Positions 1-64,000 of a DNA stretch of 64,000 nucleotides are shown here, in pieces. The DNA lies in assembly GCA_001586195.1 (NCBI GenBank), contig CP014609.1, positions 3,842,501-3,906,500 of the forward strand, in the 5' to 3' direction. The DNA comes from Solibacillus silvestris (GTDB lineage: Bacteria; Bacillota; Bacilli; Bacillales_A; Planococcaceae). Below the pieces are notes generated by a model. The model worked only from the letters and a program-made list of their open reading frames with translations. It was not told the DNA's origin and ran no database searches. Both the position numbers and the translations under genes were made by a program. The stretch's first letter is position 1. Every line of letters begins with the position of its first letter.

Positions 1-1274
<1,274 letters not shown>

Positions 1275-1460
1275 ACATTTTATTGCTCAATTCAATGAAA
1301 CGTTTATCCAGTTTTGAAAGAATGATCTTTCTAAGGGTTTCAAGATACAAGCTAGTCGAGGAAACGACTGAGTGATTGAAGGAGCGTACTTAAGTACGTG
1401 ACTGAAAGAACGAAGGAAGTTGACGAAGGATAGCGCCGTGTATTGGAAGCCGAAAATAGT
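1275..1460 (+). other. 23S-5S internal transcribed spacer
   Basis: This 186-base spacer holds no tRNA. It contains short hairpins: a GAAAGA/TCTTTC stem near 1315-1333, a GTCG(AGGAAA)CGAC hairpin near 1353-1369, and the palindrome GTACTTAAGTAC near 1386-1397. The A/G-rich part from about 1350 looks like an inserted structured segment of the kind seen in rRNA spacers of Lysinibacillus/Solibacillus relatives (from memory). It probably takes part in rRNA processing, but nothing here proves that. Confidence 0.7.
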
Positions 1461-1575
1461 GAAGTGATGATGGCAAAGAGGTCACACCCGTTCCCATACC
1501 GAACACGGAAGTTAAGCTCTTTAGCGCCGATGGTAGTTGGGGGCTTCCCCCTGTGAGAGTAGGACGTCGCTTCGC
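1461..1575 (+). rRNA. 5S ribosomal RNA
   Basis: It contains the Firmicute 5S core (GAGGTCACACCCGTTCCCAT, CCGAACACGGAAGTTAAGCT, GGCTTCCCCCTGTGAGAGTAG). The ends are set by pairing GAAGTGA at 1461 with TCGCTTC ending near 1573, closing helix I. No tRNA genes follow, so the operon ends here. Confidence 0.96.
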
Positions 1576-1581
1576 ACATGT

Positions 1582-1620
1582 AAAAACCACTGAGAAATCA
1601 GTGGTTTTTTTGTTTTTTTT
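1582..1620 (+). terminator. Rho-independent terminator of the rRNA operon
   Basis: AAACCACTGA and TCAGTGGTTT form a perfect 10-bp stem with a GAAA loop, followed by a long T tract. Confidence 0.95.
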
Positions 1621-1695
1621 TATTGAGTTTCAACTTATAAAACCCTGTCTTTTTTCTTAAGCTTCATTTATAAGGTTGCCCACTATCATTCCATA

Positions 1696-2367
1696 TTAAA
1701 ACTCCAGAACGGCCCGCAAGTTATTTATATACGATTGACTAACTGGCAATTCCACACCATCATTCAGCTGTACAATAAAATTGGAAGTCAAATCCCGAGA
1801 GATTTTCTTTATATAGCAAATATTAATAATATAGGAACGATGAATGCGAAGAAAGTTATTTGGCAATCGAGTCTGCAGCTCCTTTAATGTAATCGCTGTT
1901 TTGTATTGTTCTCCTTTGGAATAAAACCATGTCCGCTTTTGCAGACTTTCAATATGCGAAATTTGGTCGATTGAAATCGGTATCCAATCTTCCATTTGTT
2001 TACCTGTTAAAAACTGATATATATCTGAACTCTTTACTTTAAATAACGGGGGCAAGACGACAACTAAAGCACCTTGTTCGCCATTTACCAAAATCGGATA
2101 CCCGATTGCATAATAAGGTGATTCAAAAAGTGTATTTTCCATAACAGCATCTACTTTTCTACCTGTTTGAAGTACTTTATAAGCAATGCTGTCTTTCGGT
2201 ACATCGGAACCTACTTTCAATGAAAAATGGTGATGACCTGTACTGAAATAAATAAAGCGATTGTTTACTGCTATTGCAATCGATGCATCTTGAGGAATCC
2301 AATCTTCTAAAATAATTTTATACTGATTTAAAATGTTCTTTTCGATCTCAATATTTTGTAGTGACAA
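1696..2367 (-). CDS. LytTR-family transcriptional regulator with N-terminal sensory domain
   Basis: The 223-residue protein has a C-terminal LytTR DNA-binding domain (about 122-222) with the typical segment FLRIHRSYIIN. The N-terminal part (about 20-110) looks like a PAS/GAF-type ligand-sensing fold, not a phosphoreceiver: there is no acidic pocket or DxxP/K pattern. This suggests direct metabolite sensing instead of two-component phosphorylation. The gene is divergent from isocitrate lyase across 215 bases containing repeated TTCTGTTA motifs, so control of the glyoxylate shunt is a reasonable inference. The family is clear; the target and ligand are not shown by the sequence. Confidence 0.85.
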   Translation of the reverse strand: MSLQNIEIEKNILNQYKIILEDWIPQDASIAIAVNNRFIYFSTGHHHFSLKVGSDVPKDSIAYKVLQTGRKVDAVMENTLFESPYYAIGYPILVNGEQGALVVVLPPLFKVKSSDIYQFLTGKQMEDWIPISIDQISHIESLQKRTWFYSKGEQYKTAITLKELQTRLPNNFLRIHRSYIINICYIKKISRDLTSNFIVQLNDGVELPVSQSYINNLRAVLEF

Positions 2368-2477
2368 TGCAAATCCACTCCCTCTGTATTATTGCCTAAA
2401 TGTCAATTCATCCTCCAAATATACACATTCATCCTAAATTAAAGTTAATTTGTCAGAAAATAATGAAAAGTTAAACA

Positions 2478-2548
2478 TTCTGTTATACATTATATTACAG
2501 CAAGATGTTCTGTTATGGAACAGGCAATTACAAATTTTTCTAACAGAA
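2478..2548. promoter_or_regulatory. Candidate operator: three TTCTGTTA motifs upstream of aceA
   Basis: TTCTGTTA occurs at 2478-2485 and 2508-2515 as a direct repeat 30 bases apart, extending to TTCTGTTAT. A third, inverted copy TAACAGAA lies at 2541-2548. The second copy is part of an inverted repeat, CTGTT(ATGG)AACAG. Spacings of 30 and 33 bases are about three helical turns. The position between the divergent regulator and aceA fits a binding region, but it does not match the usual LytTR direct-repeat spacing exactly. Confidence 0.45.
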
Positions 2549-2582
2549 TATCCATACACAATGGGGAAGGTGGAAATTTATT

Positions 2583-3866
2583 ATGTCAACTCGTCAAGAA
2601 AGAATCGAAGCTTTACAAAAGGATTGGGCAGAAAACCAGCGCTGGAAAGGAATTGAGCGTGGCTATACAGCAGAAGAGGTTGTAAAGTTACAAGGTTCAT
2701 TCATCCAGGAGCAAACATTAGCAAAACGAGGATCAGCTCGTTTATGGAAGTCATTACACGAAGTGCCTTTCATTAATGCTTTAGGTGCTTTAACGGGGAA
2801 TCAGGCAGTACAGCAAGTAAAGGCAGGTTTACAGGCGATCTACTTATCGGGGTGGCAAGTAGCGGCTGATGCAAACCTTTCTGGTCAAATGTATCCGGAC
2901 CAGTCTTTATATCCAGCAAACTCTGTACCGGCAGTAGTAAAGCGTATTAACCAGGCACTGCAACGTGCTGACCAAATCGACCATGCAGAAGGCCGCGACG
3001 ATGGCTTTGACTGGTTTGCGCCGATTGTAGCTGATGCGGAAGCAGGCTTTGGTGGTCCATTAAACGTATTTGAGTTAGTTAAAGGGATGATTGAAGCTGG
3101 TGCAGCTGGTGTCCATTTAGAAGACCAATTAGCTTCTGAGAAAAAATGTGGTCACTTAGGTGGTAAAGTATTATTACCAACTCAAAACGCAGTACGCAAC
3201 TTAATTGCTGCACGTCTTGCTGCGGATGTTGCGGGTGTTGATACAATCTTAATCGCTCGTACTGATGCTGACGCTGCTGACATGGTAACGTCTGATATTG
3301 ACCCACGCGATGCAGAATTCTTAACAGGTGAACGTACTCCAGAAGGATTCTACCGTACAAAACCAGGTATTAAGCAAGCAATTGCTCGTGGTTTAGCTTA
3401 TGCACCATATGCAGACTTAATTTGGTGTGAGACATCTCACCCATCTTTAGAAGAAGCTCGTGAGTTTGCTGCTGCAATTCACGCTGAATTCCCAGGGAAA
3501 ATGTTAGCGTACAACTGCTCGCCATCATTCAACTGGAAAGCTAAATTATCGGATGAGGAAATTGCAGAGTACCAACGTGAATTAGGGAAACTTGGATACA
3601 AGTTCCAATTCATCACACTTGCAGGTTTCCACAGCTTAAACTTTGGTATGTTCGAGCTTGCGCATGACTACAAAGACAATGGAATGGCTGCTTACTCTAA
3701 GCTACAACAAGCTGAGTTTGCTGCAGAGTCTAAAGGTTACACTGCAACTCGTCACCAACGTGAAGTAGGTACTGGTTACTTTGATGAAGTATCACAAACA
3801 ATTTCAGGTGGTACATCATCGACAACTGCGATGTCAGGTTCTACTGAAACAGAGCAATTTGTATAA
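2583..3866 (+). CDS. aceA: Isocitrate lyase
   Basis: Cleaves isocitrate to succinate and glyoxylate, the first step of the glyoxylate bypass, in the cytoplasm. At 427 residues it has the normal bacterial length. The catalytic signature KKCGHLGGK (about 186-194, with the active-site cysteine) is present, with L where M is commoner. The Mg-binding ADAEAGFGG segment and the NCSPSFNWK stretch are also present. The start is set by GGAAGGTGG at 2564-2573. A LytTR regulator lies divergently upstream. The usual partner malate synthase is absent nearby; a glyoxylate-type aminotransferase lies downstream instead. Confidence 0.97.
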
Positions 3867-3882
3867 GATTAAGATTTCATAG

Positions 3883-3922
3883 GCAGTGTTATGAATAGGT
3901 TCATAAACGGGGAACTGCTTTT
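3883..3922 (+). terminator. Probable terminator after aceA
   Basis: GCAGT/ACTGC encloses a perfect inner stem TTATGAA(TAGG)TTCATAA and is followed by TTTT. The outer loop is large and the T run short, so strength is uncertain. Confidence 0.55.
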
Positions 3923-4296
3923 ACGGATTAACTTATTCCTTTTCTTCTATTATATCGATTCAAGTGACATTGGGGAATGTGCACTTAGTAAATAGACGTT
4001 ATGCCGAAGCGGTTATTGAAAGAAAGGTAGGATGGAGAAGGGGAATAACTTTTTGAACTTGAACAGCTTGACTACTACGATAATTACTAAATCGAATTGG
4101 AACGCGGTTTAGTATGGGGTTGCCTCCCAACATATAAGGAAAACTTAGGGGTTTTTATAAAGGATAAATGTCTTTTTAGCTTGGATGGGGCTAGAAAGGC
4201 ATTTTCTATTTATTAAAAATGAAGGAGTTCTAATCTTATATAGAGAATATTATATAGATAGAATATTTTTACTATTGTGAAAAGGGAGTAATTACA
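3923..4296 (+). other. Intergenic region between aceA and the aminotransferase
   Basis: No intact gene is visible. One frame (about 4049-4219) reads as protein-like sequence interrupted by a stop, including IELERGLVWGCLPTYKEN, and may be a decayed gene remnant; this is weak. At 4238-4267 a near-tandem repeat (ATATAGA then AATATT, twice, 14 bases apart) precedes the aminotransferase and could be regulatory. The ribosome binding site AAAAGGGAG lies just before 4297. Confidence 0.4.
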
Positions 4297-5472
4297 ATGA
4301 AAAATAAAGAATTATTATTAGTACCAGGGCCGACACCGGTAATGGATGAGATTTATGACGCCCTGGCAAGTGAAACGAGAGGGCATACGGATCCTCGGTT
4401 TGTGGAAACATTTAAAAATGCACTTGCCAATACAAAAAAGCTATTTAATACAGATGGGGAAGTGTATGTTGTAGCAGGTTCAGGAACATTGGCAATGGAA
4501 ATGGCAATAGTAAATACTATTGCAAAAGGTGAACGTCTGCTTGTTATTAGTCACGGTTACTTCGGTGACCGTTTTACACTACTTGCAAAGGCGTTTGGAA
4601 TTGAAGTCGATGTACTACAGTCAACATGGGGGGAGCGTGTAGACTCAAAGCTTGTTGAGGAAGCAGTGAAGGCTAACAATTATAAGGCGGTTACAATTAC
4701 ACATGCGGATACATCAACAGGGGTTATGTCCGATTTAGAGACACTTGTACCGATTATTAAAGCATCTGGGGCACTTGTTATTGTCGATGGTGTTGTCGCA
4801 ACAGCAGCATTGCAAGAGGATATGAGTAAAGCTTACGGTGAAGACGACTATAAAATTGATATTGTGTTAACAGGATCCCAAAAGGCGATTGGTATTCCTC
4901 CTGGGCTGGCGATTGTTGCTTTCAGTCAACAGGCACTGGCTGCCCGTGAACAGATCGGGACAGTGCCAGCTTATTATGCGGATATACATAACTGGCGCGC
5001 TATTATGGATAACCCGGCAATGTACTTTGCGACGCCTCCAGTGAACTTAATTTACGCATATGATGTTGCATTAAATATTGTATTAGAAGAGGGTATGGAA
5101 AAACGTGAAGCGCGTCATATCGCATTTGGTAAAGCAATCCGTGCTGCACTGCGTTCGTACGGGATGACACCATTGGCTAATGAGGAAGTAGCAGCACCGA
5201 CATTGAGCTGTATTTTATATCCTGAAGGTATTGATGATGCCAAGTTCCGAGCAAGCTTGGCAAAAAGCGGCGTTATTGTAGCGGGTTCTTTAGCCCACTT
5301 AGCAGGAAAAGCATTCCGAATCGGACATATGGGGAATACGACGGCGGAAATGCTGGAGCAGGCAATTGTTGTGATTGGTGAAGCATTGCAAGAGCAACAG
5401 CTTCAAGTCGATATCGAAAAAGCTAAAAAAGTATTCTTTCAACAATTAGAAGCAGCTACGGTACAAAGCTAA
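4297..5472 (+). CDS. Class V aminotransferase, alanine/serine/ureidoglycine-glyoxylate type
   Basis: PLP-dependent enzyme of the AGAT/PucG branch: it opens with LLVPGPTPV, followed by ETRGHTDPRF near residue 30. The PLP lysine lies in TGSQKAIGIPPG (about Lys196) and the aspartate in VIVDGVVA. Length (391) is normal. Members transfer an amino group from alanine, serine or ureidoglycine to glyoxylate, giving glycine. Position between isocitrate lyase (a glyoxylate source) and adenine deaminase (purine catabolism) fits either a glyoxylate-to-glycine or a ureide-linked role. Donor specificity cannot be read from sequence. Confidence 0.88.
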   Translation: MKNKELLLVPGPTPVMDEIYDALASETRGHTDPRFVETFKNALANTKKLFNTDGEVYVVAGSGTLAMEMAIVNTIAKGERLLVISHGYFGDRFTLLAKAFGIEVDVLQSTWGERVDSKLVEEAVKANNYKAVTITHADTSTGVMSDLETLVPIIKASGALVIVDGVVATAALQEDMSKAYGEDDYKIDIVLTGSQKAIGIPPGLAIVAFSQQALAAREQIGTVPAYYADIHNWRAIMDNPAMYFATPPVNLIYAYDVALNIVLEEGMEKREARHIAFGKAIRAALRSYGMTPLANEEVAAPTLSCILYPEGIDDAKFRASLAKSGVIVAGSLAHLAGKAFRIGHMGNTTAEMLEQAIVVIGEALQEQQLQVDIEKAKKVFFQQLEAATVQS

Positions 5473-5514
5473 AAAGATTGCCCGGAAAGCATATAGCGAT
5501 TCGGGGGAATATTG

Positions 5515-5553
5515 AAAAGGGGACGGTGCAATTTATGAGCGTTCCCTTTTTAT
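5515..5553 (+). terminator. Terminator after the aminotransferase
   Basis: AAAAGGGGACG pairs with CGTTCCCTTTT (one wobble), followed by a T-rich tail. Confidence 0.8.
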
Positions 5554-5610
5554 TTAGTTACTAATAGAAAATATTGTATGATAGTTTGAAATAAAAAGGG
5601 TGGGTGGCAT

Positions 5611-7356
5611 ATGAAGCAAATCATCGATCAATCCCAAAAACGGGGAAAAGCGGATTTCATTATTCAACATGCACAAATTGCAGATGTCTTTAATTTACGG
5701 TGGCGACAAGGGGATGTTGTAGTAGCAGAAGGAAAAATTGTTGCGATTTCGGAGCCGGGTGAATTTGAAGCAGAAGAAATAATAGATGCGCACGGAAAGT
5801 ATATTGTGCCAGGCTTTATTGATGCACATATTCATATTGAATCTTCTATGGTGGTACCAAAACAGTTTAACCGAATCGTGCTTCCCCATGGTGTAACGAC
5901 TGTTGTTACAGACCCGCATGAAATTGCGAATGTCGCAGGAAAAGCTGGACTGAGATTTATGTTGCAGGATATAGAAGATGTGGAAATGGATATTTATTAT
6001 ATGTTGCCATCCAGTGTACCGGGCACCTCTTTTGAAAACGCGGGCGCAGTGCTGACTGCAAAGGATTTAGAGGAATTTGTTCAACATAAAAGTGTACTAG
6101 GTTTGGCAGAGGTGATGGATTTTCCTGCTGTACTAAATGGGGAAAAGGAAATGCTCGCAAAGTTAATGCTTGCTCAGGAAAACGGGATGGTCATCGATGG
6201 GCACTGTGCAGGTTTAACAAGTGCACAAATACGTGGCTACCGGGCGGCCGGCATTACAACGGACCATGAATGTGTGACAGCTGAAGAAGCATTGGACCGA
6301 GTGGAGCAGGGGATGTATGTGTTAATCCGGGAAGGTTCTGCAGCCAAAAACCTTAAAGCCATTTTACCTGCTGTAACAATGGCTAATTCGCGTCGTTTTG
6401 CATTTTGTACGGATGATAAGCATTTGGATGAACTGATGGAGCAAGGAAGCATCAATTACGCAGTGGCACTAGCGATTTCAGAAGGAATGGACCCATTACT
6501 GGCGATTCAGCTTGCTACAATAAATGCTGCGGAATGTTATCGTTTAGTAAATAAAGGTGCTGTTGCTACAGGCTATGACGCAGATTTTATAATAATTGAT
6601 GATTTAAAGACGATGAAAGCACGCGCTGTATGGAAAAATGGAAGAAAAGTTGCGGAAAGTGGAGAAATGCTTTCACCAATCCCGGAAAAATCTACTGTGG
6701 AGAGATCTATTTTACAGTCAATGCACTTAACAAAACTTACAATTGAAGATTTACGCCTGCGGTTTAAAGGAAACCGGGCAAATGTTATTAAAATTGTACC
6801 AAACCAACTCATTACAAAGCGGATAGAAGTGGAAGTAGATGTAGAAAACGGACAATTTGTACCATCGATCGAAAAGGATTTATTGAAGCTTGCAGTGGTA
6901 GAGCGCCACCACCATGTTGGGACAAAAGCAGTTGCAATTGTACAGGGTATCGGTATCCAAAGCGGTGCTGTAGCGACCACGATTTCCCATGATTCACATA
7001 ATGCGATTGCCGTAGGAACAAATGATGAAGATATGCTAATCGCACTTAATGCACTTCAAGAGATAGAAGGCGGACTAGTCGTAGTAAATGATGGGGAAGT
7101 GATTGCTTCATTCAGTCTGCCAATCGCAGGTCTTATGACAGATATTCCTGCAGAACAAGCGAAGCAAAAGCTGAAAAAATTACATGAAGGACTGCATACC
7201 ATTCATCCTACGCTCGATTATCATCTGTTTCTGACATTATCATTTCTGGCACTGCCGGTAATCCCTGACATTAAGCTTACCGATACAGGATTGTTTGATG
7301 TTAAAAAATTCCGGCATATTCCTGTTGAGATTTTACAGTCCGATCAATCGCATTAA
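5611..7356 (+). CDS. adeC: Adenine deaminase
   Basis: Hydrolyses adenine to hypoxanthine and ammonia (purine salvage) in the cytoplasm. The 581-residue length and layout match the Bacillus AdeC family of the amidohydrolase superfamily. The metal-binding HxH lies in GFIDAHIHIESSM (about 69-81), followed by TDPHEIANVAG, IDGHCAG, FCTDDKH, and the C-terminal adenine-deaminase domain from about residue 400. The start follows AGGGTGGGTGG. It stands alone between a terminator and a 42-base gap. No purine riboswitch is recognisable in the short leader. Confidence 0.95.
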   Translation: MKQIIDQSQKRGKADFIIQHAQIADVFNLRWRQGDVVVAEGKIVAISEPGEFEAEEIIDAHGKYIVPGFIDAHIHIESSMVVPKQFNRIVLPHGVTTVVTDPHEIANVAGKAGLRFMLQDIEDVEMDIYYMLPSSVPGTSFENAGAVLTAKDLEEFVQHKSVLGLAEVMDFPAVLNGEKEMLAKLMLAQENGMVIDGHCAGLTSAQIRGYRAAGITTDHECVTAEEALDRVEQGMYVLIREGSAAKNLKAILPAVTMANSRRFAFCTDDKHLDELMEQGSINYAVALAISEGMDPLLAIQLATINAAECYRLVNKGAVATGYDADFIIIDDLKTMKARAVWKNGRKVAESGEMLSPIPEKSTVERSILQSMHLTKLTIEDLRLRFKGNRANVIKIVPNQLITKRIEVEVDVENGQFVPSIEKDLLKLAVVERHHHVGTKAVAIVQGIGIQSGAVATTISHDSHNAIAVGTNDEDMLIALNALQEIEGGLVVVNDGEVIASFSLPIAGLMTDIPAEQAKQKLKKLHEGLHTIHPTLDYHLFLTLSFLALPVIPDIKLTDTGLFDVKKFRHIPVEILQSDQSH

Positions 7357-7398
7357 CCTATATAGTTCCCATAAATATTTTATTAAGGAGCATGTAAA

Positions 7399-8109
7399 AT
7401 GGAGCAAGTCATTATTATGATTCCAGCGCTAAACCCTTTACCGGCCCTTCTGGAATTTATCAGGAAACTGCGTGCATTGCCGATCGCTCGTATTATTGTC
7501 ATTAATGATGGCAGTGAAGAAAAATATAACCGTCTGTTTGAACAATTACAGCAAGAAGGTTGCGATGTATTAACACATGACCAAAATCTAGGGAAAGGCC
7601 GCGCACTTAAAACAGGGATGGAATATATTCTAAAATCCCGACTGCGTACAAAGGGAATTATTACAGTAGGTGCACATGGTCAGCATTCGGTGTTGGATGT
7701 TGAGCAAGTGCTATCAAGTACGAAAATTTTCTCGGATGGGATTATTTTAGGTATTCGTGATTTTAAAGATTCAGACTACCCGTTCATTAGCAAACTTCAA
7801 AATCGTGCTTATTCGATGATGTTTGAACTGTTTATTCGTAAACGTTTGCTCGACATTCAAACAGGATTACGTTATATTCCAAGAAAACATCTGCCATGGC
7901 TATGTAAAGTGAAAGGAGAGTCTTATCACTATGACACGAATATGCTGATAGAGGCGATAAGACGAAAAGTTCCTGTATACGAGGTGCCGATCGGTCATGC
8001 AAAGCTCCGGAAAAATTCAATCATTTACTATGATGAAGTATTGAATCCAACGAAAATTTTTCAGCAACTTTGGATAAATTTCCTACATAAAAGACAAAAT
8101 ACGAAATGA
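7399..8109 (+). CDS. Family 2 glycosyltransferase, dolichol-phosphate-mannose-synthase-like, lacking the DxD aspartates
   Basis: The 236-residue GT-A protein resembles the DPM1/polyprenyl-phosphate sugar transferase group: VINDGS (about 36-41) holds the first nucleotide-binding Asp, and QTGLRYIPRKHL and NMLIEAIRRKVPVYEVPI are typical of the C-terminal half. The segment that normally reads DADGQH reads GAHGQH (about 94-99), so both metal-binding aspartates are missing. No membrane helices are evident. Start from AAGGAG 8 bases upstream. The neighbours give no pathway. It could be inactive, metal-independent or altered in function. Confidence 0.75.
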   Translation: MEQVIIMIPALNPLPALLEFIRKLRALPIARIIVINDGSEEKYNRLFEQLQQEGCDVLTHDQNLGKGRALKTGMEYILKSRLRTKGIITVGAHGQHSVLDVEQVLSSTKIFSDGIILGIRDFKDSDYPFISKLQNRAYSMMFELFIRKRLLDIQTGLRYIPRKHLPWLCKVKGESYHYDTNMLIEAIRRKVPVYEVPIGHAKLRKNSIIYYDEVLNPTKIFQQLWINFLHKRQNTK

Positions 8110-8194
8110 ATCTTTTCTAATAGCGAAAACGTATAGGATTACGAGTCGCATATTTGAGGAATACTAATGTAATAGCAAGGAAAGGAGCATGAGT

Positions 8195-8578
8195 ATGAGC
8201 GAACAATATAATTTCGAAAAAATGGTTGAAGGTCAAGACCAACATTATTCAGATAAAAAGTTTCTGCATAAATTGAAAAACTTCGGTGGAGGTTTAGGTT
8301 ATAAAGCGGTGCATGCAGCGGCGACACTTTACGTTGCCCTGCGTAGTCCGGACATGCCTAAATCGAGTAAACTCATTGTTTTAGGAGCGCTGGGGTACTT
8401 CATTTTACCATTCGATTTAGTTGTCGATTTTCTCCCTTTAGTCGGTTTGACGGATGATGCATTTATTATTTTAACTGCACTTGGAAAAGTATATTTATCG
8501 ATTACAGATGAGATGAAGGATGAGGCAAAAGGGTTAATCGATTCAAAGCTTGGAAGCCAGGAGAATGTAGTGAAATAA
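8195..8578 (+). CDS. DUF1232 (YkvA-type) small membrane protein
   Basis: The 127-residue protein has the DUF1232 core around residues 55-95 (SKLIVLGALGYFILPFDLVVDFLPLVGLTDDAFII, broken here into PFDLVVDFLP as the hallmark), a hydrophobic helix pair. Function is unknown; members are often linked to envelope or stress proteins. The earlier ATG at 8189 is only one base from AAAGGAG (8181-8187); the ATG at 8195 has normal spacing and is preferred. It is monocistronic, with a strong hairpin after it. Confidence 0.8.
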   Translation: MSEQYNFEKMVEGQDQHYSDKKFLHKLKNFGGGLGYKAVHAAATLYVALRSPDMPKSSKLIVLGALGYFILPFDLVVDFLPLVGLTDDAFIILTALGKVYLSITDEMKDEAKGLIDSKLGSQENVVK

Positions 8579-8584
8579 AAGAAG

Positions 8585-8622
8585 AAATCCCCTTTTAGCG
8601 ACTGCTGAAAAAGGGGATTTTC
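8585..8622. terminator. Bidirectional terminator
   Basis: AAATCCCCTTTT pairs with AAAAAGGGGATTT between two convergent genes; T runs occur on both strands. Confidence 0.85.
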
Positions 8623-8627
8623 TATGT

Positions 8628-9575
8628 CTACTTTACGGGTTGTGCCCCATTTAATTCACTTAAGCCGCGGTTAAAGATAGCTTCAATCGGCTTTTCCTCA
8701 CATAACTTTAACGTTATATTCGGATGTGTTTTTTGGAGCTGTGTAGTTATTAACTCAACAAGCAAGGGATTGTTTTTTAGTATTCCGCCATTTAAAAAAA
8801 GTGTATGGGCTATATTGGAGTAACCGGCATTTTTCAATGTCGTTGTTGCCAATAATACAAGCTCATCTGCTGCCTTTTGCATAATTTTTTGTGCAACAGT
8901 ATCTTCCATTTCGACTGCCTGTTGTAAGTAGGAACTGAAGCTTGCCAATCGCGCATTTGTATAATCCGCTGAATAAATGAGATTGAACAATTCATCTGTG
9001 CTGTTGACATGATGACCAGCTAAAACAAGCTCTGTTAATAAAGTCGGTTTATTTCGCCCGTCGGCAGCGCGGAAAATTGCTTTTGCAATATGTTTTCCGA
9101 TCCAGTAACCGCTTCCTTCATCGCCAATCCGATGACCCCAGCCACCGCCGCGGCTAATCCGATCATTCATAAGGCTGTAGCAAATAGCCCCTGTACCGGA
9201 AATTAGCAGGCTGACATTGTTTTTCCCGAGCCCCTTTAAAGTTGCTTCAACATCATTTTCGATAATAATTTGACCGAATGTAAAAGGGGAGCGGGCGATA
9301 CTTTCTTCAATAATCTCTTCGATAATCTTTTTGTCCTGATCTGTATCAATGCCGGCAAGTGCAAATATCGCGATATCAATAAACAGACTTGGTAAATGAG
9401 CTGCTGCACTCCGGAGCAGGCCGGTAAATACATGTTGGACATGTTCGATTCCAACAGCTTGGTAATTTGAGCCTGTGGAAGTTGCGGTAAATAGTTCACG
9501 GCCATCTGTAGAGCGAATAGTCATTATTGTTTTTGATGCACCACCATCAACGGCTAATACATAACGATTACTCAT
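8628..9575 (-). CDS. BadF/BadG-family kinase, N-acetylglucosamine/N-acetylmuramic-acid kinase-like
   Basis: This 315-residue ASKHA-fold ATPase shows phosphate 1 loop DGGASKT (about 10-16), adenosine/phosphate 2 motif SGTGAICYS, and GGWGHRIGDEGSGYWIG, typical of GlcNAc and MurNAc kinases of the BadF/BadG/BcrA/BcrD family. It would phosphorylate a cell-wall amino sugar in the cytoplasm. Its start overlaps the stop of the upstream lyase-like gene by 8 bases, so the two are translationally coupled. No transporter, deacetylase or muramic-acid etherase lies nearby, so the exact sugar is unknown. Confidence 0.82.
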   Translation of the reverse strand: MSNRYVLAVDGGASKTIMTIRSTDGRELFTATSTGSNYQAVGIEHVQHVFTGLLRSAAAHLPSLFIDIAIFALAGIDTDQDKKIIEEIIEESIARSPFTFGQIIIENDVEATLKGLGKNNVSLLISGTGAICYSLMNDRISRGGGWGHRIGDEGSGYWIGKHIAKAIFRAADGRNKPTLLTELVLAGHHVNSTDELFNLIYSADYTNARLASFSSYLQQAVEMEDTVAQKIMQKAADELVLLATTTLKNAGYSNIAHTLFLNGGILKNNPLLVELITTQLQKTHPNITLKLCEEKPIEAIFNRGLSELNGAQPVK

Positions 9576-11091
9576 GTTCCGTCCACCCCTTTAAAATTTG
9601 TTCCAATCCATTTTCGGCCTTTAAAATTGCCTCTGTTTTTTCTCTCAGCCAATTTTCAAGATGGACAGTATCATCTTGTGCCTGGCTAAGTGATTTCCGC
9701 ATTGTTGCAGGCGCAGGACCTCCCTTTAATGTACGAATATTAACGAAGTATTCCGGCTGAATGGCCTGGTAAAAAGCAATCTCATTAATTTGAAGCGTCT
9801 TTCCTGTAACTTCCACACATTTCTCATTTGCCAAATTCCATGTCAGGCTTGCAAGCGATTCTTTATTATTTGCCATCAGCTCCCGCACACAAAGGCTGAC
9901 AATTTTATGTGATTGGCGGAATGAAATACCTTCGGAGCGGACAAGGGAATCGGCAAGCTCTGTTACATTGGCAAAGCTGTTTTGTGCACGCTTCAGTAAA
10001 TTTTCCTTATTCACATCCATCGTGAGAATCATTCCTGCAAATAGCTTATAAATTCCGACTAACCGGTCGATTGCTCGCCATAAATAAGGTTGCATATCAT
10101 CTTCTGTATCGACAATATCTCCAAATGGTGTATTGTGAACCATTTGCAATACAGTTGCCGCATCCCCTACAACCGATGAGAGCAGTGAACGTGTATGCTC
10201 AATTGAAACAGGGTTGCGTTTTTGAGGCATGATGGAACTGATTTGCACATATGGACTGGCCAGCTTAAAAGCATTAAATTCCTGTGTTGCCCATAGTAAA
10301 AAGTCCTGAGATGTGCGCCCTAAATTAAGTGCGGCAAGCTGTACGATACTGGCAGCTTCTGCGATATAATCGGCACCGGCTACCGCATCCCAAGCATTTT
10401 CGATTAAATCATCAAAGGCAAGCAACTCCTGCACCCGTTCGCGGCTAATCGGAAACCCTGTAGTTGTTAAAGCAGCCGCGCCCATACTGCTTCGGTTAAT
10501 CGTATTATATGCGGCCTGCATTCGTTTATAGTCCCTAGTAAGCTGGTCAATAACGGCCTTTAAATAATGGGCAAACGTTGTCGGCTGTGCTTGCTGTGTA
10601 TGTGTATAGCCAATCATAATCGTCTCTACATGCTCTTCGGCAAAGACGATTAGCGATTGACGTAAATTCAAAAGTTCCTGCATGAGCGTGAGCATCTTTT
10701 TACGTAGTGTCATGCGGTAAATGGCGATTCCCATATCGTTTCTGCTGCGTCCAATATGTAAATTTCCAGAAACATCGCCACCCAGTTCGATTAGCTTGTT
10801 TTCAATACGAAAAAATAAATCTTCAAACTGCGGGTTATAATCACGCGTTTTATAATATTCCAAATCAAGATTTTGGATAGCTTGACCGATACGACGTGCA
10901 TTTTCTGAGGTAACCAATTCCTGTTCTTCTAGCATCTTTAAATGGGCAATATGAATTTGAAGCATCGCATCCAAAAAATGCTTGCGTGCCTCATCGTAAG
11001 CGGGCTGTAAAACCATTTGACGATAACTATTGGAAGGAAATAAAATTCCTTCTTTTTCATTTATTAAATTGCGGTAATTCTGAAAGAACAT
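9568..11091 (-). CDS. Argininosuccinate-lyase-like enzyme of the fumarase/aspartase superfamily
   Basis: At 507 residues it is longer than ordinary ArgH (about 460) and lacks the WGGRF amino terminus. It keeps the superfamily landmarks: HIGRSRNDM (ArgH has HxGRSRNDQ), GYTHTQQAQP with the catalytic histidine region, and the mobile loop SSIMPQKRNP with the catalytic serine. No argG or other arg gene is nearby; it is coupled to an amino-sugar-kinase-like gene. A C-N lyase acting on another N-substituted aspartate, as in EDDS-lyase-type relatives, is possible (inference). Start: GGAGG lies 10 bases before ATG 11091; a longer frame to 11169 lacks a ribosome site. Confidence 0.75.
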   Translation of the reverse strand: MFFQNYRNLINEKEGILFPSNSYRQMVLQPAYDEARKHFLDAMLQIHIAHLKMLEEQELVTSENARRIGQAIQNLDLEYYKTRDYNPQFEDLFFRIENKLIELGGDVSGNLHIGRSRNDMGIAIYRMTLRKKMLTLMQELLNLRQSLIVFAEEHVETIMIGYTHTQQAQPTTFAHYLKAVIDQLTRDYKRMQAAYNTINRSSMGAAALTTTGFPISRERVQELLAFDDLIENAWDAVAGADYIAEAASIVQLAALNLGRTSQDFLLWATQEFNAFKLASPYVQISSIMPQKRNPVSIEHTRSLLSSVVGDAATVLQMVHNTPFGDIVDTEDDMQPYLWRAIDRLVGIYKLFAGMILTMDVNKENLLKRAQNSFANVTELADSLVRSEGISFRQSHKIVSLCVRELMANNKESLASLTWNLANEKCVEVTGKTLQINEIAFYQAIQPEYFVNIRTLKGGPAPATMRKSLSQAQDDTVHLENWLREKTEAILKAENGLEQILKGWTEHE

Positions 11092-11140
11092 GTTGAATGG
11101 GCCTCCAATCAAATGATAGAAACTACTACCTAATATTCTC

Positions 11141-11169
11141 ATTCTACAATTATTAGAAAATTTTATCAA
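11141..11169 (-). promoter_or_regulatory. Promoter of the lyase/kinase operon
   Basis: On the minus strand, TTGATA (11169-11164), a 17-base spacer and TAGAAT (11146-11141) give a good sigma-A promoter about 50 bases before the start codon. Confidence 0.65.
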
Positions 11170-11202
11170 TTCAAATAAATAAAGTGAATTAACCGGAATA
11201 AA

Positions 11203-11236
11203 AGAAAAAAAGCCGCCCTAAATTCAGGGCAGCTGT
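11203..11236 (-). terminator. Terminator overlapping the EamA stop codon
   Basis: On the minus strand GCTGCCCT pairs with AGGGCGGC, then TTTTTTT. The stem includes the last codons of the EamA gene. Confidence 0.85.
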
Positions 11237-12138
11237 TGTTTTTGATCGATAACACGCACTTTTTTTGAAGCGAAATAAGATGGCAATACCATACCAAATA
11301 GTACAAATACGATACCGAAAATTTGTAGAAGTGTTAAACTTTCATTTAATACAATGACGGATACTGTAATTGCTACTGGCAGCTCCATTGCACTTAAAAT
11401 TGGGACAAGTGCACCACCGACTTTTGGCGCGGCAATCGAAAATAGTAAAATCGGCAAGATAATACCGAAGAGTCCGAGTGCCAGACCGAACTTCCAAAGA
11501 CCGCCAGTTAATTGGCCGTTCCATACAATTTCAGGTGATAAGAAGATGAATACGATAATCAGTGACACAACAGATAAAATAAATGTACGTCCAATCGTCG
11601 TCACCCCTTCAACAGGCTGAGCGTTAAATTGCATAAATGCTGCAAAAGTAAAGGCAGCGAGTAAACCTAGTGCCCATCCTTGCCAAGCAATCTGCGATAA
11701 ATCTACATCAATCACACCAGCTGCTAAAATCGTACCTACAAATAAAAATACTAATGAAATTAATTCAATACGAGTTGGCAGACGTCTTTTCAGGAAGCAG
11801 TCCATAAACAACCCAATCCATGTGAATTGGAATAGCATAACAACTGCCAATGAAGCAGGTAAATAATTAAGGGAGTGTCCGTAAACAATACCGGTAATCG
11901 CTGTACATGTTCCGGCTAAAAGCAAAGTGATAGCGCCTTTTTTTGAAAGCTTAGGTAATGTGCGTTGTGTTACTACAAAAAGTACGAGTGCGAGTAAAAA
12001 TCCAACGAAATACTGGCTAGTAACAGCTTCTGACGAAGTATAGCCGTGCTGCATTGCCACTTTTACGATTGTTGATAATACTCCATAACTACTAGCCGCT
12101 ATTACGATTAATAGCGGGTAAATCCAGTTTTGTTTCAT
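11224..12138 (-). CDS. EamA-family (DMT) transporter
   Basis: The 304-residue integral membrane protein has about ten hydrophobic helices in two EamA repeats (about 8-140 and 150-290) and basic residues between helices, ending KKVRVIDQKQQLP in the cytoplasm. EamA proteins typically export metabolites or amino acids; the substrate is unknown. It lies 18 bases after a GNAT acetyltransferase gene on the same strand, so they probably form an operon. A terminator overlaps its stop. Confidence 0.88.
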   Translation of the reverse strand: MKQNWIYPLLIVIAASSYGVLSTIVKVAMQHGYTSSEAVTSQYFVGFLLALVLFVVTQRTLPKLSKKGAITLLLAGTCTAITGIVYGHSLNYLPASLAVVMLFQFTWIGLFMDCFLKRRLPTRIELISLVFLFVGTILAAGVIDVDLSQIAWQGWALGLLAAFTFAAFMQFNAQPVEGVTTIGRTFILSVVSLIIVFIFLSPEIVWNGQLTGGLWKFGLALGLFGIILPILLFSIAAPKVGGALVPILSAMELPVAITVSVIVLNESLTLLQIFGIVFVLFGMVLPSYFASKKVRVIDQKQQLP

Positions 12139-12156
12139 TTATTACTTCTTCCTATT

Positions 12157-12717
12157 CTAAAGCGATTTCACCATATGATGAAATGGCTCATTAATTATTG
12201 TCCAGCTTTCGGTTGTACGGTAGCCTATTTTTTCATACAAGCGTCGTGCATCTTGTTTCTCTAGTTCCACATTTAGAGAAATTTTTTCATAGCCAAGTTC
12301 CTTGCCTTTTTGCTCGGCGAATTGTAAAAGAAGCGTACCGATGCCAAGTCCGCGTGCATTTTTTGAGACGCAAATTGTATCGATATAATATTCATCCATA
12401 TGTGCTTCAATATCCAATGTAGTCTGTATTCCTTTTTTGGCTAGCTGTTGTTCAAGCTGGCGATCGAGCTTGTACCCGAGACGCCCATCATAAAGCACGA
12501 CAATCCCAACTATTTCACCTTGCTGTTCCGCTACAAAAGTATTCAAATAGCTGTGTCGATTTGTCGTTTCTGTGACATACTGTTCTAAAGCAGCTAAAAT
12601 CTGCGAAACTTCCTCTTCACCAGTCAAATTGTTTGCAATGTCTCCGATTGCGTCATAAATTAAAGGGGCGACAGCTTTCGCGTCATCTCGTTCTGCTTGT
12701 CGAATGGTAACATTCAT
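12157..12717 (-). CDS. GNAT-family N-acetyltransferase
   Basis: The 186-residue acetyl-CoA-dependent transferase has beta-strand 4 and the pyrophosphate-binding loop in IDTICVSKNARGLGIGTLLLQFAEQK (split here: ARGLGIGT is the R/QxxGxG/A motif, about residues 124-131), then LNVELEKQDARRLYEKIGY typical of the C-terminal half. A TTG two codons upstream is too close to AAGGAG; ATG at 12717 is 10 bases from it and is preferred. Substrate unknown. It is the first gene of a pair with EamA, which suggests modification and export of the same compound, though this is only inference. Confidence 0.85.
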   Translation of the reverse strand: MNVTIRQAERDDAKAVAPLIYDAIGDIANNLTGEEEVSQILAALEQYVTETTNRHSYLNTFVAEQQGEIVGIVVLYDGRLGYKLDRQLEQQLAKKGIQTTLDIEAHMDEYYIDTICVSKNARGLGIGTLLLQFAEQKGKELGYEKISLNVELEKQDARRLYEKIGYRTTESWTIINEPFHHMVKSL

Positions 12718-12867
12718 TAACAATCATCTCCTTACCGAACACAGTATAACAGAAATTAATTTCATGCGCGAAGAAAGCATTAGTTTCAGAATAGTATAAA
12801 GTTTTATAAATATATCTTTTCTATGGTAAATTAGTAAGAACATACAACGTCGGAGGTTAGACAATTA

Positions 12868-13815
12868 ATGAGTCAAATAGACAAAGAATTCATCTTAGTT
12901 TATGGAGATGCATTCGTTGATTATATTGCAAATGATCAGACCAATACTTCATTTACGAAGTATTTAGGTGGCGCAACAATCAATGTTGCAGCAGGGATTA
13001 GTCGTATTGGGGCACCGTCAGCACTTATTACAATTACAGGCGATGATGAAACTTCGGAATTTTGCCGTCAGGAGATCGCAAAAGAAGGTGTGAATCTTGA
13101 TTTCGCTGTATTTGATGCGAAGAAGCGTGTAAGTGGTGTATATGTGCATTTAACTGAAAAATGTGAGCGAGTATTTAAAGATTATGTCGATGAGACGCCG
13201 AATTTACAAGTAACACCTGAGCAGTTACAGGAAGAAGCATTCAAACGTGCTTCCGTTTTAAATGTTTGTTCAGGAACGATGTTTGAAGAAACCGCATTAA
13301 AAACAACACGTGCTGCAGTGGATATGGCCAAAGATAAAGGAGCGATTATCGCAATCGATGCGAATATCCGCCCGCTTCGATGGGAATCCGAGGAAATTTG
13401 CCGTGAGACGATTACTTCATTTTTTGAAGATGCCGATATTTTAAAGCTTACCGATGAGGAATTATATTTCCTGACAGAAACAACAACAATTGAAGAAGGC
13501 CTCCAAAAGTTGGATGAGCTGTTAGTACCGATCGTGTTAATTACAGTTGGAGCTGATGGAGCATATGCTGTATTAAACGGTGAAGTAACACATGTTCCGG
13601 TTGAACAGGTAGTCCCTGTAGATACAACAGGTGCCGGTGATGCATTTATGGCAGGCGTACTCCGTTATGTTCATTTCAATGGTTTACCTACAGTAACAGA
13701 AGATTTAATCAGCTGTGTCGCATTCGGCAACAAGCTGGGAGCAATGGCTGCTACTAAAGCAGGTGCGTTAACGGCGCTGCCAAGCTTCGAGGAAATTAAG
13801 CATTTAATTAAATAA
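12868..13815 (+). CDS. PfkB-family carbohydrate kinase, fructokinase-like
   Basis: The 315-residue ribokinase-fold enzyme has the glycine-rich substrate site GGATINVAAGISRIGAPS (about 34-51) and PfkB signature 2 DTTGAGDAFMAGVL (about 252-265), where Asp258 is the catalytic base. It phosphorylates a sugar such as fructose with ATP in the cytoplasm. Start from CGGAGG. No sugar transporter or glycosidase adjoins it, so the substrate is not defined; fructokinase is the closest general match. Confidence 0.88.
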   Translation: MSQIDKEFILVYGDAFVDYIANDQTNTSFTKYLGGATINVAAGISRIGAPSALITITGDDETSEFCRQEIAKEGVNLDFAVFDAKKRVSGVYVHLTEKCERVFKDYVDETPNLQVTPEQLQEEAFKRASVLNVCSGTMFEETALKTTRAAVDMAKDKGAIIAIDANIRPLRWESEEICRETITSFFEDADILKLTDEELYFLTETTTIEEGLQKLDELLVPIVLITVGADGAYAVLNGEVTHVPVEQVVPVDTTGAGDAFMAGVLRYVHFNGLPTVTEDLISCVAFGNKLGAMAATKAGALTALPSFEEIKHLIK

Positions 13816-13832
13816 ACTTTATATAGAGCAAG

Positions 13833-13873
13833 CTGTCTCCGAAGTGTTTTTACATTTTGGAGGCAGTTTTTTG
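13833..13873 (+). terminator. Terminator after the PfkB kinase
   Basis: CTGTCTCC pairs with GGAGGCAG (one wobble), followed by TTTTTT. Confidence 0.8.
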
Positions 13874-13897
13874 TTGAGCGCAAGTTTAGGTTGTGGT

Positions 13898-14215
13898 TAT
13901 TAGAAGAGTGAAGCCGTTTATTAGAAGAAGTTAGATGGTTATTAGAACAACGGGTGGTGTTATTAGAAAATGAGGGGGAATTCCGAGTGACAAGGTCTTC
14001 GTTTAAACATGAATAGAGGAGAAGGAAGGGCGTTTTAATTTTTATTAGAACAATGGTACGAGATATTAGAAGAAGTAGGAACGATATTAGAAAATACCTT
14101 AGCGATATTTGAACAATTCATCCGGATATTCGAACAATGAAAGGTTATATTAGAAAATCGCGATTTTATTAGAAACAAATAAAAATATATTAGAACTTCC
14201 CCCATTTTATTAGAA
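13898..14215 (+). repeat. Phased array 1: 13 copies of TATTAGAA at about 21-bp period
   Basis: Cores TATTAGAA (two variants TATTTGAA, TATTCGAA) begin at 13898, 13919, 13940, 13961, then 14043, 14064, 14085, 14106, 14127, 14148, 14167, 14188 and 14208. Steps are 21, 21, 21, 82, 21, 21, 21, 21, 21, 19, 21 and 20. The bases between cores are unrelated from unit to unit, except that A/T precedes the core and AA often follows. The 82-base interruption has no clear copy. The array lies after the kinase terminator and before the XRE regulator and is not open for translation in any continuous frame on the plus strand. It fills this 530-base gap; function unknown. Confidence 0.92.
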
Positions 14216-14345
14216 TATCCTGCCTCCACAATCCTAGCCACCACCGCCAAACGAAACCATCAGTTGACAAAATCTATATTTCGAAAGAATTAGTCGCTAT
14301 TAATCAGCCAAAGTTCTTTTATAATAAGAATAAGAGGTGAGGGGG

Positions 14346-15452
14346 ATGACCAACTTTCAATTTGCGGCCATTTTTACAGAGCGCCGTAAACAATTACAAG
14401 TGACACAAGAGGAAATTGCGCGGCATGTCGGGGTATCAAGGGCAGCTGTTTCGAAATGGGAGAAGGGGCAAAGCTATCCGGATATCGCACTATTGCCGAA
14501 GCTTGCAACATTTTTCAATATTTCAATTGATGCACTGCTCGGTTATGAGCCTCAATTGACGAATGAACGGATTTTGAAAATGTATGCGGAATTAGCAAAG
14601 CGCTTTTCAAAGGAACCATTTGCTGAAGTGGACGCAACAATTGATCAACTCATTGAAGAATATTATAGTTGTTTCCCGTTTTTACTGAAGATGGCGCAGC
14701 TTTACGTCAATTACTTTAATCTTGCACAGAATAAAGAAGCCGCTGCGGACAAAATACAGGAACTCTGTAAACGTGTAAAGGAGTTCAGCGGAAATTACCG
14801 GCTGAAAAACGAGGCGAATTTACTCGAGGCGTATACGTATATTTTAAGAGGAGAACCTCAGCATGTACTCGAATTATTAGGAGAAGATGCTGTAGTTCAG
14901 CTTGGGACTGAACAGCTTATCGCTACGGCACAAACGATGCTGGGCAATATAGAAAAGGCGAAGGAAATTCACCAGGTCAACATGTACCAGCATTTGCTGT
15001 ATATGATTACAAATGCGAATGAAGCACTTGGATTGGAAATAGGAAATGTATCTTATTTTGAACAGTCGGTCAGCCGGATTGAAACGATAATAGACACTTT
15101 TCATTTAAATAAACTGAATATACACAACACACTGCTGTTTTATATAAAGGCAGCGAGCGGATATGCAACACAAAATAATATAGAAGAAGCAATTCGCTGT
15201 ATTGAGCGCTATGTAAAAATTTGTACGCAAATCAAATTTCCATTTCAAATTACAGGGGATGATTATTTCTACTTGCTGGATGGCTGGATCGCAAAGGAAG
15301 TTATACTGAGCACGCAAACACCACGTGATGAAGAAACAATCAAAAAATCAATTTATGAAAGCATTGCCCAAAACCCGATGTTGGCAAGTGTGCAAAACGA
15401 TACGCGCTATAAAAGTTTACTTGTCAATTTAAAACATCATTTAAAAATTTAA
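14346..15452 (+). CDS. XRE-type transcriptional regulator with helical (TPR-like) C-terminal region
   Basis: Residues about 7-60 form a Cro/C1-type helix-turn-helix (RRKQLQVTQEEIARHVGVSR split: TQEEIARHVGVSRAAVSKWE is the recognition part). The remaining ~300 residues are alpha-helical and resemble TPR-containing regulators that control neighbouring ABC exporters. The total is 368 residues from ATG 14346, which has AGAGGTG 8 bases upstream; a GTG at 14337 would overlap that site. TATAAT at 14320-14325 may be the -10 box. A PLDc_N protein and ABC exporter follow within 12 bases, so it probably controls that operon. Confidence 0.85.
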   Translation: MTNFQFAAIFTERRKQLQVTQEEIARHVGVSRAAVSKWEKGQSYPDIALLPKLATFFNISIDALLGYEPQLTNERILKMYAELAKRFSKEPFAEVDATIDQLIEEYYSCFPFLLKMAQLYVNYFNLAQNKEAAADKIQELCKRVKEFSGNYRLKNEANLLEAYTYILRGEPQHVLELLGEDAVVQLGTEQLIATAQTMLGNIEKAKEIHQVNMYQHLLYMITNANEALGLEIGNVSYFEQSVSRIETIIDTFHLNKLNIHNTLLFYIKAASGYATQNNIEEAIRCIERYVKICTQIKFPFQITGDDYFYLLDGWIAKEVILSTQTPRDEETIKKSIYESIAQNPMLASVQNDTRYKSLLVNLKHHLKI

Positions 15453-15464
15453 GGGGGATTTATA

Positions 15465-15665
15465 ATGGATCAATTATCGAATATTCCTTGGGGACTTATT
15501 GCGCCGTTATTAGTATTGCAATTGGTGCTTGGGGCGGTTGCCATAGTGGATATTGTACGCAGTTATGAGACGCGCGGCCCGAAATGGGTATGGGTGCTCG
15601 TATCACTCTTTGTTAATACACTCGGACCGATCGCCTACTTTCTATTCGGACGGAAAAGCCAATGA
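15465..15665 (+). CDS. PLDc_N-domain small membrane protein
   Basis: This 66-residue protein has two hydrophobic helices (about 8-28 and 41-60) flanking RSYETRGPKWVWV, and ends GPIAYFLFGRK, the typical phospholipase-D-nuclease N-terminal (PLDc_N) pattern of small proteins beside ABC exporters. It has no catalytic HKD motif. RBS AAGGGGG is 7 bases upstream. Its stop overlaps the next ATG (ATGA), so it is coupled to the ATPase gene and may be an accessory subunit. Confidence 0.85.
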   Translation: MDQLSNIPWGLIAPLLVLQLVLGAVAIVDIVRSYETRGPKWVWVLVSLFVNTLGPIAYFLFGRKSQ

Positions 15666-16564
15666 TCTGTATTGAAGTGAAGGGACTCACAAAGCGGTTT
15701 GGCGCAAAAAAAGTAGTAGAGGATTTATCATTCACATTACCGATGCATACATCTACAGCGCTGATCGGTCCGAATGGCGCGGGGAAAACGACGGCCCTTT
15801 CGATGCTTGCCAATATACTTGAGCCGACAAGCGGCAAAATCATGATGCCGGATGTAAAAGATATACGCAGTGCAATCGGCTTTTTACCCCAATATCCCCA
15901 GTACTATTCCTGGCTGACTGCACTTGAATATATGGAGATGGTGGCAAATTTAAGCGGTCTTGAAAAACGCTCATTAAGAAGTGAATGTAAAAAGATGCTG
16001 GAATTTGTGGGCTTGCATGATGCGATGAACAAAAAGACCGAGACATTTTCAGGAGGAATGAAGCAGCGCTTAGGTATTGCCCAGGCAATAGTTCATAAAC
16101 CAAAACTTCTATTGCTGGATGAACCAGTATCCGCACTTGATCCGGTTGGACGTCGGGAAGTGATGAACTTGTTAAAGGAAGTGCAGCAGCAAACGACGAT
16201 TTTGTACTCAACGCATATTTTAAATGATGCAGAGGAAATGACCGATCAGCTGCTGTTTTTACGAGACGGTAAACTTGTCGAGCAAGGTTCATTAACAGAG
16301 GTGAAGCAAAAGTTTGAGGAACCGCGTTATAAAATTACATTCAAGCATGCGGAAGAGGCGATTCAATTTGCGAGTCAGTCTACATTAGGAGCTGTAGCTA
16401 ATGGTATAGCAGCATATGTGGAATTGATAGATGAACGTCCATCGATGCAACAGCTGCTTCAGCAATTGGCGGCCTCACCATTTGAAGTTGTAAAAGTAGA
16501 GCGGGAAACGGCAAGCCTGGAGGAAATCTTTATGAAGGTGGCGGGAAAGCATGCAGCAATTTAA
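15662..16564 (+). CDS. ABC transporter ATP-binding protein
   Basis: The 300-residue ATPase has Walker A GPNGAGKTT (about 38-46), signature FSGGMKQRL (about 134-142), Walker B LLLLDEP (about 154-160) and an H-loop in YSTHIL. The C-terminal ~80 residues are the extension typical of ABC-2 exporter ATPases (bacitracin/lantibiotic-immunity or copper NosF-like). It powers the permease that overlaps its 3' end by 14 bases. Substrate unknown. Confidence 0.93.
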   Translation: MICIEVKGLTKRFGAKKVVEDLSFTLPMHTSTALIGPNGAGKTTALSMLANILEPTSGKIMMPDVKDIRSAIGFLPQYPQYYSWLTALEYMEMVANLSGLEKRSLRSECKKMLEFVGLHDAMNKKTETFSGGMKQRLGIAQAIVHKPKLLLLDEPVSALDPVGRREVMNLLKEVQQQTTILYSTHILNDAEEMTDQLLFLRDGKLVEQGSLTEVKQKFEEPRYKITFKHAEEAIQFASQSTLGAVANGIAAYVELIDERPSMQQLLQQLAASPFEVVKVERETASLEEIFMKVAGKHAAI

Positions 16565-17333
16565 GGCATTACTTTTAAAAGAATGGCGTGAAAGTGTTCG
16601 TAGCTTTAAAATTATATGGATTCCGCTCGTTTTTGTATTGCTTGGAATTAGTGATCCGCTCATGAATTACTTTATGGAAGATATTTTGCAGGCGGTTGGC
16701 AATATGCCCGATGGATTTATGATGACAATGCCTGAACTTCAGCCTGCTGATTTGCTTATGGCATCAACCGGGCAATTCCAATCTATTGGACTGCTTGTAT
16801 TAATTACTGCCTTTATCGGTTCCGTGAGCCGTGAACGTCAGAATGGTACTGCGACACTTCTTTATGTACGCCCAATGTCTTTTACTGCGTTGTTTTTCAG
16901 TAAATGGATTGTTGCAAGCATGATTGCTATTCTCAGCGCATTGGCGGGATATGCGGGGAGTATGTATTATACAGTACTGCTTTACGGGACTGTTGATTTA
17001 TCAAAATTTTTAGCAATGCTCGGTACGTATTGTGTTTGGCTGATGCTAGTTATGGCGCTTACTGTTGCGATGAGTGCAGCCTTCCAAACATCGGTCGCTG
17101 CTGCAATTACAATTATTCTCATCCCAGTCGGTCTGCTTATTGATACATTAATCGGTAGCTTTTGGAGTGTGACACCTTGGAAGCTTGCACAATACGGAAC
17201 AGGCCTTCTGACAGATAGCGTATTAATGGAAAATTATTGGTATACTTTATTAGTTGTCCTCATTTTAATTTTTGTCATCGTACTGCTTGGCATTAAAATG
17301 AGCAAGAACAATATTCGTTATTTAAAAGTATAA
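16551..17333 (+). CDS. ABC-2 type transporter permease
   Basis: This 260-residue membrane protein has about six hydrophobic helices, an N-terminal cytoplasmic segment and an extracellular loop after helix 1, typical of ABC-2 (NosY-like) permeases. RERQNGTATLLYVRP is the usual coupling-helix region after the second helix. It overlaps the ATPase gene by 14 bases and closes the operon before a terminator. Substrate unknown. Confidence 0.9.
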   Translation: MQQFKALLLKEWRESVRSFKIIWIPLVFVLLGISDPLMNYFMEDILQAVGNMPDGFMMTMPELQPADLLMASTGQFQSIGLLVLITAFIGSVSRERQNGTATLLYVRPMSFTALFFSKWIVASMIAILSALAGYAGSMYYTVLLYGTVDLSKFLAMLGTYCVWLMLVMALTVAMSAAFQTSVAAAITIILIPVGLLIDTLIGSFWSVTPWKLAQYGTGLLTDSVLMENYWYTLLVVLILIFVIVLLGIKMSKNNIRYLKV

Positions 17334-17339
17334 ATGGTA

Positions 17340-17378
17340 AGCAGAAATCGTTGTTTTACAATTGATTTCTGCTTTTTT
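17340..17378 (+). terminator. Terminator of the XRE-ABC operon
   Basis: AGCAGAAATC pairs perfectly with GATTTCTGCT, followed by TTTTTT. Confidence 0.9.
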
Positions 17379-17435
17379 GTATTAACTTTCAAGAAAATTG
17401 GTAATATAATGAAGGTTAAATGTCTTTTCAAATGG

Positions 17436-18137
17436 TTATGAAGGTGGACTAGCATTTTTAATACTAATATAAAGTGATCCATTTTCTAAAATTTGCGCAT
17501 AATAAACTTTATCGATCTCGTGGATATTTTTCTTTGCTAATTTTTTTCTGAGCCAGTCTTCAGTAAGCTGAAGCTCCGTTAAGTTTTTTTGAATAATTTT
17601 CCCGTCCGAAATCAATTCCAGAGGAAAGTATTGCGGGGCAGGGGCAGACACTGATACGTCTTCTTTTGTTGCAGTCCGGGCAAGCGGCTTTTTCAGGACA
17701 CTTAATTCTCCATTTGTTTCAAAAACGGCATATAGTACTTCATCAAATGAGAAAATGCTCTGTTCACGCAACAGCATAGCGAGCTCGTCCGGATGAAGCC
17801 GTGCTTTTCTCAATTCATTATTTAATATGACACCGTTATTGATGACAATCGACGGTTTATCGTCAAAAAGGATACGTGCTTTTGAAGATCTGAATGAAAT
17901 ATAACTAACGATAATTGTTAATGCAGCCCACACGATTAAAGAAACCATGCCGTCTAAAAAAGGGGTTTCCACTTGAGTCGAGACTTCGGCAGCAATCGAA
18001 CCAAAAGTGATCCCCGTGACATAATGGAAGAAAGTGAGCTGACTCACTTGCTTTTTACCGATGATGCGGGCGAGTATTAATATCGCGAAAAAGGAAAAGC
18101 TTGCACGTAAAATCATTTCGCCAAGGTTCAGTTCTAT
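17436..18137 (-). CDS. DUF421 (YetF-family) membrane protein, probable non-AUG start
   Basis: YetF-family proteins have N-terminal membrane helices and a C-terminal DUF421 domain; here three helices lie in the first ~80 residues and the domain (PSIVINNGVI, LLREQSIFSFDEVLYAVFE as landmarks, LPLELISDG-like) follows. The first ATG (18116) has no nearby ribosome site and would remove residues usually present before the first helix. AAGGAGGG at 18151-18144 points to ATA at 18137, giving 233 residues; CTG at 18131 is an alternative. Function is unknown, with roles proposed in envelope or stress physiology. The family is certain; the start is inferred. Confidence 0.8.
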   Translation of the reverse strand: MELNLGEMILRASFSFFAILILARIIGKKQVSQLTFFHYVTGITFGSIAAEVSTQVETPFLDGMVSLIVWAALTIIVSYISFRSSKARILFDDKPSIVINNGVILNNELRKARLHPDELAMLLREQSIFSFDEVLYAVFETNGELSVLKKPLARTATKEDVSVSAPAPQYFPLELISDGKIIQKNLTELQLTEDWLRKKLAKKNIHEIDKVYYAQILENGSLYISIKNASPPS

Positions 18138-18304
18138 GATAATCCCTCCTTATAAAGGGTAGTATGAATAAAATGCGATAATCTATGCACCCTTAATGCA
18201 TTCAATACGAGAGGCAAAATTGAGGGGTATTTTTATAAAATTAGCGAGTTGCTGAAATAAAAATTATGAGTAATGTATTGATCTAGCAGAAAGAATGTGA
18301 AAAA

Positions 18305-19504
18305 ATGTCGACTACAACAGTAAAACAATCAAACCCTGTCTATCCTATTATGGTCTCCATTGGGGTATGTCACTTAATTAATGATACGATGCAGGCGGTT
18401 ATACCGGCAATGTTCCCATTATTAGAGCGCGACTTAGGACTGACGTTTACGCAACTTGGAATGATTTCATTTGTCCTGAATATGTTCGCCAGCCTGCTGC
18501 AGCCGGCCGTCGGATTTATGACAGATAAGAAACCATTCCCGTATGCATTGCCGCTTGGGATGGTGAGCTCTTTTATCGGGCTGACAATGCTCATATTGGC
18601 AGGCGAATACTGGATGATTTTAGTGTCGGTTCTATTCTTGGGGCTTGGTTCAGCCATTTTCCACCCCGAAGGCTCACGTGTATCGTTTATGGCGGCAGGC
18701 AATAAGCGCGGCTTAGCTCAGTCCATTTACCAGGTAGGGGGTAATAGCGGACAGGCATTAGCCCCATTGCTAAGCGCATTTATCATTTTGCCTTTTGGGA
18801 TGTACGGGGTTTCCGTTATTCTTATTTTTACATCAATCGGCATCTTTTTATTAACGAAAATATCGATGTGGTATAAACGTCAGCTCGAAGCGGAAAAGAG
18901 ATCGAAAATCAAAAAAATGCTGGTTTCGTCCTTGCCGCCTTTAACGAAAAAGCAAGTTGGAATGGCTTTACTTGTGCTGCTGTTCATTATATTTGCCCGT
19001 TCGTTTTACGTTACGAATATAACAAGTTTCTATGTCTTTTATTTATCGGAACAATATGGGATGAGTGTTGAGCGCAGTCAGCTGTTTATCTTTATATTCA
19101 TGGCAGTTGGGGTTGTAGGCACTTTTTTTGGTGGTCCATTATCAGATCGCTTCGGCCGGAAAAATGTTATATTGCTGTCGGTAATCGCACCGATTCCATT
19201 TTGTTTGGCACTGCCGTTTGTTCCTTTGCCTGCTGTATTGGTATTACTTATTATTATCGGATTGCTGATTATGGTTAGCTTTACCGTCACGGTTGTTTAT
19301 GCACAGGAACTTGTCCCATCGAAAATTGGGACAATGGCAGGTTTAACAGTCGGAGTTGCCTTTGGGATGGGGGCAATTGGATCGATTGTTATCGGGATGC
19401 TCATAGACAAAATGGGCATTCATTTTACGATGAATGCTGTGTCGGTACTGACATTATTATTGCTCGTAGCGTTTTTACTGCCGCGCGATCGAGTAGGGGA
19501 TTAG
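18305..19504 (+). CDS. MFS efflux transporter, fosmidomycin-resistance (Fsr) type
   Basis: The 399-residue protein has about 12 membrane helices. HLINDTMQAVIPAMFPLL in helix 1 and FHPEGSRVSFMAAGNKRG after helix 4 are hallmarks of the fosmidomycin-resistance subgroup of the major facilitator superfamily. It probably exports a small drug or metabolite by proton antiport. The ribosome binding site is weak (GAAAGAATGTG). It is monocistronic, bounded by a divergent gene and a strong hairpin. Confidence 0.9.
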   Translation: MSTTTVKQSNPVYPIMVSIGVCHLINDTMQAVIPAMFPLLERDLGLTFTQLGMISFVLNMFASLLQPAVGFMTDKKPFPYALPLGMVSSFIGLTMLILAGEYWMILVSVLFLGLGSAIFHPEGSRVSFMAAGNKRGLAQSIYQVGGNSGQALAPLLSAFIILPFGMYGVSVILIFTSIGIFLLTKISMWYKRQLEAEKRSKIKKMLVSSLPPLTKKQVGMALLVLLFIIFARSFYVTNITSFYVFYLSEQYGMSVERSQLFIFIFMAVGVVGTFFGGPLSDRFGRKNVILLSVIAPIPFCLALPFVPLPAVLVLLIIIGLLIMVSFTVTVVYAQELVPSKIGTMAGLTVGVAFGMGAIGSIVIGMLIDKMGIHFTMNAVSVLTLLLLVAFLLPRDRVGD

Positions 19505-19510
19505 GGAAAT

Positions 19511-19549
19511 AAAAAGAACTTCGGATTTTATTGTCCGAAGTTCTTTTTT
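19511..19549. terminator. Bidirectional terminator between MFS and lutC
   Basis: AAAAAGAACTTCGGA pairs with TCCGAAGTTCTTTTTT; T runs on both strands. It touches the lutC stop codon. Confidence 0.92.
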
Positions 19550-20228
19550 AATAATCCTCCACCAAAATATACGTCATTCTCACCGGTCCGTGTACGCCGA
19601 CAACTAAGTTCATTTCGATATCTGCGGAGTTGCTTGGTCCTGTAATAAAATTAATGCAGGAAGAGACATGTGACTGCTCACGTAAAAACTGGGCAGCTTG
19701 TGTCATGCGTGGAACGATACTGCTTTTCGGTATAACGGCAATCGAATTTTCAGGCAAAAATGAAATTGTTCGGCCAACTTCCGGTGACGCTTGAAGCATA
19801 ATTGTGCCGGATTCTGCTAATGTCACGTTGCTGATTACGACACCGACATTGGCCTGTTCAGCAAAATCGATATTTCTTTCACCGTTCCCAGATTGCCATT
19901 TTAAATGTTCAAATTGCTCGAAAACCGGTAACACATTCAATACTCCAAACCGCGGATCATTGCTGTAAATTACTCGCCCACCACCATAGTCTACAATTGT
20001 TTCATTTAATATTTCAGGCAGTTGCTGCTTTGTGCATTTCTTTAATGTAGTGTGGATGTTCAAACATTGTTCTCTCAACACTTCGATAAGTTCTTCCATC
20101 GAAGCATCCTTCAATACTTCGTGTTGAGGGAGATGCTTCCAGTTTCGCTCCGGTTTGGTTAAAGAAGGAGTGGATCTGCCGAGACGAGCAGCGACTGACT
20201 GTAAAAACGATTCTCGATTTTGAATCAT
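19548..20228 (-). CDS. lutC: Lactate utilization protein C
   Basis: This 226-residue LUD-domain (DUF162) protein is the third subunit of the LutABC iron-sulfur L-lactate-oxidising complex. [15 protein letters not shown] and the [18 protein letters not shown] region (TLAESGT is the family hallmark, near residue 140) match LutC. Its ATG overlaps the lutB stop (ATGA), so translation is coupled. Controlled from the lutA promoter and LutR operator. It lies last in the operon before a bidirectional terminator. Confidence 0.95.
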
Positions 20229-21661
20229 TTGGGATTGCCTCCTTTGTTATGCTGTTCAAACCAGTCACGGAAACGCTCTTTTTGTAATGATGGAAAATCG
20301 CGATACGCTGTCCAATTTTTCAACGGACCAGGACCATTAGTAATTTTCTCGTTCTTCGTGAACGGCTTCATAACCGTTGAGGCTACTTTAGTACCTAGCT
20401 TATAGATTGATTGCGATGAAGTTCCCATTCCAAATGCCTGCATCAGTAGACTTTCACTAATCGGAGCACGGCCTTCTCGTTCAACGATTACTTCCCGATG
20501 CTTATGAAGCAATTGGTGTAGCGGAATTTTCACTGGGCATACATCTGTGCATGCACCACATAAAGTGGAAGCGTAAGGCAGCTCTTTATAATCATCATAT
20601 CCTCCTAATAACGGTGATAATACCGCCCCAATTGGACCCGAATAGATGGAACCGTACGTATGGCCGCCAACATGGCGATAAACAGGGCATGTGTTAATAC
20701 AGGCAGCACAACGGATGCATTGTAAAATTGACTGAAATTCGCCGCCTAAAATCGAAGAGCGTCCATTGTCCACAATGACTAAATGGAATTCTTCCGGACC
20801 ATCGACTTCAAGCGCTTCTTTTATGCCTGTCAAGACGGTAATATAGCTCGTCAGCTTCTGGCCAACTGCACTGCGTGTTAGCATACCGACGAGTACTTCC
20901 ATTTCTTCAAATGTTGGTACTAAACGCTCCATCCCCATGACGGAAATTTGTGTTTTCGGCAAGGCTGTTACAAGATCCGCATTGCCTTCATTTGTTACTA
21001 AACAAACAGAACCCGTTTCAGCAACGGCAAAATTGCAGCCCGTAATACCTATATCCGCCGTTAAGTAATGTTCGCGTAAAACTTTGCGGGCATGCAGTGC
21101 AAGTTCTTCAGGTTGAGAGGAAGCTGTATAACCAATTTTTTGTTCAAATACTTCACGGATCTGATCTTTGTTTTTATGAAGTGCCGGTGTCACGATATGG
21201 GAAGGCGGGTCATGGTCATCAAGCTGTAAAATATATTCGCCTAAATCCGTTTCAATCACTTCACATCCAAGTTGTTCCAAGTGTGAGTTTAAATTGATTT
21301 CTTCGGTTACCATCGATTTTGCTTTCACAATTTTTTTAGCACTTTTCTGTTTGGCAATTGTTGAAATGTATTCAGTAGCTTCTTCAGCAGTTTGTGCAAA
21401 AAATACATGGCCGCCTCGCGCTTCGACGTTTATACTCAATTCATATAAATAGTAATCGAGATTTTCCAGTACATGCTGCCGGATTTCTTCTCCATGATTG
21501 CGCCATTCTTCCCAGTTTAAAGAATCTACAGCGGCGCTTCGTCTCGTTTGAAAACGGTGCTGTGCGCCGGCTACGGCACCACGCATAAAATCATTTTCCA
21601 AGTTGGACGAAAGGCGTTCATTAAATTTTTGCTGACTGATTTTCATCGCCATTTGATACAC
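20225..21661 (-). CDS. lutB: Lactate utilization protein B, iron-sulfur subunit
   Basis: The 478-residue protein has an N-terminal LUD domain (about 60-300) and a C-terminal ferredoxin-like module with two 4Fe-4S motifs: [15 protein letters not shown] and [13 protein letters not shown]. It carries electrons from lactate oxidation in the cytoplasmic LutABC complex. It starts 13 bases after lutA ends and overlaps lutC. Length and cysteine layout equal the Bacillus LutB family. Confidence 0.96.
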
Positions 21662-21674
21662 ATCCTCCTCTCTA

Positions 21675-22391
21675 TTAACGGCTATTCAATATTTCTGCGA
21701 TATGCATTGTTTTAATGTCAATGTTTTTCCGGTCAATCCGTCCGCCGATATTCATAAGACAGCCTGCATCAGCCCCGATTAAGTAGTGGACAGCAATCTG
21801 CTCAGCAGAAGCAATCTTTTCATCTACCATTTGTTCAGATATTTGGCCCATTTTAATAGAAAATGTCCCGCCAAAACCGCAGCAATTTTCTTTTAAAGGC
21901 ATTTCCAGCAATTCAAGGCCTTCTACATGCTGGAGCAATGTGAGGGGAGCTTTCTGTACTTTCAATAAGCGCGTCATATGACAGGAAGGGTGATAAGTAG
22001 CCGTTCCGTTTAGTTTTGCTCCGACATTTTCAATTTTAAGTACATCGACAATAAATTGTGTCAGTTCATATGTTTTGTCTGCGATTCGTTGTGCTTTTTC
22101 ATGCCAAAGCGGCTCATCTTTAAAAATATGAACATATTCTTTTAGCATGTAAGCACAAGAACCTGATGGACAGACGATGACTTCTGCGTCTTCAAATACT
22201 TGAATTGTATTTTTCATCGTTTCTTTAGAGGCTTTTACATAGCCACTATTATAGGCTGGTTGACCGCAACAAGTTTGGCCTTTTGGAAAGCTTACTGTAC
22301 AACCTAAGCGTTCCAACAACTCAACCGTGTTTTTCCCGATATTACTTTGAACCATATCGACTAAACATGTAGCGAATAATGATACATTCAT
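21675..22391 (-). CDS. lutA: Lactate utilization protein A
   Basis: The 238-residue protein has the paired CCG (cysteine-rich) domains of the LutA/GlcF/heterodisulfide-reductase type: [11 protein letters not shown] (about 41-51), [17 protein letters not shown] and CCGFGGTFS. These hold the iron-sulfur or disulfide centre of the lactate-oxidising complex. It is first in lutABC, with GGGGGG 5 bases before ATG and a good promoter/operator at 22413-22457. Confidence 0.95.
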
Positions 22392-22412
22392 CCAATCCCC
22401 CCTGTTCCATTA

Positions 22413-22457
22413 AATTTACAACTTTCTGACAATTAAGTCAACAGGTCATCTGATGAC
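22413..22457 (-). promoter_or_regulatory. lutABC promoter with LutR-type operator
   Basis: On the minus strand TTGACT (22441-22436), a 17-base spacer and TAAATT (22418-22413) form a sigma-A promoter. Just upstream, 22445-22457 is a perfect palindrome GTCATC-T-GATGAC, close to the TCATC/GATGA inverted repeat reported for Bacillus LutR. The neighbouring lutR makes repression of lutABC by LutR very likely. Confidence 0.85.
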
Positions 22458-22500
22458 TTTGTAAATTAGTATTTAAAGAGAATTATATTGAATTAAAACA

Positions 22501-23205
22501 TTATTTGTCGAAAAGTAATGATTCGACTGTTTCAAGATGTTTTGCCATCGCTTGTTTAGCTTGTACATCATCTGCATTTACTAAAGCGCTATAAATAGCG
22601 GTATGTTCCTCATGCAAATTGTATAAAGCCGCATGATCTGTAGTGGATAAAATGGAACGGGTATGCTGGATTTGGCGTGCAATCGGCTTTGAAACACTTT
22701 GTAGCATCGAAACGAGTAAAGGGTTGTCCGCTGCTTCAGCGATGATTGCATGAAAGCGCATATCGGCGTTACTGCTTGTCTCAGGATCGATCAAGGCATC
22801 GTTCATTTTGATGAGCGCTTCTTTTAATTGTTCAAGGTGGCGAGCCGTTCTGCGCTTTGCGGCATTTTCAATTAAACCTAATTCTAGAATTTTTCGTACT
22901 TCAAATATTTGTTGTAAATCTTGCTGTGAAAAGGAGGCATATGTAGGAATGTTCAATGAAATATCCTGGGCCGTTACTTTGCGGATATAAGTTCCTTCTC
23001 CTTGGCGGATTTCGATAATACCGCGAGCCTGAAGAGCTGTTAAAGCTTCACGAATAGCAGAGCGGCCAACTTCAAAGTTTTTTGCAAGCTGTTCAACAGA
23101 ATCCAGTTTATCGCCAGGTGAAATATCCCCGTTCGTAATTTTTTGTTCTATAATAGCGGCTATTTGTTCATATAGTTTTTTTGTTTTTGGTACTTCAAAT
23201 TTCAT
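22501..23205 (-). CDS. lutR: GntR/FadR-family repressor of lactate utilization
   Basis: The 234-residue regulator has a winged helix-turn-helix (about 8-70, with SVEQLAKNFEVGRSAIREAL) and an all-helical FCD effector domain (about 85-225) with conserved metal-ligand histidines. FadR-type proteins of this kind bind organic acids, here presumably lactate. ATG 23205 has AGGAAGG 9 bases upstream; a longer GTG/ATG frame to 23229 would place the start before it. It lies upstream of lutABC in the same orientation with its own promoter region. Confidence 0.9.
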   Translation of the reverse strand: MKFEVPKTKKLYEQIAAIIEQKITNGDISPGDKLDSVEQLAKNFEVGRSAIREALTALQARGIIEIRQGEGTYIRKVTAQDISLNIPTYASFSQQDLQQIFEVRKILELGLIENAAKRRTARHLEQLKEALIKMNDALIDPETSSNADMRFHAIIAEAADNPLLVSMLQSVSKPIARQIQHTRSILSTTDHAALYNLHEEHTAIYSALVNADDVQAKQAMAKHLETVESLLFDK

Positions 23206-23237
23206 ATTATTAATCCTTCCTATTCGCAAATTCTAAA

Positions 23238-23268
23238 AAAAGCTGCTCCAATAACTTGGAAACAGCTT
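23238..23268 (-). terminator. Terminator after the Usp/KdpD-like gene
   Basis: On the minus strand AAGCTGTTTCCAA pairs with TTGGAGCAGCTT (one bulge), followed by TTTTT. Confidence 0.8.
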
Positions 23269-23273
23269 TCGTA

Positions 23274-23960
23274 TTAAGGTTTTAATGATGTAAAGCGATC
23301 TTTAGGAAGAATTTCAGGGTTGTTAACAGTACCTTCTGTTATATCAGCCTCTAAAAGTTTCCCATTATAATTAAACTTGAATATACCATTATCGAAGTCT
23401 GTCCCGATCTCCTTAAAGAAAATCCCTTCCAGAGCAATAATTTTAGGGCATGTAAACACAACTTTATAATAATCATTTTCCTGGATTATATAAGCACGTA
23501 CACCTTTTTCGTAAACATCGATCAGTTCATCCTCGGAAGGACGCTTTACCGATACTATATGAAAATCGACGAATGGTACTTCTTTTAAGAGAACATTCAA
23601 GAAGGAACCTTTTGTGATTTCCTCCCAGCGGCTTTGGGCACTCTGACCCACGATGATTTGGGTAATGTTAAAGTCCATTGCAATTTCTGTAATGACTTTA
23701 TGGAATGGACGCTTTTCATTATCCTTAATAATAAACTGTTCTACTTCCAACTCATCTGTCAGTTCTTTCCACTGCTCGATATAGCCGGATTTTTCCGCAT
23801 CAAATGCATCAATTGGCTTTGAATCAACAGTCAACACATATAATGGGCAGTCAAGTAATGTAGCAAGCTTGTGTCCTCGGCGAATTAAACGCTCACCATT
23901 TTGTCCGTAATATACACAAACCAAAATACTTTCGTCTAATCGGCCTTTAACATGTTTCAT
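23274..23960 (-). CDS. Universal-stress/KdpD N-domain-like protein
   Basis: The first ~140 residues resemble the Usp-like half of the KdpD sensor: ILVCVYYGQNGERLIRRG (near 10-27), LATLLDCPLYVLTVD, then ITQIIVGQSAQSRWEEITKGSFLNVLL, the usual KdpD-type hallmark QSxxSRWxE. The C-terminal 90 residues are unlike known domains to me. There is no histidine kinase domain. It is divergent from the Mrp antiporter operon, which suggests a link to cation homeostasis. Start ATG 23960 with AGAGG 11 bases upstream. Length 228. Confidence 0.75.
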   Translation of the reverse strand: MKHVKGRLDESILVCVYYGQNGERLIRRGHKLATLLDCPLYVLTVDSKPIDAFDAEKSGYIEQWKELTDELEVEQFIIKDNEKRPFHKVITEIAMDFNITQIIVGQSAQSRWEEITKGSFLNVLLKEVPFVDFHIVSVKRPSEDELIDVYEKGVRAYIIQENDYYKVVFTCPKIIALEGIFFKEIGTDFDNGIFKFNYNGKLLEADITEGTVNNPEILPKDRFTSLKP

Positions 23961-24293
23961 TTTAGTTCGCACCTCTTTTTCTTATCCTATAATAATGAAT
24001 TAAATCCGAATATATTTTGAGAAACTAAGCATAATTGAGATAAAACGAAGGCTATTACAGTGCAATGCACTCATCATTATTGTATACTTATTTCTATGAT
24101 GCATATTTATATTCAGTAAATTTTATGTTATATTTTTGCTTTTGTAATTTTTATTAAATTACTGTTGTTGGAAAATATATTCCCCATATGCCACATTATT
24201 ATGAAGATAGTTATATAGATAGTCAAGTGTGATTGTTCGAATGCCGAACTTTACATATTTTTATTGGCTCACTCGGTTAGGAGGTTATCGCTT
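23961..24293. promoter_or_regulatory. Divergent regulatory region between Usp-like gene and mrp operon
   Basis: This AT-rich 333-base region carries no gene. It contains a perfect 13-base palindrome AGTGCA-A-TGCACT at 24059-24071, midway between the two genes, a candidate operator. AGGAGG at 24279-24284 serves the TTG start of mrpA. No clear sigma-A promoter pair stood out. Confidence 0.45.
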
Positions 24294-26705
24294 TTGGTTG
24301 TTGCTTTTTCGATTATGCTCCCATTTCTTGCTGCAGCATTAATCCCATTAATATACAGGAAATTTAAGAATATCCATTTAGGTTGGTTCGTTTTACTTGT
24401 TCCTGTTGCTTTATTTTCGCTTTTAGCTACATATATCCCTCGAATTGCCAATGGTGAAGTATTCATTAGGACATTTGAGTGGATCCCCACTTTCGGTATT
24501 AATATTACTACTTATTTAGACGGCTTGAGTATGATTTTTAGCTTACTCATTACTGGGGTAGGCAGTTTAGTAATACTTTACTCAATTTTCTATTTATCAA
24601 CGAAAGAATCATTACACCATTTCTATTGCTACTTACTATTATTTATGGGCGCGATGTTAGGCGTCGTCTTTTCAGATAACTTAATGGTGCTTTATGTATT
24701 TTGGGAATTAACGAGTGTATCGTCATTCCTATTAATCGCATTTTGGCATCATCGTAAAGCATCTCGTGCAGGCGCACGAAAAGCAATGACCATTACAGTT
24801 TCTGGTGGTGTTGCGATGCTCGCTGGTTTTTTAATGTTATATGTTGCATCGGGAACGTTTAGTATTCGCGAAATTATTGCGAATTTGGATGTCGTTCAAT
24901 CGAGCGTTTATTTTGTACCGGCAATGTGTCTTGTACTTTTAGGTGCGTTTACGAAGTCGGCACAGTTCCCGTTCCATATTTGGTTGCCGGATGCAATGGA
25001 GGCACCGACACCTGTTTCCGCTTATTTACACTCTGCAACGATGGTAAAAGCGGGTATTTACTTAGTAGCTCGTACAACACCGATTTTTGGCGGGCACGAG
25101 GTATGGTTTTGGGCAGTGAGCGGGGTAGGTCTTCTTACATTATTCTGGGGCTCCTTCAATGCGGTCCGCCAGTATGATTTAAAGGCATTGCTAGCATACT
25201 CCACAATTAGTCAGCTTGGACTGATTATGTCTTTATTCGGTCTTGGTTCAGCAGCACTGCATTTTGGTTATTCAACACAGTCGGTAATTTATACGCAGGC
25301 TACATTTGCTGCATTATTCCATTTAATCAACCACTCGACATTTAAAGGCGCGCTCTTTATGATGGTCGGAATAGTCGACCATGAAGTAGGAACACGCGAT
25401 ATTCGTCGATTAGGCGGATTGATGTCGTTAATGCCGTTTACATTCACGATTGCCGTAATCGGAAGTGCCTCAATGGCAGGGTTACCACCATTCAATGGCT
25501 TTTTAAGTAAGGAAATGTTCTTTACAGCTACATTAAAAATTACACAGCTTGATATTTTCTCACTTGATAGCATCGGTCTTTTATTCCCGATTATCGCTTG
25601 GGTGGCCAGTGTATTTACGTTTATTTACTGTGTCATTATCGTCATGCGTACATTCTTCGGGAAAATACAGCCGGATCGTTTGGAAAAGCCGCCACATGAA
25701 GCGCCGTTTGGTATGTTAATTTCACCATTTATTTTAGTTGCCTTCGTGATTGGAATTTTTATATTCCCGAATGTTTTGGGACATTATATTTTAAGTCCGG
25801 CGATGGCAAGCATTTACCCAATGTTCCCATCTGTAGAGGAAATGACGCCTCATATCGCAGCATGGCATGGTTATATAAATACGGAACTTATTATGACGTT
25901 TGGTGTCATTGTTGTAGGGGTTTTCTTATACCGTACATTAAAAAAATGGCGTCCTGTCTATCTGTGGATACCGCAAAGCTTTACGCTAAATGCGATTTAT
26001 GAACGTGTGATTAATTCAAGTGAGAGTGTATCAGGACGTGTAACAAACCGTTATATGAACGGTAATTTAACGTATTATTTCGTTTATATCTATGTATTTT
26101 TTGTAACGCTACTGGCAGGGTATATGATTTATGCGGACGTATTCAGCTGGAATCCTTCGAAAGACTCGGTGATTGAGCCATATGAATTAGTTCTTGTATT
26201 CGTTATGATTGCGGCTGCAATTGCGATTATTTTTGCAAAGCAGCGTATTACAGTCGTGCTGTTGAATGGAGTACTCGGGTATTCTGTTGCCTTTTTCTTC
26301 GTAGTATTTAGAGCTCCTGATTTGGCGCTGACGCAGCTTGTCGTTGAATCGGTTACAACAGCACTGTTCTTACTATCATTTAAATATTTACCGAAGCTTA
26401 AAAATGAGTATATTTCGAAAAGCTGGCGTTTTGCGAAGGTAACAATTTCTATTGCGGTCGGTGCAACTGTGACACTGATTGGATTAGCGGTAATGAATTA
26501 CGATCGTTTTGAACCAATCTCGAAATTCTTTGAGGACTCGTATGATCTGGCAGGTGGAAAAAATATCGTCAATACGATTTTAGGCGATTTCCGTGCATTT
26601 GATACGATGCTTGAAGTAGTTGTACTTTTCATTGCAGGTCTTGGCGTCTACACACTTATTAAGCTTAAGGCGAAAAAGGGGGATGCAGACGTTGAAAGTA
26701 AATGA
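24294..26705 (+). CDS. mrpA: Mrp Na+/H+ antiporter subunit A
   Basis: Largest subunit (803 residues) of the seven-part Mrp cation/proton antiporter, related to NuoL/ND5. The antiporter core with conserved Glu/Lys residues (VLYVFWELTSVSSFLLIAFW split: WELTSVSSF; then FPFHIWLPDAMEAPTPVSAYLHSATMVKAG, with WLPDAMEAPTPVSAYLHS as core) precedes the MrpB-like C-terminal part beyond residue 600. Start is TTG 24294, 9 bases after AGGAGG; an upstream TTG at 24264 would include that site. First gene of the operon. Confidence 0.95.
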   Translation: MVVAFSIMLPFLAAALIPLIYRKFKNIHLGWFVLLVPVALFSLLATYIPRIANGEVFIRTFEWIPTFGINITTYLDGLSMIFSLLITGVGSLVILYSIFYLSTKESLHHFYCYLLLFMGAMLGVVFSDNLMVLYVFWELTSVSSFLLIAFWHHRKASRAGARKAMTITVSGGVAMLAGFLMLYVASGTFSIREIIANLDVVQSSVYFVPAMCLVLLGAFTKSAQFPFHIWLPDAMEAPTPVSAYLHSATMVKAGIYLVARTTPIFGGHEVWFWAVSGVGLLTLFWGSFNAVRQYDLKALLAYSTISQLGLIMSLFGLGSAALHFGYSTQSVIYTQATFAALFHLINHSTFKGALFMMVGIVDHEVGTRDIRRLGGLMSLMPFTFTIAVIGSASMAGLPPFNGFLSKEMFFTATLKITQLDIFSLDSIGLLFPIIAWVASVFTFIYCVIIVMRTFFGKIQPDRLEKPPHEAPFGMLISPFILVAFVIGIFIFPNVLGHYILSPAMASIYPMFPSVEEMTPHIAAWHGYINTELIMTFGVIVVGVFLYRTLKKWRPVYLWIPQSFTLNAIYERVINSSESVSGRVTNRYMNGNLTYYFVYIYVFFVTLLAGYMIYADVFSWNPSKDSVIEPYELVLVFVMIAAAIAIIFAKQRITVVLLNGVLGYSVAFFFVVFRAPDLALTQLVVESVTTALFLLSFKYLPKLKNEYISKSWRFAKVTISIAVGATVTLIGLAVMNYDRFEPISKFFEDSYDLAGGKNIVNTILGDFRAFDTMLEVVVLFIAGLGVYTLIKLKAKKGDADVESK

Positions 26706-27114
26706 TGTTATTTTAAAATCAGTCGTACGAGGCGTTGTATTCATCGTCTTTACGCTTGGTATGTATTTATTTTTTGCAGGGCATAATGCTCCGGGCGGCG
26801 GATTTATCGGCGGATTAGTGCTTGGCTCGGGGATTGTCCTGTTGTATTTGACGTACGACATTGAAACGGTGCATAAAGGAATGCCATTCGACTTTAAAAA
26901 AGTGGCGGCAATCGGTGTATTGCTGGCGACAGGTTCGGCCATTGCCTCGATTTTCTTTGACGTACCTTTTTTAACACAGACAGCTGGCTATTATAATCTC
27001 CCGTTGGTAGGAGAAAAGCATTTGTCGACTGTTACGATTTTTGAAGCAGGTGTCGCAATGACGGTTGTCGGTACACTCGTAACGATTATTTTAAATATAA
27101 GTGAGGATGATTAG
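26692..27114 (+). CDS. mrpB: Mrp Na+/H+ antiporter subunit B
   Basis: The 140-residue membrane protein has four helices and the family hallmark GHNAPGGGFIGGL near residue 30. It overlaps mrpA by 14 bases. Start chosen as TTG 26692, 9 bases after AAGGGGG; ATG 26683 abuts that site and is less likely. Part of the membrane antiporter complex. Confidence 0.93.
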   Translation: MKVNDVILKSVVRGVVFIVFTLGMYLFFAGHNAPGGGFIGGLVLGSGIVLLYLTYDIETVHKGMPFDFKKVAAIGVLLATGSAIASIFFDVPFLTQTAGYYNLPLVGEKHLSTVTIFEAGVAMTVVGTLVTIILNISEDD

Positions 27115-27115
27115 T

Positions 27116-27454
27116 ATGGAATCATTAATGATTGTACTTGTCGGCATTCTAGTCGCAGTCGCTACTTATTTAATCCTCTCTCGTAGTGTCATACGTGTGA
27201 TTGTCGGCACCGCCATTTTATCTCATGCCGTTCATTTATTGTTATTGACGGTCGGCGGGTTAAAAAAAGGGAGTGTGCCGCTATTAGGTCAGGCGGCTGC
27301 ACCATATACCGACGCTTTGCCACAAGCATTGATTTTAACAGCAATCGTTATTAGTTTTGCTGTTACGGCCTTTTTACTCGTACTGGCTTATCGAATGTAT
27401 TTAATGAACGGAACCGATGATCTAGGGGAACTTGGAGGGTCATCAGATGAATAA
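27116..27454 (+). CDS. mrpC: Mrp Na+/H+ antiporter subunit C
   Basis: The 112-residue NuoK-like subunit has three membrane helices and ends after the DALPQALILTAIVISFAVTA region (DALPQALILTAIVI is diagnostic). ATG 27116 follows GAGG by 9 bases; earlier starts in frame lie inside mrpB. Overlaps mrpD by 8 bases. Confidence 0.93.
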   Translation: MESLMIVLVGILVAVATYLILSRSVIRVIVGTAILSHAVHLLLLTVGGLKKGSVPLLGQAAAPYTDALPQALILTAIVISFAVTAFLLVLAYRMYLMNGTDDLGELGGSSDE

Positions 27455-28931
27455 TATAATTGTTTTACCAATGATCGTGCCGATTATAACGGCCGCATTG
27501 TTAGTATTTTTAAATAATAATATTAAACTTCAGCGGGTTGTAAGTTTAGTGACAATGATTTTCGTAGTGGGGACTTCTGTTGTCCTGCTGCAGCTTATTC
27601 AGACAGAAGGTATTATGCGTATAGACTTTAGTGGCTGGGCACCGCCGTTCGGTATTTTATTTGTTGCCGATTCATTTTCGGTACTCCTTGTTTTAACGGC
27701 AAGTCTTGTGACGATGTTCTGTTTAATTTATGCCTTTTCCACAATCGGCGAGCGTCATGAAAAAATGTACTTCTATCCGTTTGTATTATTCTTACTAGCA
27801 GGTGTAAACGGATCGTTTTTAACAGGCGATATTTTCAATTTATTCGTTTGTTTTGAAGTAATGCTTCTTGCGTCATACGTCCTTGTTGCTCTTGGCGGAG
27901 GAAAGATACAGCTGCGCGAGTCAATCAAGTATGTGCTCATTAATGTTGTCGCATCCTGGATTTTCCTCGTTGCACTGGCATTCTTGTATGGAACGCTAAA
28001 GACGCTTAATATGGCGCATATTGCACAGCGTGTTGCAGAAGCCGGTCAAGACCCGTTATTAACGGTTGTCGCACTTGTTTTCCTAATTGTTTTTGCTTTA
28101 AAAGGAGGCTTGCTGCTGTTCTTTTGGCTGCCTGGTTCATACAGTGTGCCGCCAACAGCAGTACAGGCATTATTTGCGGCATTGTTAACAAAAGTCGGCA
28201 TGTATGCATTGTTCCGTACGTTCACGCTCATGTTCCCGTTACAGCCGGAAATTACGCATACGGCCATCGGTGTGATGGCAGGGCTGACGATTATAGCGGG
28301 TTGTATGGGCGCATTTTCCGGACGAGATGTTCGGACAATTGCTACGTATAACGTCATCATTAGTGTTGGCTTTATACTGGTGGCACTTGCGATTGGAACA
28401 GAATCCGCAATGGCAGGAGCGGTCTATTATTTAATCCACGACATGCTCGGTAAGGCGTTACTGTTTTTACTTATTGGAACAATGGTGCTATTAACAGGGG
28501 AAATTGTCGTAAAAAATATGAATGGTTTAATTCGAATTTATCCATTATTCGGCTGGCTGTTCTTTATTATGATGTGTGCACTTGTCGGAATTCCGCCGTT
28601 AAGCGGATTTATCGGGAAAGTATTGATCGGCCAGGGTGCTGTTGAAGCAGAGGCCTATATTTTATTGGCATTGGCATTTGGCTCGAGTATCATCGTACTC
28701 TATTCATTATTGCGTATTTTTCTTGCTTCATTTTTTGGAGAAACATCGATTAATGAAGAGGACAAAATTCGGATGCCACGTGGTGCGATGGTATCGTTCA
28801 TACTATTGACGATTTGTATCGTTGGCTTGGGAGTTGGCGCAGAAGGGCTGGCGGTCTATGTTAATGATGCAGCATACACATTATCAAACCCTGCTGTTTA
28901 CATTGATGCGGTTTTAAATACGAATAAATAA
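27447..28931 (+). CDS. mrpD: Mrp Na+/H+ antiporter subunit D
   Basis: The 494-residue NuoN/ND2-like antiporter subunit has about 14 helices, with GDIFNLFVCFEVMLLASYVLV (FNLFVCFEVMLL, carrying the conserved Glu) and KGGLLLFFWLPGSYSVPPTA as landmarks. ATG 27447 follows GGAGGG by 7 bases. Works with MrpA in proton-coupled sodium export at the membrane. Confidence 0.95.
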   Translation: MNNIIVLPMIVPIITAALLVFLNNNIKLQRVVSLVTMIFVVGTSVVLLQLIQTEGIMRIDFSGWAPPFGILFVADSFSVLLVLTASLVTMFCLIYAFSTIGERHEKMYFYPFVLFLLAGVNGSFLTGDIFNLFVCFEVMLLASYVLVALGGGKIQLRESIKYVLINVVASWIFLVALAFLYGTLKTLNMAHIAQRVAEAGQDPLLTVVALVFLIVFALKGGLLLFFWLPGSYSVPPTAVQALFAALLTKVGMYALFRTFTLMFPLQPEITHTAIGVMAGLTIIAGCMGAFSGRDVRTIATYNVIISVGFILVALAIGTESAMAGAVYYLIHDMLGKALLFLLIGTMVLLTGEIVVKNMNGLIRIYPLFGWLFFIMMCALVGIPPLSGFIGKVLIGQGAVEAEAYILLALAFGSSIIVLYSLLRIFLASFFGETSINEEDKIRMPRGAMVSFILLTICIVGLGVGAEGLAVYVNDAAYTLSNPAVYIDAVLNTNK

Positions 28932-28945
28932 AGGAGGGTGAGCAC

Positions 28946-29428
28946 TTGTTAGGTCAATTTATTATTAATTTATTTATTGCGGCGCTTTGGTTTTTGTTAA
29001 AGGATGATCCAACTGCAGACTTTACGACATTTATGTCAGGATTTTTAGTCGGAACATTGATTTTATATGCTATGCACCGATTTTTCGGAACACAGTTTTA
29101 CTTGCGTCGTGTATTAAAGATTATTAAGCTCATCCTAATATTTATTCGAGAGCTGCTTTCATCAAGTGTTTCTGTATTAAAACAAGTGCTAGATCCACAG
29201 ATGAATTTTACACCAGGTATTTTCACTTATGAAACAAAATTAGAAGGAGACTACCAAGTAACGACATTGGCCCTGTTATTAACGTTAACTCCGGGTTCTG
29301 TTGTAATGGAAGTCTCAGAAGATAACAGTACGTTTTATATTCACGCGATGGATATAGAAGAATCGAAAGAAACGGTACTCCGTTCAATCGGCAAGTTTGA
29401 ACGTGCCATTTTGGAGGTGACACAATGA
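28946..29428 (+). CDS. mrpE: Mrp Na+/H+ antiporter subunit E
   Basis: The 160-residue membrane subunit has two or three N-terminal helices and the conserved tail LLLTLTPGSVVMEVSEDNSTFYIHAMD (core LTPGSV). Start TTG follows AAAGGAGGG. Its stop overlaps the mrpF ATG (ATGA). Confidence 0.93.
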   Translation: MLGQFIINLFIAALWFLLKDDPTADFTTFMSGFLVGTLILYAMHRFFGTQFYLRRVLKIIKLILIFIRELLSSSVSVLKQVLDPQMNFTPGIFTYETKLEGDYQVTTLALLLTLTPGSVVMEVSEDNSTFYIHAMDIEESKETVLRSIGKFERAILEVTQ

Positions 29429-29709
29429 TCGATTTGATTCTTAAGGCGGCACTTGTTCTATTTATGGTGGCAATCGGTCTATCCTTATTTCGTGTGATAA
29501 AGGGGCCGTCACTGCCTGACCGTGCAATCGCTCTTGATACAATTGGTGTTAATTTAATTTCTGCGATCGCCATCGTGTCAATTGTTTTAAAAACAAAGGC
29601 ATTTTTAGAAGCCATTTTAATATTAGGGATTTTAGCATTTATCGGAACGATTGCATTCTCGAAATATATCGAAAGAGGTGTCATTGTTGAACGTAAATCA
29701 GCTGATTGA
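29425..29709 (+). CDS. mrpF: Mrp Na+/H+ antiporter subunit F
   Basis: The 94-residue subunit has three helices; FRVIKGPSLPDRAIALDTIG after the first helix is diagnostic of MrpF. Coupled to mrpE through ATGA, and it overlaps mrpG by 23 bases. Confidence 0.93.
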   Translation: MIDLILKAALVLFMVAIGLSLFRVIKGPSLPDRAIALDTIGVNLISAIAIVSIVLKTKAFLEAILILGILAFIGTIAFSKYIERGVIVERKSAD

Positions 29710-30091
29710 ATTAATGGCGGCACTTCTGATTTTGTTAGGAGCAATTGTGAGTGTCATTAGCGCATTCGGCATGATCCGTTTACCAGATGTGTACACACGC
29801 TCACACGCTGCAACGAAAAGTGCGACACTCTCTGTATTGCTTTGTTTGTTCGGTGGGTTCATTTACTTTTGGATCCATGATGGCTATGTGAGTATTCGCC
29901 TCATTTTAGGGATTATCTTCGTATTTATTACAGCACCAGTTTCCGGGCATTTAGTCTGTCGCGCGGCATATCGTTCACGCGTACCGCTAGCTGAAGGTTC
30001 TGGAGACGATGCATTAAATGAAATCTTGTTTGGCGAAGAAAATTTGCAAGTGAAAGAAGAAGTAGAAGCTACATTGAAAGAAATTAAATAA
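29687..30091 (+). CDS. mrpG: Mrp Na+/H+ antiporter subunit G
   Basis: The 134-residue subunit has three helices; GMIRLPDVYTRSHAATKSAT (about 27-46) is the MrpG hallmark. Start TTG 29687 follows GAGG by 8 bases; a longer frame to 29651 lies inside mrpF without a ribosome site. The C-terminal charged tail (about 105-134) is longer than in Bacillus subtilis. Last gene before a terminator. Confidence 0.92.
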   Translation: MNVNQLIELMAALLILLGAIVSVISAFGMIRLPDVYTRSHAATKSATLSVLLCLFGGFIYFWIHDGYVSIRLILGIIFVFITAPVSGHLVCRAAYRSRVPLAEGSGDDALNEILFGEENLQVKEEVEATLKEIK

Positions 30092-30098
30092 TGAATGG

Positions 30099-30146
30099 AA
30101 AAGCATTTTAAAAGTGATGGCATGTCACTGTTAGAATGCTTTTTTT
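30099..30146 (+). terminator. Terminator of the mrp operon
   Basis: AAAAGCATT pairs with AATGCTTTT around an inner AGTGA(TGGCATG)TCACT stem, followed by a T run. Confidence 0.9.
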
Positions 30147-30487
30147 AGTGGATAAAAAAGAGAGAGGTGTGGATAACTTGTAGATAAAGTTTTGTAAATA
30201 TCAATAGAAAAGGAGCAGTTGTATATTTTTTGCGGAAGATTAATACGTAAAGTTAAAATTATTCCTTTTTTATAAGAAATGGCTATGTTTAATGTAGAAA
30301 AATGTGACATTTTATAGAACAAATGAATATCTATTTGAATATTTTTTTAATACCTTGTTCTAAAATAGAATTTCAAGATATTAATTTGTGGATAAGTGGA
30401 ATGCAACCTGTTGAAAAATCGTGATTAAATTGTGGATAATTGACGTTAATGTGTATAACTTTGTGGATAAATAGTATATGTGGATAA
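30147..30487 (+). other. Cluster of DnaA boxes outside oriC
   Basis: TGTGGATAA (reverse complement of the consensus DnaA box TTATCCACA) is perfect at 30168-30176, 30387-30395, 30431-30439, 30462-30470 and 30479-30487. One-mismatch copies lie at 30147-30155 (AGTGGATAA) and 30450-30458 (TGTGTATAA); ACTGGATAA at 30549-30557 matches 7 of 9. All have the same orientation in an AT-rich gap without genes. Four of the five perfect boxes sit within 101 bases, just upstream of the GntR promoter. The segment 30177-30386 shows nothing else. Confidence 0.88.
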
Positions 30488-30501
30488 TATTTCTCGATTT
30501 A

Positions 30502-30551
30502 TTGACAAATAAGCTCATTTTTTATATAGTACATTACAACACTAATGTACT
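30502..30551 (+). promoter_or_regulatory. Promoter and operator of the YtrA-type regulator/ABC operon
   Basis: TTGACA (30502-30507), a 17-base spacer and TATAGT (30525-30530) form a near-consensus promoter. A perfect 9-bp inverted repeat AGTACATTA / TAATGTACT with a 6-base centre (30528-30551) covers the -10 end and the start point. It resembles the operators of YtrA-type GntR repressors, so autorepression is likely. Confidence 0.85.
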
Positions 30552-30576
30552 GGATAACTTTGAAAGGAGGATCCCT

Positions 30577-30948
30577 TTGATATTTAATACACAAAGTACA
30601 ATGCCTATTTATATGCAAGTAGCGGAATGGATCGAAAATGAGATATTGGCCGATCGGCTGCTACCGGAAGGGAAAGTTTATTCCCAATATCAGCTTGCTG
30701 AAATTTTTAATATTAATCCGGCAACTGCCGGAAAAGGCCTGACAATTTTAGTTGAAAAAGAAATTCTATATAAAAAGAGAGGGCTTGGAATGTTTGTGGT
30801 CGGGGATGCAAAATATCGGATTTTAACAACAAGACGAAGTGATACATTGACGAAGATGGCAAAGGAAATCGTAGAAGAGGCAAAACGTTTAGGCGTGATG
30901 GATGAAGATTTAATTGAGTTAATCAAACATATTCAAAAGGAGGGGTGA
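30577..30948 (+). CDS. GntR-family transcriptional regulator, YtrA subfamily
   Basis: The 123-residue protein has a GntR winged helix-turn-helix (about 8-75; QYQLAEIFNINPATAGKGLT is the recognition region) and only a short helical C-terminal tail, as in YtrA repressors of ABC operons. Start TTG 30577 has GGAGG 6 bases upstream; frames from 30478 include promoter and operator and cannot be right. The ABC ATPase begins 4 bases after its stop. Confidence 0.9.
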   Translation: MIFNTQSTMPIYMQVAEWIENEILADRLLPEGKVYSQYQLAEIFNINPATAGKGLTILVEKEILYKKRGLGMFVVGDAKYRILTTRRSDTLTKMAKEIVEEAKRLGVMDEDLIELIKHIQKEG

Positions 30949-30952
30949 GCGA

Positions 30953-31840
30953 ATGATTGTATGCGAACAAGTGGAAAAACGATACGGCAGGAAAACGATT
31001 TTGACACAGTTGTCTTTTGAAATTACAGAGCCGAAAATTATTGGGCTAATTGGGCGCAATGGTGTTGGCAAGTCGACATTACTGAAAATACTGGCAGGTC
31101 ATGTAAAAACATCGGCTGGGAAAACAGAAGTTATTGGTAAAAGACCATTTCAAAACTTAACGGTTGCCGCGAATACGATATTTATCGAGGATGGAATGAC
31201 ATTTCCGTCTGTGATGAATTTAGAGGAAATTTTGAAGTCGGGTGAAAAATTCTATAAAAACTTTGCAACGGATTTAGCGTTTGAACTATTGAAGTTTAGC
31301 CGCATATCCGACAAAAATCATCACCAGCACCTTTCAAAGGGTCAAAAAGCGGTGTTCAATTTAATTTACGGCATTGCAAGCCGCTGTGCGATTACTTTGC
31401 TGGATGAGCCAATGAACGGCATGGACGAAACAATCCGTGATGATATGTACCGCATCATTTTAAAGGATTTCCTGGCGTATCCGCGTATTATGATCATTTC
31501 AAGTCATTATTTAAATGAAATGGAACATTTAATTGAAGAAATTTTACTGTTGCATGAAGGTAAAGTTGAATTATTCGCTCCTGTTGAAGAAGTGCAGAGT
31601 CTTGCCATCAAGCTTGTAGGGCAAAAGGAGAACGTGGAGCCGGCTTTAAAAGCGTATGAAGTACTTGCGACATATGAAAACGGCCCAATTTTCGAAGCAA
31701 TTGTTAAAAACAGTGAGTTGCCATTACCTGAAGGAGTAAGAATGCAAAATCTATCGGCAAGTGATGTATGCAAAGTGTTGACGACATCGAAAGGGGGTTC
31801 CGTTGATGACATCTATCGTAACAGTAAGTCCAATGTGTAA
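30953..31840 (+). CDS. ABC transporter ATP-binding protein (Ytr-like)
   Basis: The 295-residue ATPase has Walker A GRNGVGKST (about 34-42), a modified signature LSKGQKAVF in place of LSGGQ (about 126), Walker B ITLLDEP (about 147) and an H-loop in ISSHYL. It drives the downstream permease (overlap about 35 bases). Substrate unknown; Ytr relatives are induced by cell-wall antibiotics in Bacillus, which may apply here. Confidence 0.9.
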   Translation: MIVCEQVEKRYGRKTILTQLSFEITEPKIIGLIGRNGVGKSTLLKILAGHVKTSAGKTEVIGKRPFQNLTVAANTIFIEDGMTFPSVMNLEEILKSGEKFYKNFATDLAFELLKFSRISDKNHHQHLSKGQKAVFNLIYGIASRCAITLLDEPMNGMDETIRDDMYRIILKDFLAYPRIMIISSHYLNEMEHLIEEILLLHEGKVELFAPVEEVQSLAIKLVGQKENVEPALKAYEVLATYENGPIFEAIVKNSELPLPEGVRMQNLSASDVCKVLTTSKGGSVDDIYRNSKSNV

Positions 31841-32519
31841 TATTTATGAGCAGGTGAAGTGGAAATGTAAGGCGTACAGTTCAATGTTCAGTACGGTGCT
31901 GATTGTATATATTTTAATGGGTTTACTTTCAGGTGGTATGAGCGGCTCTGTAGGAAGAGGCGTCAGCTTTGTTAATTATGAGGAGCGATTCTATTCTCTG
32001 GACGGATTTTTTATCTATACAATCATGCTAATGCTGATTTTAGGATGGATGCTCGCTTCAAAGCAGCTTTCCCGGCAAAACTACTCGATTGTCACGACAA
32101 ATCTGACGGAAGTTGTATCAACCGGAATATTCCTGATAGTATTATGTGTTTTTACACTTGCAGCAGCGGTTAGTACTTTAACGATTTCCGTTTTAATCAA
32201 TCTGTTGAGTACAGGAGATCAGAGTTTGTATTACGACTCTAATATTTCATTTATTGCAATTATCGGTTTTATTGTTTGTACATTACTCGCTGCATCAGTC
32301 GGCTATTTTTTGCATGCCGTGTTCAATTTCTCAAAGATTGCTTTTATCATACTCGCTGTCGGTATGTTCTTACTAATTCGTCAATATACATTTGATACAT
32401 GGCAATTTGTTTTTGGTGATGGAACAATGCAAATTATTGGGAGAAGTGCTGTTTATGTCGTAATTTTATGGCTTCTAATTGCGTTGATCCGTCGAAAAAG
32501 GGAGGTGACACGCCAATGA
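31806..32519 (+). CDS. ABC transporter permease-like membrane protein
   Basis: The 237-residue protein has about six hydrophobic helices and no recognised conserved motif; position makes it the permease partner of the ATPase. Start ATG 31806 after AAAGGGGG; the TTG before it is one codon longer. It overlaps the next gene by 4 bases (ATGA). Confidence 0.8.
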   Translation: MTSIVTVSPMCNIYEQVKWKCKAYSSMFSTVLIVYILMGLLSGGMSGSVGRGVSFVNYEERFYSLDGFFIYTIMLMLILGWMLASKQLSRQNYSIVTTNLTEVVSTGIFLIVLCVFTLAAAVSTLTISVLINLLSTGDQSLYYDSNISFIAIIGFIVCTLLAASVGYFLHAVFNFSKIAFIILAVGMFLLIRQYTFDTWQFVFGDGTMQIIGRSAVYVVILWLLIALIRRKREVTRQ

Positions 32520-33190
32520 TAGGTGGGGTTATGTTTCTTGTTCTAATACTAGGTATAGTTATGATTTTTACTAGCCTTTTAATTACAAAAATACGAATCT
32601 GGAAGCCGAAGCGTACGTTTTGGTTTGCGGCTGTTTACCTTAGTTGTGGAATTATGGCGTTTATATATTTGCTGTTTGTGTCGGGCAATGTGGAAAAGAT
32701 AGCTTCAGATAAGGTTTTAAAGGAGCAACTGGAGGAAACCGAACAGCTGGAGAAAGATTTAAAAAATCGCCGGTTTGAAAGCTTAAAGGAAGAGCATTTA
32801 AAATTTACGGAAACATTTGAAGCGAAAGAAGAAAATATTGAAATTATACGTAATGAAAATAGCTATTACTTACCGGTTGTTATTTCATGGACGGATTCAG
32901 CCGAAAATAAAATAGAGGCTTCTTATTACGAAACACCGCTTTACTTGAATCGTGTTTATATTTCGCCATATGTTAAAGCACCAAAAATCGAGTGGGATGA
33001 CAATAAACTATACATTATAGAGACCGAAACGAAAATAACAGCGAAATCAATGCGTTTATCTATGGAACTTTTAAACTCTACTGAGTACGAAAGCTACAAT
33101 AATCCACTCAACGAATTAATTGGTAAACGGATTTTACACTTGAATGTTCCGAAACAGTTCAATATTATTGATAAAGATGGGTGGTATTAG
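32516..33190 (+). CDS. Membrane-anchored protein of the GntR/ABC operon, function unknown
   Basis: The 224-residue protein has two N-terminal membrane helices (about 4-24 and 36-58), a charged coiled-coil-like stretch (about 65-100, EQLEETEQLEKDLKNRR) and a soluble C-terminal domain of beta character. I do not recognise the family. GGGAGG lies 8 bases before ATG. Coupling by ATGA to the permease makes it an accessory component of the transporter. Confidence 0.75.
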   Translation: MIGGVMFLVLILGIVMIFTSLLITKIRIWKPKRTFWFAAVYLSCGIMAFIYLLFVSGNVEKIASDKVLKEQLEETEQLEKDLKNRRFESLKEEHLKFTETFEAKEENIEIIRNENSYYLPVVISWTDSAENKIEASYYETPLYLNRVYISPYVKAPKIEWDDNKLYIIETETKITAKSMRLSMELLNSTEYESYNNPLNELIGKRILHLNVPKQFNIIDKDGWY

Positions 33191-33227
33191 TCGCTGCTTA
33201 AAACTCACAATGAATTGAGCGAATAAA

Positions 33228-34046
33228 TTGAAAAAGTTATTGAAATTAATCCTTTTTATAGGTGTTGTCTATCTATTTTTATATATAAATAATAATTGGC
33301 TTGTCACAACCGATTATGTACATGAATCAGAGAAAATTCCGGAGAGCTTTGATGGCTATCGGATTGCCCAAGTAACCGATCTGCATGATGCGACATTTGG
33401 GGAAAATCAATCGCGATTAGTGAAAAAAGTGCGGGCTACCAAACCGGATGCTATTTTCATAACGGGCGATTTAGTTGATAGTCGCCGCTATGACTTGGAA
33501 AACAGCTTGCAGGCTGTGCGTCAGTTAGTCGATATTGCGGATGTTTACTATGTTCTGGGCAACCACGAAGTTGCATTGAATTTAACAGATGAAATTTATG
33601 CGGCTTTAAATGAGCTGGGCGTCCATGTGTTACCGAATGATGCGGTACAGTTGGAGCGCAATGGAGAGCACATTGTCATTGCGGGTATTGAGGACCCGTT
33701 AATGGGGAAAGAAGTGGGACAGTCGATCGATGAAGCACTGTACAATATGAATCCAGATGCATTTAAAGTGCTATTGTCACACCGTCCTGAGGTGTTTGAA
33801 ACATATGTTGAAAAGGACATTGACCTAGTGTTAACAGGGCATGCACATGGTGGTCAAATTCGTCTGCCATTTATCGGCGGACTTTTTGCGCCAACTCAAG
33901 GTTTCATGCCAACATACACAGCGGGTATTTATGAACAGCAGGACACGGAAATGATAGTAAATAGGGGGTTGGGGAACAGCCTGTTTCCTTACCGAATCTT
34001 TAATCTGCCTGAAATTTACGTGGTTGAGTTGAAAAGGAAAGACTAA
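33228..34046 (+). CDS. Membrane-anchored calcineurin-like metallophosphoesterase
   Basis: After one N-terminal membrane helix (about 4-22), the 272-residue protein shows all metallophosphoesterase blocks: DLH (VTDLHDATFG, about 48), GDLVD, GNHE, SHRPE and GHAHGGQ. Metal-binding residues are intact. YkuE/YaeI-like relatives act on the outer face of the membrane, some on UDP-diacylglucosamine-type or lipid substrates; the substrate here is unknown. Start TTG with a weak ribosome site. Confidence 0.88.
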   Translation: MKKLLKLILFIGVVYLFLYINNNWLVTTDYVHESEKIPESFDGYRIAQVTDLHDATFGENQSRLVKKVRATKPDAIFITGDLVDSRRYDLENSLQAVRQLVDIADVYYVLGNHEVALNLTDEIYAALNELGVHVLPNDAVQLERNGEHIVIAGIEDPLMGKEVGQSIDEALYNMNPDAFKVLLSHRPEVFETYVEKDIDLVLTGHAHGGQIRLPFIGGLFAPTQGFMPTYTAGIYEQQDTEMIVNRGLGNSLFPYRIFNLPEIYVVELKRKD

Positions 34047-34055
34047 TTAGTAGTT

Positions 34056-34247
34056 TTCTAATATATGCTGCAGGTTTTCTAATAAAGTCGAATAAGTTCT
34101 AATATAATGTGAGTGTTCTAATAAATTATTAAGAAGTTCTAAAATAGGCACTTGTTCTTCTAATAACCTGGTGAACTTTTCAAATAAAGTATTCCCTTGT
34201 TCTAATAATCTGTAAAAAGTTCTAATATATTTCCAAACCTTCAATAA
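34056..34247 (-). repeat. Phased array 2: 10 copies of TATTAGAA (minus strand) at 19-21-bp period
   Basis: On the plus strand, TTCTAATA or close variants begin at 34056, 34077, 34097, 34116, 34137 (TTCTAAAA), 34158, 34179 (TTCAAATA), 34200, 34220 and 34240 (TTCAATAA). Steps are 21, 20, 19, 21, 21, 21, 21, 20 and 20. The core equals that of array 1 but in the opposite orientation. Spacers are unrelated. It starts 10 bases after the phosphoesterase stop and fills the gap before the rhodanese gene. Confidence 0.9.
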
Positions 34248-34339
34248 AGGACGGCATTCCCGTTCTTAAAGCGCAAAATATTCGTAAGCTTAGGCAGATT
34301 ATCGTAAAATAAGTGAAAACAGATCTTAGGAGTATGCAA

Positions 34340-34696
34340 ATGGAAGGGATTATTACACTACTTGCAATGGTGGGGATCATTGTAATGATCGTGCGTTTTA
34401 TGCCGAAAAAAGGCGTGAAATATATGACGACAAAAGAACTGCAGCCTTTACTGGATGATAAGAAATATGTATTTGTGGATGTCCGTACGGAAAAGGAATA
34501 TAAAGAGGCTCATATTCCACAGTTTATTAATCGTCCGCTTGGAACGTATTTAGGAGATTTGCCGAAAGATCGACCAATTGTTGTCATTTGTCAAAGCGGT
34601 GCACGCAGTAATAAAGCGTGCAAGGAACTCGTAAAGCTCGGTTATACCGATATAACAAACATTCGTCGCGGGATGAATGGACTGCGTGCAGAATAA
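34340..34696 (+). CDS. Membrane-anchored rhodanese-like sulfurtransferase
   Basis: The 118-residue protein has one N-terminal membrane helix (about 3-22) and a single rhodanese domain (about 32-118). The active-site loop CQSGARS near residue 85 contains the catalytic cysteine that would carry persulfide sulfur. DVRTEKEYKEAHIP is the usual CH2A region. Start ATG 34340 with AGGAG 7 bases upstream; a GTG at 34313 lies before that site. Partner unknown. Confidence 0.9.
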   Translation: MEGIITLLAMVGIIVMIVRFMPKKGVKYMTTKELQPLLDDKKYVFVDVRTEKEYKEAHIPQFINRPLGTYLGDLPKDRPIVVICQSGARSNKACKELVKLGYTDITNIRRGMNGLRAE

Positions 34697-34699
34697 AAA

Positions 34700-34737
34700 G
34701 AAGAAGCGATAGAGGGTAACCTCTATCGCTTCTTCTT
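34700..34737. terminator. Strong terminator after the rhodanese gene
   Basis: GAAGCGATAGAGG pairs perfectly with CCTCTATCGCTTC (loop GTAA), followed by TTCTTT. Confidence 0.92.
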
Positions 34738-34745
34738 TCGTTTTA

Positions 34746-34875
34746 TCCCGCATTAACGGTTAGTAAGATCCAGCCTTCATATTTAGACAGGGCAAAGGGA
34801 GATGCGGGAGATCTTCTCCCCGTGAAAGCCCGATTGGTTCAACTAACAATCCGTGGAGGAAAACCTCCGCAGATT
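34746..34875. other. Structured intergenic element, candidate dispersed repeat or RNA
   Basis: The region between two convergent genes has many complementary segments: TCCCGCAT (34746-34753) with ATGCGGGA (34802-34809); GTTAGT (34759-34764) with ACTAAC (34842-34847); AAGATC (34765-34770) with GATCTT (34810-34815); and a terminal hairpin AATC.GTGGAGG(AAAA)CCTCCGC.GATT (34848-34875). GGGAGA/TCTCCC (34806-34820) competes with the first stem. No gene fits. Similar elements seem to recur in related genomes (from memory, not verified). Confidence 0.6.
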
Positions 34876-34886
34876 GAAATTTCACT

Positions 34887-36062
34887 TTATTGAACTGCTT
34901 CCTTCATTGCCTTAATCAGTGCTTCTGCAGTTATTGCCTTCTCACCGCCACCTTGTACAAGCGCATCATTGCCGCCGCCTTTACCATTAATAAGCGGTAA
35001 AGCAGCTGCAGAAATATCTTTCATCGATTTCGTTTGTTCACTTCCGCGTGCCGCAACAAATTGTAGCTTGTCTTCATTATTGGCAACGAGCAGGGCAATT
35101 GCCTCACCATTTTGCTGTGTAATAAAACGGGCAAGCTTCTGCAGGCTTTGGATCGAACGGTTTTCGAAAGTCGCGGCTGCAACGGTTTCTTTTGCAAGTT
35201 CTTTTGCTTCGAATTCAAGAAGGGTATCTTGTGCTTCCGTTAAACTTTTCTCTGTTTGTTTTGCTGCTTTCGTGAATTTGCGCAACGCATTAGCTGCTTC
35301 TTCTTCCGATGCACTCAACTGACGTGCCACATCGCTTAATACCTGTTTGCGCATTGCCAGCTGCTGTAATACGCGATTACCGCATATGAAATGTATGCGA
35401 ATCTGTTTTTTCATTTTCTCGGTAGCTAAAATCTTCAATAAACCTACTTGTCCGGTAGAAGTAGGGTGTGTACCGCCACAGCCATTGTAGTCATAGTCAG
35501 GGATAATGACTAAACGGATATCTTCGTCGACTTTTACATCTTTCCGCAGGTTATATTGAGCTAATTCTTCTTTTGTTACCCACTTTGTTTCAATAGGTCG
35601 GTTTTCCAAAATAATTTCGTTAGCCCGTTTTTCCACTGCTGCCAGCTGATCTTCTGATACTTCACCAACATTTAAATCGATGGTGACAAGCTCTGTTCCT
35701 AGGTGGAAGCTCACTGTCGCCATATCGAATAATTCAACAAAGGCCGCTGATAAAATATGTTGCCCCGCATGTTGTTGCATATGGTCGAATCGGCGCGACC
35801 AATGAAGTTTCCCGGATATTTCCCCGGAAATATTCGACACATCGGCTGCCGTATAATGACGAATTTCCTCATTAATTTTCTCAACATCGATAATTTCCAC
35901 ATCATTAATCCAGCCGGTATCATGGGGTTGTCCGCCACCTGTAGGATAAAAGGCCGTATTGTCTAATACGATGAAGTTTCCCGTGTCATCTTTGCCTGTT
36001 TTCACAACCTGTGCCGTAAATTCCTTCATCATTGCATCTTTGTAATAAAATAAATTTTTCAA
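34887..36062 (-). CDS. Alanyl-tRNA editing protein (AlaX-L type with DHHA1 domain)
   Basis: Hydrolyses mischarged Ser- or Gly-tRNA(Ala) in the cytoplasm. The 391-residue protein lacks the aminoacylation domain of AlaRS. It has the second-additional (SAD) domain with zinc ligands in MQQHAGQHILSAA (HxxxH) and CGGTHPTSTGQVG (CxxxH), a coiled-coil segment (about 235-290), and a DHHA1 C-terminal domain with GKGGGNDALVQGGG. Start TTG has AAGGAG 9 bases upstream. Monocistronic. Confidence 0.93.
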   Translation of the reverse strand: MKNLFYYKDAMMKEFTAQVVKTGKDDTGNFIVLDNTAFYPTGGGQPHDTGWINDVEIIDVEKINEEIRHYTAADVSNISGEISGKLHWSRRFDHMQQHAGQHILSAAFVELFDMATVSFHLGTELVTIDLNVGEVSEDQLAAVEKRANEIILENRPIETKWVTKEELAQYNLRKDVKVDEDIRLVIIPDYDYNGCGGTHPTSTGQVGLLKILATEKMKKQIRIHFICGNRVLQQLAMRKQVLSDVARQLSASEEEAANALRKFTKAAKQTEKSLTEAQDTLLEFEAKELAKETVAAATFENRSIQSLQKLARFITQQNGEAIALLVANNEDKLQFVAARGSEQTKSMKDISAAALPLINGKGGGNDALVQGGGEKAITAEALIKAMKEAVQ

Positions 36063-36195
36063 AGTCCATCACTCCTTAATTTCTAGTTTGTCATATGAAA
36101 ACGTTGCTGTCACGGTGTAAATAATGATTGTTATTTGACGCGGGGCAATTTTCGTTTATGATAAAATAGAAGCATTTCCCGGAAGGAGCATGAAT

Positions 36196-36504
36196 ATGAA
36201 TATTACGCAATTTTCAATAGAAGAAATTTTAGATCCGACAAAGATTATTGAAGGTAAGCGCTATGAGTTTTTATTAGATGTAGAAGTGGATGAGGAAGAT
36301 GAACTGTATTCCGCTGCAGGATTAGAAATTCGAGTAATTGTAGGGGTAATTGACGATAACGTACGCATCGTGAACTATTTTATTATCGATAAAGCAAATA
36401 ATGAGTTTTTGGATTTTGCATTGGAAGAAGATGAAGAAGCGATGATTCTGGCATTTTGCAAAGAGGAATTATCTGCTGATTCTAGTGAAATAGAAGCTGA
36501 ATAA
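36196..36504 (+). CDS. Small acidic protein, DUF6509-like
   Basis: The 102-residue protein is very acidic with a beta-rich pattern: FSIEEILDPTKIIEGKRYEF, LDVEVDEEDELYSAAG and ALEEDEEAMILAFC. From memory this pattern matches small Bacillus proteins of the DUF6509 group, sometimes wrongly labelled pullulanase. Function unknown. ATG 36190 abuts GGAAGGAG; ATG 36196 is correctly spaced and is preferred. Confidence 0.75.
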   Translation: MNITQFSIEEILDPTKIIEGKRYEFLLDVEVDEEDELYSAAGLEIRVIVGVIDDNVRIVNYFIIDKANNEFLDFALEEDEEAMILAFCKEELSADSSEIEAE

Positions 36505-36511
36505 TCTGCAT

Positions 36512-36543
36512 AAAAAAGGTAGCGCATTCGCTACCTTTTTTTA
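36512..36543. terminator. Bidirectional terminator
   Basis: AAAAAAGGTAGCG pairs with CGCTACCTTTTTTT, loop CATT, between convergent genes. Confidence 0.92.
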
Positions 36544-36630
36544 GTCTATATATTTCGTTTTAAACTGACTTGAACCAATCCCGTAAAACCAATTCAATGG
36601 GATACGCCTGATTTGTTGTATGAATATCTT

Positions 36631-38232
36631 TTACCAAGCGGCAATTGCGCCATCTGTTCGTGGCTCTGTTCCACCGTATAACACGCCTGTTTTCTGATCC
36701 CGCCAAATTATTTGGCCGCGTCCAAAACTGCCGCCGTCGACTGCAACTCGAATGTCGTGCCCTTTCCGCTGCAATGCCTGCACTAAATAATTAGGGAAGT
36801 GTGGCTCGACTTCAACGCGCTTTTCACCGATCCATTGCCATCTCGGCATATCGAGTGCTGCTTGCGGGTTGAGTGCGAAGTCGACTGTGGATGTAATGAC
36901 CTGGAAATGCCCTTGAGGCTGCATATAACCCCCCATTACACCAAACGGTCCGACCGCTTCATTCTCCTTCGTCAAGAATCCTGGAATAATTGTATTAAAT
37001 GTTCGTTTTCCAGGCTTTAAGAAGTTCGGATGTGCTTCATCCAATGAAAAGTCATAGCCGCGGTTTTGAAGTGCTACACCCGTTTCCGGAATGACCACGC
37101 CTGAACCGAAGCCCATATAGTTACTTTGGATGTACGATACCATATTCCCATCTGCGTCGGCTGTTGCCAAATACACCGTGCCGCCTTTTGGAATATCGAA
37201 TGGTTTGGGCTCGAGTGCTGTATTGCTGATTTCGGCAAAGCGTGATTCTCCGTAAGTTTTAGATAATAGTGTTTCGACATTTATCGGCATATCAATTGTT
37301 TCTGTGATAAATGCTTTACCGTCCGTATACGCAAGCTTCATCGCTTCGATTTGATTATGTAGTGTCTCGGCATCATGCCACTTCGATTCGGCATGCTGAT
37401 AAATATTCAGCGCCATTTGTGCAACAATGCCCTGGCCATTCGGCGGGATTTCCCATACATCATAGCCTTTGTAATGCACTTTTATCGGGTTTACCCACTC
37501 CGGTTCATAGCTTTCCAAATCGTCCTTTGTAAGAAAGCCGTTATGTTTTCTTATAAAAGCATCAATTTTGTCTGCAACTTCGCCTTTATAGAAAGCCTCC
37601 CCATTTGTTTTGGCGATTTTGCGCAACGTATCTCCATGTGCTGGTGAATTCCACACTTCACCAATTTCCGGCATCCGTCCATCAATGGAAAATGTTTCAA
37701 ACCAGTGCTGGAATTCTTCGGATGTAAAATTCTTTTTATACTTTTTATAGGCCGATTGCCAGTAGTGTCCGAGCGTTACAGAAATCGGATATCCTTCTTC
37801 TGCATACGAGATGGCAGGGGCTAATACTTCACTCAGTGGCAGCTTCCCGAACCGCTTTGACAAGGCCGCCCATGCTGATGGAGCACCTGGAACAGTAACA
37901 GGAATAACTCCATGCATCGGAATTTGATCAAGTCCGCGTTCGGTTAAGGCTTTTTTGGAAAACGACTTAGGAGAAGGTCCTGAAGCGTTTAACCCGTAAA
38001 GTTCATCCCTCATCCAGACGAGCGCAAATGCATCGCCGCCGATTCCGTTTGAGGTAGGCTCAACGACAGTTAGTGCCGCCGCTGTTGCGATCGCTGCATC
38101 GACTGCATTGCCGCCTTTTTTTAAAATATCCAGTCCTGCCTGTGCTGCGAGCGGCTGAGATGTTGCGACCATACCTCGATTGGCGATGACCGTATTCCGC
38201 TTACTTGGATACGGATAATGTAAAAAGTCCAC
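36631..38232 (-). CDS. Gamma-glutamyltransferase family protein (YwrD-like)
   Basis: The 533-residue Ntn-hydrolase matches the cytoplasmic, YwrD-like branch: no signal peptide, GGNAVDAAIATAAALTVVEP (GNAVDAA), GIGGDAF, and the nucleophile region KGGTVYLATADADGN, where Thr352 aligns with the autoprocessing/catalytic threonine. MGFGSGVV and PFGVMGGYMQPQGH (GGYMQPQGH) are also present. It would be cleaved into two subunits. Substrate may be glutathione or another gamma-glutamyl or acyl compound. Start GTG 38232 follows AAAGGGG by 8-9 bases; an earlier ATG at 38262 lacks a ribosome site. Confidence 0.9.
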   Translation of the reverse strand: MDFLHYPYPSKRNTVIANRGMVATSQPLAAQAGLDILKKGGNAVDAAIATAAALTVVEPTSNGIGGDAFALVWMRDELYGLNASGPSPKSFSKKALTERGLDQIPMHGVIPVTVPGAPSAWAALSKRFGKLPLSEVLAPAISYAEEGYPISVTLGHYWQSAYKKYKKNFTSEEFQHWFETFSIDGRMPEIGEVWNSPAHGDTLRKIAKTNGEAFYKGEVADKIDAFIRKHNGFLTKDDLESYEPEWVNPIKVHYKGYDVWEIPPNGQGIVAQMALNIYQHAESKWHDAETLHNQIEAMKLAYTDGKAFITETIDMPINVETLLSKTYGESRFAEISNTALEPKPFDIPKGGTVYLATADADGNMVSYIQSNYMGFGSGVVIPETGVALQNRGYDFSLDEAHPNFLKPGKRTFNTIIPGFLTKENEAVGPFGVMGGYMQPQGHFQVITSTVDFALNPQAALDMPRWQWIGEKRVEVEPHFPNYLVQALQRKGHDIRVAVDGGSFGRGQIIWRDQKTGVLYGGTEPRTDGAIAAW

Positions 38233-38336
38233 AAATAATTCCCCTTTTAATTTTAATGACATAATAAAAAGAATATTAAAATTATTTTAGTATACAAGAG
38301 GGGTATTTACAATTTAAATATTTCAGAATCCGAAAT

Positions 38337-38373
38337 AAAAACTGTTTGGAAAGTTAATCCGCTTTCCAAACAG
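38337..38373 (-). terminator. Terminator of the Gfo/Idh/MocA gene
   Basis: CTGTTTGGAAAG and CTTTCCAAACAG form a perfect 12-bp stem; on the minus strand a T run follows. Confidence 0.92.
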
Positions 38374-38390
38374 CTCCATAATACCAATTG

Positions 38391-39326
38391 TTATTTCAGC
38401 AATTCATCAATCCAGCGCTGCACTTTTAGGCCTTCCTCAAATGGTACGACAAATGCTTCCTCTCCTAAAAGGACTTTTCGGCATGCATCGAGCATTGTTT
38501 CAGGAGTTTCGTCAGATGTTATTTTCACTTCCGGTTCATATGCTTTGCTGATATAAACTTCGGACCAGTTGCGCAATGTTACGACTTTTTCTGTACCGAA
38601 AATTTTAAAGTCGATGCGCTCTTCCTGTCCAATACCTGCAAGACCGTTCATGACCATTGGAATACCACTTGCTGTTTTTGCTAAAGCAGATACCCCAGTT
38701 TCACAAAGTGCTTCATTTTCAGGGTAAGTAGTTTCATGCGCCAAAATATCAACATCACCGAATAAATGATGCGTTAATTGCAAATAATGCGGGAAAATCT
38801 CCCGAATAAAGCCACCTTGCTCACGTGAAGCAATCCAAGGATTTTGCTGCCATTTACGAGGCCATTCAGGAAAATACGTATGTAGTTCAATACGTGTAAT
38901 ATTGCCCATACCTGTTGCCAGCTCTTGTTTTAGCTGATAGACTGCTGCACCGTACATTAAAGGAAAGTGCATCGCTGTTTGAACATTTGCTTCATTTGCA
39001 ATGCGTACCATTGTTTCTCCGTCTTCTGCATCATGGGCAAGCGGTTTTTCCGATAAAATATGTAATCCATGCTTTGCAATTTCTGCGGCAAGTGTTGCAT
39101 GACTGACAGGCGGTGTGCCGATGTACACCCAGTCCGGTTTTAAATTTAATAACGCTTGTAAATCATTAGTAGTGGGTACATTATATTTAGATGCCAATTG
39201 CGCTGTACGTGCTTCATTTGTATCGAAAATTGCCGCAATTTCATAATGTTCGTTTTGCAGTGCCTGGTTAATAATGCGTTCACCGACAACACCAGTGCCG
39301 ATAATGCCAATCGTTGTTTTAGTCAT
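38391..39326 (-). CDS. Gfo/Idh/MocA-family oxidoreductase
   Basis: The 311-residue NAD(P)-dependent dehydrogenase has the Rossmann motif GIIGTGVVGERI (about 6-17), EKPLAHD (about 94-100) with the conserved lysine, and a C-terminal alpha/beta domain. Members oxidise sugars, inositol or related polyols; the substrate is unknown. RBS AAAGGAG 8-9 bases before ATG. A structured element (39351-39476) lies in its presumed 5' leader. Confidence 0.9.
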   Translation of the reverse strand: MTKTTIGIIGTGVVGERIINQALQNEHYEIAAIFDTNEARTAQLASKYNVPTTNDLQALLNLKPDWVYIGTPPVSHATLAAEIAKHGLHILSEKPLAHDAEDGETMVRIANEANVQTAMHFPLMYGAAVYQLKQELATGMGNITRIELHTYFPEWPRKWQQNPWIASREQGGFIREIFPHYLQLTHHLFGDVDILAHETTYPENEALCETGVSALAKTASGIPMVMNGLAGIGQEERIDFKIFGTEKVVTLRNWSEVYISKAYEPEVKITSDETPETMLDACRKVLLGEEAFVVPFEEGLKVQRWIDELLK

Positions 39327-39350
39327 TCAATATTCTCCTTTTTTTATCAA

Positions 39351-39476
39351 TTATGCCTTGGCGTAATTGCGTCTGGATTCGGCTTTGCGCCCCGGCGCAA
39401 AGATGTCCTTATCGAATCCATGACATCCGCGGGAGGCTTTATTTCTTTCGTCCGGTGTATGCCGGACGAAAGAAAT
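39351..39476. other. Structured element with pseudoknot potential
   Basis: Helices on the plus strand: GCCT (39355-39358) with AGGC (39434-39437); TGGATTCG (39374-39381) with CGAATCCA (39413-39420); inside it CTTTGCGCC (39383-39391) with GGCGCAAAG (39394-39402); ATGTC in the loop (39403-39407) with GACAT outside (39422-39426), a pseudoknot. A perfect 15-bp hairpin (39441-39455 with 39462-39476) adjoins. On the minus strand the element ends 29 bases before the Gfo/Idh/MocA start, so it could act in that leader. It may instead be a dispersed repeat. Confidence 0.7.
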
Positions 39477-39620
39477 ATGGGATTTTTCTGATAGTTAGTG
39501 TAACATATTTTGGGAATACATAGGATTACGAAACAATAGTAATGGTATGCTATTAATAGAAATAATTTTCGGTGGCATTTTATAAAGAAATAGAAAAGTG
39601 TATTGAGGAGTGGATCAGCT

Positions 39621-40952
39621 ATGAAAGTTGTAATTATAGGCGGCGACGCGGCGGGGATGAGTGCGGCTATGGAAATCGTGCGTAACAATAAATCCGCCCA
39701 TGTTGTCGTATTGGAAAAAGGAGAGGTCTATTCGTATGGACAATGCGGATTGCCTTATGTAATTAACGGAAAAGTCCCTCATGCAGAAGATTTGATTGCA
39801 AGGGATGTTGAAGAGTTTCGTTCGAAATACGGAATTGATGCCCGCATTTTCCATGAAGTGACTGCAGTCGATACGAAACTGCAAAAAGTGTGTGGTATTG
39901 ATGTAAACAGCAAGGAGCCATTCGAATTTATATACGATAAACTGCTCATCGCCACAGGGGCATCACCGACAATGCCGAAAATCGAAAATGCAAATTTAAA
40001 AGGGATTCATACAGTAAAAACAATTCCGCAAATGAATGAACTGATGGAACAGTTACCGAATGTGAAGCACGTAACGGTCATCGGTGGAGGATATATTGGT
40101 CTGGAAGTTGTCGAAACAGTACGGGAGCGAGGTCTCGATGTACGTCTCATTCAACGTGGAAGCAACTTAATGTCGATTTTAGATACGCAGCTGACTGAAC
40201 TTATATATGAAGAAGCAATCAAAAACGGTGTGGAAGTTTTATTAAATGAAGATACGATTGGCTACGTAGGAACCGAATTTGTGGAGGCTGTTCGGACAAA
40301 TAGTGGTGTGCATACTACAGACCTCGTTATCGTCGCAACAGGAGTGCGTCCAAATACACAGTTTGCACAAGGTTTTGCCAAGCTGGAAAATGGTGCACTT
40401 ATCGTCAATGAGCAAATGGAGACTTCGATTCCCAATGTGTATGCGGCTGGGGACTGTGCCTCTCATTTTAATCGCGTAAACCAAAAGGATGATTATTTAC
40501 CGCTTGGAACGACAGCAAATAAACAGGGGCGAATTGCTGGGTTGAACATAGCCGGATTTAATCAGAAGTTCCGCGGTATTGTCGGAACATCCATCTTGAA
40601 GTTTTTCGACCTGCACATCGGCATGACAGGATTAAATAATGAAGCTGCAGATCGTTTAAATGCACTTGTAGAAGCGTATGTGATGGAAGTAAATGATATT
40701 GCGAGCTATTATCCGAATGTCCAGCCGATGAAGCTACGAATGCTCGTTGAACAACATAGCCGCAAACTTGTGGGTCTTCAAATTGTCGGGAAGCACGGCG
40801 TCGATAAACGCATCGATGTATTTGCGACAGCACTATACAATGAAATGACCTTCGAGGAACTACTGAATTTGGACTTAGCGTATGCACCGCCATTTAGCGG
40901 CGTGTGGGATGCCATTATGCAGGCACCGAAACGCTATGGTAAAAAAGAATAA
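39621..40952 (+). CDS. cdr: CoA-disulfide reductase
   Basis: FAD/NAD(P)-dependent enzyme that reduces CoA disulfide (and possibly CoA persulfide), keeping CoA as the main low-molecular-weight thiol. The 443-residue protein has the FAD motif VVIIGGDAAGMSAA, single active cysteine Cys42 in SYGQCGLPYVI, NAD motif VIGGGYIGLE (about 153-162), FAD motif VYAAGDCA (about 273-280) and a C-terminal dimerisation domain. There is no fused rhodanese domain. Start ATG 39621 has GAGGAG 10 bases upstream. Confidence 0.92.
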   Translation: MKVVIIGGDAAGMSAAMEIVRNNKSAHVVVLEKGEVYSYGQCGLPYVINGKVPHAEDLIARDVEEFRSKYGIDARIFHEVTAVDTKLQKVCGIDVNSKEPFEFIYDKLLIATGASPTMPKIENANLKGIHTVKTIPQMNELMEQLPNVKHVTVIGGGYIGLEVVETVRERGLDVRLIQRGSNLMSILDTQLTELIYEEAIKNGVEVLLNEDTIGYVGTEFVEAVRTNSGVHTTDLVIVATGVRPNTQFAQGFAKLENGALIVNEQMETSIPNVYAAGDCASHFNRVNQKDDYLPLGTTANKQGRIAGLNIAGFNQKFRGIVGTSILKFFDLHIGMTGLNNEAADRLNALVEAYVMEVNDIASYYPNVQPMKLRMLVEQHSRKLVGLQIVGKHGVDKRIDVFATALYNEMTFEELLNLDLAYAPPFSGVWDAIMQAPKRYGKKE

Positions 40953-40959
40953 AATATCA

Positions 40960-41000
40960 AAAGCTCCAGCTACTATTGGGAAATAGCTGGAGCTTTTTTG
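40960..41000 (+). terminator. Terminator after cdr
   Basis: AAAAGCTCCAGCTA pairs perfectly with TAGCTGGAGCTTTT, then more T. Confidence 0.93.
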
Positions 41001-41546
41001 TGTTTAACTTCTTTTAGTAGCATCTTCCCACCTCTATGAAAGGTTGCAAGATGGCTGGATGAAGTGTTTATATTGTTTCAAGTGTGTGTTATAAACACTC
41101 GCTAAATGAAGTTAAAACCTCGGGTGGATATCCAACGTATGGATACAATTACGCTGTGACGTAATCGGCAAAGAGGTGTTAGTCAAATTTGTTCAAATTA
41201 ATTATGTATAGTTATGCGTTCGCTCATGCTAGCAGCTGTGATTTTCTGCAAAGGTGGAATCATGATGAAGGCTAACTACTTGTTTTGAACTTATCCATAC
41301 TATAGCGCATAATTATTAGCAAAATGTCATTTTAATAAAGATGTAATTAAGATGTAAAGTAGCAAATTATATGAAAAAACCTATTGTATCAAGGTTTTGA
41401 AGGTGTTTTATGCATTTTTTATTATTATTATATTGTATTTGTATAACAAAAATATGACATCTGTGACGAAATAAAGCAAAATTATGTTGGAATAAATAAA
41501 GTAAAGGAAAACAAACTAAATTTATCATCGAAAAGGAGGAATAGTG
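41001..41546 (+). other. Long intergenic region with possible RNA-like folds
   Basis: No gene is evident. At 41063-41071 and 41091-41099 lies the perfect inverted repeat AGTGTTTAT/ATAAACACT. Just after it a possible three-way junction is formed: ACCTC (41117-41121) with GAGGT (41173-41177), enclosing TATCC(41129-41133)/GGATA(41141-41145) and ATTACG(41148-41153)/CGTAAT(41160-41165). It does not match a riboswitch class I recognise. From 41330 the sequence is very AT-rich and must hold the tlp promoter (possibly sigma-G). Confidence 0.4.
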
Positions 41547-41789
41547 ATGAAAAACAACAGACATGAAGTGTTTAACAAAGGGTCGGAAAATGCAATAAGT
41601 TTAGGGAAAATGATTAACAATACAAAAGAAAATATACACGAAGCTGAAATTAGTAAAGAGTTTGCACTTCCTGATGAACTGGAAAATATTGAAGAGAAAA
41701 ATGCGCGTCGCAGAACAGCCATTGCCGAACTAGAAGAACAAATTAAAGAAAGAAAAGCAGCCAAAGCTAGAAGAGAATCATTTAAATAG
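41547..41789 (+). CDS. tlp: Small acid-soluble spore protein, Tlp family
   Basis: The 80-residue protein matches Tlp: NTKENIHEAEISKEFA (about 27-42), then IEEKNARRRTAIAELEEQIK (about 50-69), corresponding to the conserved NTxENxxEAE and KNxRRxxSI blocks of Bacillus Tlp. Tlp is made in the forespore and removed at germination. Its presence supports a spore-forming host. AAAGGAGG lies 7 bases before ATG 41547. Expected to be sigma-G dependent; that promoter was not firmly identified. Confidence 0.88.
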   Translation: MKNNRHEVFNKGSENAISLGKMINNTKENIHEAEISKEFALPDELENIEEKNARRRTAIAELEEQIKERKAAKARRESFK

Positions 41790-41821
41790 CATATTTAGTT
41801 TATAAATAAAAAGCTCCTTTT

Positions 41822-41857
41822 AAACGTTAATCTTATTTTTAGATTAACGTTTTTTTA
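41822..41857 (+). terminator. Terminator after tlp
   Basis: AAACGTTAATCT pairs perfectly with AGATTAACGTTT, followed by TTTT. Confidence 0.92.
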
Positions 41858-41915
41858 TGTATAAAACAAAATTTTTTAAGAGATTTTTGTTGTGAAGTTT
41901 TCATTTTCATACTGA

Positions 41916-41943
41916 AACTCTCATACAGTGTTTTGGGAGAGTT
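41916..41943 (+). promoter_or_regulatory. Inverted repeat upstream of the P-type ATPase
   Basis: AACTCTC (41916-41922) and GAGAGTT (41937-41943) form a perfect 7-bp inverted repeat about 70 bases before the start codon; possible operator or leader hairpin. Confidence 0.3.
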
Positions 41944-42012
41944 ATTCTATTTTAAATGGGATTGCTCAAAATAGTTATTTGCACCATTCAAATGACTTAA
42001 AGGAGGTTTAAA

Positions 42013-44610
42013 ATGAAAGTAACAGAATATTACCAAACATCTGTACAAGAGGTAATGAAAAAGTTAGATGTGACGCAATATGGGTTAAATGATTACGAAG
42101 TTCGTGGCCGACAGAAAAAGTATGGATATAACGAATTAAAAGAAGGAAAACAGAAAAATATTTTTCAAGTTTTCTTGGAGCAGTTTCAGGATTTTTTAGT
42201 ACTCATTTTAATTGTTGCGGCAATTGTTTCGATATTCCTTGGAGATATGGACAGTTCCATTGTCATTTTAGTTGTCATAATATTAAATGCCATTCTGGGA
42301 ACCGTTCAGCATGCACGAGCTGAAAAATCATTGAACAGTTTAAAAGAAATGTCGGCACCCGTTTCAAAAGTAAAACGCAATGGAGAGATTTTGGAAATCC
42401 CATCTAGAAATGTAATTGTAGGGGACTTGCTCATTTTGGAAGCGGGCGATTCTATTAGTGCGGATGGACGAGTAGTTGAAAGTTACAGTTTGCAAATAAA
42501 TGAAAGTTCGTTAACAGGCGAATCTTTGGCAGTCGATAAAGTAGCCAATACTATTCATGAAACAGAGCTTGCACTGGGAGACAGAAAAAACATGGTGTAC
42601 TCCGGCAGCTTTGTAACAAATGGACGTGGAGCGGTGGCTGTTACTTCGATTGGAATGAATACTGAAATCGGAAAAATTGCTAAGCTGATCGATAATGCGA
42701 AAGAGAAAAAAACTCCTTTGCAAGTTAATCTTGATAAATTCGGGAAACGTCTTGCGATTGGAATTATCTTTATTTGTATTATTATCTTCGCACTGGATAT
42801 TATTCGCGGGCGCGAGATGATTGATTCCTTTATGTTTGCAGTTTCATTGGCAGTTGCGGCAATCCCTGAAGCGTTAAGTTCGATTGTGACGATTGTTTTG
42901 GCAGTAGGGACTCAAAATATGGCAAAAGAAAATGCGATTATCCGCAAATTGCCTGCAGTAGAAAGTTTGGGAAGTGTTTCGATTATTTGTACAGACAAAA
43001 CAGGGACGCTGACACAAAACAAGATGACTGTTCAGGAAATTTATACGGGGGAGCAGTTTTTCTCATCTAGCGAGCTGGAGCCGGCCAATCCGAATCATAA
43101 AAAACTGCTCGATTTCGCGATTCTTTGCAATGATTCTATGATGCTAAGGGATAAAACAATAGGAGATCCAACAGAACTTGCGCTTGTAAAGTTAGGACAT
43201 GAATTTGAAATGAGTGAGCAACTGATACGCGGGCTTCATCCGCGTGTAGGAGAGATTCCTTTCGATTCTACTCGAAAATTAATGAGTACTGTTCACCGTA
43301 TGGGGAACCGTAATGTCATGATTACTAAAGGGGCAGTGGACGAGCTTCTTCCCCGTATTAGTCGCGTCGATTCAAGCAGCAGTACAATTATTACAAACGA
43401 GCAGCTAGAAAAGATTAATCAGGCGAATACCGCATTTTCGAATGCCGGGTTACGCGTAATTGCAATTACGTATAAAGATGTCTTTTCTTCTCATATAAGT
43501 GAAAAGGACGAGCAAGGCTTAACATTTGTCGGTCTAATCGCGATGATGGATCCTCCGCGCGATGAATCGGCACAGGCAGTTGCAGATTGTATTGAAGCAG
43601 GAATTAAACCTGTCATGATTACAGGGGACCATAAAATTACAGCAATTGCGATCGCGAAACAGCTCGGTATATTAAAAAGTCCTGATGAAGCAATTGAAGG
43701 AAAGGAAATTGAAAAGCTTTCGGATCGGGAATTGAAAAATAAGGTGGAAAGCTTCTCTGTCTATGCTCGTGTATCTCCAGAGCACAAAATCCGTATTGTA
43801 AAGGCTTGGCAAGAAAAGGGACATGTTGTCGCAATGACGGGGGATGGGGTAAATGACGCCCCGGCGTTAAAACAGGCTGAAATTGGTGTGGCAATGGGGA
43901 AAACAGGAACAGAAGTGGCTAAAGATGCGTCAGCAATGATTTTAACCGACGATAACTTTTTAACAATCGTCAAATCGATCTCCAACGGACGAAGTATTTA
44001 TGCCAATATTAAAAACGCAATTAAATTTCTTTTGTCCGGGAATGCAGGGGCGATTTTCGTTGTTTTATATGCGACGCTTTTCGCTTTGCCGGCGCCGTTT
44101 CTGCCGATTCATCTGCTGTTTATCAACTTATTAACGGATAGTCTTCCAGCAATTGCGATTGGTTTGGAACCGCATAATAAGAAATTGATGAAGGAAAAAC
44201 CGCGTCACATAAATGAGTCACTCCTAAATAAAAAATTCGTATCCCAAGTAGGTTTTGAAGGCCTGATTATTGCAGCAGTCACAATTATCGCCTTCCAAGT
44301 GGGCTTATCGACAGGCGATACAGCAGTCGCAACAACGATGGCGTTTGCAACATTATGTTTATCAAGGTTGCTGCATGGATTTAATTGCCGATCGGAAGAA
44401 TCCATTTTTAAAATAGGAATTTTCTCAAATTTGGCAGTTTGGATCGCCTTTTTACTTGGGTTTACAATACTGAACTTTGTACTAATCAACGGGTTATTTG
44501 AGGTTGCTAATTTGACGAGTAACCAATATTTAATGATTTATGGGTTATCTTTGGTGCCATTAGTTATTATCCAAGTCCGTAAACTGTTTTTCGGGCCTGC
44601 TAAGGCATAA
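42013..44610 (+). CDS. Cation-transporting P-type ATPase, calcium-type (P2A)
   Basis: The 865-residue pump has the actuator motif LTGES (near 165), phosphorylation motif DKTGTLT (about Asp328), ITGDHKITA, and MTGDGVNDAPALK in the hinge. TM4 AAIPEALSSIV carries the PEA-type cation site and TM6 NLLTDSLPAIAIG the N..D pair typical of SERCA/PMCA-like pumps. It exports Ca2+ (perhaps Mn2+) with ATP at the membrane. N-terminal cation-ATPase domain about 1-75. AAAGGAGG 8 bases before ATG. Monocistronic or linked to the next gene. Confidence 0.93.
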   Translation: MKVTEYYQTSVQEVMKKLDVTQYGLNDYEVRGRQKKYGYNELKEGKQKNIFQVFLEQFQDFLVLILIVAAIVSIFLGDMDSSIVILVVIILNAILGTVQHARAEKSLNSLKEMSAPVSKVKRNGEILEIPSRNVIVGDLLILEAGDSISADGRVVESYSLQINESSLTGESLAVDKVANTIHETELALGDRKNMVYSGSFVTNGRGAVAVTSIGMNTEIGKIAKLIDNAKEKKTPLQVNLDKFGKRLAIGIIFICIIIFALDIIRGREMIDSFMFAVSLAVAAIPEALSSIVTIVLAVGTQNMAKENAIIRKLPAVESLGSVSIICTDKTGTLTQNKMTVQEIYTGEQFFSSSELEPANPNHKKLLDFAILCNDSMMLRDKTIGDPTELALVKLGHEFEMSEQLIRGLHPRVGEIPFDSTRKLMSTVHRMGNRNVMITKGAVDELLPRISRVDSSSSTIITNEQLEKINQANTAFSNAGLRVIAITYKDVFSSHISEKDEQGLTFVGLIAMMDPPRDESAQAVADCIEAGIKPVMITGDHKITAIAIAKQLGILKSPDEAIEGKEIEKLSDRELKNKVESFSVYARVSPEHKIRIVKAWQEKGHVVAMTGDGVNDAPALKQAEIGVAMGKTGTEVAKDASAMILTDDNFLTIVKSISNGRSIYANIKNAIKFLLSGNAGAIFVVLYATLFALPAPFLPIHLLFINLLTDSLPAIAIGLEPHNKKLMKEKPRHINESLLNKKFVSQVGFEGLIIAAVTIIAFQVGLSTGDTAVATTMAFATLCLSRLLHGFNCRSEESIFKIGIFSNLAVWIAFLLGFTILNFVLINGLFEVANLTSNQYLMIYGLSLVPLVIIQVRKLFFGPAKA

Positions 44611-44696
44611 ATAGAAAATGGTAAAAATGTATATGGCAACTTTTCTTGCCCGTTAACATAAAAATAAGGTTAACAAGGTTATGGAAGGATGACATT

Positions 44697-45764
44697 ATTA
44701 GCACGACAAAACATTTCTTCGGCCAGGCAATGACAGGGCAGGGTATTAAAAATATTTATAAAGAGCTAATGGATGAAGCAAAAGCTGTGTATTTATTAAA
44801 GGGAGCACACGGTTTCAAAGTTTCTGAGTTACTGCAGAAAATTGGCTCTCATTATTGTGAAAAAGGTGCCCACATTGAGCTTTTCCATGATCCTTTATTT
44901 GAAAATACGGTCGAGGCTGTTTATATTCAAGCCCCTCATCAGATTTTAATTGTTCAAGCGACAAACCCGTCAATAGAACCGGTACTGCCGGGGATACGGG
45001 ATCATGTCATTTCCCTGAATGACTGTTTGGATGAACAATACATTTCATTGTATGGAAATTTGTCTTCGGTAAACGAATCGAAACAAGCCTATTATGACCA
45101 ATGCTTCGCCAAGCTTGCAGATGCTATTCACATTCATGATGACTGGGAAGTCGAAACGAGAAAGCAAATGGAATGGAGCGGGTTGGATCAACAGTTTGCG
45201 GAGTTGACGAACGGTCTGTTTGGCGAAACGAATCGGCAGAAATCCGGCCAGCTTACTCATCGCTTACTCGGAACATTAACCCCAACAGGAGCGCAAGACA
45301 CAGTACAAAGCATTACGCAAAATCTTGAAAAGAGATTGTTTATTAAAGGGTATCCTGGAACAGGGAAATCTTCGATGATGAAGAAATTAGCCAATGAAGC
45401 GATAAGCAGAGGCTTTGATGTACAACTCGTTTGGTGCGGACTGGATTCCAATTCGATTGATATGGTCATTATCCCTGAATTGAAATTCTGTATTTTTGAC
45501 AGTACGGAGCCGCACGTGTATTTTCCTGATGGAAATCGTCCTGGTGATGAAATTTTCGATATTGCTCAGCATTGTCATCCGACAGAAGTAGAAGAAAAGA
45601 ATATTGAAGCAATCGTAGAAAAGTACAAAGCAACGATGGCAGGTGCAAAACATTTTGCAGCAAAATACGCAGAACAAGAAAGGAAAGTACGTGAAGCAGT
45701 AGATGCTGCTATCAACTTAGATGAATTCAATAAACGAACAGCCGGGCTTTTTGAGCTTTTCTGA
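44697..45764 (+). CDS. Tandem P-loop NTPase-like protein, first P-loop degenerate, probable ATT start
   Basis: This matches, from memory, a Bacillus ATPase-like family (PRK06851) built of two similar halves. The second half has intact Walker A GYPGTGKSS followed by MMKK; the equivalent site in the first half reads GAHGFKVSEL, so it has lost the GKS/T. Repeated outlines: KHFF..GIKN in half 1 and THRLLGTLTPTGAQD in half 2; IPELKFCIFDSTEPH is typical. GGAAGGA at 44683-44689 points to ATT 44697 (355 residues), which also matches the family N-terminus; upstream TTG frames lack a site. Function unknown. Confidence 0.75.
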   Translation: MSTTKHFFGQAMTGQGIKNIYKELMDEAKAVYLLKGAHGFKVSELLQKIGSHYCEKGAHIELFHDPLFENTVEAVYIQAPHQILIVQATNPSIEPVLPGIRDHVISLNDCLDEQYISLYGNLSSVNESKQAYYDQCFAKLADAIHIHDDWEVETRKQMEWSGLDQQFAELTNGLFGETNRQKSGQLTHRLLGTLTPTGAQDTVQSITQNLEKRLFIKGYPGTGKSSMMKKLANEAISRGFDVQLVWCGLDSNSIDMVIIPELKFCIFDSTEPHVYFPDGNRPGDEIFDIAQHCHPTEVEEKNIEAIVEKYKATMAGAKHFAAKYAEQERKVREAVDAAINLDEFNKRTAGLFELF

Positions 45765-45783
45765 TTTAAATAACATTTTTAAT

Positions 45784-45827
45784 AGGCATGGATCCGAATC
45801 TAAATCGGGTCCATGCCTCACTTTTTT
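45784..45827 (+). terminator. Terminator after the P-loop gene
   Basis: AGGCATGGATCCGA pairs with TCGGGTCCATGCCT (one wobble), then CACTTTTTT. Confidence 0.85.
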
Positions 45828-45972
45828 GATGATATATCCTATATTGTAAATACTTTTTTCAAATAATATAAAAGTTTGCAGAATATTAAATTTTTTAGGG
45901 GCTATAAATTTTACTCAAACAGAAAATACTGTATGCTGATGGTGAGCTTTTCATAACAAAGGAGGACAACTC

Positions 45973-46755
45973 ATGAATCGTTTTGAAGGAAAAGTTATAA
46001 TTGTTACCGGTGCAGGTTCGGGATTAGGACAAGCTGCCACATTGCAAATTGCAAAGGAAGGCGCAAAGCTTGTACTCGTTGATTTAAACCAGGCTGGACT
46101 GGATGAAACAAAGAAAAAAGTGCAAGAAGTGGCACCAAATGCTGAAACATTGTTAGTGACAGCAAACGTAGCTACAGAGAGCGAAGTCGAAAATTTTGTC
46201 AATCAAACGGTTGAGAAGTTCGGCAAAATTGATGGTTTCTTTAACAATGCAGGAATTGAAGGAAAGCAAAATTTAACTGGTGATTACGGAATTGAAGAAT
46301 TTCATAAAGTCATATCCGTCAATTTAAACGGTGTCTTCTATGGTATGAAATATGTGCTTAAAGTAATGAAGGAGCAAGGATACGGCTCGATTGTCAATAC
46401 GGCTTCGGTTGGCGGGATCCGTGGTGTGGGTAACCAGTCAGGCTATGCGGCAAGTAAGCATGGCGTTGTCGGTTTAACGCGCAACTCGGCGATTGAATAC
46501 GGCCAATACGGGATTTCGATTAAAGCAATTGCCCCTGGTGCAATTATGACCCCAATGGTAGAAGGATCACTGCGCCAAATGGGTGGCGATAACTGGGAGG
46601 AAGTCGGTAAGGAGTTTGTAAAGCCGAATCCGATGAGACGTTTCGGTAAGCCGGAAGAAGTCGGTTATTTAGTGGCATTCCTCTTATCAAACGAAGCGGA
46701 CTTCATCAACGCAGCAGTTATTCCAATTGACGGTGGGCAGTCTTATAAATATTAA
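45973..46755 (+). CDS. Short-chain dehydrogenase/reductase
   Basis: The 260-residue classical SDR has TGAGSGLG (about 12-19), NNAG (about 90), catalytic Ser in NTASVGG and YAASK (Tyr about 158, Lys about 162), plus PGAIMTPM after the active site. Members reduce or oxidise alcohols, sugars (glucose-1-dehydrogenase type) or 3-oxoacyl groups with NAD(P)H. AAAGGAGG lies 8 bases before ATG. Monocistronic; substrate unknown. Confidence 0.9.
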   Translation: MNRFEGKVIIVTGAGSGLGQAATLQIAKEGAKLVLVDLNQAGLDETKKKVQEVAPNAETLLVTANVATESEVENFVNQTVEKFGKIDGFFNNAGIEGKQNLTGDYGIEEFHKVISVNLNGVFYGMKYVLKVMKEQGYGSIVNTASVGGIRGVGNQSGYAASKHGVVGLTRNSAIEYGQYGISIKAIAPGAIMTPMVEGSLRQMGGDNWEEVGKEFVKPNPMRRFGKPEEVGYLVAFLLSNEADFINAAVIPIDGGQSYKY

Positions 46756-46760
46756 TTATT

Positions 46761-46794
46761 AATCCCCTTAAAAAAATCTTTAAGGGGATTTTTT
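46761..46794. terminator. Bidirectional terminator
   Basis: AATCCCCTTAAA pairs with TTTAAGGGGATT, then TTTT, between convergent genes. Confidence 0.92.
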
Positions 46795-46815
46795 ATCCTC
46801 ATTAATCTCCCTCTT

Positions 46816-47169
46816 TTAACGCTCCAAAACGCGGCTTTCCAGTAAATATGTTACTCCATATTTCTCTGCCAATTGTCTTAAAAAGGTTAATAATTCGCTG
46901 AAGCTTGTTGTTTGTATCAATTGTTCGTACTGTTTTTTCTCTTCTTCGGTTGCAACCTTTTTAAAATAGCCCCACATATGTTGGCAAGCATTGCGCATGC
47001 TTCCTTCTGTTGGCGTTAAGTTTAATGCCTGTTCGATCAGCGCTGAAATTTCTTCGTAAGCGCCCTTGTCTTTCATCGCCTGTCGAATTGCATTATAGTA
47101 ATTTTGGCTGTGAAACATCACATTATACTTTTCCTCACGCCAAAGGATTTCCGTCTTCTTCTGATCCAT
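46816..47169 (-). CDS. DUF1722 (YbgA-type) protein
   Basis: The 117-residue protein consists of a single DUF1722 domain: LWREEKYNVMFHSQNYYNAIRQ (LWREEKYNVMFHSQ is the hallmark, about 9-22) and HMWGYFKKVATEEEK (about 64-78). In other bacteria the domain is fused to DUF523 or occurs next to photolyase. Its role is unknown. GGGAGG 9 bases before ATG. Confidence 0.85.
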   Translation of the reverse strand: MDQKKTEILWREEKYNVMFHSQNYYNAIRQAMKDKGAYEEISALIEQALNLTPTEGSMRNACQHMWGYFKKVATEEEKKQYEQLIQTTSFSELLTFLRQLAEKYGVTYLLESRVLER

Positions 47170-47350
47170 AAAATTTTCTCCTCCCGTTCCACTTTTGCAT
47201 AATGTACTAGTTGTTCACATTATATAAGATAGAGAAAAGTTTTGCTTTTATATAAAGGCAAACCAAACTTATAGTGTAAAAAATTGTATAATGTAGATAG
47301 CTTCAAAATTTACTGAATTTACTTAAAATTAAAGGGAAAGAGGGATTCCG

Positions 47351-48715
47351 ATGGTAAATGAACTAACATCAGTGAGTGGAGAAATAACAGGAGAGTTGGT
47401 ATACCGGGAAAAACCAGTCATTCAGGCTGCTGAAACAATATTCGTCAATGAATTTACAGATGGTGTATTAAATCCGAATGCACCGATGTTAGGACCATTA
47501 AAAGATGGGGGGACGATTATTGCCAATACAGCTCCTGGCTGTTGGGGCCCAATGATTACACCGACGATTCGCGGAGGACATGAAGTAACGAAGCCGGTAT
47601 ATGTGGAAGGTGCGGAAGTCGGAGATGCAATTGTTATTCAGATTAAGTCGATTCAAGTGACATCGATTGCGACTTCTTCAGGAACAGACGAAGCTCAGAA
47701 TGAACGTTTTATCGGAGATCCTTTTGTGAAAGTGAAATGCCCGGGTTGCGGGAAGCTCCATCCGCCGACAATTGTCCAGGGTATCGGTCAGGAATCGGTA
47801 AAATGTATGACATGCGGGACGGATACAACACCATTTAAAATTTCAAACGGCTATACGATGACATTTAATTCAAAAGGGAATGTCGGATTAACGGTCGGAA
47901 AAGAGGCTGCACGCCGGATTGCTCAAGACAGCAAAAACTATATGCGAACTCCGGAAAATTCCGTTCAAAATCCAATTACTTCATTCGCTCCGAGTGATTT
48001 AATCGGAGTGCTTGCAAGAATGCGTCCGTTTGTTGGACAGCTTGGAACAACGCCATCAAAAGCAATGCCGGATTCTCATAATGCCGGTGATTTCGGAACA
48101 TTTTTAATCGGAGCACCACATGAATTTACGATGACCGAAGACGAGCTGAATATTCACCGTACAGATGGACATATGGATATTAATCGTGTACGTGAAGGGG
48201 CTGTTGTCATTTGCCCTGTAAAAGTTCCTGGTGGCGGTGTATACGTAGGAGATATGCATGCAATGCAGGGTGATGGAGAAATTGCCGGACATACGACAGA
48301 TGTCTCGGGTATCGTACAGCTTCAGGTAAGTGTATTGAAAAAAGTAAATTTGGACGGTCCAATTCTGCTGCCGAATGTAGAGGATTTGCCTTATACTGCA
48401 AAACCTTTTACGAAAGAAGAAAAACGCATTGCACGTGAGTTGGCTGAAGAATTCGGTGTGAAGCAAGTTGAGGAAAGTTTCCCGTTGTCGATAGTAGGAA
48501 CAGGAGCTAACTTAAACGTGGCTACAGAAAATGCACTCGATCGAGCAGCAAAATTATTTGAGCTAACAGTGGAAGAAGTGAGAAATCGTGCAACCATTAC
48601 CGGTGGAATTGAAATAGGAAGGCACCCGGGTGTTGTGACGGCTACGGTTCAGATGCCGAAAACACTTCTGAAAAAAGCGAGACTGTTTAAAACCATTAAA
48701 CGCCAGTATGACTGA
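47351..48715 (+). CDS. Acetamidase/formamidase family protein with CxxC pair
   Basis: The 454-residue protein matches the FmdA/AmdA family: GPMITPTIRGGHEVTKPV, NAGDFGTFLIGAPHEF, GGGVYVGDMHAMQGDGE (core VYVGDMHAMQGDGE, about 296-309, with metal-binding His/Asp) and ATENALDRA. Such enzymes hydrolyse formamide or short amides to ammonia. An insertion near 130-165 has CPGCG and CMTCG, a likely zinc ribbon, which simpler members lack. AAAGAGGG 6 bases before ATG. No urea/amide transporter is adjacent. Confidence 0.88.
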   Translation: MVNELTSVSGEITGELVYREKPVIQAAETIFVNEFTDGVLNPNAPMLGPLKDGGTIIANTAPGCWGPMITPTIRGGHEVTKPVYVEGAEVGDAIVIQIKSIQVTSIATSSGTDEAQNERFIGDPFVKVKCPGCGKLHPPTIVQGIGQESVKCMTCGTDTTPFKISNGYTMTFNSKGNVGLTVGKEAARRIAQDSKNYMRTPENSVQNPITSFAPSDLIGVLARMRPFVGQLGTTPSKAMPDSHNAGDFGTFLIGAPHEFTMTEDELNIHRTDGHMDINRVREGAVVICPVKVPGGGVYVGDMHAMQGDGEIAGHTTDVSGIVQLQVSVLKKVNLDGPILLPNVEDLPYTAKPFTKEEKRIARELAEEFGVKQVEESFPLSIVGTGANLNVATENALDRAAKLFELTVEEVRNRATITGGIEIGRHPGVVTATVQMPKTLLKKARLFKTIKRQYD

Positions 48716-48826
48716 ATTTCGTTGATCAGTCGTAAAAAGCAGTAAAATCATAGTTAATTAGATAAGTTTTTGTTCTTTATTTTTCGGGAATTAGGAAATT
48801 ACTAGAAAAGTAGAGGGGATGAAGCG

Positions 48827-49345
48827 ATGCAGCCATTGATCAAGAAGATAGAAGCTCTTGTCATCTCGATTAGCGTTCAGTCCGGTATTGGTATTATTGA
48901 AGCAATAAGTGAAAAAGACGGCAATAAGAAAGTCATATTCCAAATTACATCAAAAACGCCTTTAATGACAAAGGACGGATACCAAATTGGGGCATCTGCC
49001 ATTCCGGTTAAGGCGAAAATTATTGCCTTTATTGATTCCAGAAATCCGTTGCCAATGGTTTCCCCGCCACATACGACACCATTGCTCATTATTTTTGATC
49101 AGTTTGATAAAGAGGGCGAGGTATGTGTCGGTGCATTTGACCGGGTGCTTTACTGTGATCAGCTGAAGCTTAAACTCCATGTTAATGAAAAAACGGAAAT
49201 TGTGGATTTGGCGGGAAAGCGCGTTGATCAGAAAGATTTGGAAGGAAAGATGCTGTTCATTTTTTATGACCGTGCAACGAAAAGTAAACCAGTGCAAGCC
49301 AATCCATCAAAAATTATCGTGACCTCTATTATGCATAATGAATAG
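48827..49345 (+). CDS. Conserved hypothetical protein, beta-rich
   Basis: I do not recognise the family. The 172-residue protein has no signal peptide or membrane helix and looks mostly beta: two similar blocks, around 18-60 (IGIIEAISEKDGNKKVIFQI) and 95-150. SPPHTTPLLIIFDQ resembles the S-x-PP pattern of short oligonucleotide-binding-like modules in Bacillus proteins. AGAGGGGATG 8 bases before ATG. A large terminator follows. Confidence 0.6.
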   Translation: MQPLIKKIEALVISISVQSGIGIIEAISEKDGNKKVIFQITSKTPLMTKDGYQIGASAIPVKAKIIAFIDSRNPLPMVSPPHTTPLLIIFDQFDKEGEVCVGAFDRVLYCDQLKLKLHVNEKTEIVDLAGKRVDQKDLEGKMLFIFYDRATKSKPVQANPSKIIVTSIMHNE

Positions 49346-49352
49346 TGAAGAG

Positions 49353-49436
49353 GCATATCGTTTTCTATTTATCAGTTTGTATGTTCTAAGCAATATTTCA
49401 TACGAATTGGAACAAATGAAACGATATGCTTTTTTT
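49353..49436 (+). terminator. Long-stem terminator
   Basis: GCATATCGTTT (49353-49363) pairs perfectly with AAACGATATGC (49419-49429) around an inner TTTGTATG/CATACGAA stem; TTTTTTT follows. Confidence 0.85.
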
Positions 49437-49518
49437 GTGCAAGAAAAGTAAAAAAATTAAAACGTTACATACACAATTATTTTTTGGTATATTTTTGTAT
49501 AGAAATAAGGTGGAATAT

Positions 49519-50973
49519 ATGGAGGGATCTTTGTTGTTGCTTTCATTTGATGAGCAGCTCTTTCAACGGACGGACGGACAAACAGGAAAAAAGCTAGAGC
49601 AAGCTTTGGAGGAAGATTTTCTATTTGTAAAAACTGCAATTTGGGGTGCACCTGTACAAAGTAATGAATTTTTGTTGGAGCAGGAGCGTGCAGAAAAGTT
49701 TTGCTTTCAGTTAATCAAAAAATATTGGGGTAAACTAGAATTATATAGTAATGATTCAGTTCACGAGACGAATACAGTGAATGAAAAAATGAAGCAGTAT
49801 TTTGCCGAGCAGCAAAACAGAAAAGCGTTATTTTCATTTTTACATACACAAGGGGAAGTGGCATTTGACCAGCTGATTGAATTTATTTATACAAAACCTG
49901 TTCCTGTATCTCGTCAACAAACAGGACTTGAGAAAATGTATGTGTACAAAGTAAACAATCAATTTTTTGTGCAACCAATTTATTTTGTAAATGAAAAGTA
50001 CTGGAAAATAATTGGGGCGAAGAAGATTTATTCACTGTTTTTACAAGTACCCTTAAGGAACATTACAAGACCCGTTGAATTAATGAGACATTTTAAAACA
50101 TTGCTTGCGGGACAATTCACGGCAAATCGGATTGCAACTATTATTCATAAGCTCGTACAAAAGATTGATTATGAAAATCCGAAATCTGATGAAGTAAAGC
50201 AGCTGCATCTATTAAATGTCCGAACGCATTTTACAAGTGGACGACGTCATATGCTGAAGCTTCGAAAATGCATTCACGCATTACTGGAAAATTGGTCGAC
50301 CGGAAAGTTTGCATTAAATATGAAAGAGCAAACATTGCTTGGCTATATGTTATTTCAGGAGGCGGTTTATAAAAGAGATTATCGGAGTATTTTACTGCAG
50401 GGTATGTATTTAATTGAAGAAGAGCGGATTAATAATCATGCGATTGAACTTGTCGTTGAATATGCTGACGTGTTGAGCAGCATGAACCCGCAGCCTGATA
50501 CACTTGTGAAAGATTACCGGGAAAACTACTTGGAGCATGTCTTTTATGAACTGATTAATAGTGTTGTAAAAGAGGAGCAGTTTGGGCTTGGGATGGAGCT
50601 GTTGAAAAATAATGAGCTCGCGTCATGTACAGCGGTATTTCAGCTGCTGCATGCCGATGAAACGGAAACGATGCTACATATAATCGAAGCGACTGTTCAA
50701 CGCGATATTGCTCTATTCATTGATGGTTCGCCACAAAATATCAGGGAATCGATCATTATTTGGCAACAGCAATATTTAAAAAAAGGCAGCGCTTATTATC
50801 GTGTTGCTGAAATGACATCACAGCATATTTGCAATTTGTTGAAAATACTGTTTTGGGCAGAAGAAGATCTTTTAGTGGAGAAACTATTAGCGGTCTATAA
50901 GAAATATTTGATTATACCGCATCATTTCCAAGATTTGCGCCTATTTATTGAGCGCCGTGTAGCTCTATGTTAA
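49519..50973 (+). CDS. Hypothetical protein, mostly helical
   Basis: The 484-residue protein is not recognised. It is soluble, helical and leucine-rich, with an N-terminal ~70 residue block, a central basic region around THFTSGRRHMLKLRKC, and C-terminal helical repeats. It has no catalytic motif that I can see. ATG 49519 has AAGGTGG 5 bases upstream; GGAGGG just after it could also serve a TTG at 49534. A longer frame to 49426 overlaps the preceding terminator and is rejected. Confidence 0.65.
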   Translation: MEGSLLLLSFDEQLFQRTDGQTGKKLEQALEEDFLFVKTAIWGAPVQSNEFLLEQERAEKFCFQLIKKYWGKLELYSNDSVHETNTVNEKMKQYFAEQQNRKALFSFLHTQGEVAFDQLIEFIYTKPVPVSRQQTGLEKMYVYKVNNQFFVQPIYFVNEKYWKIIGAKKIYSLFLQVPLRNITRPVELMRHFKTLLAGQFTANRIATIIHKLVQKIDYENPKSDEVKQLHLLNVRTHFTSGRRHMLKLRKCIHALLENWSTGKFALNMKEQTLLGYMLFQEAVYKRDYRSILLQGMYLIEEERINNHAIELVVEYADVLSSMNPQPDTLVKDYRENYLEHVFYELINSVVKEEQFGLGMELLKNNELASCTAVFQLLHADETETMLHIIEATVQRDIALFIDGSPQNIRESIIIWQQQYLKKGSAYYRVAEMTSQHICNLLKILFWAEEDLLVEKLLAVYKKYLIIPHHFQDLRLFIERRVALC

Positions 50974-50978
50974 AAAAG

Positions 50979-51016
50979 AAAAGGTGAAGCAATGCCGATG
51001 CATGCCTCACCTTTTT
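50979..51016. terminator. Bidirectional terminator
   Basis: AAAAGGTGA pairs with TCACCTTTT across a 19-base loop holding a minor GCA/TGC pairing; T runs on both strands. Confidence 0.8.
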
Positions 51017-51019
51017 ATT

Positions 51020-52204
51020 TTACTGTAATACCCCTGCTTTGGTTAGTTGCTCGATTTGTTCTTTACTATAGCCATATGCAGCTAAAATTTCCTCGGTATG
51101 TTCACCCATTTTTGCCCCGACATGTTTATAAGTCGGCTCAACTCCGCTTATTTTCAGGGCAGTTCCAATTTGGCGTTGCGAGGATCCATCCGGTTTCTGA
51201 ACATCTACAAGCATATTCCTTTCTTTTATTTGCGGGTGTTCGCAAGCTTCGTCAAATGTAAGAACGGGCTCCACACATCCGTGGAAGTCTTCATTGAAAA
51301 TTTCTAGCCACTGATCAAATGTTTTCGAGCAAAACGCATCGGTAACCGCTTCCTTAAAGCGTTGCTGTGTATAGTAGGAGTCATTAAATGTGCTGTCGAT
51401 CAGTTCCGGAATGCCGAGCGCTTCACATAGCAGTTTACGAAACTGAGGCTCCAGGCTGCCGACTGAAAAATAGCGCCCGTCTTTCGTACGGTAGTAATCA
51501 TAAAATGTTCCGCCGTTTAAAATTTCCTCTTCTGGCTGAGGCGGACGGCCACTTCCGAGATATTGTGTGCCATATAAAGCATTCATAGAAAACACCGCAT
51601 CGGTCATCGAGACATCAATAAATTTCCCTTCGCCTGTTTTTTCACGGTGAAAAGCAGCCGCTAATATTCCGACAGCAGCATGCATTGTCCCGCCGGCAAT
51701 ATCCGCGATTTGAATTCCCATTGCAACAGGTTTTTTATCCTTTAAACGGGAATGATTGAGCACTCCGCCAATTGATAAGTAGTTATTATCATGGCCTGGC
51801 CGTGTTGCATATGGCCCGGTTTGTCCATAGCCTGTAATCGCACAGTAAATGAGGCGCGGATTGAATTCGCGCAATGTTTCATAGTCAATTCCAAGACGCT
51901 TCATCACACCTGGGCGGAACCCTTCAATGACAATGTCATAATCTTGGATAAGCTTTTTAATAATTTCAATGCTCTCCGCAGACTTTAAATTGAGCTGCAA
52001 AGATTTTTTTGAACGGTTTAAATGCTGATGGAAGTAAGATTCCTTATCTTCATCATACGGCGGCATAATCCGCATTAAATCAACACGGCGCTCTGATTCC
52101 ACATGAATAACATCTGCCCCAAGATCTGCAAACATCATTGACGCAAGCGGTCCCGGTAATAGCGAACAAAAATCCAAAACTTTTAACCCATTTAAAATAG
52201 TCAT
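51020..52204 (-). CDS. Class III CoA-transferase (CaiB/BaiF family)
   Basis: The 394-residue protein matches the formyl-CoA transferase/alpha-methylacyl-CoA racemase group: GLKVLDFCSLLPGPLASMMFADLGADVIHVE (core LPGPLASMMFADLGADV), NRSKKSLQLNLK, EGFRPGVMKRLG, and the catalytic aspartate in FIDVSMTDAVF. It moves CoA between organic acids or racemises 2-methylacyl-CoA. ATG 52204 has AAGGGGG 6 bases upstream; the ATG two codons earlier abuts that site. No companion acyl-CoA genes are adjacent. Confidence 0.9.
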   Translation of the reverse strand: MTILNGLKVLDFCSLLPGPLASMMFADLGADVIHVESERRVDLMRIMPPYDEDKESYFHQHLNRSKKSLQLNLKSAESIEIIKKLIQDYDIVIEGFRPGVMKRLGIDYETLREFNPRLIYCAITGYGQTGPYATRPGHDNNYLSIGGVLNHSRLKDKKPVAMGIQIADIAGGTMHAAVGILAAAFHREKTGEGKFIDVSMTDAVFSMNALYGTQYLGSGRPPQPEEEILNGGTFYDYYRTKDGRYFSVGSLEPQFRKLLCEALGIPELIDSTFNDSYYTQQRFKEAVTDAFCSKTFDQWLEIFNEDFHGCVEPVLTFDEACEHPQIKERNMLVDVQKPDGSSQRQIGTALKISGVEPTYKHVGAKMGEHTEEILAAYGYSKEQIEQLTKAGVLQ

Positions 52205-52243
52205 ACCCATCCCCCTTATGTGTTGAACAGTTGTTTTTGTAAG

Positions 52244-52379
52244 AAATATTGAATGTTAAGTGTGGAAAGTAGAAACCCTTTGCCGGAAAGTAGAACTTTT
52301 TGGCGCAAAAGTTGAATCAAATTAAGTGAAAGTAGAAAGCATTGGTGTCAAAGTGGAAAGTTCTGAATGAAAAGTAGAA
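52244..52379 (+). repeat. Phased array 3: GAAAGTAGAA at exact 21-bp period
   Basis: Copies begin at 52265, 52286, 52307 (AAAAGTTGAA), 52328, 52349 (CAAAGTGGAA) and 52370 (AAAAGTAGAA); every step is exactly 21. A weaker copy (AAATATTGAA) at 52244 is in phase. The intervening 11 bases are unrelated. The core differs from arrays 1 and 2 but shares TAGAA and the 21-bp period. It lies between the divergent CoA-transferase and S-layer genes, close to the CoA-transferase start. Confidence 0.9.
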
Positions 52380-52907
52380 CCAACGCCAAAATAAGAGCTT
52401 ATAAAATAGCAGATGACGCCAACGCTTTCAATAAAATATAAATATAAGAAAAAGAGTCCCCTTATTTTCTCGTTCTCTATTATCCATTATATTTTAAATA
52501 CTCTGAAAATTATAGTGCGAAAATAAGCAAATTGTGCAGAAATATAGAAAAAACAAACTTACATAGATTGTTCTCTATTCTTTTTTAAAAAAAAATAGCC
52601 CTAATGAGGAATAAAATATAAGTTTAGTGAATATTAACTAGTATAGAAACCCTATTAAAGATTAGAAAGTTTTTAGCTAGGGTAAAGTATGGATGGTTGG
52701 CTATTTATTTATAAGAACGATTTTGCTTTAGACATTTAAGTCGGAGCAGGGTCGTTCCTTTTTTTGTTCAAATATAGAAATCCAGAATTAAAATGAAAAA
52801 CTCCATAAATTTCATACAGTTTTGCACACCGCTAGCCGATATAAAGAGTAGAAGTTTTTACTAGATTGAACATGTTACGACATTTCAAAAGGGAGGGATT
52901 TTCTAAC
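52380..52907 (+). promoter_or_regulatory. Long AT-rich upstream/leader region of the S-layer gene
   Basis: No gene is visible. A hairpin ACCCTA/TAGGGT occurs near 52647-52684, and a terminator-like structure GAACGA (52715-52720) with TCGTTC (52752-52757) followed by TTTTTTT (52759-52765) lies 140 bases before the start, possibly an attenuator or the end of a short upstream transcript. S-layer genes often have long untranslated leaders. The promoter was not identified with confidence. GGGAGGG at 52891-52897 is the ribosome site. Confidence 0.45.
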
Positions 52908-55900
52908 ATGGACTCGAAAAAAGCACAAAAACTCTCGAAGGCAGCGGTCGCAACGGTTTTGGCGACAAGCGGTGTGCTAGTGGCAATGCCCCATCAGGCA
53001 AACGCCTATTCATTCAGTGATTTAAATCCAAATGCAGATTATTATGAGCCGATTATCGATTTAGCCAACCGTAAGATTGCAACAGGCTATTCAAACGGCA
53101 CATTTAAACCAAATACAGCGATTACTCGTGAAGATGCCGCAAAAATGCTGGCATTGACGATTGATGTAAATACAACAAATCCAAAAAATCCGGGCTTTAA
53201 AGACGTGACGGTAAATAATCCGAATTACCGTTATATCGCCGCATTGGCAGAGGCTGGTGTCATTAATGGCTATTCAGATAAAACCTTTAAACCAAAAGAG
53301 CCGATAACACGTGGTCAAATGGCGAAAATTTTAACACTCGGCTTCAAGTTTGGCATTTCAACAAAACTTAACCACGGTTTCAAGGACGTTTCAAATAAAA
53401 ATGCCAATGCGTATTTTATACAGACACTTTACGATTTGAATGTAACAAAAGGGAAAACGCCTGTTTCATTTGATCCGTTCAATACCGTAACACGCGGACA
53501 GATGGCGACATTTATTTGGCGTGCGGAAAAAGCGGACCGCGGCAATCCTGTCTACACAGTCGGGGATATTGTAGGGAATCAAATATACATAAACGGTGTC
53601 GCGTACACGGTGGCATCCCATTTACGCAGTATTATTAATGCGGGAAATCAAAATGTATTAAAAGGTGCTTACATTGAAGGAAGCTATTCAGGAAAGACCC
53701 TTCAAAACATTTCGAAGCTGACAATCAATGCAAGCGGAACTTCCTCGCGTTTACTGGCGCTTGATGGGGGCTATTCTTCTTTTGCAGGGGAACTTGTCAT
53801 TCATGGCAGTTATTTACGCTTCAAAAATATCAATTTTACAGGACGTGTGGAAGTAGCGGAAGCACCACGACGCTCGCTTGGCGCATTGGAAAATGTACGT
53901 ATTGCAAGTTTAGGAAGCTTCGCATCGTTTATCGACTGGGGAAAGCCAAATAATCCGGATAATGAGGATTTCCTGAACCCTAGTGAAAATGAGGATTTGC
54001 AGGAAAAGCCTGATCCGACAAAGCCGCCCCATTTGCAAAAGTACACAGAACGTATGGCCAATGTAAAGAAATATGTGGACTTTGAAAACTCCGATATACG
54101 TCAACTATATGTAACAGCGGACCGAACATTTTTAAAGGCCAACTATGATATCGACCGGATGACAGTGCAGGGAAATGTTGCAAATATGGAGCTGTATGCA
54201 AGCCCGAAAGCGATGTATATCGATACAGACTATAATGTCTCTATTTATGGCGTACATGATATTCAATATGTCTACAAAAATACATTGAAAAATGTGTATC
54301 TGAATACAGACAGCACGTATGATTATTATTACATTACATCAAGCAACGGCTTTACGAATCTTGGTACACATGCCTATATTTCTAAAGCGATTATCCCAAA
54401 CAACAAAACAGTAAATGATGTGTTTGACGATTATAAAATCGATGATCCGAACATTGGTTATGTAGAGGATGAAAACGGAAAACCGGTTGATCGTGACCCT
54501 GTGGAAAATACGATTATAACAGATGTAACGTCCCCATCCATTACACAACTGGATGTTGCAGCAGGCGGATCGACAGCCGATGTGACATTAACAGCCGATG
54601 AAGATGGAACGTACTACTATGTCATTAAAAAGGCCAATGAAAAAGCGCCATCGATCAGCGAGATTAAAACAGGCGGTACAAAATATAACGGCAATGGCCC
54701 ACTCGTAATGGACGAGCCTGTGAAATTTACGGTATCCGGCCTGGAAACGATGACGGACTATGTCATTTATGCAATTGTTATTGATGATGCGGACAATGTT
54801 TCAGAGAAGGAAGAGCAGGAGTTCTCGACAATTGATAACCGGCCACCGACATTCAGCTTGGATAAAGGAGAAAAGATGTACGGCGGAAAGCGCGTGCAAT
54901 TTGTCATTAAGGGCATTACGGAGCCAGGCGAATACTACTACTATATTCGCGAAAAATCGCCCGTTACGATGCCGGACCCGACTGTCGATGAAATTATGAA
55001 GCGCTATACAGGGAAAGGGACAATTACAAAACCTGAAGATATCGTCATTACCGAAACAAAATACGGCGCAACACCGGCGATCGGCGACATTAAGCCAAAT
55101 ACAGAGTATGAAATTTATGCGGTCATGGTCGACAAATCGGGTAATAAAATGCGCAACCCCGCACCGAAGATTGTGATTAAGACGGAGGGGCCTGATACGA
55201 CTTATCCGTATGTTATAAATACTGAATTAACACCTGCAAGTTCATCTAATTCAAACGAAGGTTATTTTTACATTTCAGTTAGTGAAGAGCTAGATAAAAC
55301 AAGTGCTGAAGATGTTAATAACTATGTGTTATCAGGAACCGGTATTGTCAATATTACAGGTCAAAAAGAAATCAAACCGAGTGAAGTAGTTTACTCTAAT
55401 AAACGTATTCGTATTAAAATCCCTTCTGTTACAGCGTTAGTAAATGGGGATACAATTCGTGCGACGATACTCCCAGGAGTAAAGGACCTAGCGGAAAATG
55501 AGTTTGAAAGTGCACTAACAGCTCCAGGAGGAAATCCGCCACGTAACTATGCGGTATATAACCATACTGATGCATTAGCACCAAAATTAAAAATTGATAA
55601 AGTTGAATCTTCACCAACAGACAACAAATTCTTAATTGATGTAACGACTAATAAAGCAGGTACTTACTATTACATGATATTAGAGAAGGGGTATTTTGAT
55701 AAAAACTCTAATATTACACCACGGGATTTTGTAGATGAGTTTGATTCTGAAACAGTAACAGGTGAATTCCAGTCAAATGGCTTAAATGACTATTTAGCTA
55801 AGGGTTCTGGACCGGCAGAACTAGGGAAAATCAAGTTACCCCCTATCTCAAGACCAAGTGGAGTTAGTGAATTTAAAGATTACGCAATTTATATTTTGCT

Positions 55901-57365
55901 AAGGGATCGTTCAGGAAAAATCTCAGTATGGGATCAAAAAACTTTGATTACTGATACGAAGCCACCTTTGACTTCGAATTATAATATTCAGTCACCAATA
56001 ACAGGAACAGAAAAATATAAAAACGAAACAGCTCTAATTACGTTTAATGCGGATGAAAATGGTACACTTCATGTTGCAGCAATTCCAAAATATAAGAAAG
56101 ATTTACCACCAAATAATAATAATTATATTTGGAATAAAGACTCCTCTGAAGTAAGTTATTTCAATACGAGTAGCGGCAAACTAGATACTTCACGGAGAGA
56201 TATTAATATTATTGATGATATTAACACATATAATAATGCTGCACGTGCGCAGTACTTTAAAGATTTTGCAAACAAAGCAGGAAAATATATTTCGAAAGAG
56301 TTTGAAGCTGGGAACCCTACAGTAACAATTGAAAATCTTGACCCACATATGGAATACAACTTTTTAATCGGTGTGGAAGATGCATACGGAAACTTTACTG
56401 TTCGAAAAGTAGATGAGGACAAACCGTTAACCTCTTCAGATCAACCAAATGGGGATTTAATTGTTGAGAATTTTTATACAGATGGTGTGAAGCCGCATAT
56501 TATCGATTCAACTCGAAATGATGCGGTTAAACCGATTGATCAAGCGTATGTTTTAGCGGAGAACGAAGCTCTAATTTATAGAGATAAATTAAACCCAAGT
56601 GATTCTGATTCATTACGATTTACTATTACATTTAATGAAACAATAATGCGTCAAAATACGGTAAACAGTTTTAATAAGAGTAATTTAAATGCTTCCAACT
56701 GGAAAGAAATTTTAGATATTACTGGAGACGGTGTATCGGAAGCGGATTTTGATTTTGTTTCTTATGTTGAAGGAACACCGGCTACAACAAATCAATCTAC
56801 TTTAGTAATTAAAGCAAAAGATGTTACAACTGCTAATAAAACAATATCAGTTACAATGGATGATTCAGAAAAGGCATATGATTATAAAGGACATAATCGA
56901 TTCGATGTCTCTAAAATTGGTAAGTATATTTACCCAATTGAATCATTGGCAGTTAATATTAAAGAAATTTTGAATTATGGAAATTACTTTGTTCGAATTA
57001 GAGTCGAATCTAGTATACCGGTGAAACATGGTCAACGCTTCTACTATGCAGTAATGAATAGTAATGCATCTACACCTCCAACCTTTGAAGATGCAAGAAG
57101 AGCTGCACAAGGTGGAACAAAAATAACGGGTATGACAATAGCTGGAACGAATATTATGGACGAAGCTCGTGACGGAAGCCGAATATGGGATTTAACATTA
57201 CCATCCAATGCAACAAATGTATTTGGGGGGGGACAAAAAATCTACTTCTTTACTGTTGATAATTTCGGTAACATAATACAGGCGAAGAATTCCGATGGTA
57301 CTGCGAATCATGTAGTTATTCCATCCATTGTGACTACACCAGCACCAAAACCTATTGATGATTAA
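52908..57365 (+). CDS. Large S-layer/surface protein with three SLH domains
   Basis: The 1485-residue protein is secreted: signal peptide MDSKKAQ...MPHQANA, cleaved after about residue 33. Three SLH domains follow (about 34-85, 100-150, 165-215), with FSDLNPNADYY, FKDVTVNNPNY, FKDVSNKNANA and the ITRE/ITRG/VTRG signatures; these bind pyruvylated wall polysaccharide. Next is a beta-rich region (about 220-530) and several fibronectin/Ig-like repeats, recognisable by TYYYVIKKA, EYYYYIREK, TYYYMILEK and RFYYAVMNS. No LPXTG. Base use changes near 55190. Start ATG 52908 with GGGAGGG 10 bases upstream. Major cell-surface lattice or adhesin. Confidence 0.93.
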   Translation: MDSKKAQKLSKAAVATVLATSGVLVAMPHQANAYSFSDLNPNADYYEPIIDLANRKIATGYSNGTFKPNTAITREDAAKMLALTIDVNTTNPKNPGFKDVTVNNPNYRYIAALAEAGVINGYSDKTFKPKEPITRGQMAKILTLGFKFGISTKLNHGFKDVSNKNANAYFIQTLYDLNVTKGKTPVSFDPFNTVTRGQMATFIWRAEKADRGNPVYTVGDIVGNQIYINGVAYTVASHLRSIINAGNQNVLKGAYIEGSYSGKTLQNISKLTINASGTSSRLLALDGGYSSFAGELVIHGSYLRFKNINFTGRVEVAEAPRRSLGALENVRIASLGSFASFIDWGKPNNPDNEDFLNPSENEDLQEKPDPTKPPHLQKYTERMANVKKYVDFENSDIRQLYVTADRTFLKANYDIDRMTVQGNVANMELYASPKAMYIDTDYNVSIYGVHDIQYVYKNTLKNVYLNTDSTYDYYYITSSNGFTNLGTHAYISKAIIPNNKTVNDVFDDYKIDDPNIGYVEDENGKPVDRDPVENTIITDVTSPSITQLDVAAGGSTADVTLTADEDGTYYYVIKKANEKAPSISEIKTGGTKYNGNGPLVMDEPVKFTVSGLETMTDYVIYAIVIDDADNVSEKEEQEFSTIDNRPPTFSLDKGEKMYGGKRVQFVIKGITEPGEYYYYIREKSPVTMPDPTVDEIMKRYTGKGTITKPEDIVITETKYGATPAIGDIKPNTEYEIYAVMVDKSGNKMRNPAPKIVIKTEGPDTTYPYVINTELTPASSSNSNEGYFYISVSEELDKTSAEDVNNYVLSGTGIVNITGQKEIKPSEVVYSNKRIRIKIPSVTALVNGDTIRATILPGVKDLAENEFESALTAPGGNPPRNYAVYNHTDALAPKLKIDKVESSPTDNKFLIDVTTNKAGTYYYMILEKGYFDKNSNITPRDFVDEFDSETVTGEFQSNGLNDYLAKGSGPAELGKIKLPPISRPSGVSEFKDYAIYILLRDRSGKISVWDQKTLITDTKPPLTSNYNIQSPITGTEKYKNETALITFNADENGTLHVAAIPKYKKDLPPNNNNYIWNKDSSEVSYFNTSSGKLDTSRRDINIIDDINTYNNAARAQYFKDFANKAGKYISKEFEAGNPTVTIENLDPHMEYNFLIGVEDAYGNFTVRKVDEDKPLTSSDQPNGDLIVENFYTDGVKPHIIDSTRNDAVKPIDQAYVLAENEALIYRDKLNPSDSDSLRFTITFNETIMRQNTVNSFNKSNLNASNWKEILDITGDGVSEADFDFVSYVEGTPATTNQSTLVIKAKDVTTANKTISVTMDDSEKAYDYKGHNRFDVSKIGKYIYPIESLAVNIKEILNYGNYFVRIRVESSIPVKHGQRFYYAVMNSNASTPPTFEDARRAAQGGTKITGMTIAGTNIMDEARDGSRIWDLTLPSNATNVFGGGQKIYFFTVDNFGNIIQAKNSDGTANHVVIPSIVTTPAPKPIDD

Positions 57366-57400
57366 CCTATATTATTCTTATTAATTTCACTCAATCCAAG

Positions 57401-57440
57401 CCAATTCCACAAAGCGAAAGCTGCGCGGAGTTGGTTTTTT
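57401..57440 (+). terminator. Terminator after the S-layer gene
   Basis: CCAATTCC pairs with GGAGTTGG (one wobble), followed by TTTTTT. Confidence 0.8.
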
Positions 57441-57792
57441 CTCTGAATTTTTATTCTGGGTGAAAACCCGCATTATTTAATTCCTAGAGATTTTCACATG
57501 TACAGAAGCACTTCTATAAGGATTCGGTGGAGTGTAACCAATGGCCCGATTTTAATGAAAAAGCTGTACAGTCTGTATCATAAGTAACTGAAGCTTTTGA
57601 AAAATCCCTCTAGAAGATGTATAAATAAGCGTTTTAGAGGGATTTGTTATTTATTGAAATTACTATAATATATTGTATAATCAATCAAATATACATATGG
57701 TTGTTTCAGCTTTAATTGACAGTAATGGAAAGAGGAATAGGGATTGTTCCAAACTTGAGTAGGCATTTACTATAGGAAACCGGGAGCGGATT
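57441..57792 (+). other. Intergenic region before the GGDEF gene
   Basis: No gene is visible. A perfect 11-bp inverted repeat AAATCCCTCTA (57602-57612) / TAGAGGGATTT (57635-57645) forms a hairpin without a proper T run. TTGACA occurs at 57716-57721 but has no convincing -10 partner. Confidence 0.5.
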
Positions 57793-59202
57793 ATGAAAAA
57801 ACAAGATTTGAATTTACTGCAGCAGAAGGTGACTATGCTTAGAGCTGAAGGGAAATACAAGGATACAATAGAAGCTGGATATGAACTTCTTAAGGTGGGC
57901 ATAGAATTAAAAGATTATAAATCAATTTTAACTGCATATATAAATAATGCAGCATCTTTTTATTGCGTAGGCGATATTGAAGAGGCTTTCAATTGTATTG
58001 ACCAGTATACGGAAGTTTGTACTAAACATGGTGATGAAGCAGATTGGGTAAATTTATACAATGTCTCCTTTTTATTATATGAAACAAACAAAGATTACAT
58101 AAAAGCAAAAGAAACATTGGAAAAATCCATTCAGCTAGCGGGAAAATTGGAAAAGTATAATATTGTCAGTAACGGATACAGCAATCTTAGTCATGTCTAT
58201 ATGATGGAAGGGAATTTTGAAAAGGCTTTAGAAATGGCTAGATTAGGGCTTGAAATGGCCAAGTTACATAAACCGGTATCATTCATTTTAGCATTTAGGG
58301 TCAAACTGAATCTTGCCAAATCATATATTGGTCTTGAAGATTTAGAAGCTTCCAAGTCACTTATAGATGACATGATCCATGAACCACTATTAGAAGATTT
58401 TAAAAGAGAAAAAGCGCAGTGTTATGACTTACAGGGCGCCTGGTACACAAAAAGCAAGCTATATGCAGAAGCTTATGAATCCTTTACGAATGCAAAAAAT
58501 ATTGTTGAGGAATATAACGATGTCAACTTATTAAAAACGATTCAGGAAGAACGCTGCAAATTGAGTGAATTAATGAATAATGTACAATTAGGTTATACCG
58601 TACAAAAAGAATACATCGCCCTGCTCAATGAAATTAGCGAACGTCAAATTGCTTTGTCAGCGCTCAAGCTCGACATTAAGCATAGGGTTTCAGCTATAAA
58701 AGCAAAGGCAAATATAGATTATTTGACAGGTTTATATAACCGGAGTTATTTGGAGGGAACTGCTAACGAATGGTTACAGGAAGCCTCCATTAACAATGAA
58801 TCTATTCAATGTTTAGTGCTTGATATTGATAATTTTAAAGGGATTAACGATGAATTTGGGCATCTTTTCGGTGATGAAGCCATCAAACTTGTTAGCAAGG
58901 CATGCTCAAGTACGCTAAAAGAAAATGAACTGATAGGCCGTTATGGTGGAGATGAATTCGTTGTAATATTAAGGGGTGCTACACGTGAAGAAGGCTTGTT
59001 AAAAGCGAAGCAAATAAATCATAGCATACGTAACTTGTGCATCAATAAAGATGGAAAAACAGTGAAGATAAAGGTCAGTATTGGGATGTCAAATAACTTG
59101 AACAGAAAAGTAGAAACCTTTGAAAATTTATTCTATTCTGCGGACATGGCATTATATGAAGCAAAAAAAGGCGGGAAAAATCAAATTCGTGTTAGTCGAT
59201 AA
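57793..59202 (+). CDS. TPR-GGDEF diguanylate cyclase
   Basis: Residues about 1-270 form tetratricopeptide-like helical repeats, followed by a coiled coil (about 270-310) and a GGDEF domain (about 315-469) with YLTGLYNRSYLEG, DIDNFKGINDEFGH and an intact RYGGDEF (GGDEF 385-389). It should make c-di-GMP from GTP. The inhibitory RxxD site five residues before GGDEF is absent (KENE there), so product inhibition may be missing. It is cytoplasmic, with no membrane helices. CGGGAGCGG is the ribosome site. Confidence 0.9.
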   Translation: MKKQDLNLLQQKVTMLRAEGKYKDTIEAGYELLKVGIELKDYKSILTAYINNAASFYCVGDIEEAFNCIDQYTEVCTKHGDEADWVNLYNVSFLLYETNKDYIKAKETLEKSIQLAGKLEKYNIVSNGYSNLSHVYMMEGNFEKALEMARLGLEMAKLHKPVSFILAFRVKLNLAKSYIGLEDLEASKSLIDDMIHEPLLEDFKREKAQCYDLQGAWYTKSKLYAEAYESFTNAKNIVEEYNDVNLLKTIQEERCKLSELMNNVQLGYTVQKEYIALLNEISERQIALSALKLDIKHRVSAIKAKANIDYLTGLYNRSYLEGTANEWLQEASINNESIQCLVLDIDNFKGINDEFGHLFGDEAIKLVSKACSSTLKENELIGRYGGDEFVVILRGATREEGLLKAKQINHSIRNLCINKDGKTVKIKVSIGMSNNLNRKVETFENLFYSADMALYEAKKGGKNQIRVSR

Positions 59203-59241
59203 TATGAATTAGTGAAAAGAATATAATAGTTATTTGGTAGG

Positions 59242-59276
59242 GGACACGATTCAAATATGAATCCGTGTCTTTTTTT
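59242..59276 (+). terminator. Terminator after the GGDEF gene
   Basis: GACACGATTC pairs with GAATCCGTGTC (one bulged C), followed by TTTTTTT. Confidence 0.88.
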
Positions 59277-59650
59277 GTTGTGATGTTGTAAACAAGAAAT
59301 ATGCATTATTAGTGGTGTTACAACTGGATTATTCTACTGTAGAAATTTAGGGAAAGCTTCGCAGTCTTTTCTTTAAACGTTATACAAAGTTGATAACTAT
59401 TTGATAAGGTTAATAAAACGATATGACTTGCGAGTTGAAAATGAAAAAGATGAATAGGGCTTAATAAAATAGGTTAAGAGCAATAAATTAAGGGTAAACG
59501 ATTTAGAAGGAAAATAAAAAAATAAAGATACACAGCGATTAAAAGGTTATACATTTTTATAATTATTGTATAATGTTAAGTGAAGGGCGATCTATCTATA
59601 TACATAAGGAAGAACGAGCGTAACCGAATAATTATTAGGGGAGCTCAAAT
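59277..59650 (+). promoter_or_regulatory. Upstream region and promoter of the carotenoid operon
   Basis: This AT-rich region carries no gene. TTATAC (59547-59552), a 16-base spacer and TATAAT (59569-59574) make a plausible sigma-A promoter about 75 bases before the first start codon. GGGGAG at 59639-59644 precedes ATG 59651. No sigma-B promoter was recognised. Confidence 0.6.
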
Positions 59651-59824
59651 ATGAATAAAAAAGTCATTGTTATGGGAGCTAGTGCAGCAGGAATGGCTAG
59701 TACAATTCGCTTGCAACAAGAGGGTTACGAGGTGGAGCTGTTTGAAAAGGATGCACTGCCGGGAGGGGCAGATTCGAGTCTAAACAAAAAGATTACAGAG
59801 GGGGAAACACAATATGTCAGGTAA
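59651..59824 (+). pseudogene. Truncated FAD-dependent desaturase-like open frame (57 codons)
   Basis: The frame begins MNKKVIVMGASAAGMAS and continues through YEVELFEKDALPGGA, exactly the N-terminal dinucleotide-binding fold of a CrtN/CrtP-type carotenoid desaturase, then stops after 57 codons, overlapping the crtP start by 11 bases. The usual GxGxxG reads GASAAG. GGGGAG is 6-7 bases before ATG, so it is probably translated. CrtP downstream has its own complete N-terminus, so this is not a frameshift of it. Likely the remnant of a deleted second desaturase (such as crtN), with residues after about 41 from joined sequence. Confidence 0.7.
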
Positions 59825-61307
59825 GAAAAAGGTGATTGTAATAGGAGGAGGGCTTGGTGGTTTATCAGCTGCGATCTCACTTCAGCAAAAAGGATACAAT
59901 GTTGACCTATACGAACAGAATCATCATCTAGGCGGAAAGTTGAACCGTTTGGAGCAGGATGGTTTTGGTTTTGACCTGGGTCCATCCATACTAACGATGC
60001 CTCATATATTCGAAACTTTATTTCAGCAAAGCGGAAAACAAATGAGCGATTATGTTCCGGTTCAGCGATTGGAGCATCAATGGCGCTCATTTTTCCCGGA
60101 CGGTAATACACTTGATTTATATGAGGATTTACAGGATATGGAGAACTTGAATCCTTCTCTAACGAAAAAAGACATTAAACAATACAAAAAACTACTGGAA
60201 TATTCTAAAGGATTATATGAAATAACGGAGCAAGGGTACTTTAATCAAGGGTTAGACAATTTAAAGGAAGTGCTCCAATATCACGGTGCGTTCCAATCAT
60301 TGTGGAAATTTGATTTATCTTCCACAATGTTTGATGCAATTGATAAAAGAATAAAGAACCCGCAATTCCGGGATATGCTAAGTTATATTGTAAAATATGT
60401 TGGATCTTCCGCCTATCATGCGCCGGCTGTTCTAAATATGATGATTTACATGCAGCATGCCCAGGGAATTTGGTATGTACCTGGTGGAATGCATAATTTA
60501 GCAAATGCTTTAGTGAAGTTAGCAGAGGAGATTGGTGTGACATTCCATCTTGGGAAAAAGATCGTGAAATTAGATAAAAACAAACGAGTTATTACAGCTG
60601 CCTATACAGATGATGGAATGAAGTTGACTGCCGATTATTTTGTTTCCAATATGGAAGTCATCCCAACGTACAAACAATTAACAGAAGAAAAAGAAAGTTA
60701 TACCGATAAATTAGATAAAAAATTCGAACCCGCAAGCTCGGGGCTGGTTTTACATTTAGGGGTTAAAAATAGCTATCCGCAACTTGCCCATCATAATTTC
60801 TTTTTCTCCAACAATATGAAAAAGCAAATGAATCTGATTTTTGAAAAGCATCAACTTCCTGATGACCCGGTCATTTATTTAGTGAACGTGAATAAAACTG
60901 ATCCAAAACAAGCACTGCCAGGCCATGAGAATCTGAAAATTCTTCCACATATTCCCCACCTTCAAGATAAACACCTAACTCGACAGGAGTATACCGAGTT
61001 TGCGGAAAAGGTATTAATCAAGCTGGAAAATATGGGATTGGACAGACTTAGAGAAAGTATTGTCACAAAGGATATGTGGACACCGCATGATATTGAACGA
61101 ACGTACTCTTCAGACCGCGGGGCAATTTACGGAACCGTATCCGATAAGAAAATGAATAAAGGATTTAAACATCCGAAGCAAAGTGAACGTTATGACAATT
61201 TATATTTCGTTGGGGGAACCGTCAATCCAGGCGGCGGCATGCCAATGGTTACGCTTAGCGGGCAGCAGGTGGCGAAGAAACTAATCGAAAGAGACAGGCT
61301 GAAGTAG
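59814..61307 (+). CDS. crtP: 4,4'-diaponeurosporene oxygenase (CrtP-type)
   Basis: The 497-residue FAD enzyme oxidises the terminal methyl of 4,4'-diaponeurosporene in staphyloxanthin-type carotenoid synthesis, at the membrane. It closely resembles Staphylococcus aureus CrtP over its length: VIGGGLGGLSAAI (about 9-21), GFGFDLGPSILTMP, HQWRSFFPDG, KYVGSSAYHAPAVL, FEPASSGLVLHLGV, and C-terminal FAD motif FVGGTVNPGGGMPMVTLSGQQ (GGTVNPGGGMPM). It overlaps the truncated frame before it. The group is clear; whether it acts on C30 or another apocarotenoid is inferred. Confidence 0.93.
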   Translation: MSGKKKVIVIGGGLGGLSAAISLQQKGYNVDLYEQNHHLGGKLNRLEQDGFGFDLGPSILTMPHIFETLFQQSGKQMSDYVPVQRLEHQWRSFFPDGNTLDLYEDLQDMENLNPSLTKKDIKQYKKLLEYSKGLYEITEQGYFNQGLDNLKEVLQYHGAFQSLWKFDLSSTMFDAIDKRIKNPQFRDMLSYIVKYVGSSAYHAPAVLNMMIYMQHAQGIWYVPGGMHNLANALVKLAEEIGVTFHLGKKIVKLDKNKRVITAAYTDDGMKLTADYFVSNMEVIPTYKQLTEEKESYTDKLDKKFEPASSGLVLHLGVKNSYPQLAHHNFFFSNNMKKQMNLIFEKHQLPDDPVIYLVNVNKTDPKQALPGHENLKILPHIPHLQDKHLTRQEYTEFAEKVLIKLENMGLDRLRESIVTKDMWTPHDIERTYSSDRGAIYGTVSDKKMNKGFKHPKQSERYDNLYFVGGTVNPGGGMPMVTLSGQQVAKKLIERDRLK

Positions 61308-61354
61308 ACAGCGTATTAGCTATTAGACAAAAGCAAATGGAAGGAACATGATCA

Positions 61355-62473
61355 ATGGAAACTTTGTATTTGGTTGTGCAAATACTATCCTTACTCGGTT
61401 TATTATGTGGTGTGCTGATGTTTTGGTCTACAAGAAAACCGCCAGCAAAAGAGGGGAATCAGCCATTACCTGCATTGTCGATCATCATACCAGCCAGAAA
61501 TGAAGCGCTTCGGTTGCCGCCATTGTTAAAATCACTCCAGCAGCAAAGTTGGAAGAGTTTTGAAATAATTGTAGTCGATGATGGTTCCTCGGATCATACT
61601 GCTGAAGTTGCATTATCATACGGAGCGAAGGTATTAAATAGTAAAAAAGTAGGCGGGATGAGCCCGGGTAAATCCAATGCTTGTGCGTACGGGGCACAAT
61701 CTGCAAAAGGAGAATGGCTGCTGTTTTTAGATGCGGATGTTCAGCTTGCCGATGAGGACAGCCTTGAGCGCATGATGAACAGCTTCAGCAAGCAAGAAGG
61801 AAAAGGGATCTTATCCATTCAACCGTATCACCGGATTGTAAAATGTTACGAAAATTTATCCGTAATATTTAATATTATTGTGCTGACAGGAATGAATGTA
61901 TTTACCGTTTGGAAAGGAAAGTTTGCAACGGCAGGATCATTTGGACCATGTATCCTTTGTGATAAGGCGAGCTATATTTCAACAGGGGGGCATGAGGCAG
62001 CGGAAGAGTCGATTATGGATGACTTTGCACTGAGTGATGTTTTTTTAGCTAAAGACTTACCGGTAACCAATTATGCCGGCAAAGGGATTATTAATATGCG
62101 TATGTATGAAGAGGGACCGAAACAATTATTGGAAGGCTGGACAAAAAATCTGGCAACAGCTTCACAGTCTACTCATAGATTTGTTATGATGCTCATTCAG
62201 CTGTGGATTTTTGGTGTCATAATGGCAGTGTCGGCAACAATTCTCGCTTTTTTGACGGAATCTTCTGTGGCGCTCTTATGCGGAATTATTGTCTACTTAT
62301 TATACGGAGGGCATGTGTATTTTCTGGCGAGAAGAGCAGGGAATTTTCATCTCATGATGTTCTTGTTCTATCCTTTTTTTGTTTTATTTTTTACAGCCGT
62401 ATTTTTATATTCATTATATCGCACACATGTTTTACATTCGGTCATGTGGAAAGGCAGAAAAATCAAAGTGTAA
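61355..62473 (+). CDS. crtQ: 4,4'-diaponeurosporenoate glycosyltransferase (CrtQ-type)
   Basis: The 372-residue family 2 transferase esterifies a sugar to the carotenoid acid. It has an N-terminal membrane helix, IIIPARNEALRLPPLL (about 43-58), VVDDGSSDHT, LFLDADVQL (DxD) and three C-terminal helices (about 275-360). GGHEAAEESIMDDFAL matches the Q/RxxRW-like region of CrtQ. AAGGA is 8 bases before ATG. It lies 47 bases after crtP and 12 before crtO. Confidence 0.92.
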   Translation: METLYLVVQILSLLGLLCGVLMFWSTRKPPAKEGNQPLPALSIIIPARNEALRLPPLLKSLQQQSWKSFEIIVVDDGSSDHTAEVALSYGAKVLNSKKVGGMSPGKSNACAYGAQSAKGEWLLFLDADVQLADEDSLERMMNSFSKQEGKGILSIQPYHRIVKCYENLSVIFNIIVLTGMNVFTVWKGKFATAGSFGPCILCDKASYISTGGHEAAEESIMDDFALSDVFLAKDLPVTNYAGKGIINMRMYEEGPKQLLEGWTKNLATASQSTHRFVMMLIQLWIFGVIMAVSATILAFLTESSVALLCGIIVYLLYGGHVYFLARRAGNFHLMMFLFYPFFVLFFTAVFLYSLYRTHVLHSVMWKGRKIKV

Positions 62474-62485
62474 TAGGAGAGAGGT

Positions 62486-62971
62486 ATGACAGTCATAAAT
62501 GCAATTTGGCTTCTCATTGTTAATATAATGGTATGGCTTGTTCTTCATTTTTCGATTTCAGCGCTCTGTTTCAAAATTCCTTTACGCTATTTTTTGAAGG
62601 ATGTTGTATTTCTCCGTATTGCAGAGTGGGAGGAAAACGGGAAGATATGGAACCGGTTATTTTTAGTGAAGAAATGGAAAAGGCACTTAATTGATGGGTC
62701 TTCGATTGCAAAGAAAAGTTATAATAAAAGCCATTTGCACGGTACAAAGCGGGAAGATTTAAAGATTTTTGCAGCTGAAACAAAAAGAGCGGAGATAACG
62801 CATTGGCTGCTAATTTTGCCAGCGCCCCTTTTTTTCATATGGAATCCTGTTTGGGCAGGCTGGATTAACATCGCCTATGCACTCTTCGCCAACGTCCCAT
62901 TTATTATGACGCAACGTTATAACAGAGGACGAATTGAGTCTATTGTAGGTTTATCTAATCGTAGCAATTAA
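62486..62971 (+). CDS. crtO: Glycosyl-4,4'-diaponeurosporenoate acyltransferase (CrtO-type)
   Basis: The 161-residue membrane enzyme adds a fatty acyl chain to the glycosyl carotenoid, the last step of staphyloxanthin-type synthesis. It resembles S. aureus CrtO: GKIWNRLFLVKKWKRHLIDG (WKRHLIDG), TKRAEITHWLLILP (about 100-113) and FANVPFIMTQRYNRGR (NVPFIMTQRYNR). Helices at about 5-25, 107-125 and 130-148. AGGAGAGAGG precedes ATG. Confidence 0.9.
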   Translation: MTVINAIWLLIVNIMVWLVLHFSISALCFKIPLRYFLKDVVFLRIAEWEENGKIWNRLFLVKKWKRHLIDGSSIAKKSYNKSHLHGTKREDLKIFAAETKRAEITHWLLILPAPLFFIWNPVWAGWINIAYALFANVPFIMTQRYNRGRIESIVGLSNRSN

Positions 62972-63066
62972 AAAGTATATCTATATCGTCCAATCGCAAA
63001 ATAAGACGTATGGAAGTTCACTATGTTAAAATTTTATTGAAATAATGTTTGAAGGAGACGATAAAA

Positions 63067-63792
63067 TTGGGTCAGTCATTACAAGGTAAAGTAGCGGTTG
63101 TAACAGGTGCTGCACGCGGAATCGGTAAAGCGGTAGCGGTAGCATTAGCAAAAGAGGGTGTGAACGTAGGGATCATTGCACGTTCGGAAGAGGCACTACA
63201 GCAAGTAGCGAAAGAAATTGAAAGCCATGGCGTTAAAGCTGCTTATGCAGTGGCGGATGTTTCGAATTTAGAACAAGTACAGAAGGCTGCTGCCCATCTA
63301 AAAGAAAAGTTGGGGTTAACGGATATTTTAGTTAACAATGCAGGTGTCGGGAAATTTGAAAAGCTCGTGGACATGGATCCGGCAGAATTTAAAGAAATTG
63401 TCGACATCAACGTAATGGGTACTTTTTATGTATCGCACACAATTGTACCGCAATTAATCGAGAAAAACGCGGGTGATGTTATTAATATTTCATCAACAAA
63501 CGGTTTAAACGGTGCGGCAACATCAAGTGCATACAGTGCTTCTAAATTCGGTGTCATCGGCTTAACCGAGTCACTTGCTGCAGAAGTGCGCCGTAACAAT
63601 ATTCGCGTAACAGCATTAGCGCCAAGTACGATTGCAACAGATTTGGCGGATGCACTGAACTTAGTGCCTGATGAAAAAAGAGATCAATATATGCACCCTG
63701 AAGATATTGCGGATTATATTATTGCTCAATTAAAGCTGAACAATCGCATGTACATTAAAAACGCGACATTAATGAATACAAATCCATTCTAA
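63067..63792 (+). CDS. SDR-family 3-oxoacyl reductase (FabG-like)
   Basis: The 241-residue classical SDR has TGAARGIG (about 14-21), NNAGVG, catalytic serine in NISSTNG and YSASK (Tyr about 151), and ends NRMYIKNATLMNTNPF, like the FabG-related group common in Bacillus (PRK07666 type, from memory). It would use NADPH on 3-oxoacyl or related ketones. Start TTG 63067 is 9 bases after AAGGAG; the upstream frame contains that site. Monocistronic. Confidence 0.88.
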   Translation: MGQSLQGKVAVVTGAARGIGKAVAVALAKEGVNVGIIARSEEALQQVAKEIESHGVKAAYAVADVSNLEQVQKAAAHLKEKLGLTDILVNNAGVGKFEKLVDMDPAEFKEIVDINVMGTFYVSHTIVPQLIEKNAGDVINISSTNGLNGAATSSAYSASKFGVIGLTESLAAEVRRNNIRVTALAPSTIATDLADALNLVPDEKRDQYMHPEDIADYIIAQLKLNNRMYIKNATLMNTNPF

Positions 63793-63825
63793 TCATGGAC
63801 CGGTTTTCATAACTGTTGAATATGA

Positions 63826-63869
63826 AAAAGCCCTTCATTCTGTTTGCTGCAGACTGAAGGGCTTTTTTT
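63826..63869. terminator. Bidirectional terminator
   Basis: AAAGCCCTTCATTCTG pairs with CAGACTGAAGGGCTTT (one mismatch), followed by TTTT, between convergent genes. Confidence 0.9.
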
Positions 63870-63898
63870 AATAATTCTATTTTAGGGTGTAAAAGCGA

Positions 63899-64000
63899 TT
63901 AGAATTCCTCTTTTAATATAGAGTAATAAACACTATCCACGAGAGTACCTTTAATCATATGATTTTTTCGCATCGTTCCTTCATGGGTCATCCCTAAACG
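63899..64000 (-). CDS. GNAT acetyltransferase, C-terminal end only
   Basis: On the minus strand, a frame open to the window edge ends at TAA 63901-63899. The visible 33 residues include LGMTHEGTMRKNHMIKGT and DSVYYSILKEEF, typical of the C-terminus of RimJ/RimL-type N-acetyltransferases. The rest lies outside the window. Confidence 0.8.
   Translation of the reverse strand, partial: RLGMTHEGTMRKNHMIKGTLVDSVYYSILKEEF

What the first reader, a model, noticed from the sequence alone, without database searches (positions are those of the whole stretch)
13898..14215. Helically phased array of 13 TATTAGAA cores with unrelated spacers
Thirteen cores, 11 of them identical 8-mers, are set at 21-bp steps (21,21,21,82,21,21,21,21,21,19,21,20). 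21 bp is two turns of B-DNA, so all cores face one side of the helix. The 13 bases between cores differ completely. Simple slippage followed by drift would erode core and spacer alike; retention of core and phase alone suggests selection, such as an array for a DNA-binding protein or nucleoid factor, or an unknown copying mechanism. The host gap lies just after a terminator.
Basis: seen in the sequence. Interest (0 to 1): 0.85.

Follow-up and report, generated by a model that had tools for sequence, protein, structure and literature searches.

The report
Chromosome-wide helix-phased TATTAGAA arrays
Behind many genes of this soil bacterium's chromosome lie strings of the same eight DNA letters, spaced so that the copies face one side of the double helix; they look like landing strips for a DNA-binding protein that has not been identified.

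Summary
The array is exactly as described. It belongs to a family of about 57 loci in this Solibacillus chromosome (merged by hand), including a second array in the window at 34056-34227.

Eight of 16 genus genomes are rich in it. Ureibacillus carries a different layout. The Solibacillus layout is a grammar: (21,21,21,L)n then 21x5,19,20,20/21, with L near 61, 71, 81-82 or 91-92.

Within groups of orthologous loci, L differences of 3 bp or more are 10-12 bp in 8 of 9 cases, about one helical turn (p=0.002). The best all-pairs period is 10.3 bp. Orthologous cores differ at 0.049 of sites, spacers at 0.247, right flanks at 0.228.

Arrays lie at gene 3' ends, usually behind a terminator-like hairpin, and rarely in divergent gaps. 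Tests for coding, internal pairing, curvature and phage or plasmid matches were negative.

Best reading: double-stranded platforms for an unidentified sequence-specific protein that binds one helix face every two turns. Protein and function are inferred. Nine searches of an open-access library listed no description of the family.

The parts
13898..14215 (+). The array of the finding: 13 cores, long form (head module plus tail module)
   Evidence: tail found by model R1 at 14043-14215 (105.9 bits) and head at 13898-13977 (36 bits)
13898..14042 (+). Head module: four cores at 21,21,21 followed by the 82-bp linker that has no exact core
   Evidence: linker length 82/82/71/71/81/82 in six species at this locus
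14043..14215 (+). Tail module: nine cores at 21,21,21,21,21,19,21,20 (two variants TATTTGAA, TATTCGAA)
13833..13872 (+). Terminator-like hairpin (CTGTCTCC/GGAGGCAG) and T-run of the upstream kinase gene, about 25 bp before the first core
   Evidence: read by eye
12868..13815 (+). Upstream gene, PfkB-type sugar kinase; orthologue in 16 of 16 genus genomes
14337..15452 (+). Downstream gene, XRE-type helix-turn-helix protein
34056..34227 (-). Second array of the same family, short form: nine slots at 20,21,21,21,21,19,20,21, seven of them exact cores
34313..34696 (+). Rhodanese-domain gene on one side of the second array
33228..34046 (+). Metallophosphoesterase gene on the other side; its 3' end points at the second array

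Best explanation
Each array is a double-stranded DNA platform for an unidentified sequence-specific protein that recognises about WTATTAGAANAW. One molecule (or dimer) binds per core; bound molecules line up on one face of the helix every two turns (about 20.5 bp) and probably touch each other, forming a cooperative nucleoprotein filament. Core-free linkers may have different lengths provided the next core stays on the same face (whole turns of about 10.3 bp). The arrays lie behind terminators in gaps that rarely hold two divergent promoters, so the most likely role is an architectural or insulating element at the ends of transcription units. Shown: the phase grammar, the quantised linkers, core-specific constraint, vertical inheritance, 3'-end placement. 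Inferred: the protein, its oligomerisation, and (least certain) the boundary role.
For: Phased pairs 225 against 0 in the reversed control. The same step grammar across 158 arrays, 143 with the tail signature. Best all-pairs period 10.30 bp; linker classes at odd half-multiples of the unit, p=0.005 (n=52) and 0 of 2000 simulations (exact cores, n=21). Linker differences within orthologous groups of 10-12 bp in 8 of 9 cases, p=0.002; without the dominant 79-84 class still R=0.83, p=0.0002, n=14. Cores 0.049, spacers 0.247, right flank 0.228 divergence. T4 and G6 kept in 288 of 288 core slots, T1 and T3 in 287 of 288 (36 modules). Arrays occur in either orientation to the flanking genes, which fits a DNA-level rather than a transcript-level role. 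A second genus uses the same core with linkers of 40 bp (38) or 39 bp (3). 120 of 133 arrays that follow a co-directional gene have a terminator-like hairpin before them, against 13 of 133 shuffled and 10 of 91 in a same-strand control.
Against: No binder was found; only one candidate family (PF01051, iteron-binding initiators) was tested, present in 1 of 16 genomes. No expression, binding or chromatin data exist here. Linker classes are partly inherited, so events are fewer than rows; one variant of the periodicity test gave p=0.71 for cores with up to one mismatch. The fixed tail pattern alone could be common descent of copies. Eight of 16 genus genomes manage with 0-3 model matches, so the system is dispensable at genus level. 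The placement behind terminators could be harmlessness of that site rather than function.
Confidence: 0.6

Rival explanations
1. Relic of a small mobile element (MITE-like) whose cores were transposase-binding sites and which inserted preferentially behind terminators.
For: Many copies share one layout, and spacers of different loci are still 47% identical, so the copies descend from each other. Placement behind terminators looks like a target preference.
Against: Arrays are inherited at fixed loci (31 of 55 groups seen in more than one genome) and cores are still held while spacers drift; a relic should lose cores and spacers alike. No match in plasmid or phage collections. Left and right flanks of the same array do not pair better than flanks of different arrays (own better in 28 of 51), so no terminal inverted repeat was seen; target duplications were not searched for.
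Confidence: 0.15
2. The arrays act as RNA: a transcript with repeated UAUUAGAA motifs that binds or titrates an RNA-binding protein, or folds.
For: In Solibacillus 133 of 157 arrays are co-directional with the upstream gene, and spacers are G-rich in the first and C-rich in the second half.
Against: No stable fold (z -0.41 and 0.03); half-half pairing no better than with other arrays (own better in 23 of 51); most follow a terminator; in Ureibacillus 12 of 20 arrays have the left gene running the other way; whole-turn linkers make sense on duplex DNA, not on RNA.
Confidence: 0.08
3. Neutral tandem duplication and drift, with cores kept by chance or by gene conversion.
For: Unit and module gain and loss are visible: G006 lacks units 1-2 and 5-8 of the window array (alignment by eye), and one locus has 13, 39, 26, 27 and 14 cores in five species.
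Against: Cores diverge five times more slowly than spacers and flank; slippage or conversion would homogenise spacers too; linker steps of about 10 bp are not multiples of the unit.
Confidence: 0.06
4. Intrinsically curved DNA from phased A/T tracts, without a specific protein.
For: AT-rich cores recur in helical phase.
Against: A wedge model with parameters recalled from memory gives 152 tail modules a contour/end-to-end ratio of 1.078, against 1.097 for base shuffles, 1.083 for spacer shuffles and 1.076 for upstream DNA. Curvature would not need G6 and T4 to be invariant.
Confidence: 0.03
5. Protein-coding: 21 bp is seven codons, and the frame xTA TTA GAA reads as coiled-coil heptads ending in a stop inside the last core.
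For: One frame has few stops (0.83 per module; 14 of 36 modules without a stop).
Against: Stops are not depleted against column-shuffled controls (0.83 against 0.88, z -0.4; all 120 modules 0.98 against 0.83, z +2.5). The same octamer is kept in three frames within the tail (19- and 20-bp steps), and the 103-bp Ureibacillus cycle shifts frame each time.
Confidence: 0.02

Closest known systems
REP/BIME elements
   Same: Dispersed chromosomal intergenic repeats, often between gene 3' ends, reported to bind DNA gyrase, Pol I and IHF (passages of PMC1525189).
   Different: REP units are palindromes; here the core is non-palindromic and the modules show no pairing. Helix-quantised linkers are not mentioned in the passages seen.
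Iteron arrays of plasmid-type replication origins
   Same: Arrays of specific sites for an initiator protein (passage of PMC5872114); spacing near 19-22 bp and same-face binding are recalled, except the 22-bp DnaA-box-to-iteron spacing in that passage.
   Different: About 57 loci on one chromosome rather than one origin; no Rep_3 family gene in 15 of 16 genus genomes.
bcr-type interspersed repeats of the Bacillus cereus group
   Same: Chromosome-wide intergenic repeats limited to one group of Bacilli (recalled; one search is a listing only).
   Different: Recalled as longer conserved, folding units; here only short cores are kept and spacers are free.
Dispersed single chromosomal sites (parS, Noc sites, DNA uptake sequences)
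   Same: Short sequence repeated across a chromosome and read by a protein (recalled).
   Different: Here the octamer is not enriched outside arrays in the window (5 outside against 4.0 expected) and always seen as a phased series.

Membership tests
REP/BIME | Palindromic, hairpin-forming unit | tested here: not met
   Folds no better than shuffles; half-half pairing own better in 23 of 51
REP/BIME | Intergenic, at gene 3' ends, dispersed | tested here: met
   151 of 158 arrays adjoin a gene 3' end; divergent gaps 3 of 46 against 29 of 135
REP/BIME | Bound by gyrase, Pol I or IHF | not testable with these tools
   No binding data
Iteron arrays | Direct repeats of one site in helical register | tested here: met
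Iteron arrays | Replication origin with cognate initiator gene | tested here: not met
   PF01051 found in 1 of 16 genus genomes, on contig C2 of G014; other initiator families were not tested; loci are spread over the chromosome
MITE or other mobile element | Terminal inverted repeats | tested here: inconclusive
   Flank-flank pairing own better in 28 of 51
MITE or other mobile element | Target-site duplication | not tested
   Empty sites in G003 and G004 were only read by eye
CRISPR array | Long identical repeats with cas genes | tested here: not met
   Eight-base cores with drifting, orthologous spacers; cas genes were not searched for
Small coiled-coil gene | Open frame kept by selection | tested here: not met
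   Stops not depleted against column shuffles
Array of sites for a DNA-binding protein (general) | Short sites constrained and held on one helix face | tested here: met
Array of sites for a DNA-binding protein (general) | Direct evidence of binding | not testable with these tools
   Needs pull-down, footprinting or ChIP

The most novel reading that the evidence does not exclude
A chromosome-wide bacterial chromatin system: a dedicated protein polymerises on dozens of pre-set, helix-phased tracks behind terminators (about 10.3 bp per turn, two-turn pitch, linkers measured in whole turns) and so partitions the chromosome into insulated transcription units, the site grammar being written into the genome.
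Probability: 0.3. Interest if true: 0.92.

Novelty: new variant of a known kind. Interest (0 to 1): 0.8.

Why it matters
It is a natural experiment in which evolution has measured the DNA helix: linkers at the same locus in different species differ by about one turn, so a helix-face constraint can be read from genomes alone. If a filament-forming protein sits on these arrays, dozens of ready-made sites per chromosome, and sister species with few or none, would make the role of such filaments in insulating genes or organising a bacterial chromosome directly testable.

Tried and rejected
Coding heptads: attractive at first, but stops are not depleted. RNA structure: folds, half-half and flank-flank pairing negative; the mcrA Rfam hit (17.8 bits, gathering 57.6, E 0.17) is below threshold. 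Curvature: negative with a recalled wedge model. Regulon: 20 proteins beside arrays scanned with NCBIfam (16 with a match at 1e-20) share no theme. Replication polarity: 30 of 57 own-genome loci co-oriented with replication. Mobile origin: no similar sequence in 72,556 plasmid or 50,697 phage records; five viral contigs with one triple match each were not examined further. Variant-core arrays (TATTBGAA pairs): 51 of 121 family genomes have a match, at most 8 in one genome; no second family stood out. Shared neighbour genes between Ureibacillus and Solibacillus arrays: three queries with distant homologues only (26-35% identity). A pattern was one base too short and found 9 places. One periodicity variant gave p=0.71 (see report). 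A first guess that arrays avoid the middle of the contig was made before the origin was known; with dnaA placed, loci per quarter of origin distance are 15, 26, 11, 5 in the own genome only.

Literature: nine searches, seen as listings; two of them are long and were listed only in part (20 of 448 papers, 10 of 61). Passages only were read of PMC1525189 and PMC5872114. Nothing listed describes these arrays; most subscription papers are not in the library.

In a first attempt to hand in this report several fields were jumbled and the curvature rival's 0.03 stood under the best explanation; the odds given now are those intended.

Full report
Observation. The window holds 13 cores at the stated places and steps, 11 exact. 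TATTAGAA occurs 23 times in the window against 4.0 expected; 18 are in two arrays, the second on the minus strand at 34056-34227, and 5 are elsewhere, which is background. In the whole genome (3.99 Mb, one contig) the spaced pair gives 225 matches and the backward control 0.

What it belongs to. A sequence-only model of the last nine cores (R1, from ten own copies) finds 81 matches at E<=0.001 in the own genome, which I merged by hand into 57 loci. In 16 genomes of the genus, 8 have 34-110 matches and 8 have 0-3. In 250 family genomes the spaced pair is frequent in those 8 (61-410), sparse in G001, G002 and G013 (11-13), and frequent in two genomes of genus g11 (125 and 44), which I take to be the Ureibacillus species; elsewhere it is 0-3. 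In the scan of 84,980 species the triple pattern recurs on several contigs in Solibacillus (merdavium, faecavium, palustris) and Ureibacillus (manganicus, acetophenoni). Other taxa give single matches, except one Odoribacteraceae contig (6), one Acidobacteria contig (2), one Nitrospira contig (2 stretches) and one Treponema MAG (2 contigs) (records near the window's genome may be left out there).

Grammar. From 151 loci (the window, 50 own-genome stretches, and 100 stretches mostly around the best-scoring listed hits of seven relatives, so a sample biased to clean copies) I extracted 158 arrays with at least three exact cores. Of these, 143 contain the tail signature. They read (21,21,21,L)n then 21,21,21,21,21,19,20,20 or 21, with exceptions visible in the list. 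Consecutive distances, cores with up to one mismatch: 19 (157), 20 (312), 21 (1104), then clusters at 30-31 (9), 39-42 (34), 50-52 (9), 59-61 (13), 69-73 (29), 80-82 (82), 90-92 (9); between them 22-29 (8), 32-38 (9), 43-49 (7), 53-58 (5), 62-68 (1), 74-79 (1), 83-89 (3). The 20 Ureibacillus loci carry variations of (21,21,21,40)n; the linker is 40 bp in 38 cases and 39 in 3. In Solibacillus 80-82-bp linkers (n=20, one per group and class) the middle carries a conserved TT (offset 41-42 from the left core) where a core would have its own TT, so the linker looks like two 40-bp steps over one worn core.

Helix phase. The best period of all pair distances is 10.30 bp. Linker lengths fall also at odd half-multiples of the 21-bp unit, which unit gain and loss cannot produce: windows around those classes give p=0.005 (n=52, up to one mismatch) and 0 of 2000 simulations (n=21, exact cores). 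A variant that cut out windows around multiples of 20.5 gave p=0.0020 for exact cores but p=0.71 for cores with up to one mismatch; the lengths it allows are themselves periodic, so I give it no weight either way. For linkers just before the tail (n=96), one value per class and group, without the dominant 79-84 class: n=14, R=0.83, p=0.0002. Within groups of orthologous arrays (23 with at least two genomes), adjacent distinct lengths that differ by 3 bp or more do so by 10,10,18,11,10,12,12,10,10; 8 of 9 fall in 9-12 or 19-22, p=0.002 against an even spread over 3-21. Nineteen smaller differences (1-2 bp) were left out of that test. These are distinct lengths, not events counted on a tree. The window locus itself has 82, 82, 71, 71, 81 and 82 bp in six species.

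Constraint and descent. Flanking genes place the 158 arrays in 55 groups, 31 of them seen in more than one genome; arrays are inherited at fixed places. In 225 orthologous tail pairs (29 groups) cores differ at 0.049 (707 of 14,400) and spacers at 0.247 (5552 of 22,500) of sites; the 60 bp to the right differ at 0.228 of aligned sites with 12% unaligned. Ten pairs under 60% identity were dropped and the last core was not counted. Between loci of one genome the values are 0.107 and 0.534. In 36 modules (one per group, chosen with at most 3 mismatches per core) T4 and G6 are kept in 288 of 288 slots and T1 and T3 in 287; W before and A two bases after the core are also favoured. At the window locus G006 lacks units 1-2 and 5-8, and G003 and G004 have no array (by eye). 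The gap behind enolase carries an array in the own genome (L124) and in S. palustris (L100, enolase there recognised by eye), whose cores and spacers equal those listed for array-poor G001.

Surroundings. 133 of 157 arrays with both neighbours seen follow a gene read in the same direction (40 of 54 groups). Of these 133, 120 have a terminator-like hairpin plus T-run before the first core (median 34 bp to the core), against 13 of 133 after shuffling and 10 of 91 in a same-strand control; by group 33 of 40. The scan is my own simple one. 151 of 158 arrays adjoin a gene 3' end; 7 of 157 lie in divergent gaps. In the own genome 3 of 46 array gaps are divergent against 29 of 135 other gaps, p=0.014. 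In Ureibacillus 12 of 20 arrays have a left gene running against the array, and 1 of 20 is in a divergent gap. Neighbour proteins have no common function.

What it is not, as far as tested. Not coding, no RNA fold or pairing, not curved by a wedge model with recalled parameters, no match in the plasmid and phage collections, no replication-strand bias with dnaA at 3.709 Mb as origin (30 of 57).

Mechanism. Retention of short, non-palindromic sites with nearly invariant bases, on one helix face, in either orientation to genes, is what a cooperative sequence-specific DNA-binding protein would leave (inference). The 21-bp runs overshoot two turns of 10.3 bp by about 0.4 bp per step, and the 19/20 steps and the 40/81-bp linkers take this back, so modules close near whole turns: 63+L, and by arithmetic 103 and 164 bp. 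Placement behind terminators suggests an architectural or insulating role between transcription units (inference). The binder is unknown; PF01051 was the only candidate family tested.

Comparison and novelty. It works somewhat like iterons (phased direct sites) and lies where REP/BIME elements lie, but a defining feature of each was tested and not met: no Rep_3 initiator in 15 of 16 genomes, no palindrome or pairing. Searches of the open-access library listed no description of these arrays. I file it as a new variant of dispersed intergenic elements, with the possibility of something new in kind stated as the novel case.

Noticed in passing
13898-14215 and other arrays: Strand asymmetry: spacers are G-rich (G 0.29-0.38, C 0.09-0.17) in head modules and tail slots 1-3 and C-rich from slot 4 on; the flanks follow (G 0.28/C 0.13 before, G 0.15/C 0.25 after). 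Unexplained.
   Followed up: partly
14106-14113: Slot 4 of the tail often carries TATTTGAA (T at position 5 in 14 of 36 modules), as in the window; slot-specific variants may mark a weaker or different site.
   Followed up: no
Own genome, G000:C1: With dnaA at 3.709 Mb the 57 loci fall 15, 26, 11, 5 into quarters of origin distance: fewer near the presumed terminus.
   Followed up: partly
L041 and orthologues (group 106): Whole-array tandem duplication: 13 cores in the own genome, 39, 26 and 27 in G014, G010 and G009.
   Followed up: no
L098, L104, L108 (Ureibacillus manganicus): Nearly identical 103-bp macro-repeats in long arrays, apparently recent amplification.
   Followed up: no
L055:4493-4857 (Odoribacteraceae MAG): Six matches of the triple pattern at exact 63-bp intervals; possibly a coding repeat, since 63 is divisible by 3.
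   Followed up: no
L063:1717-1829 (Solibacillus palustris): A six-core array between an ArsR-type gene (recognised by eye) and a divergent gene, one of the few arrays kept in the array-poor relatives.
   Followed up: partly
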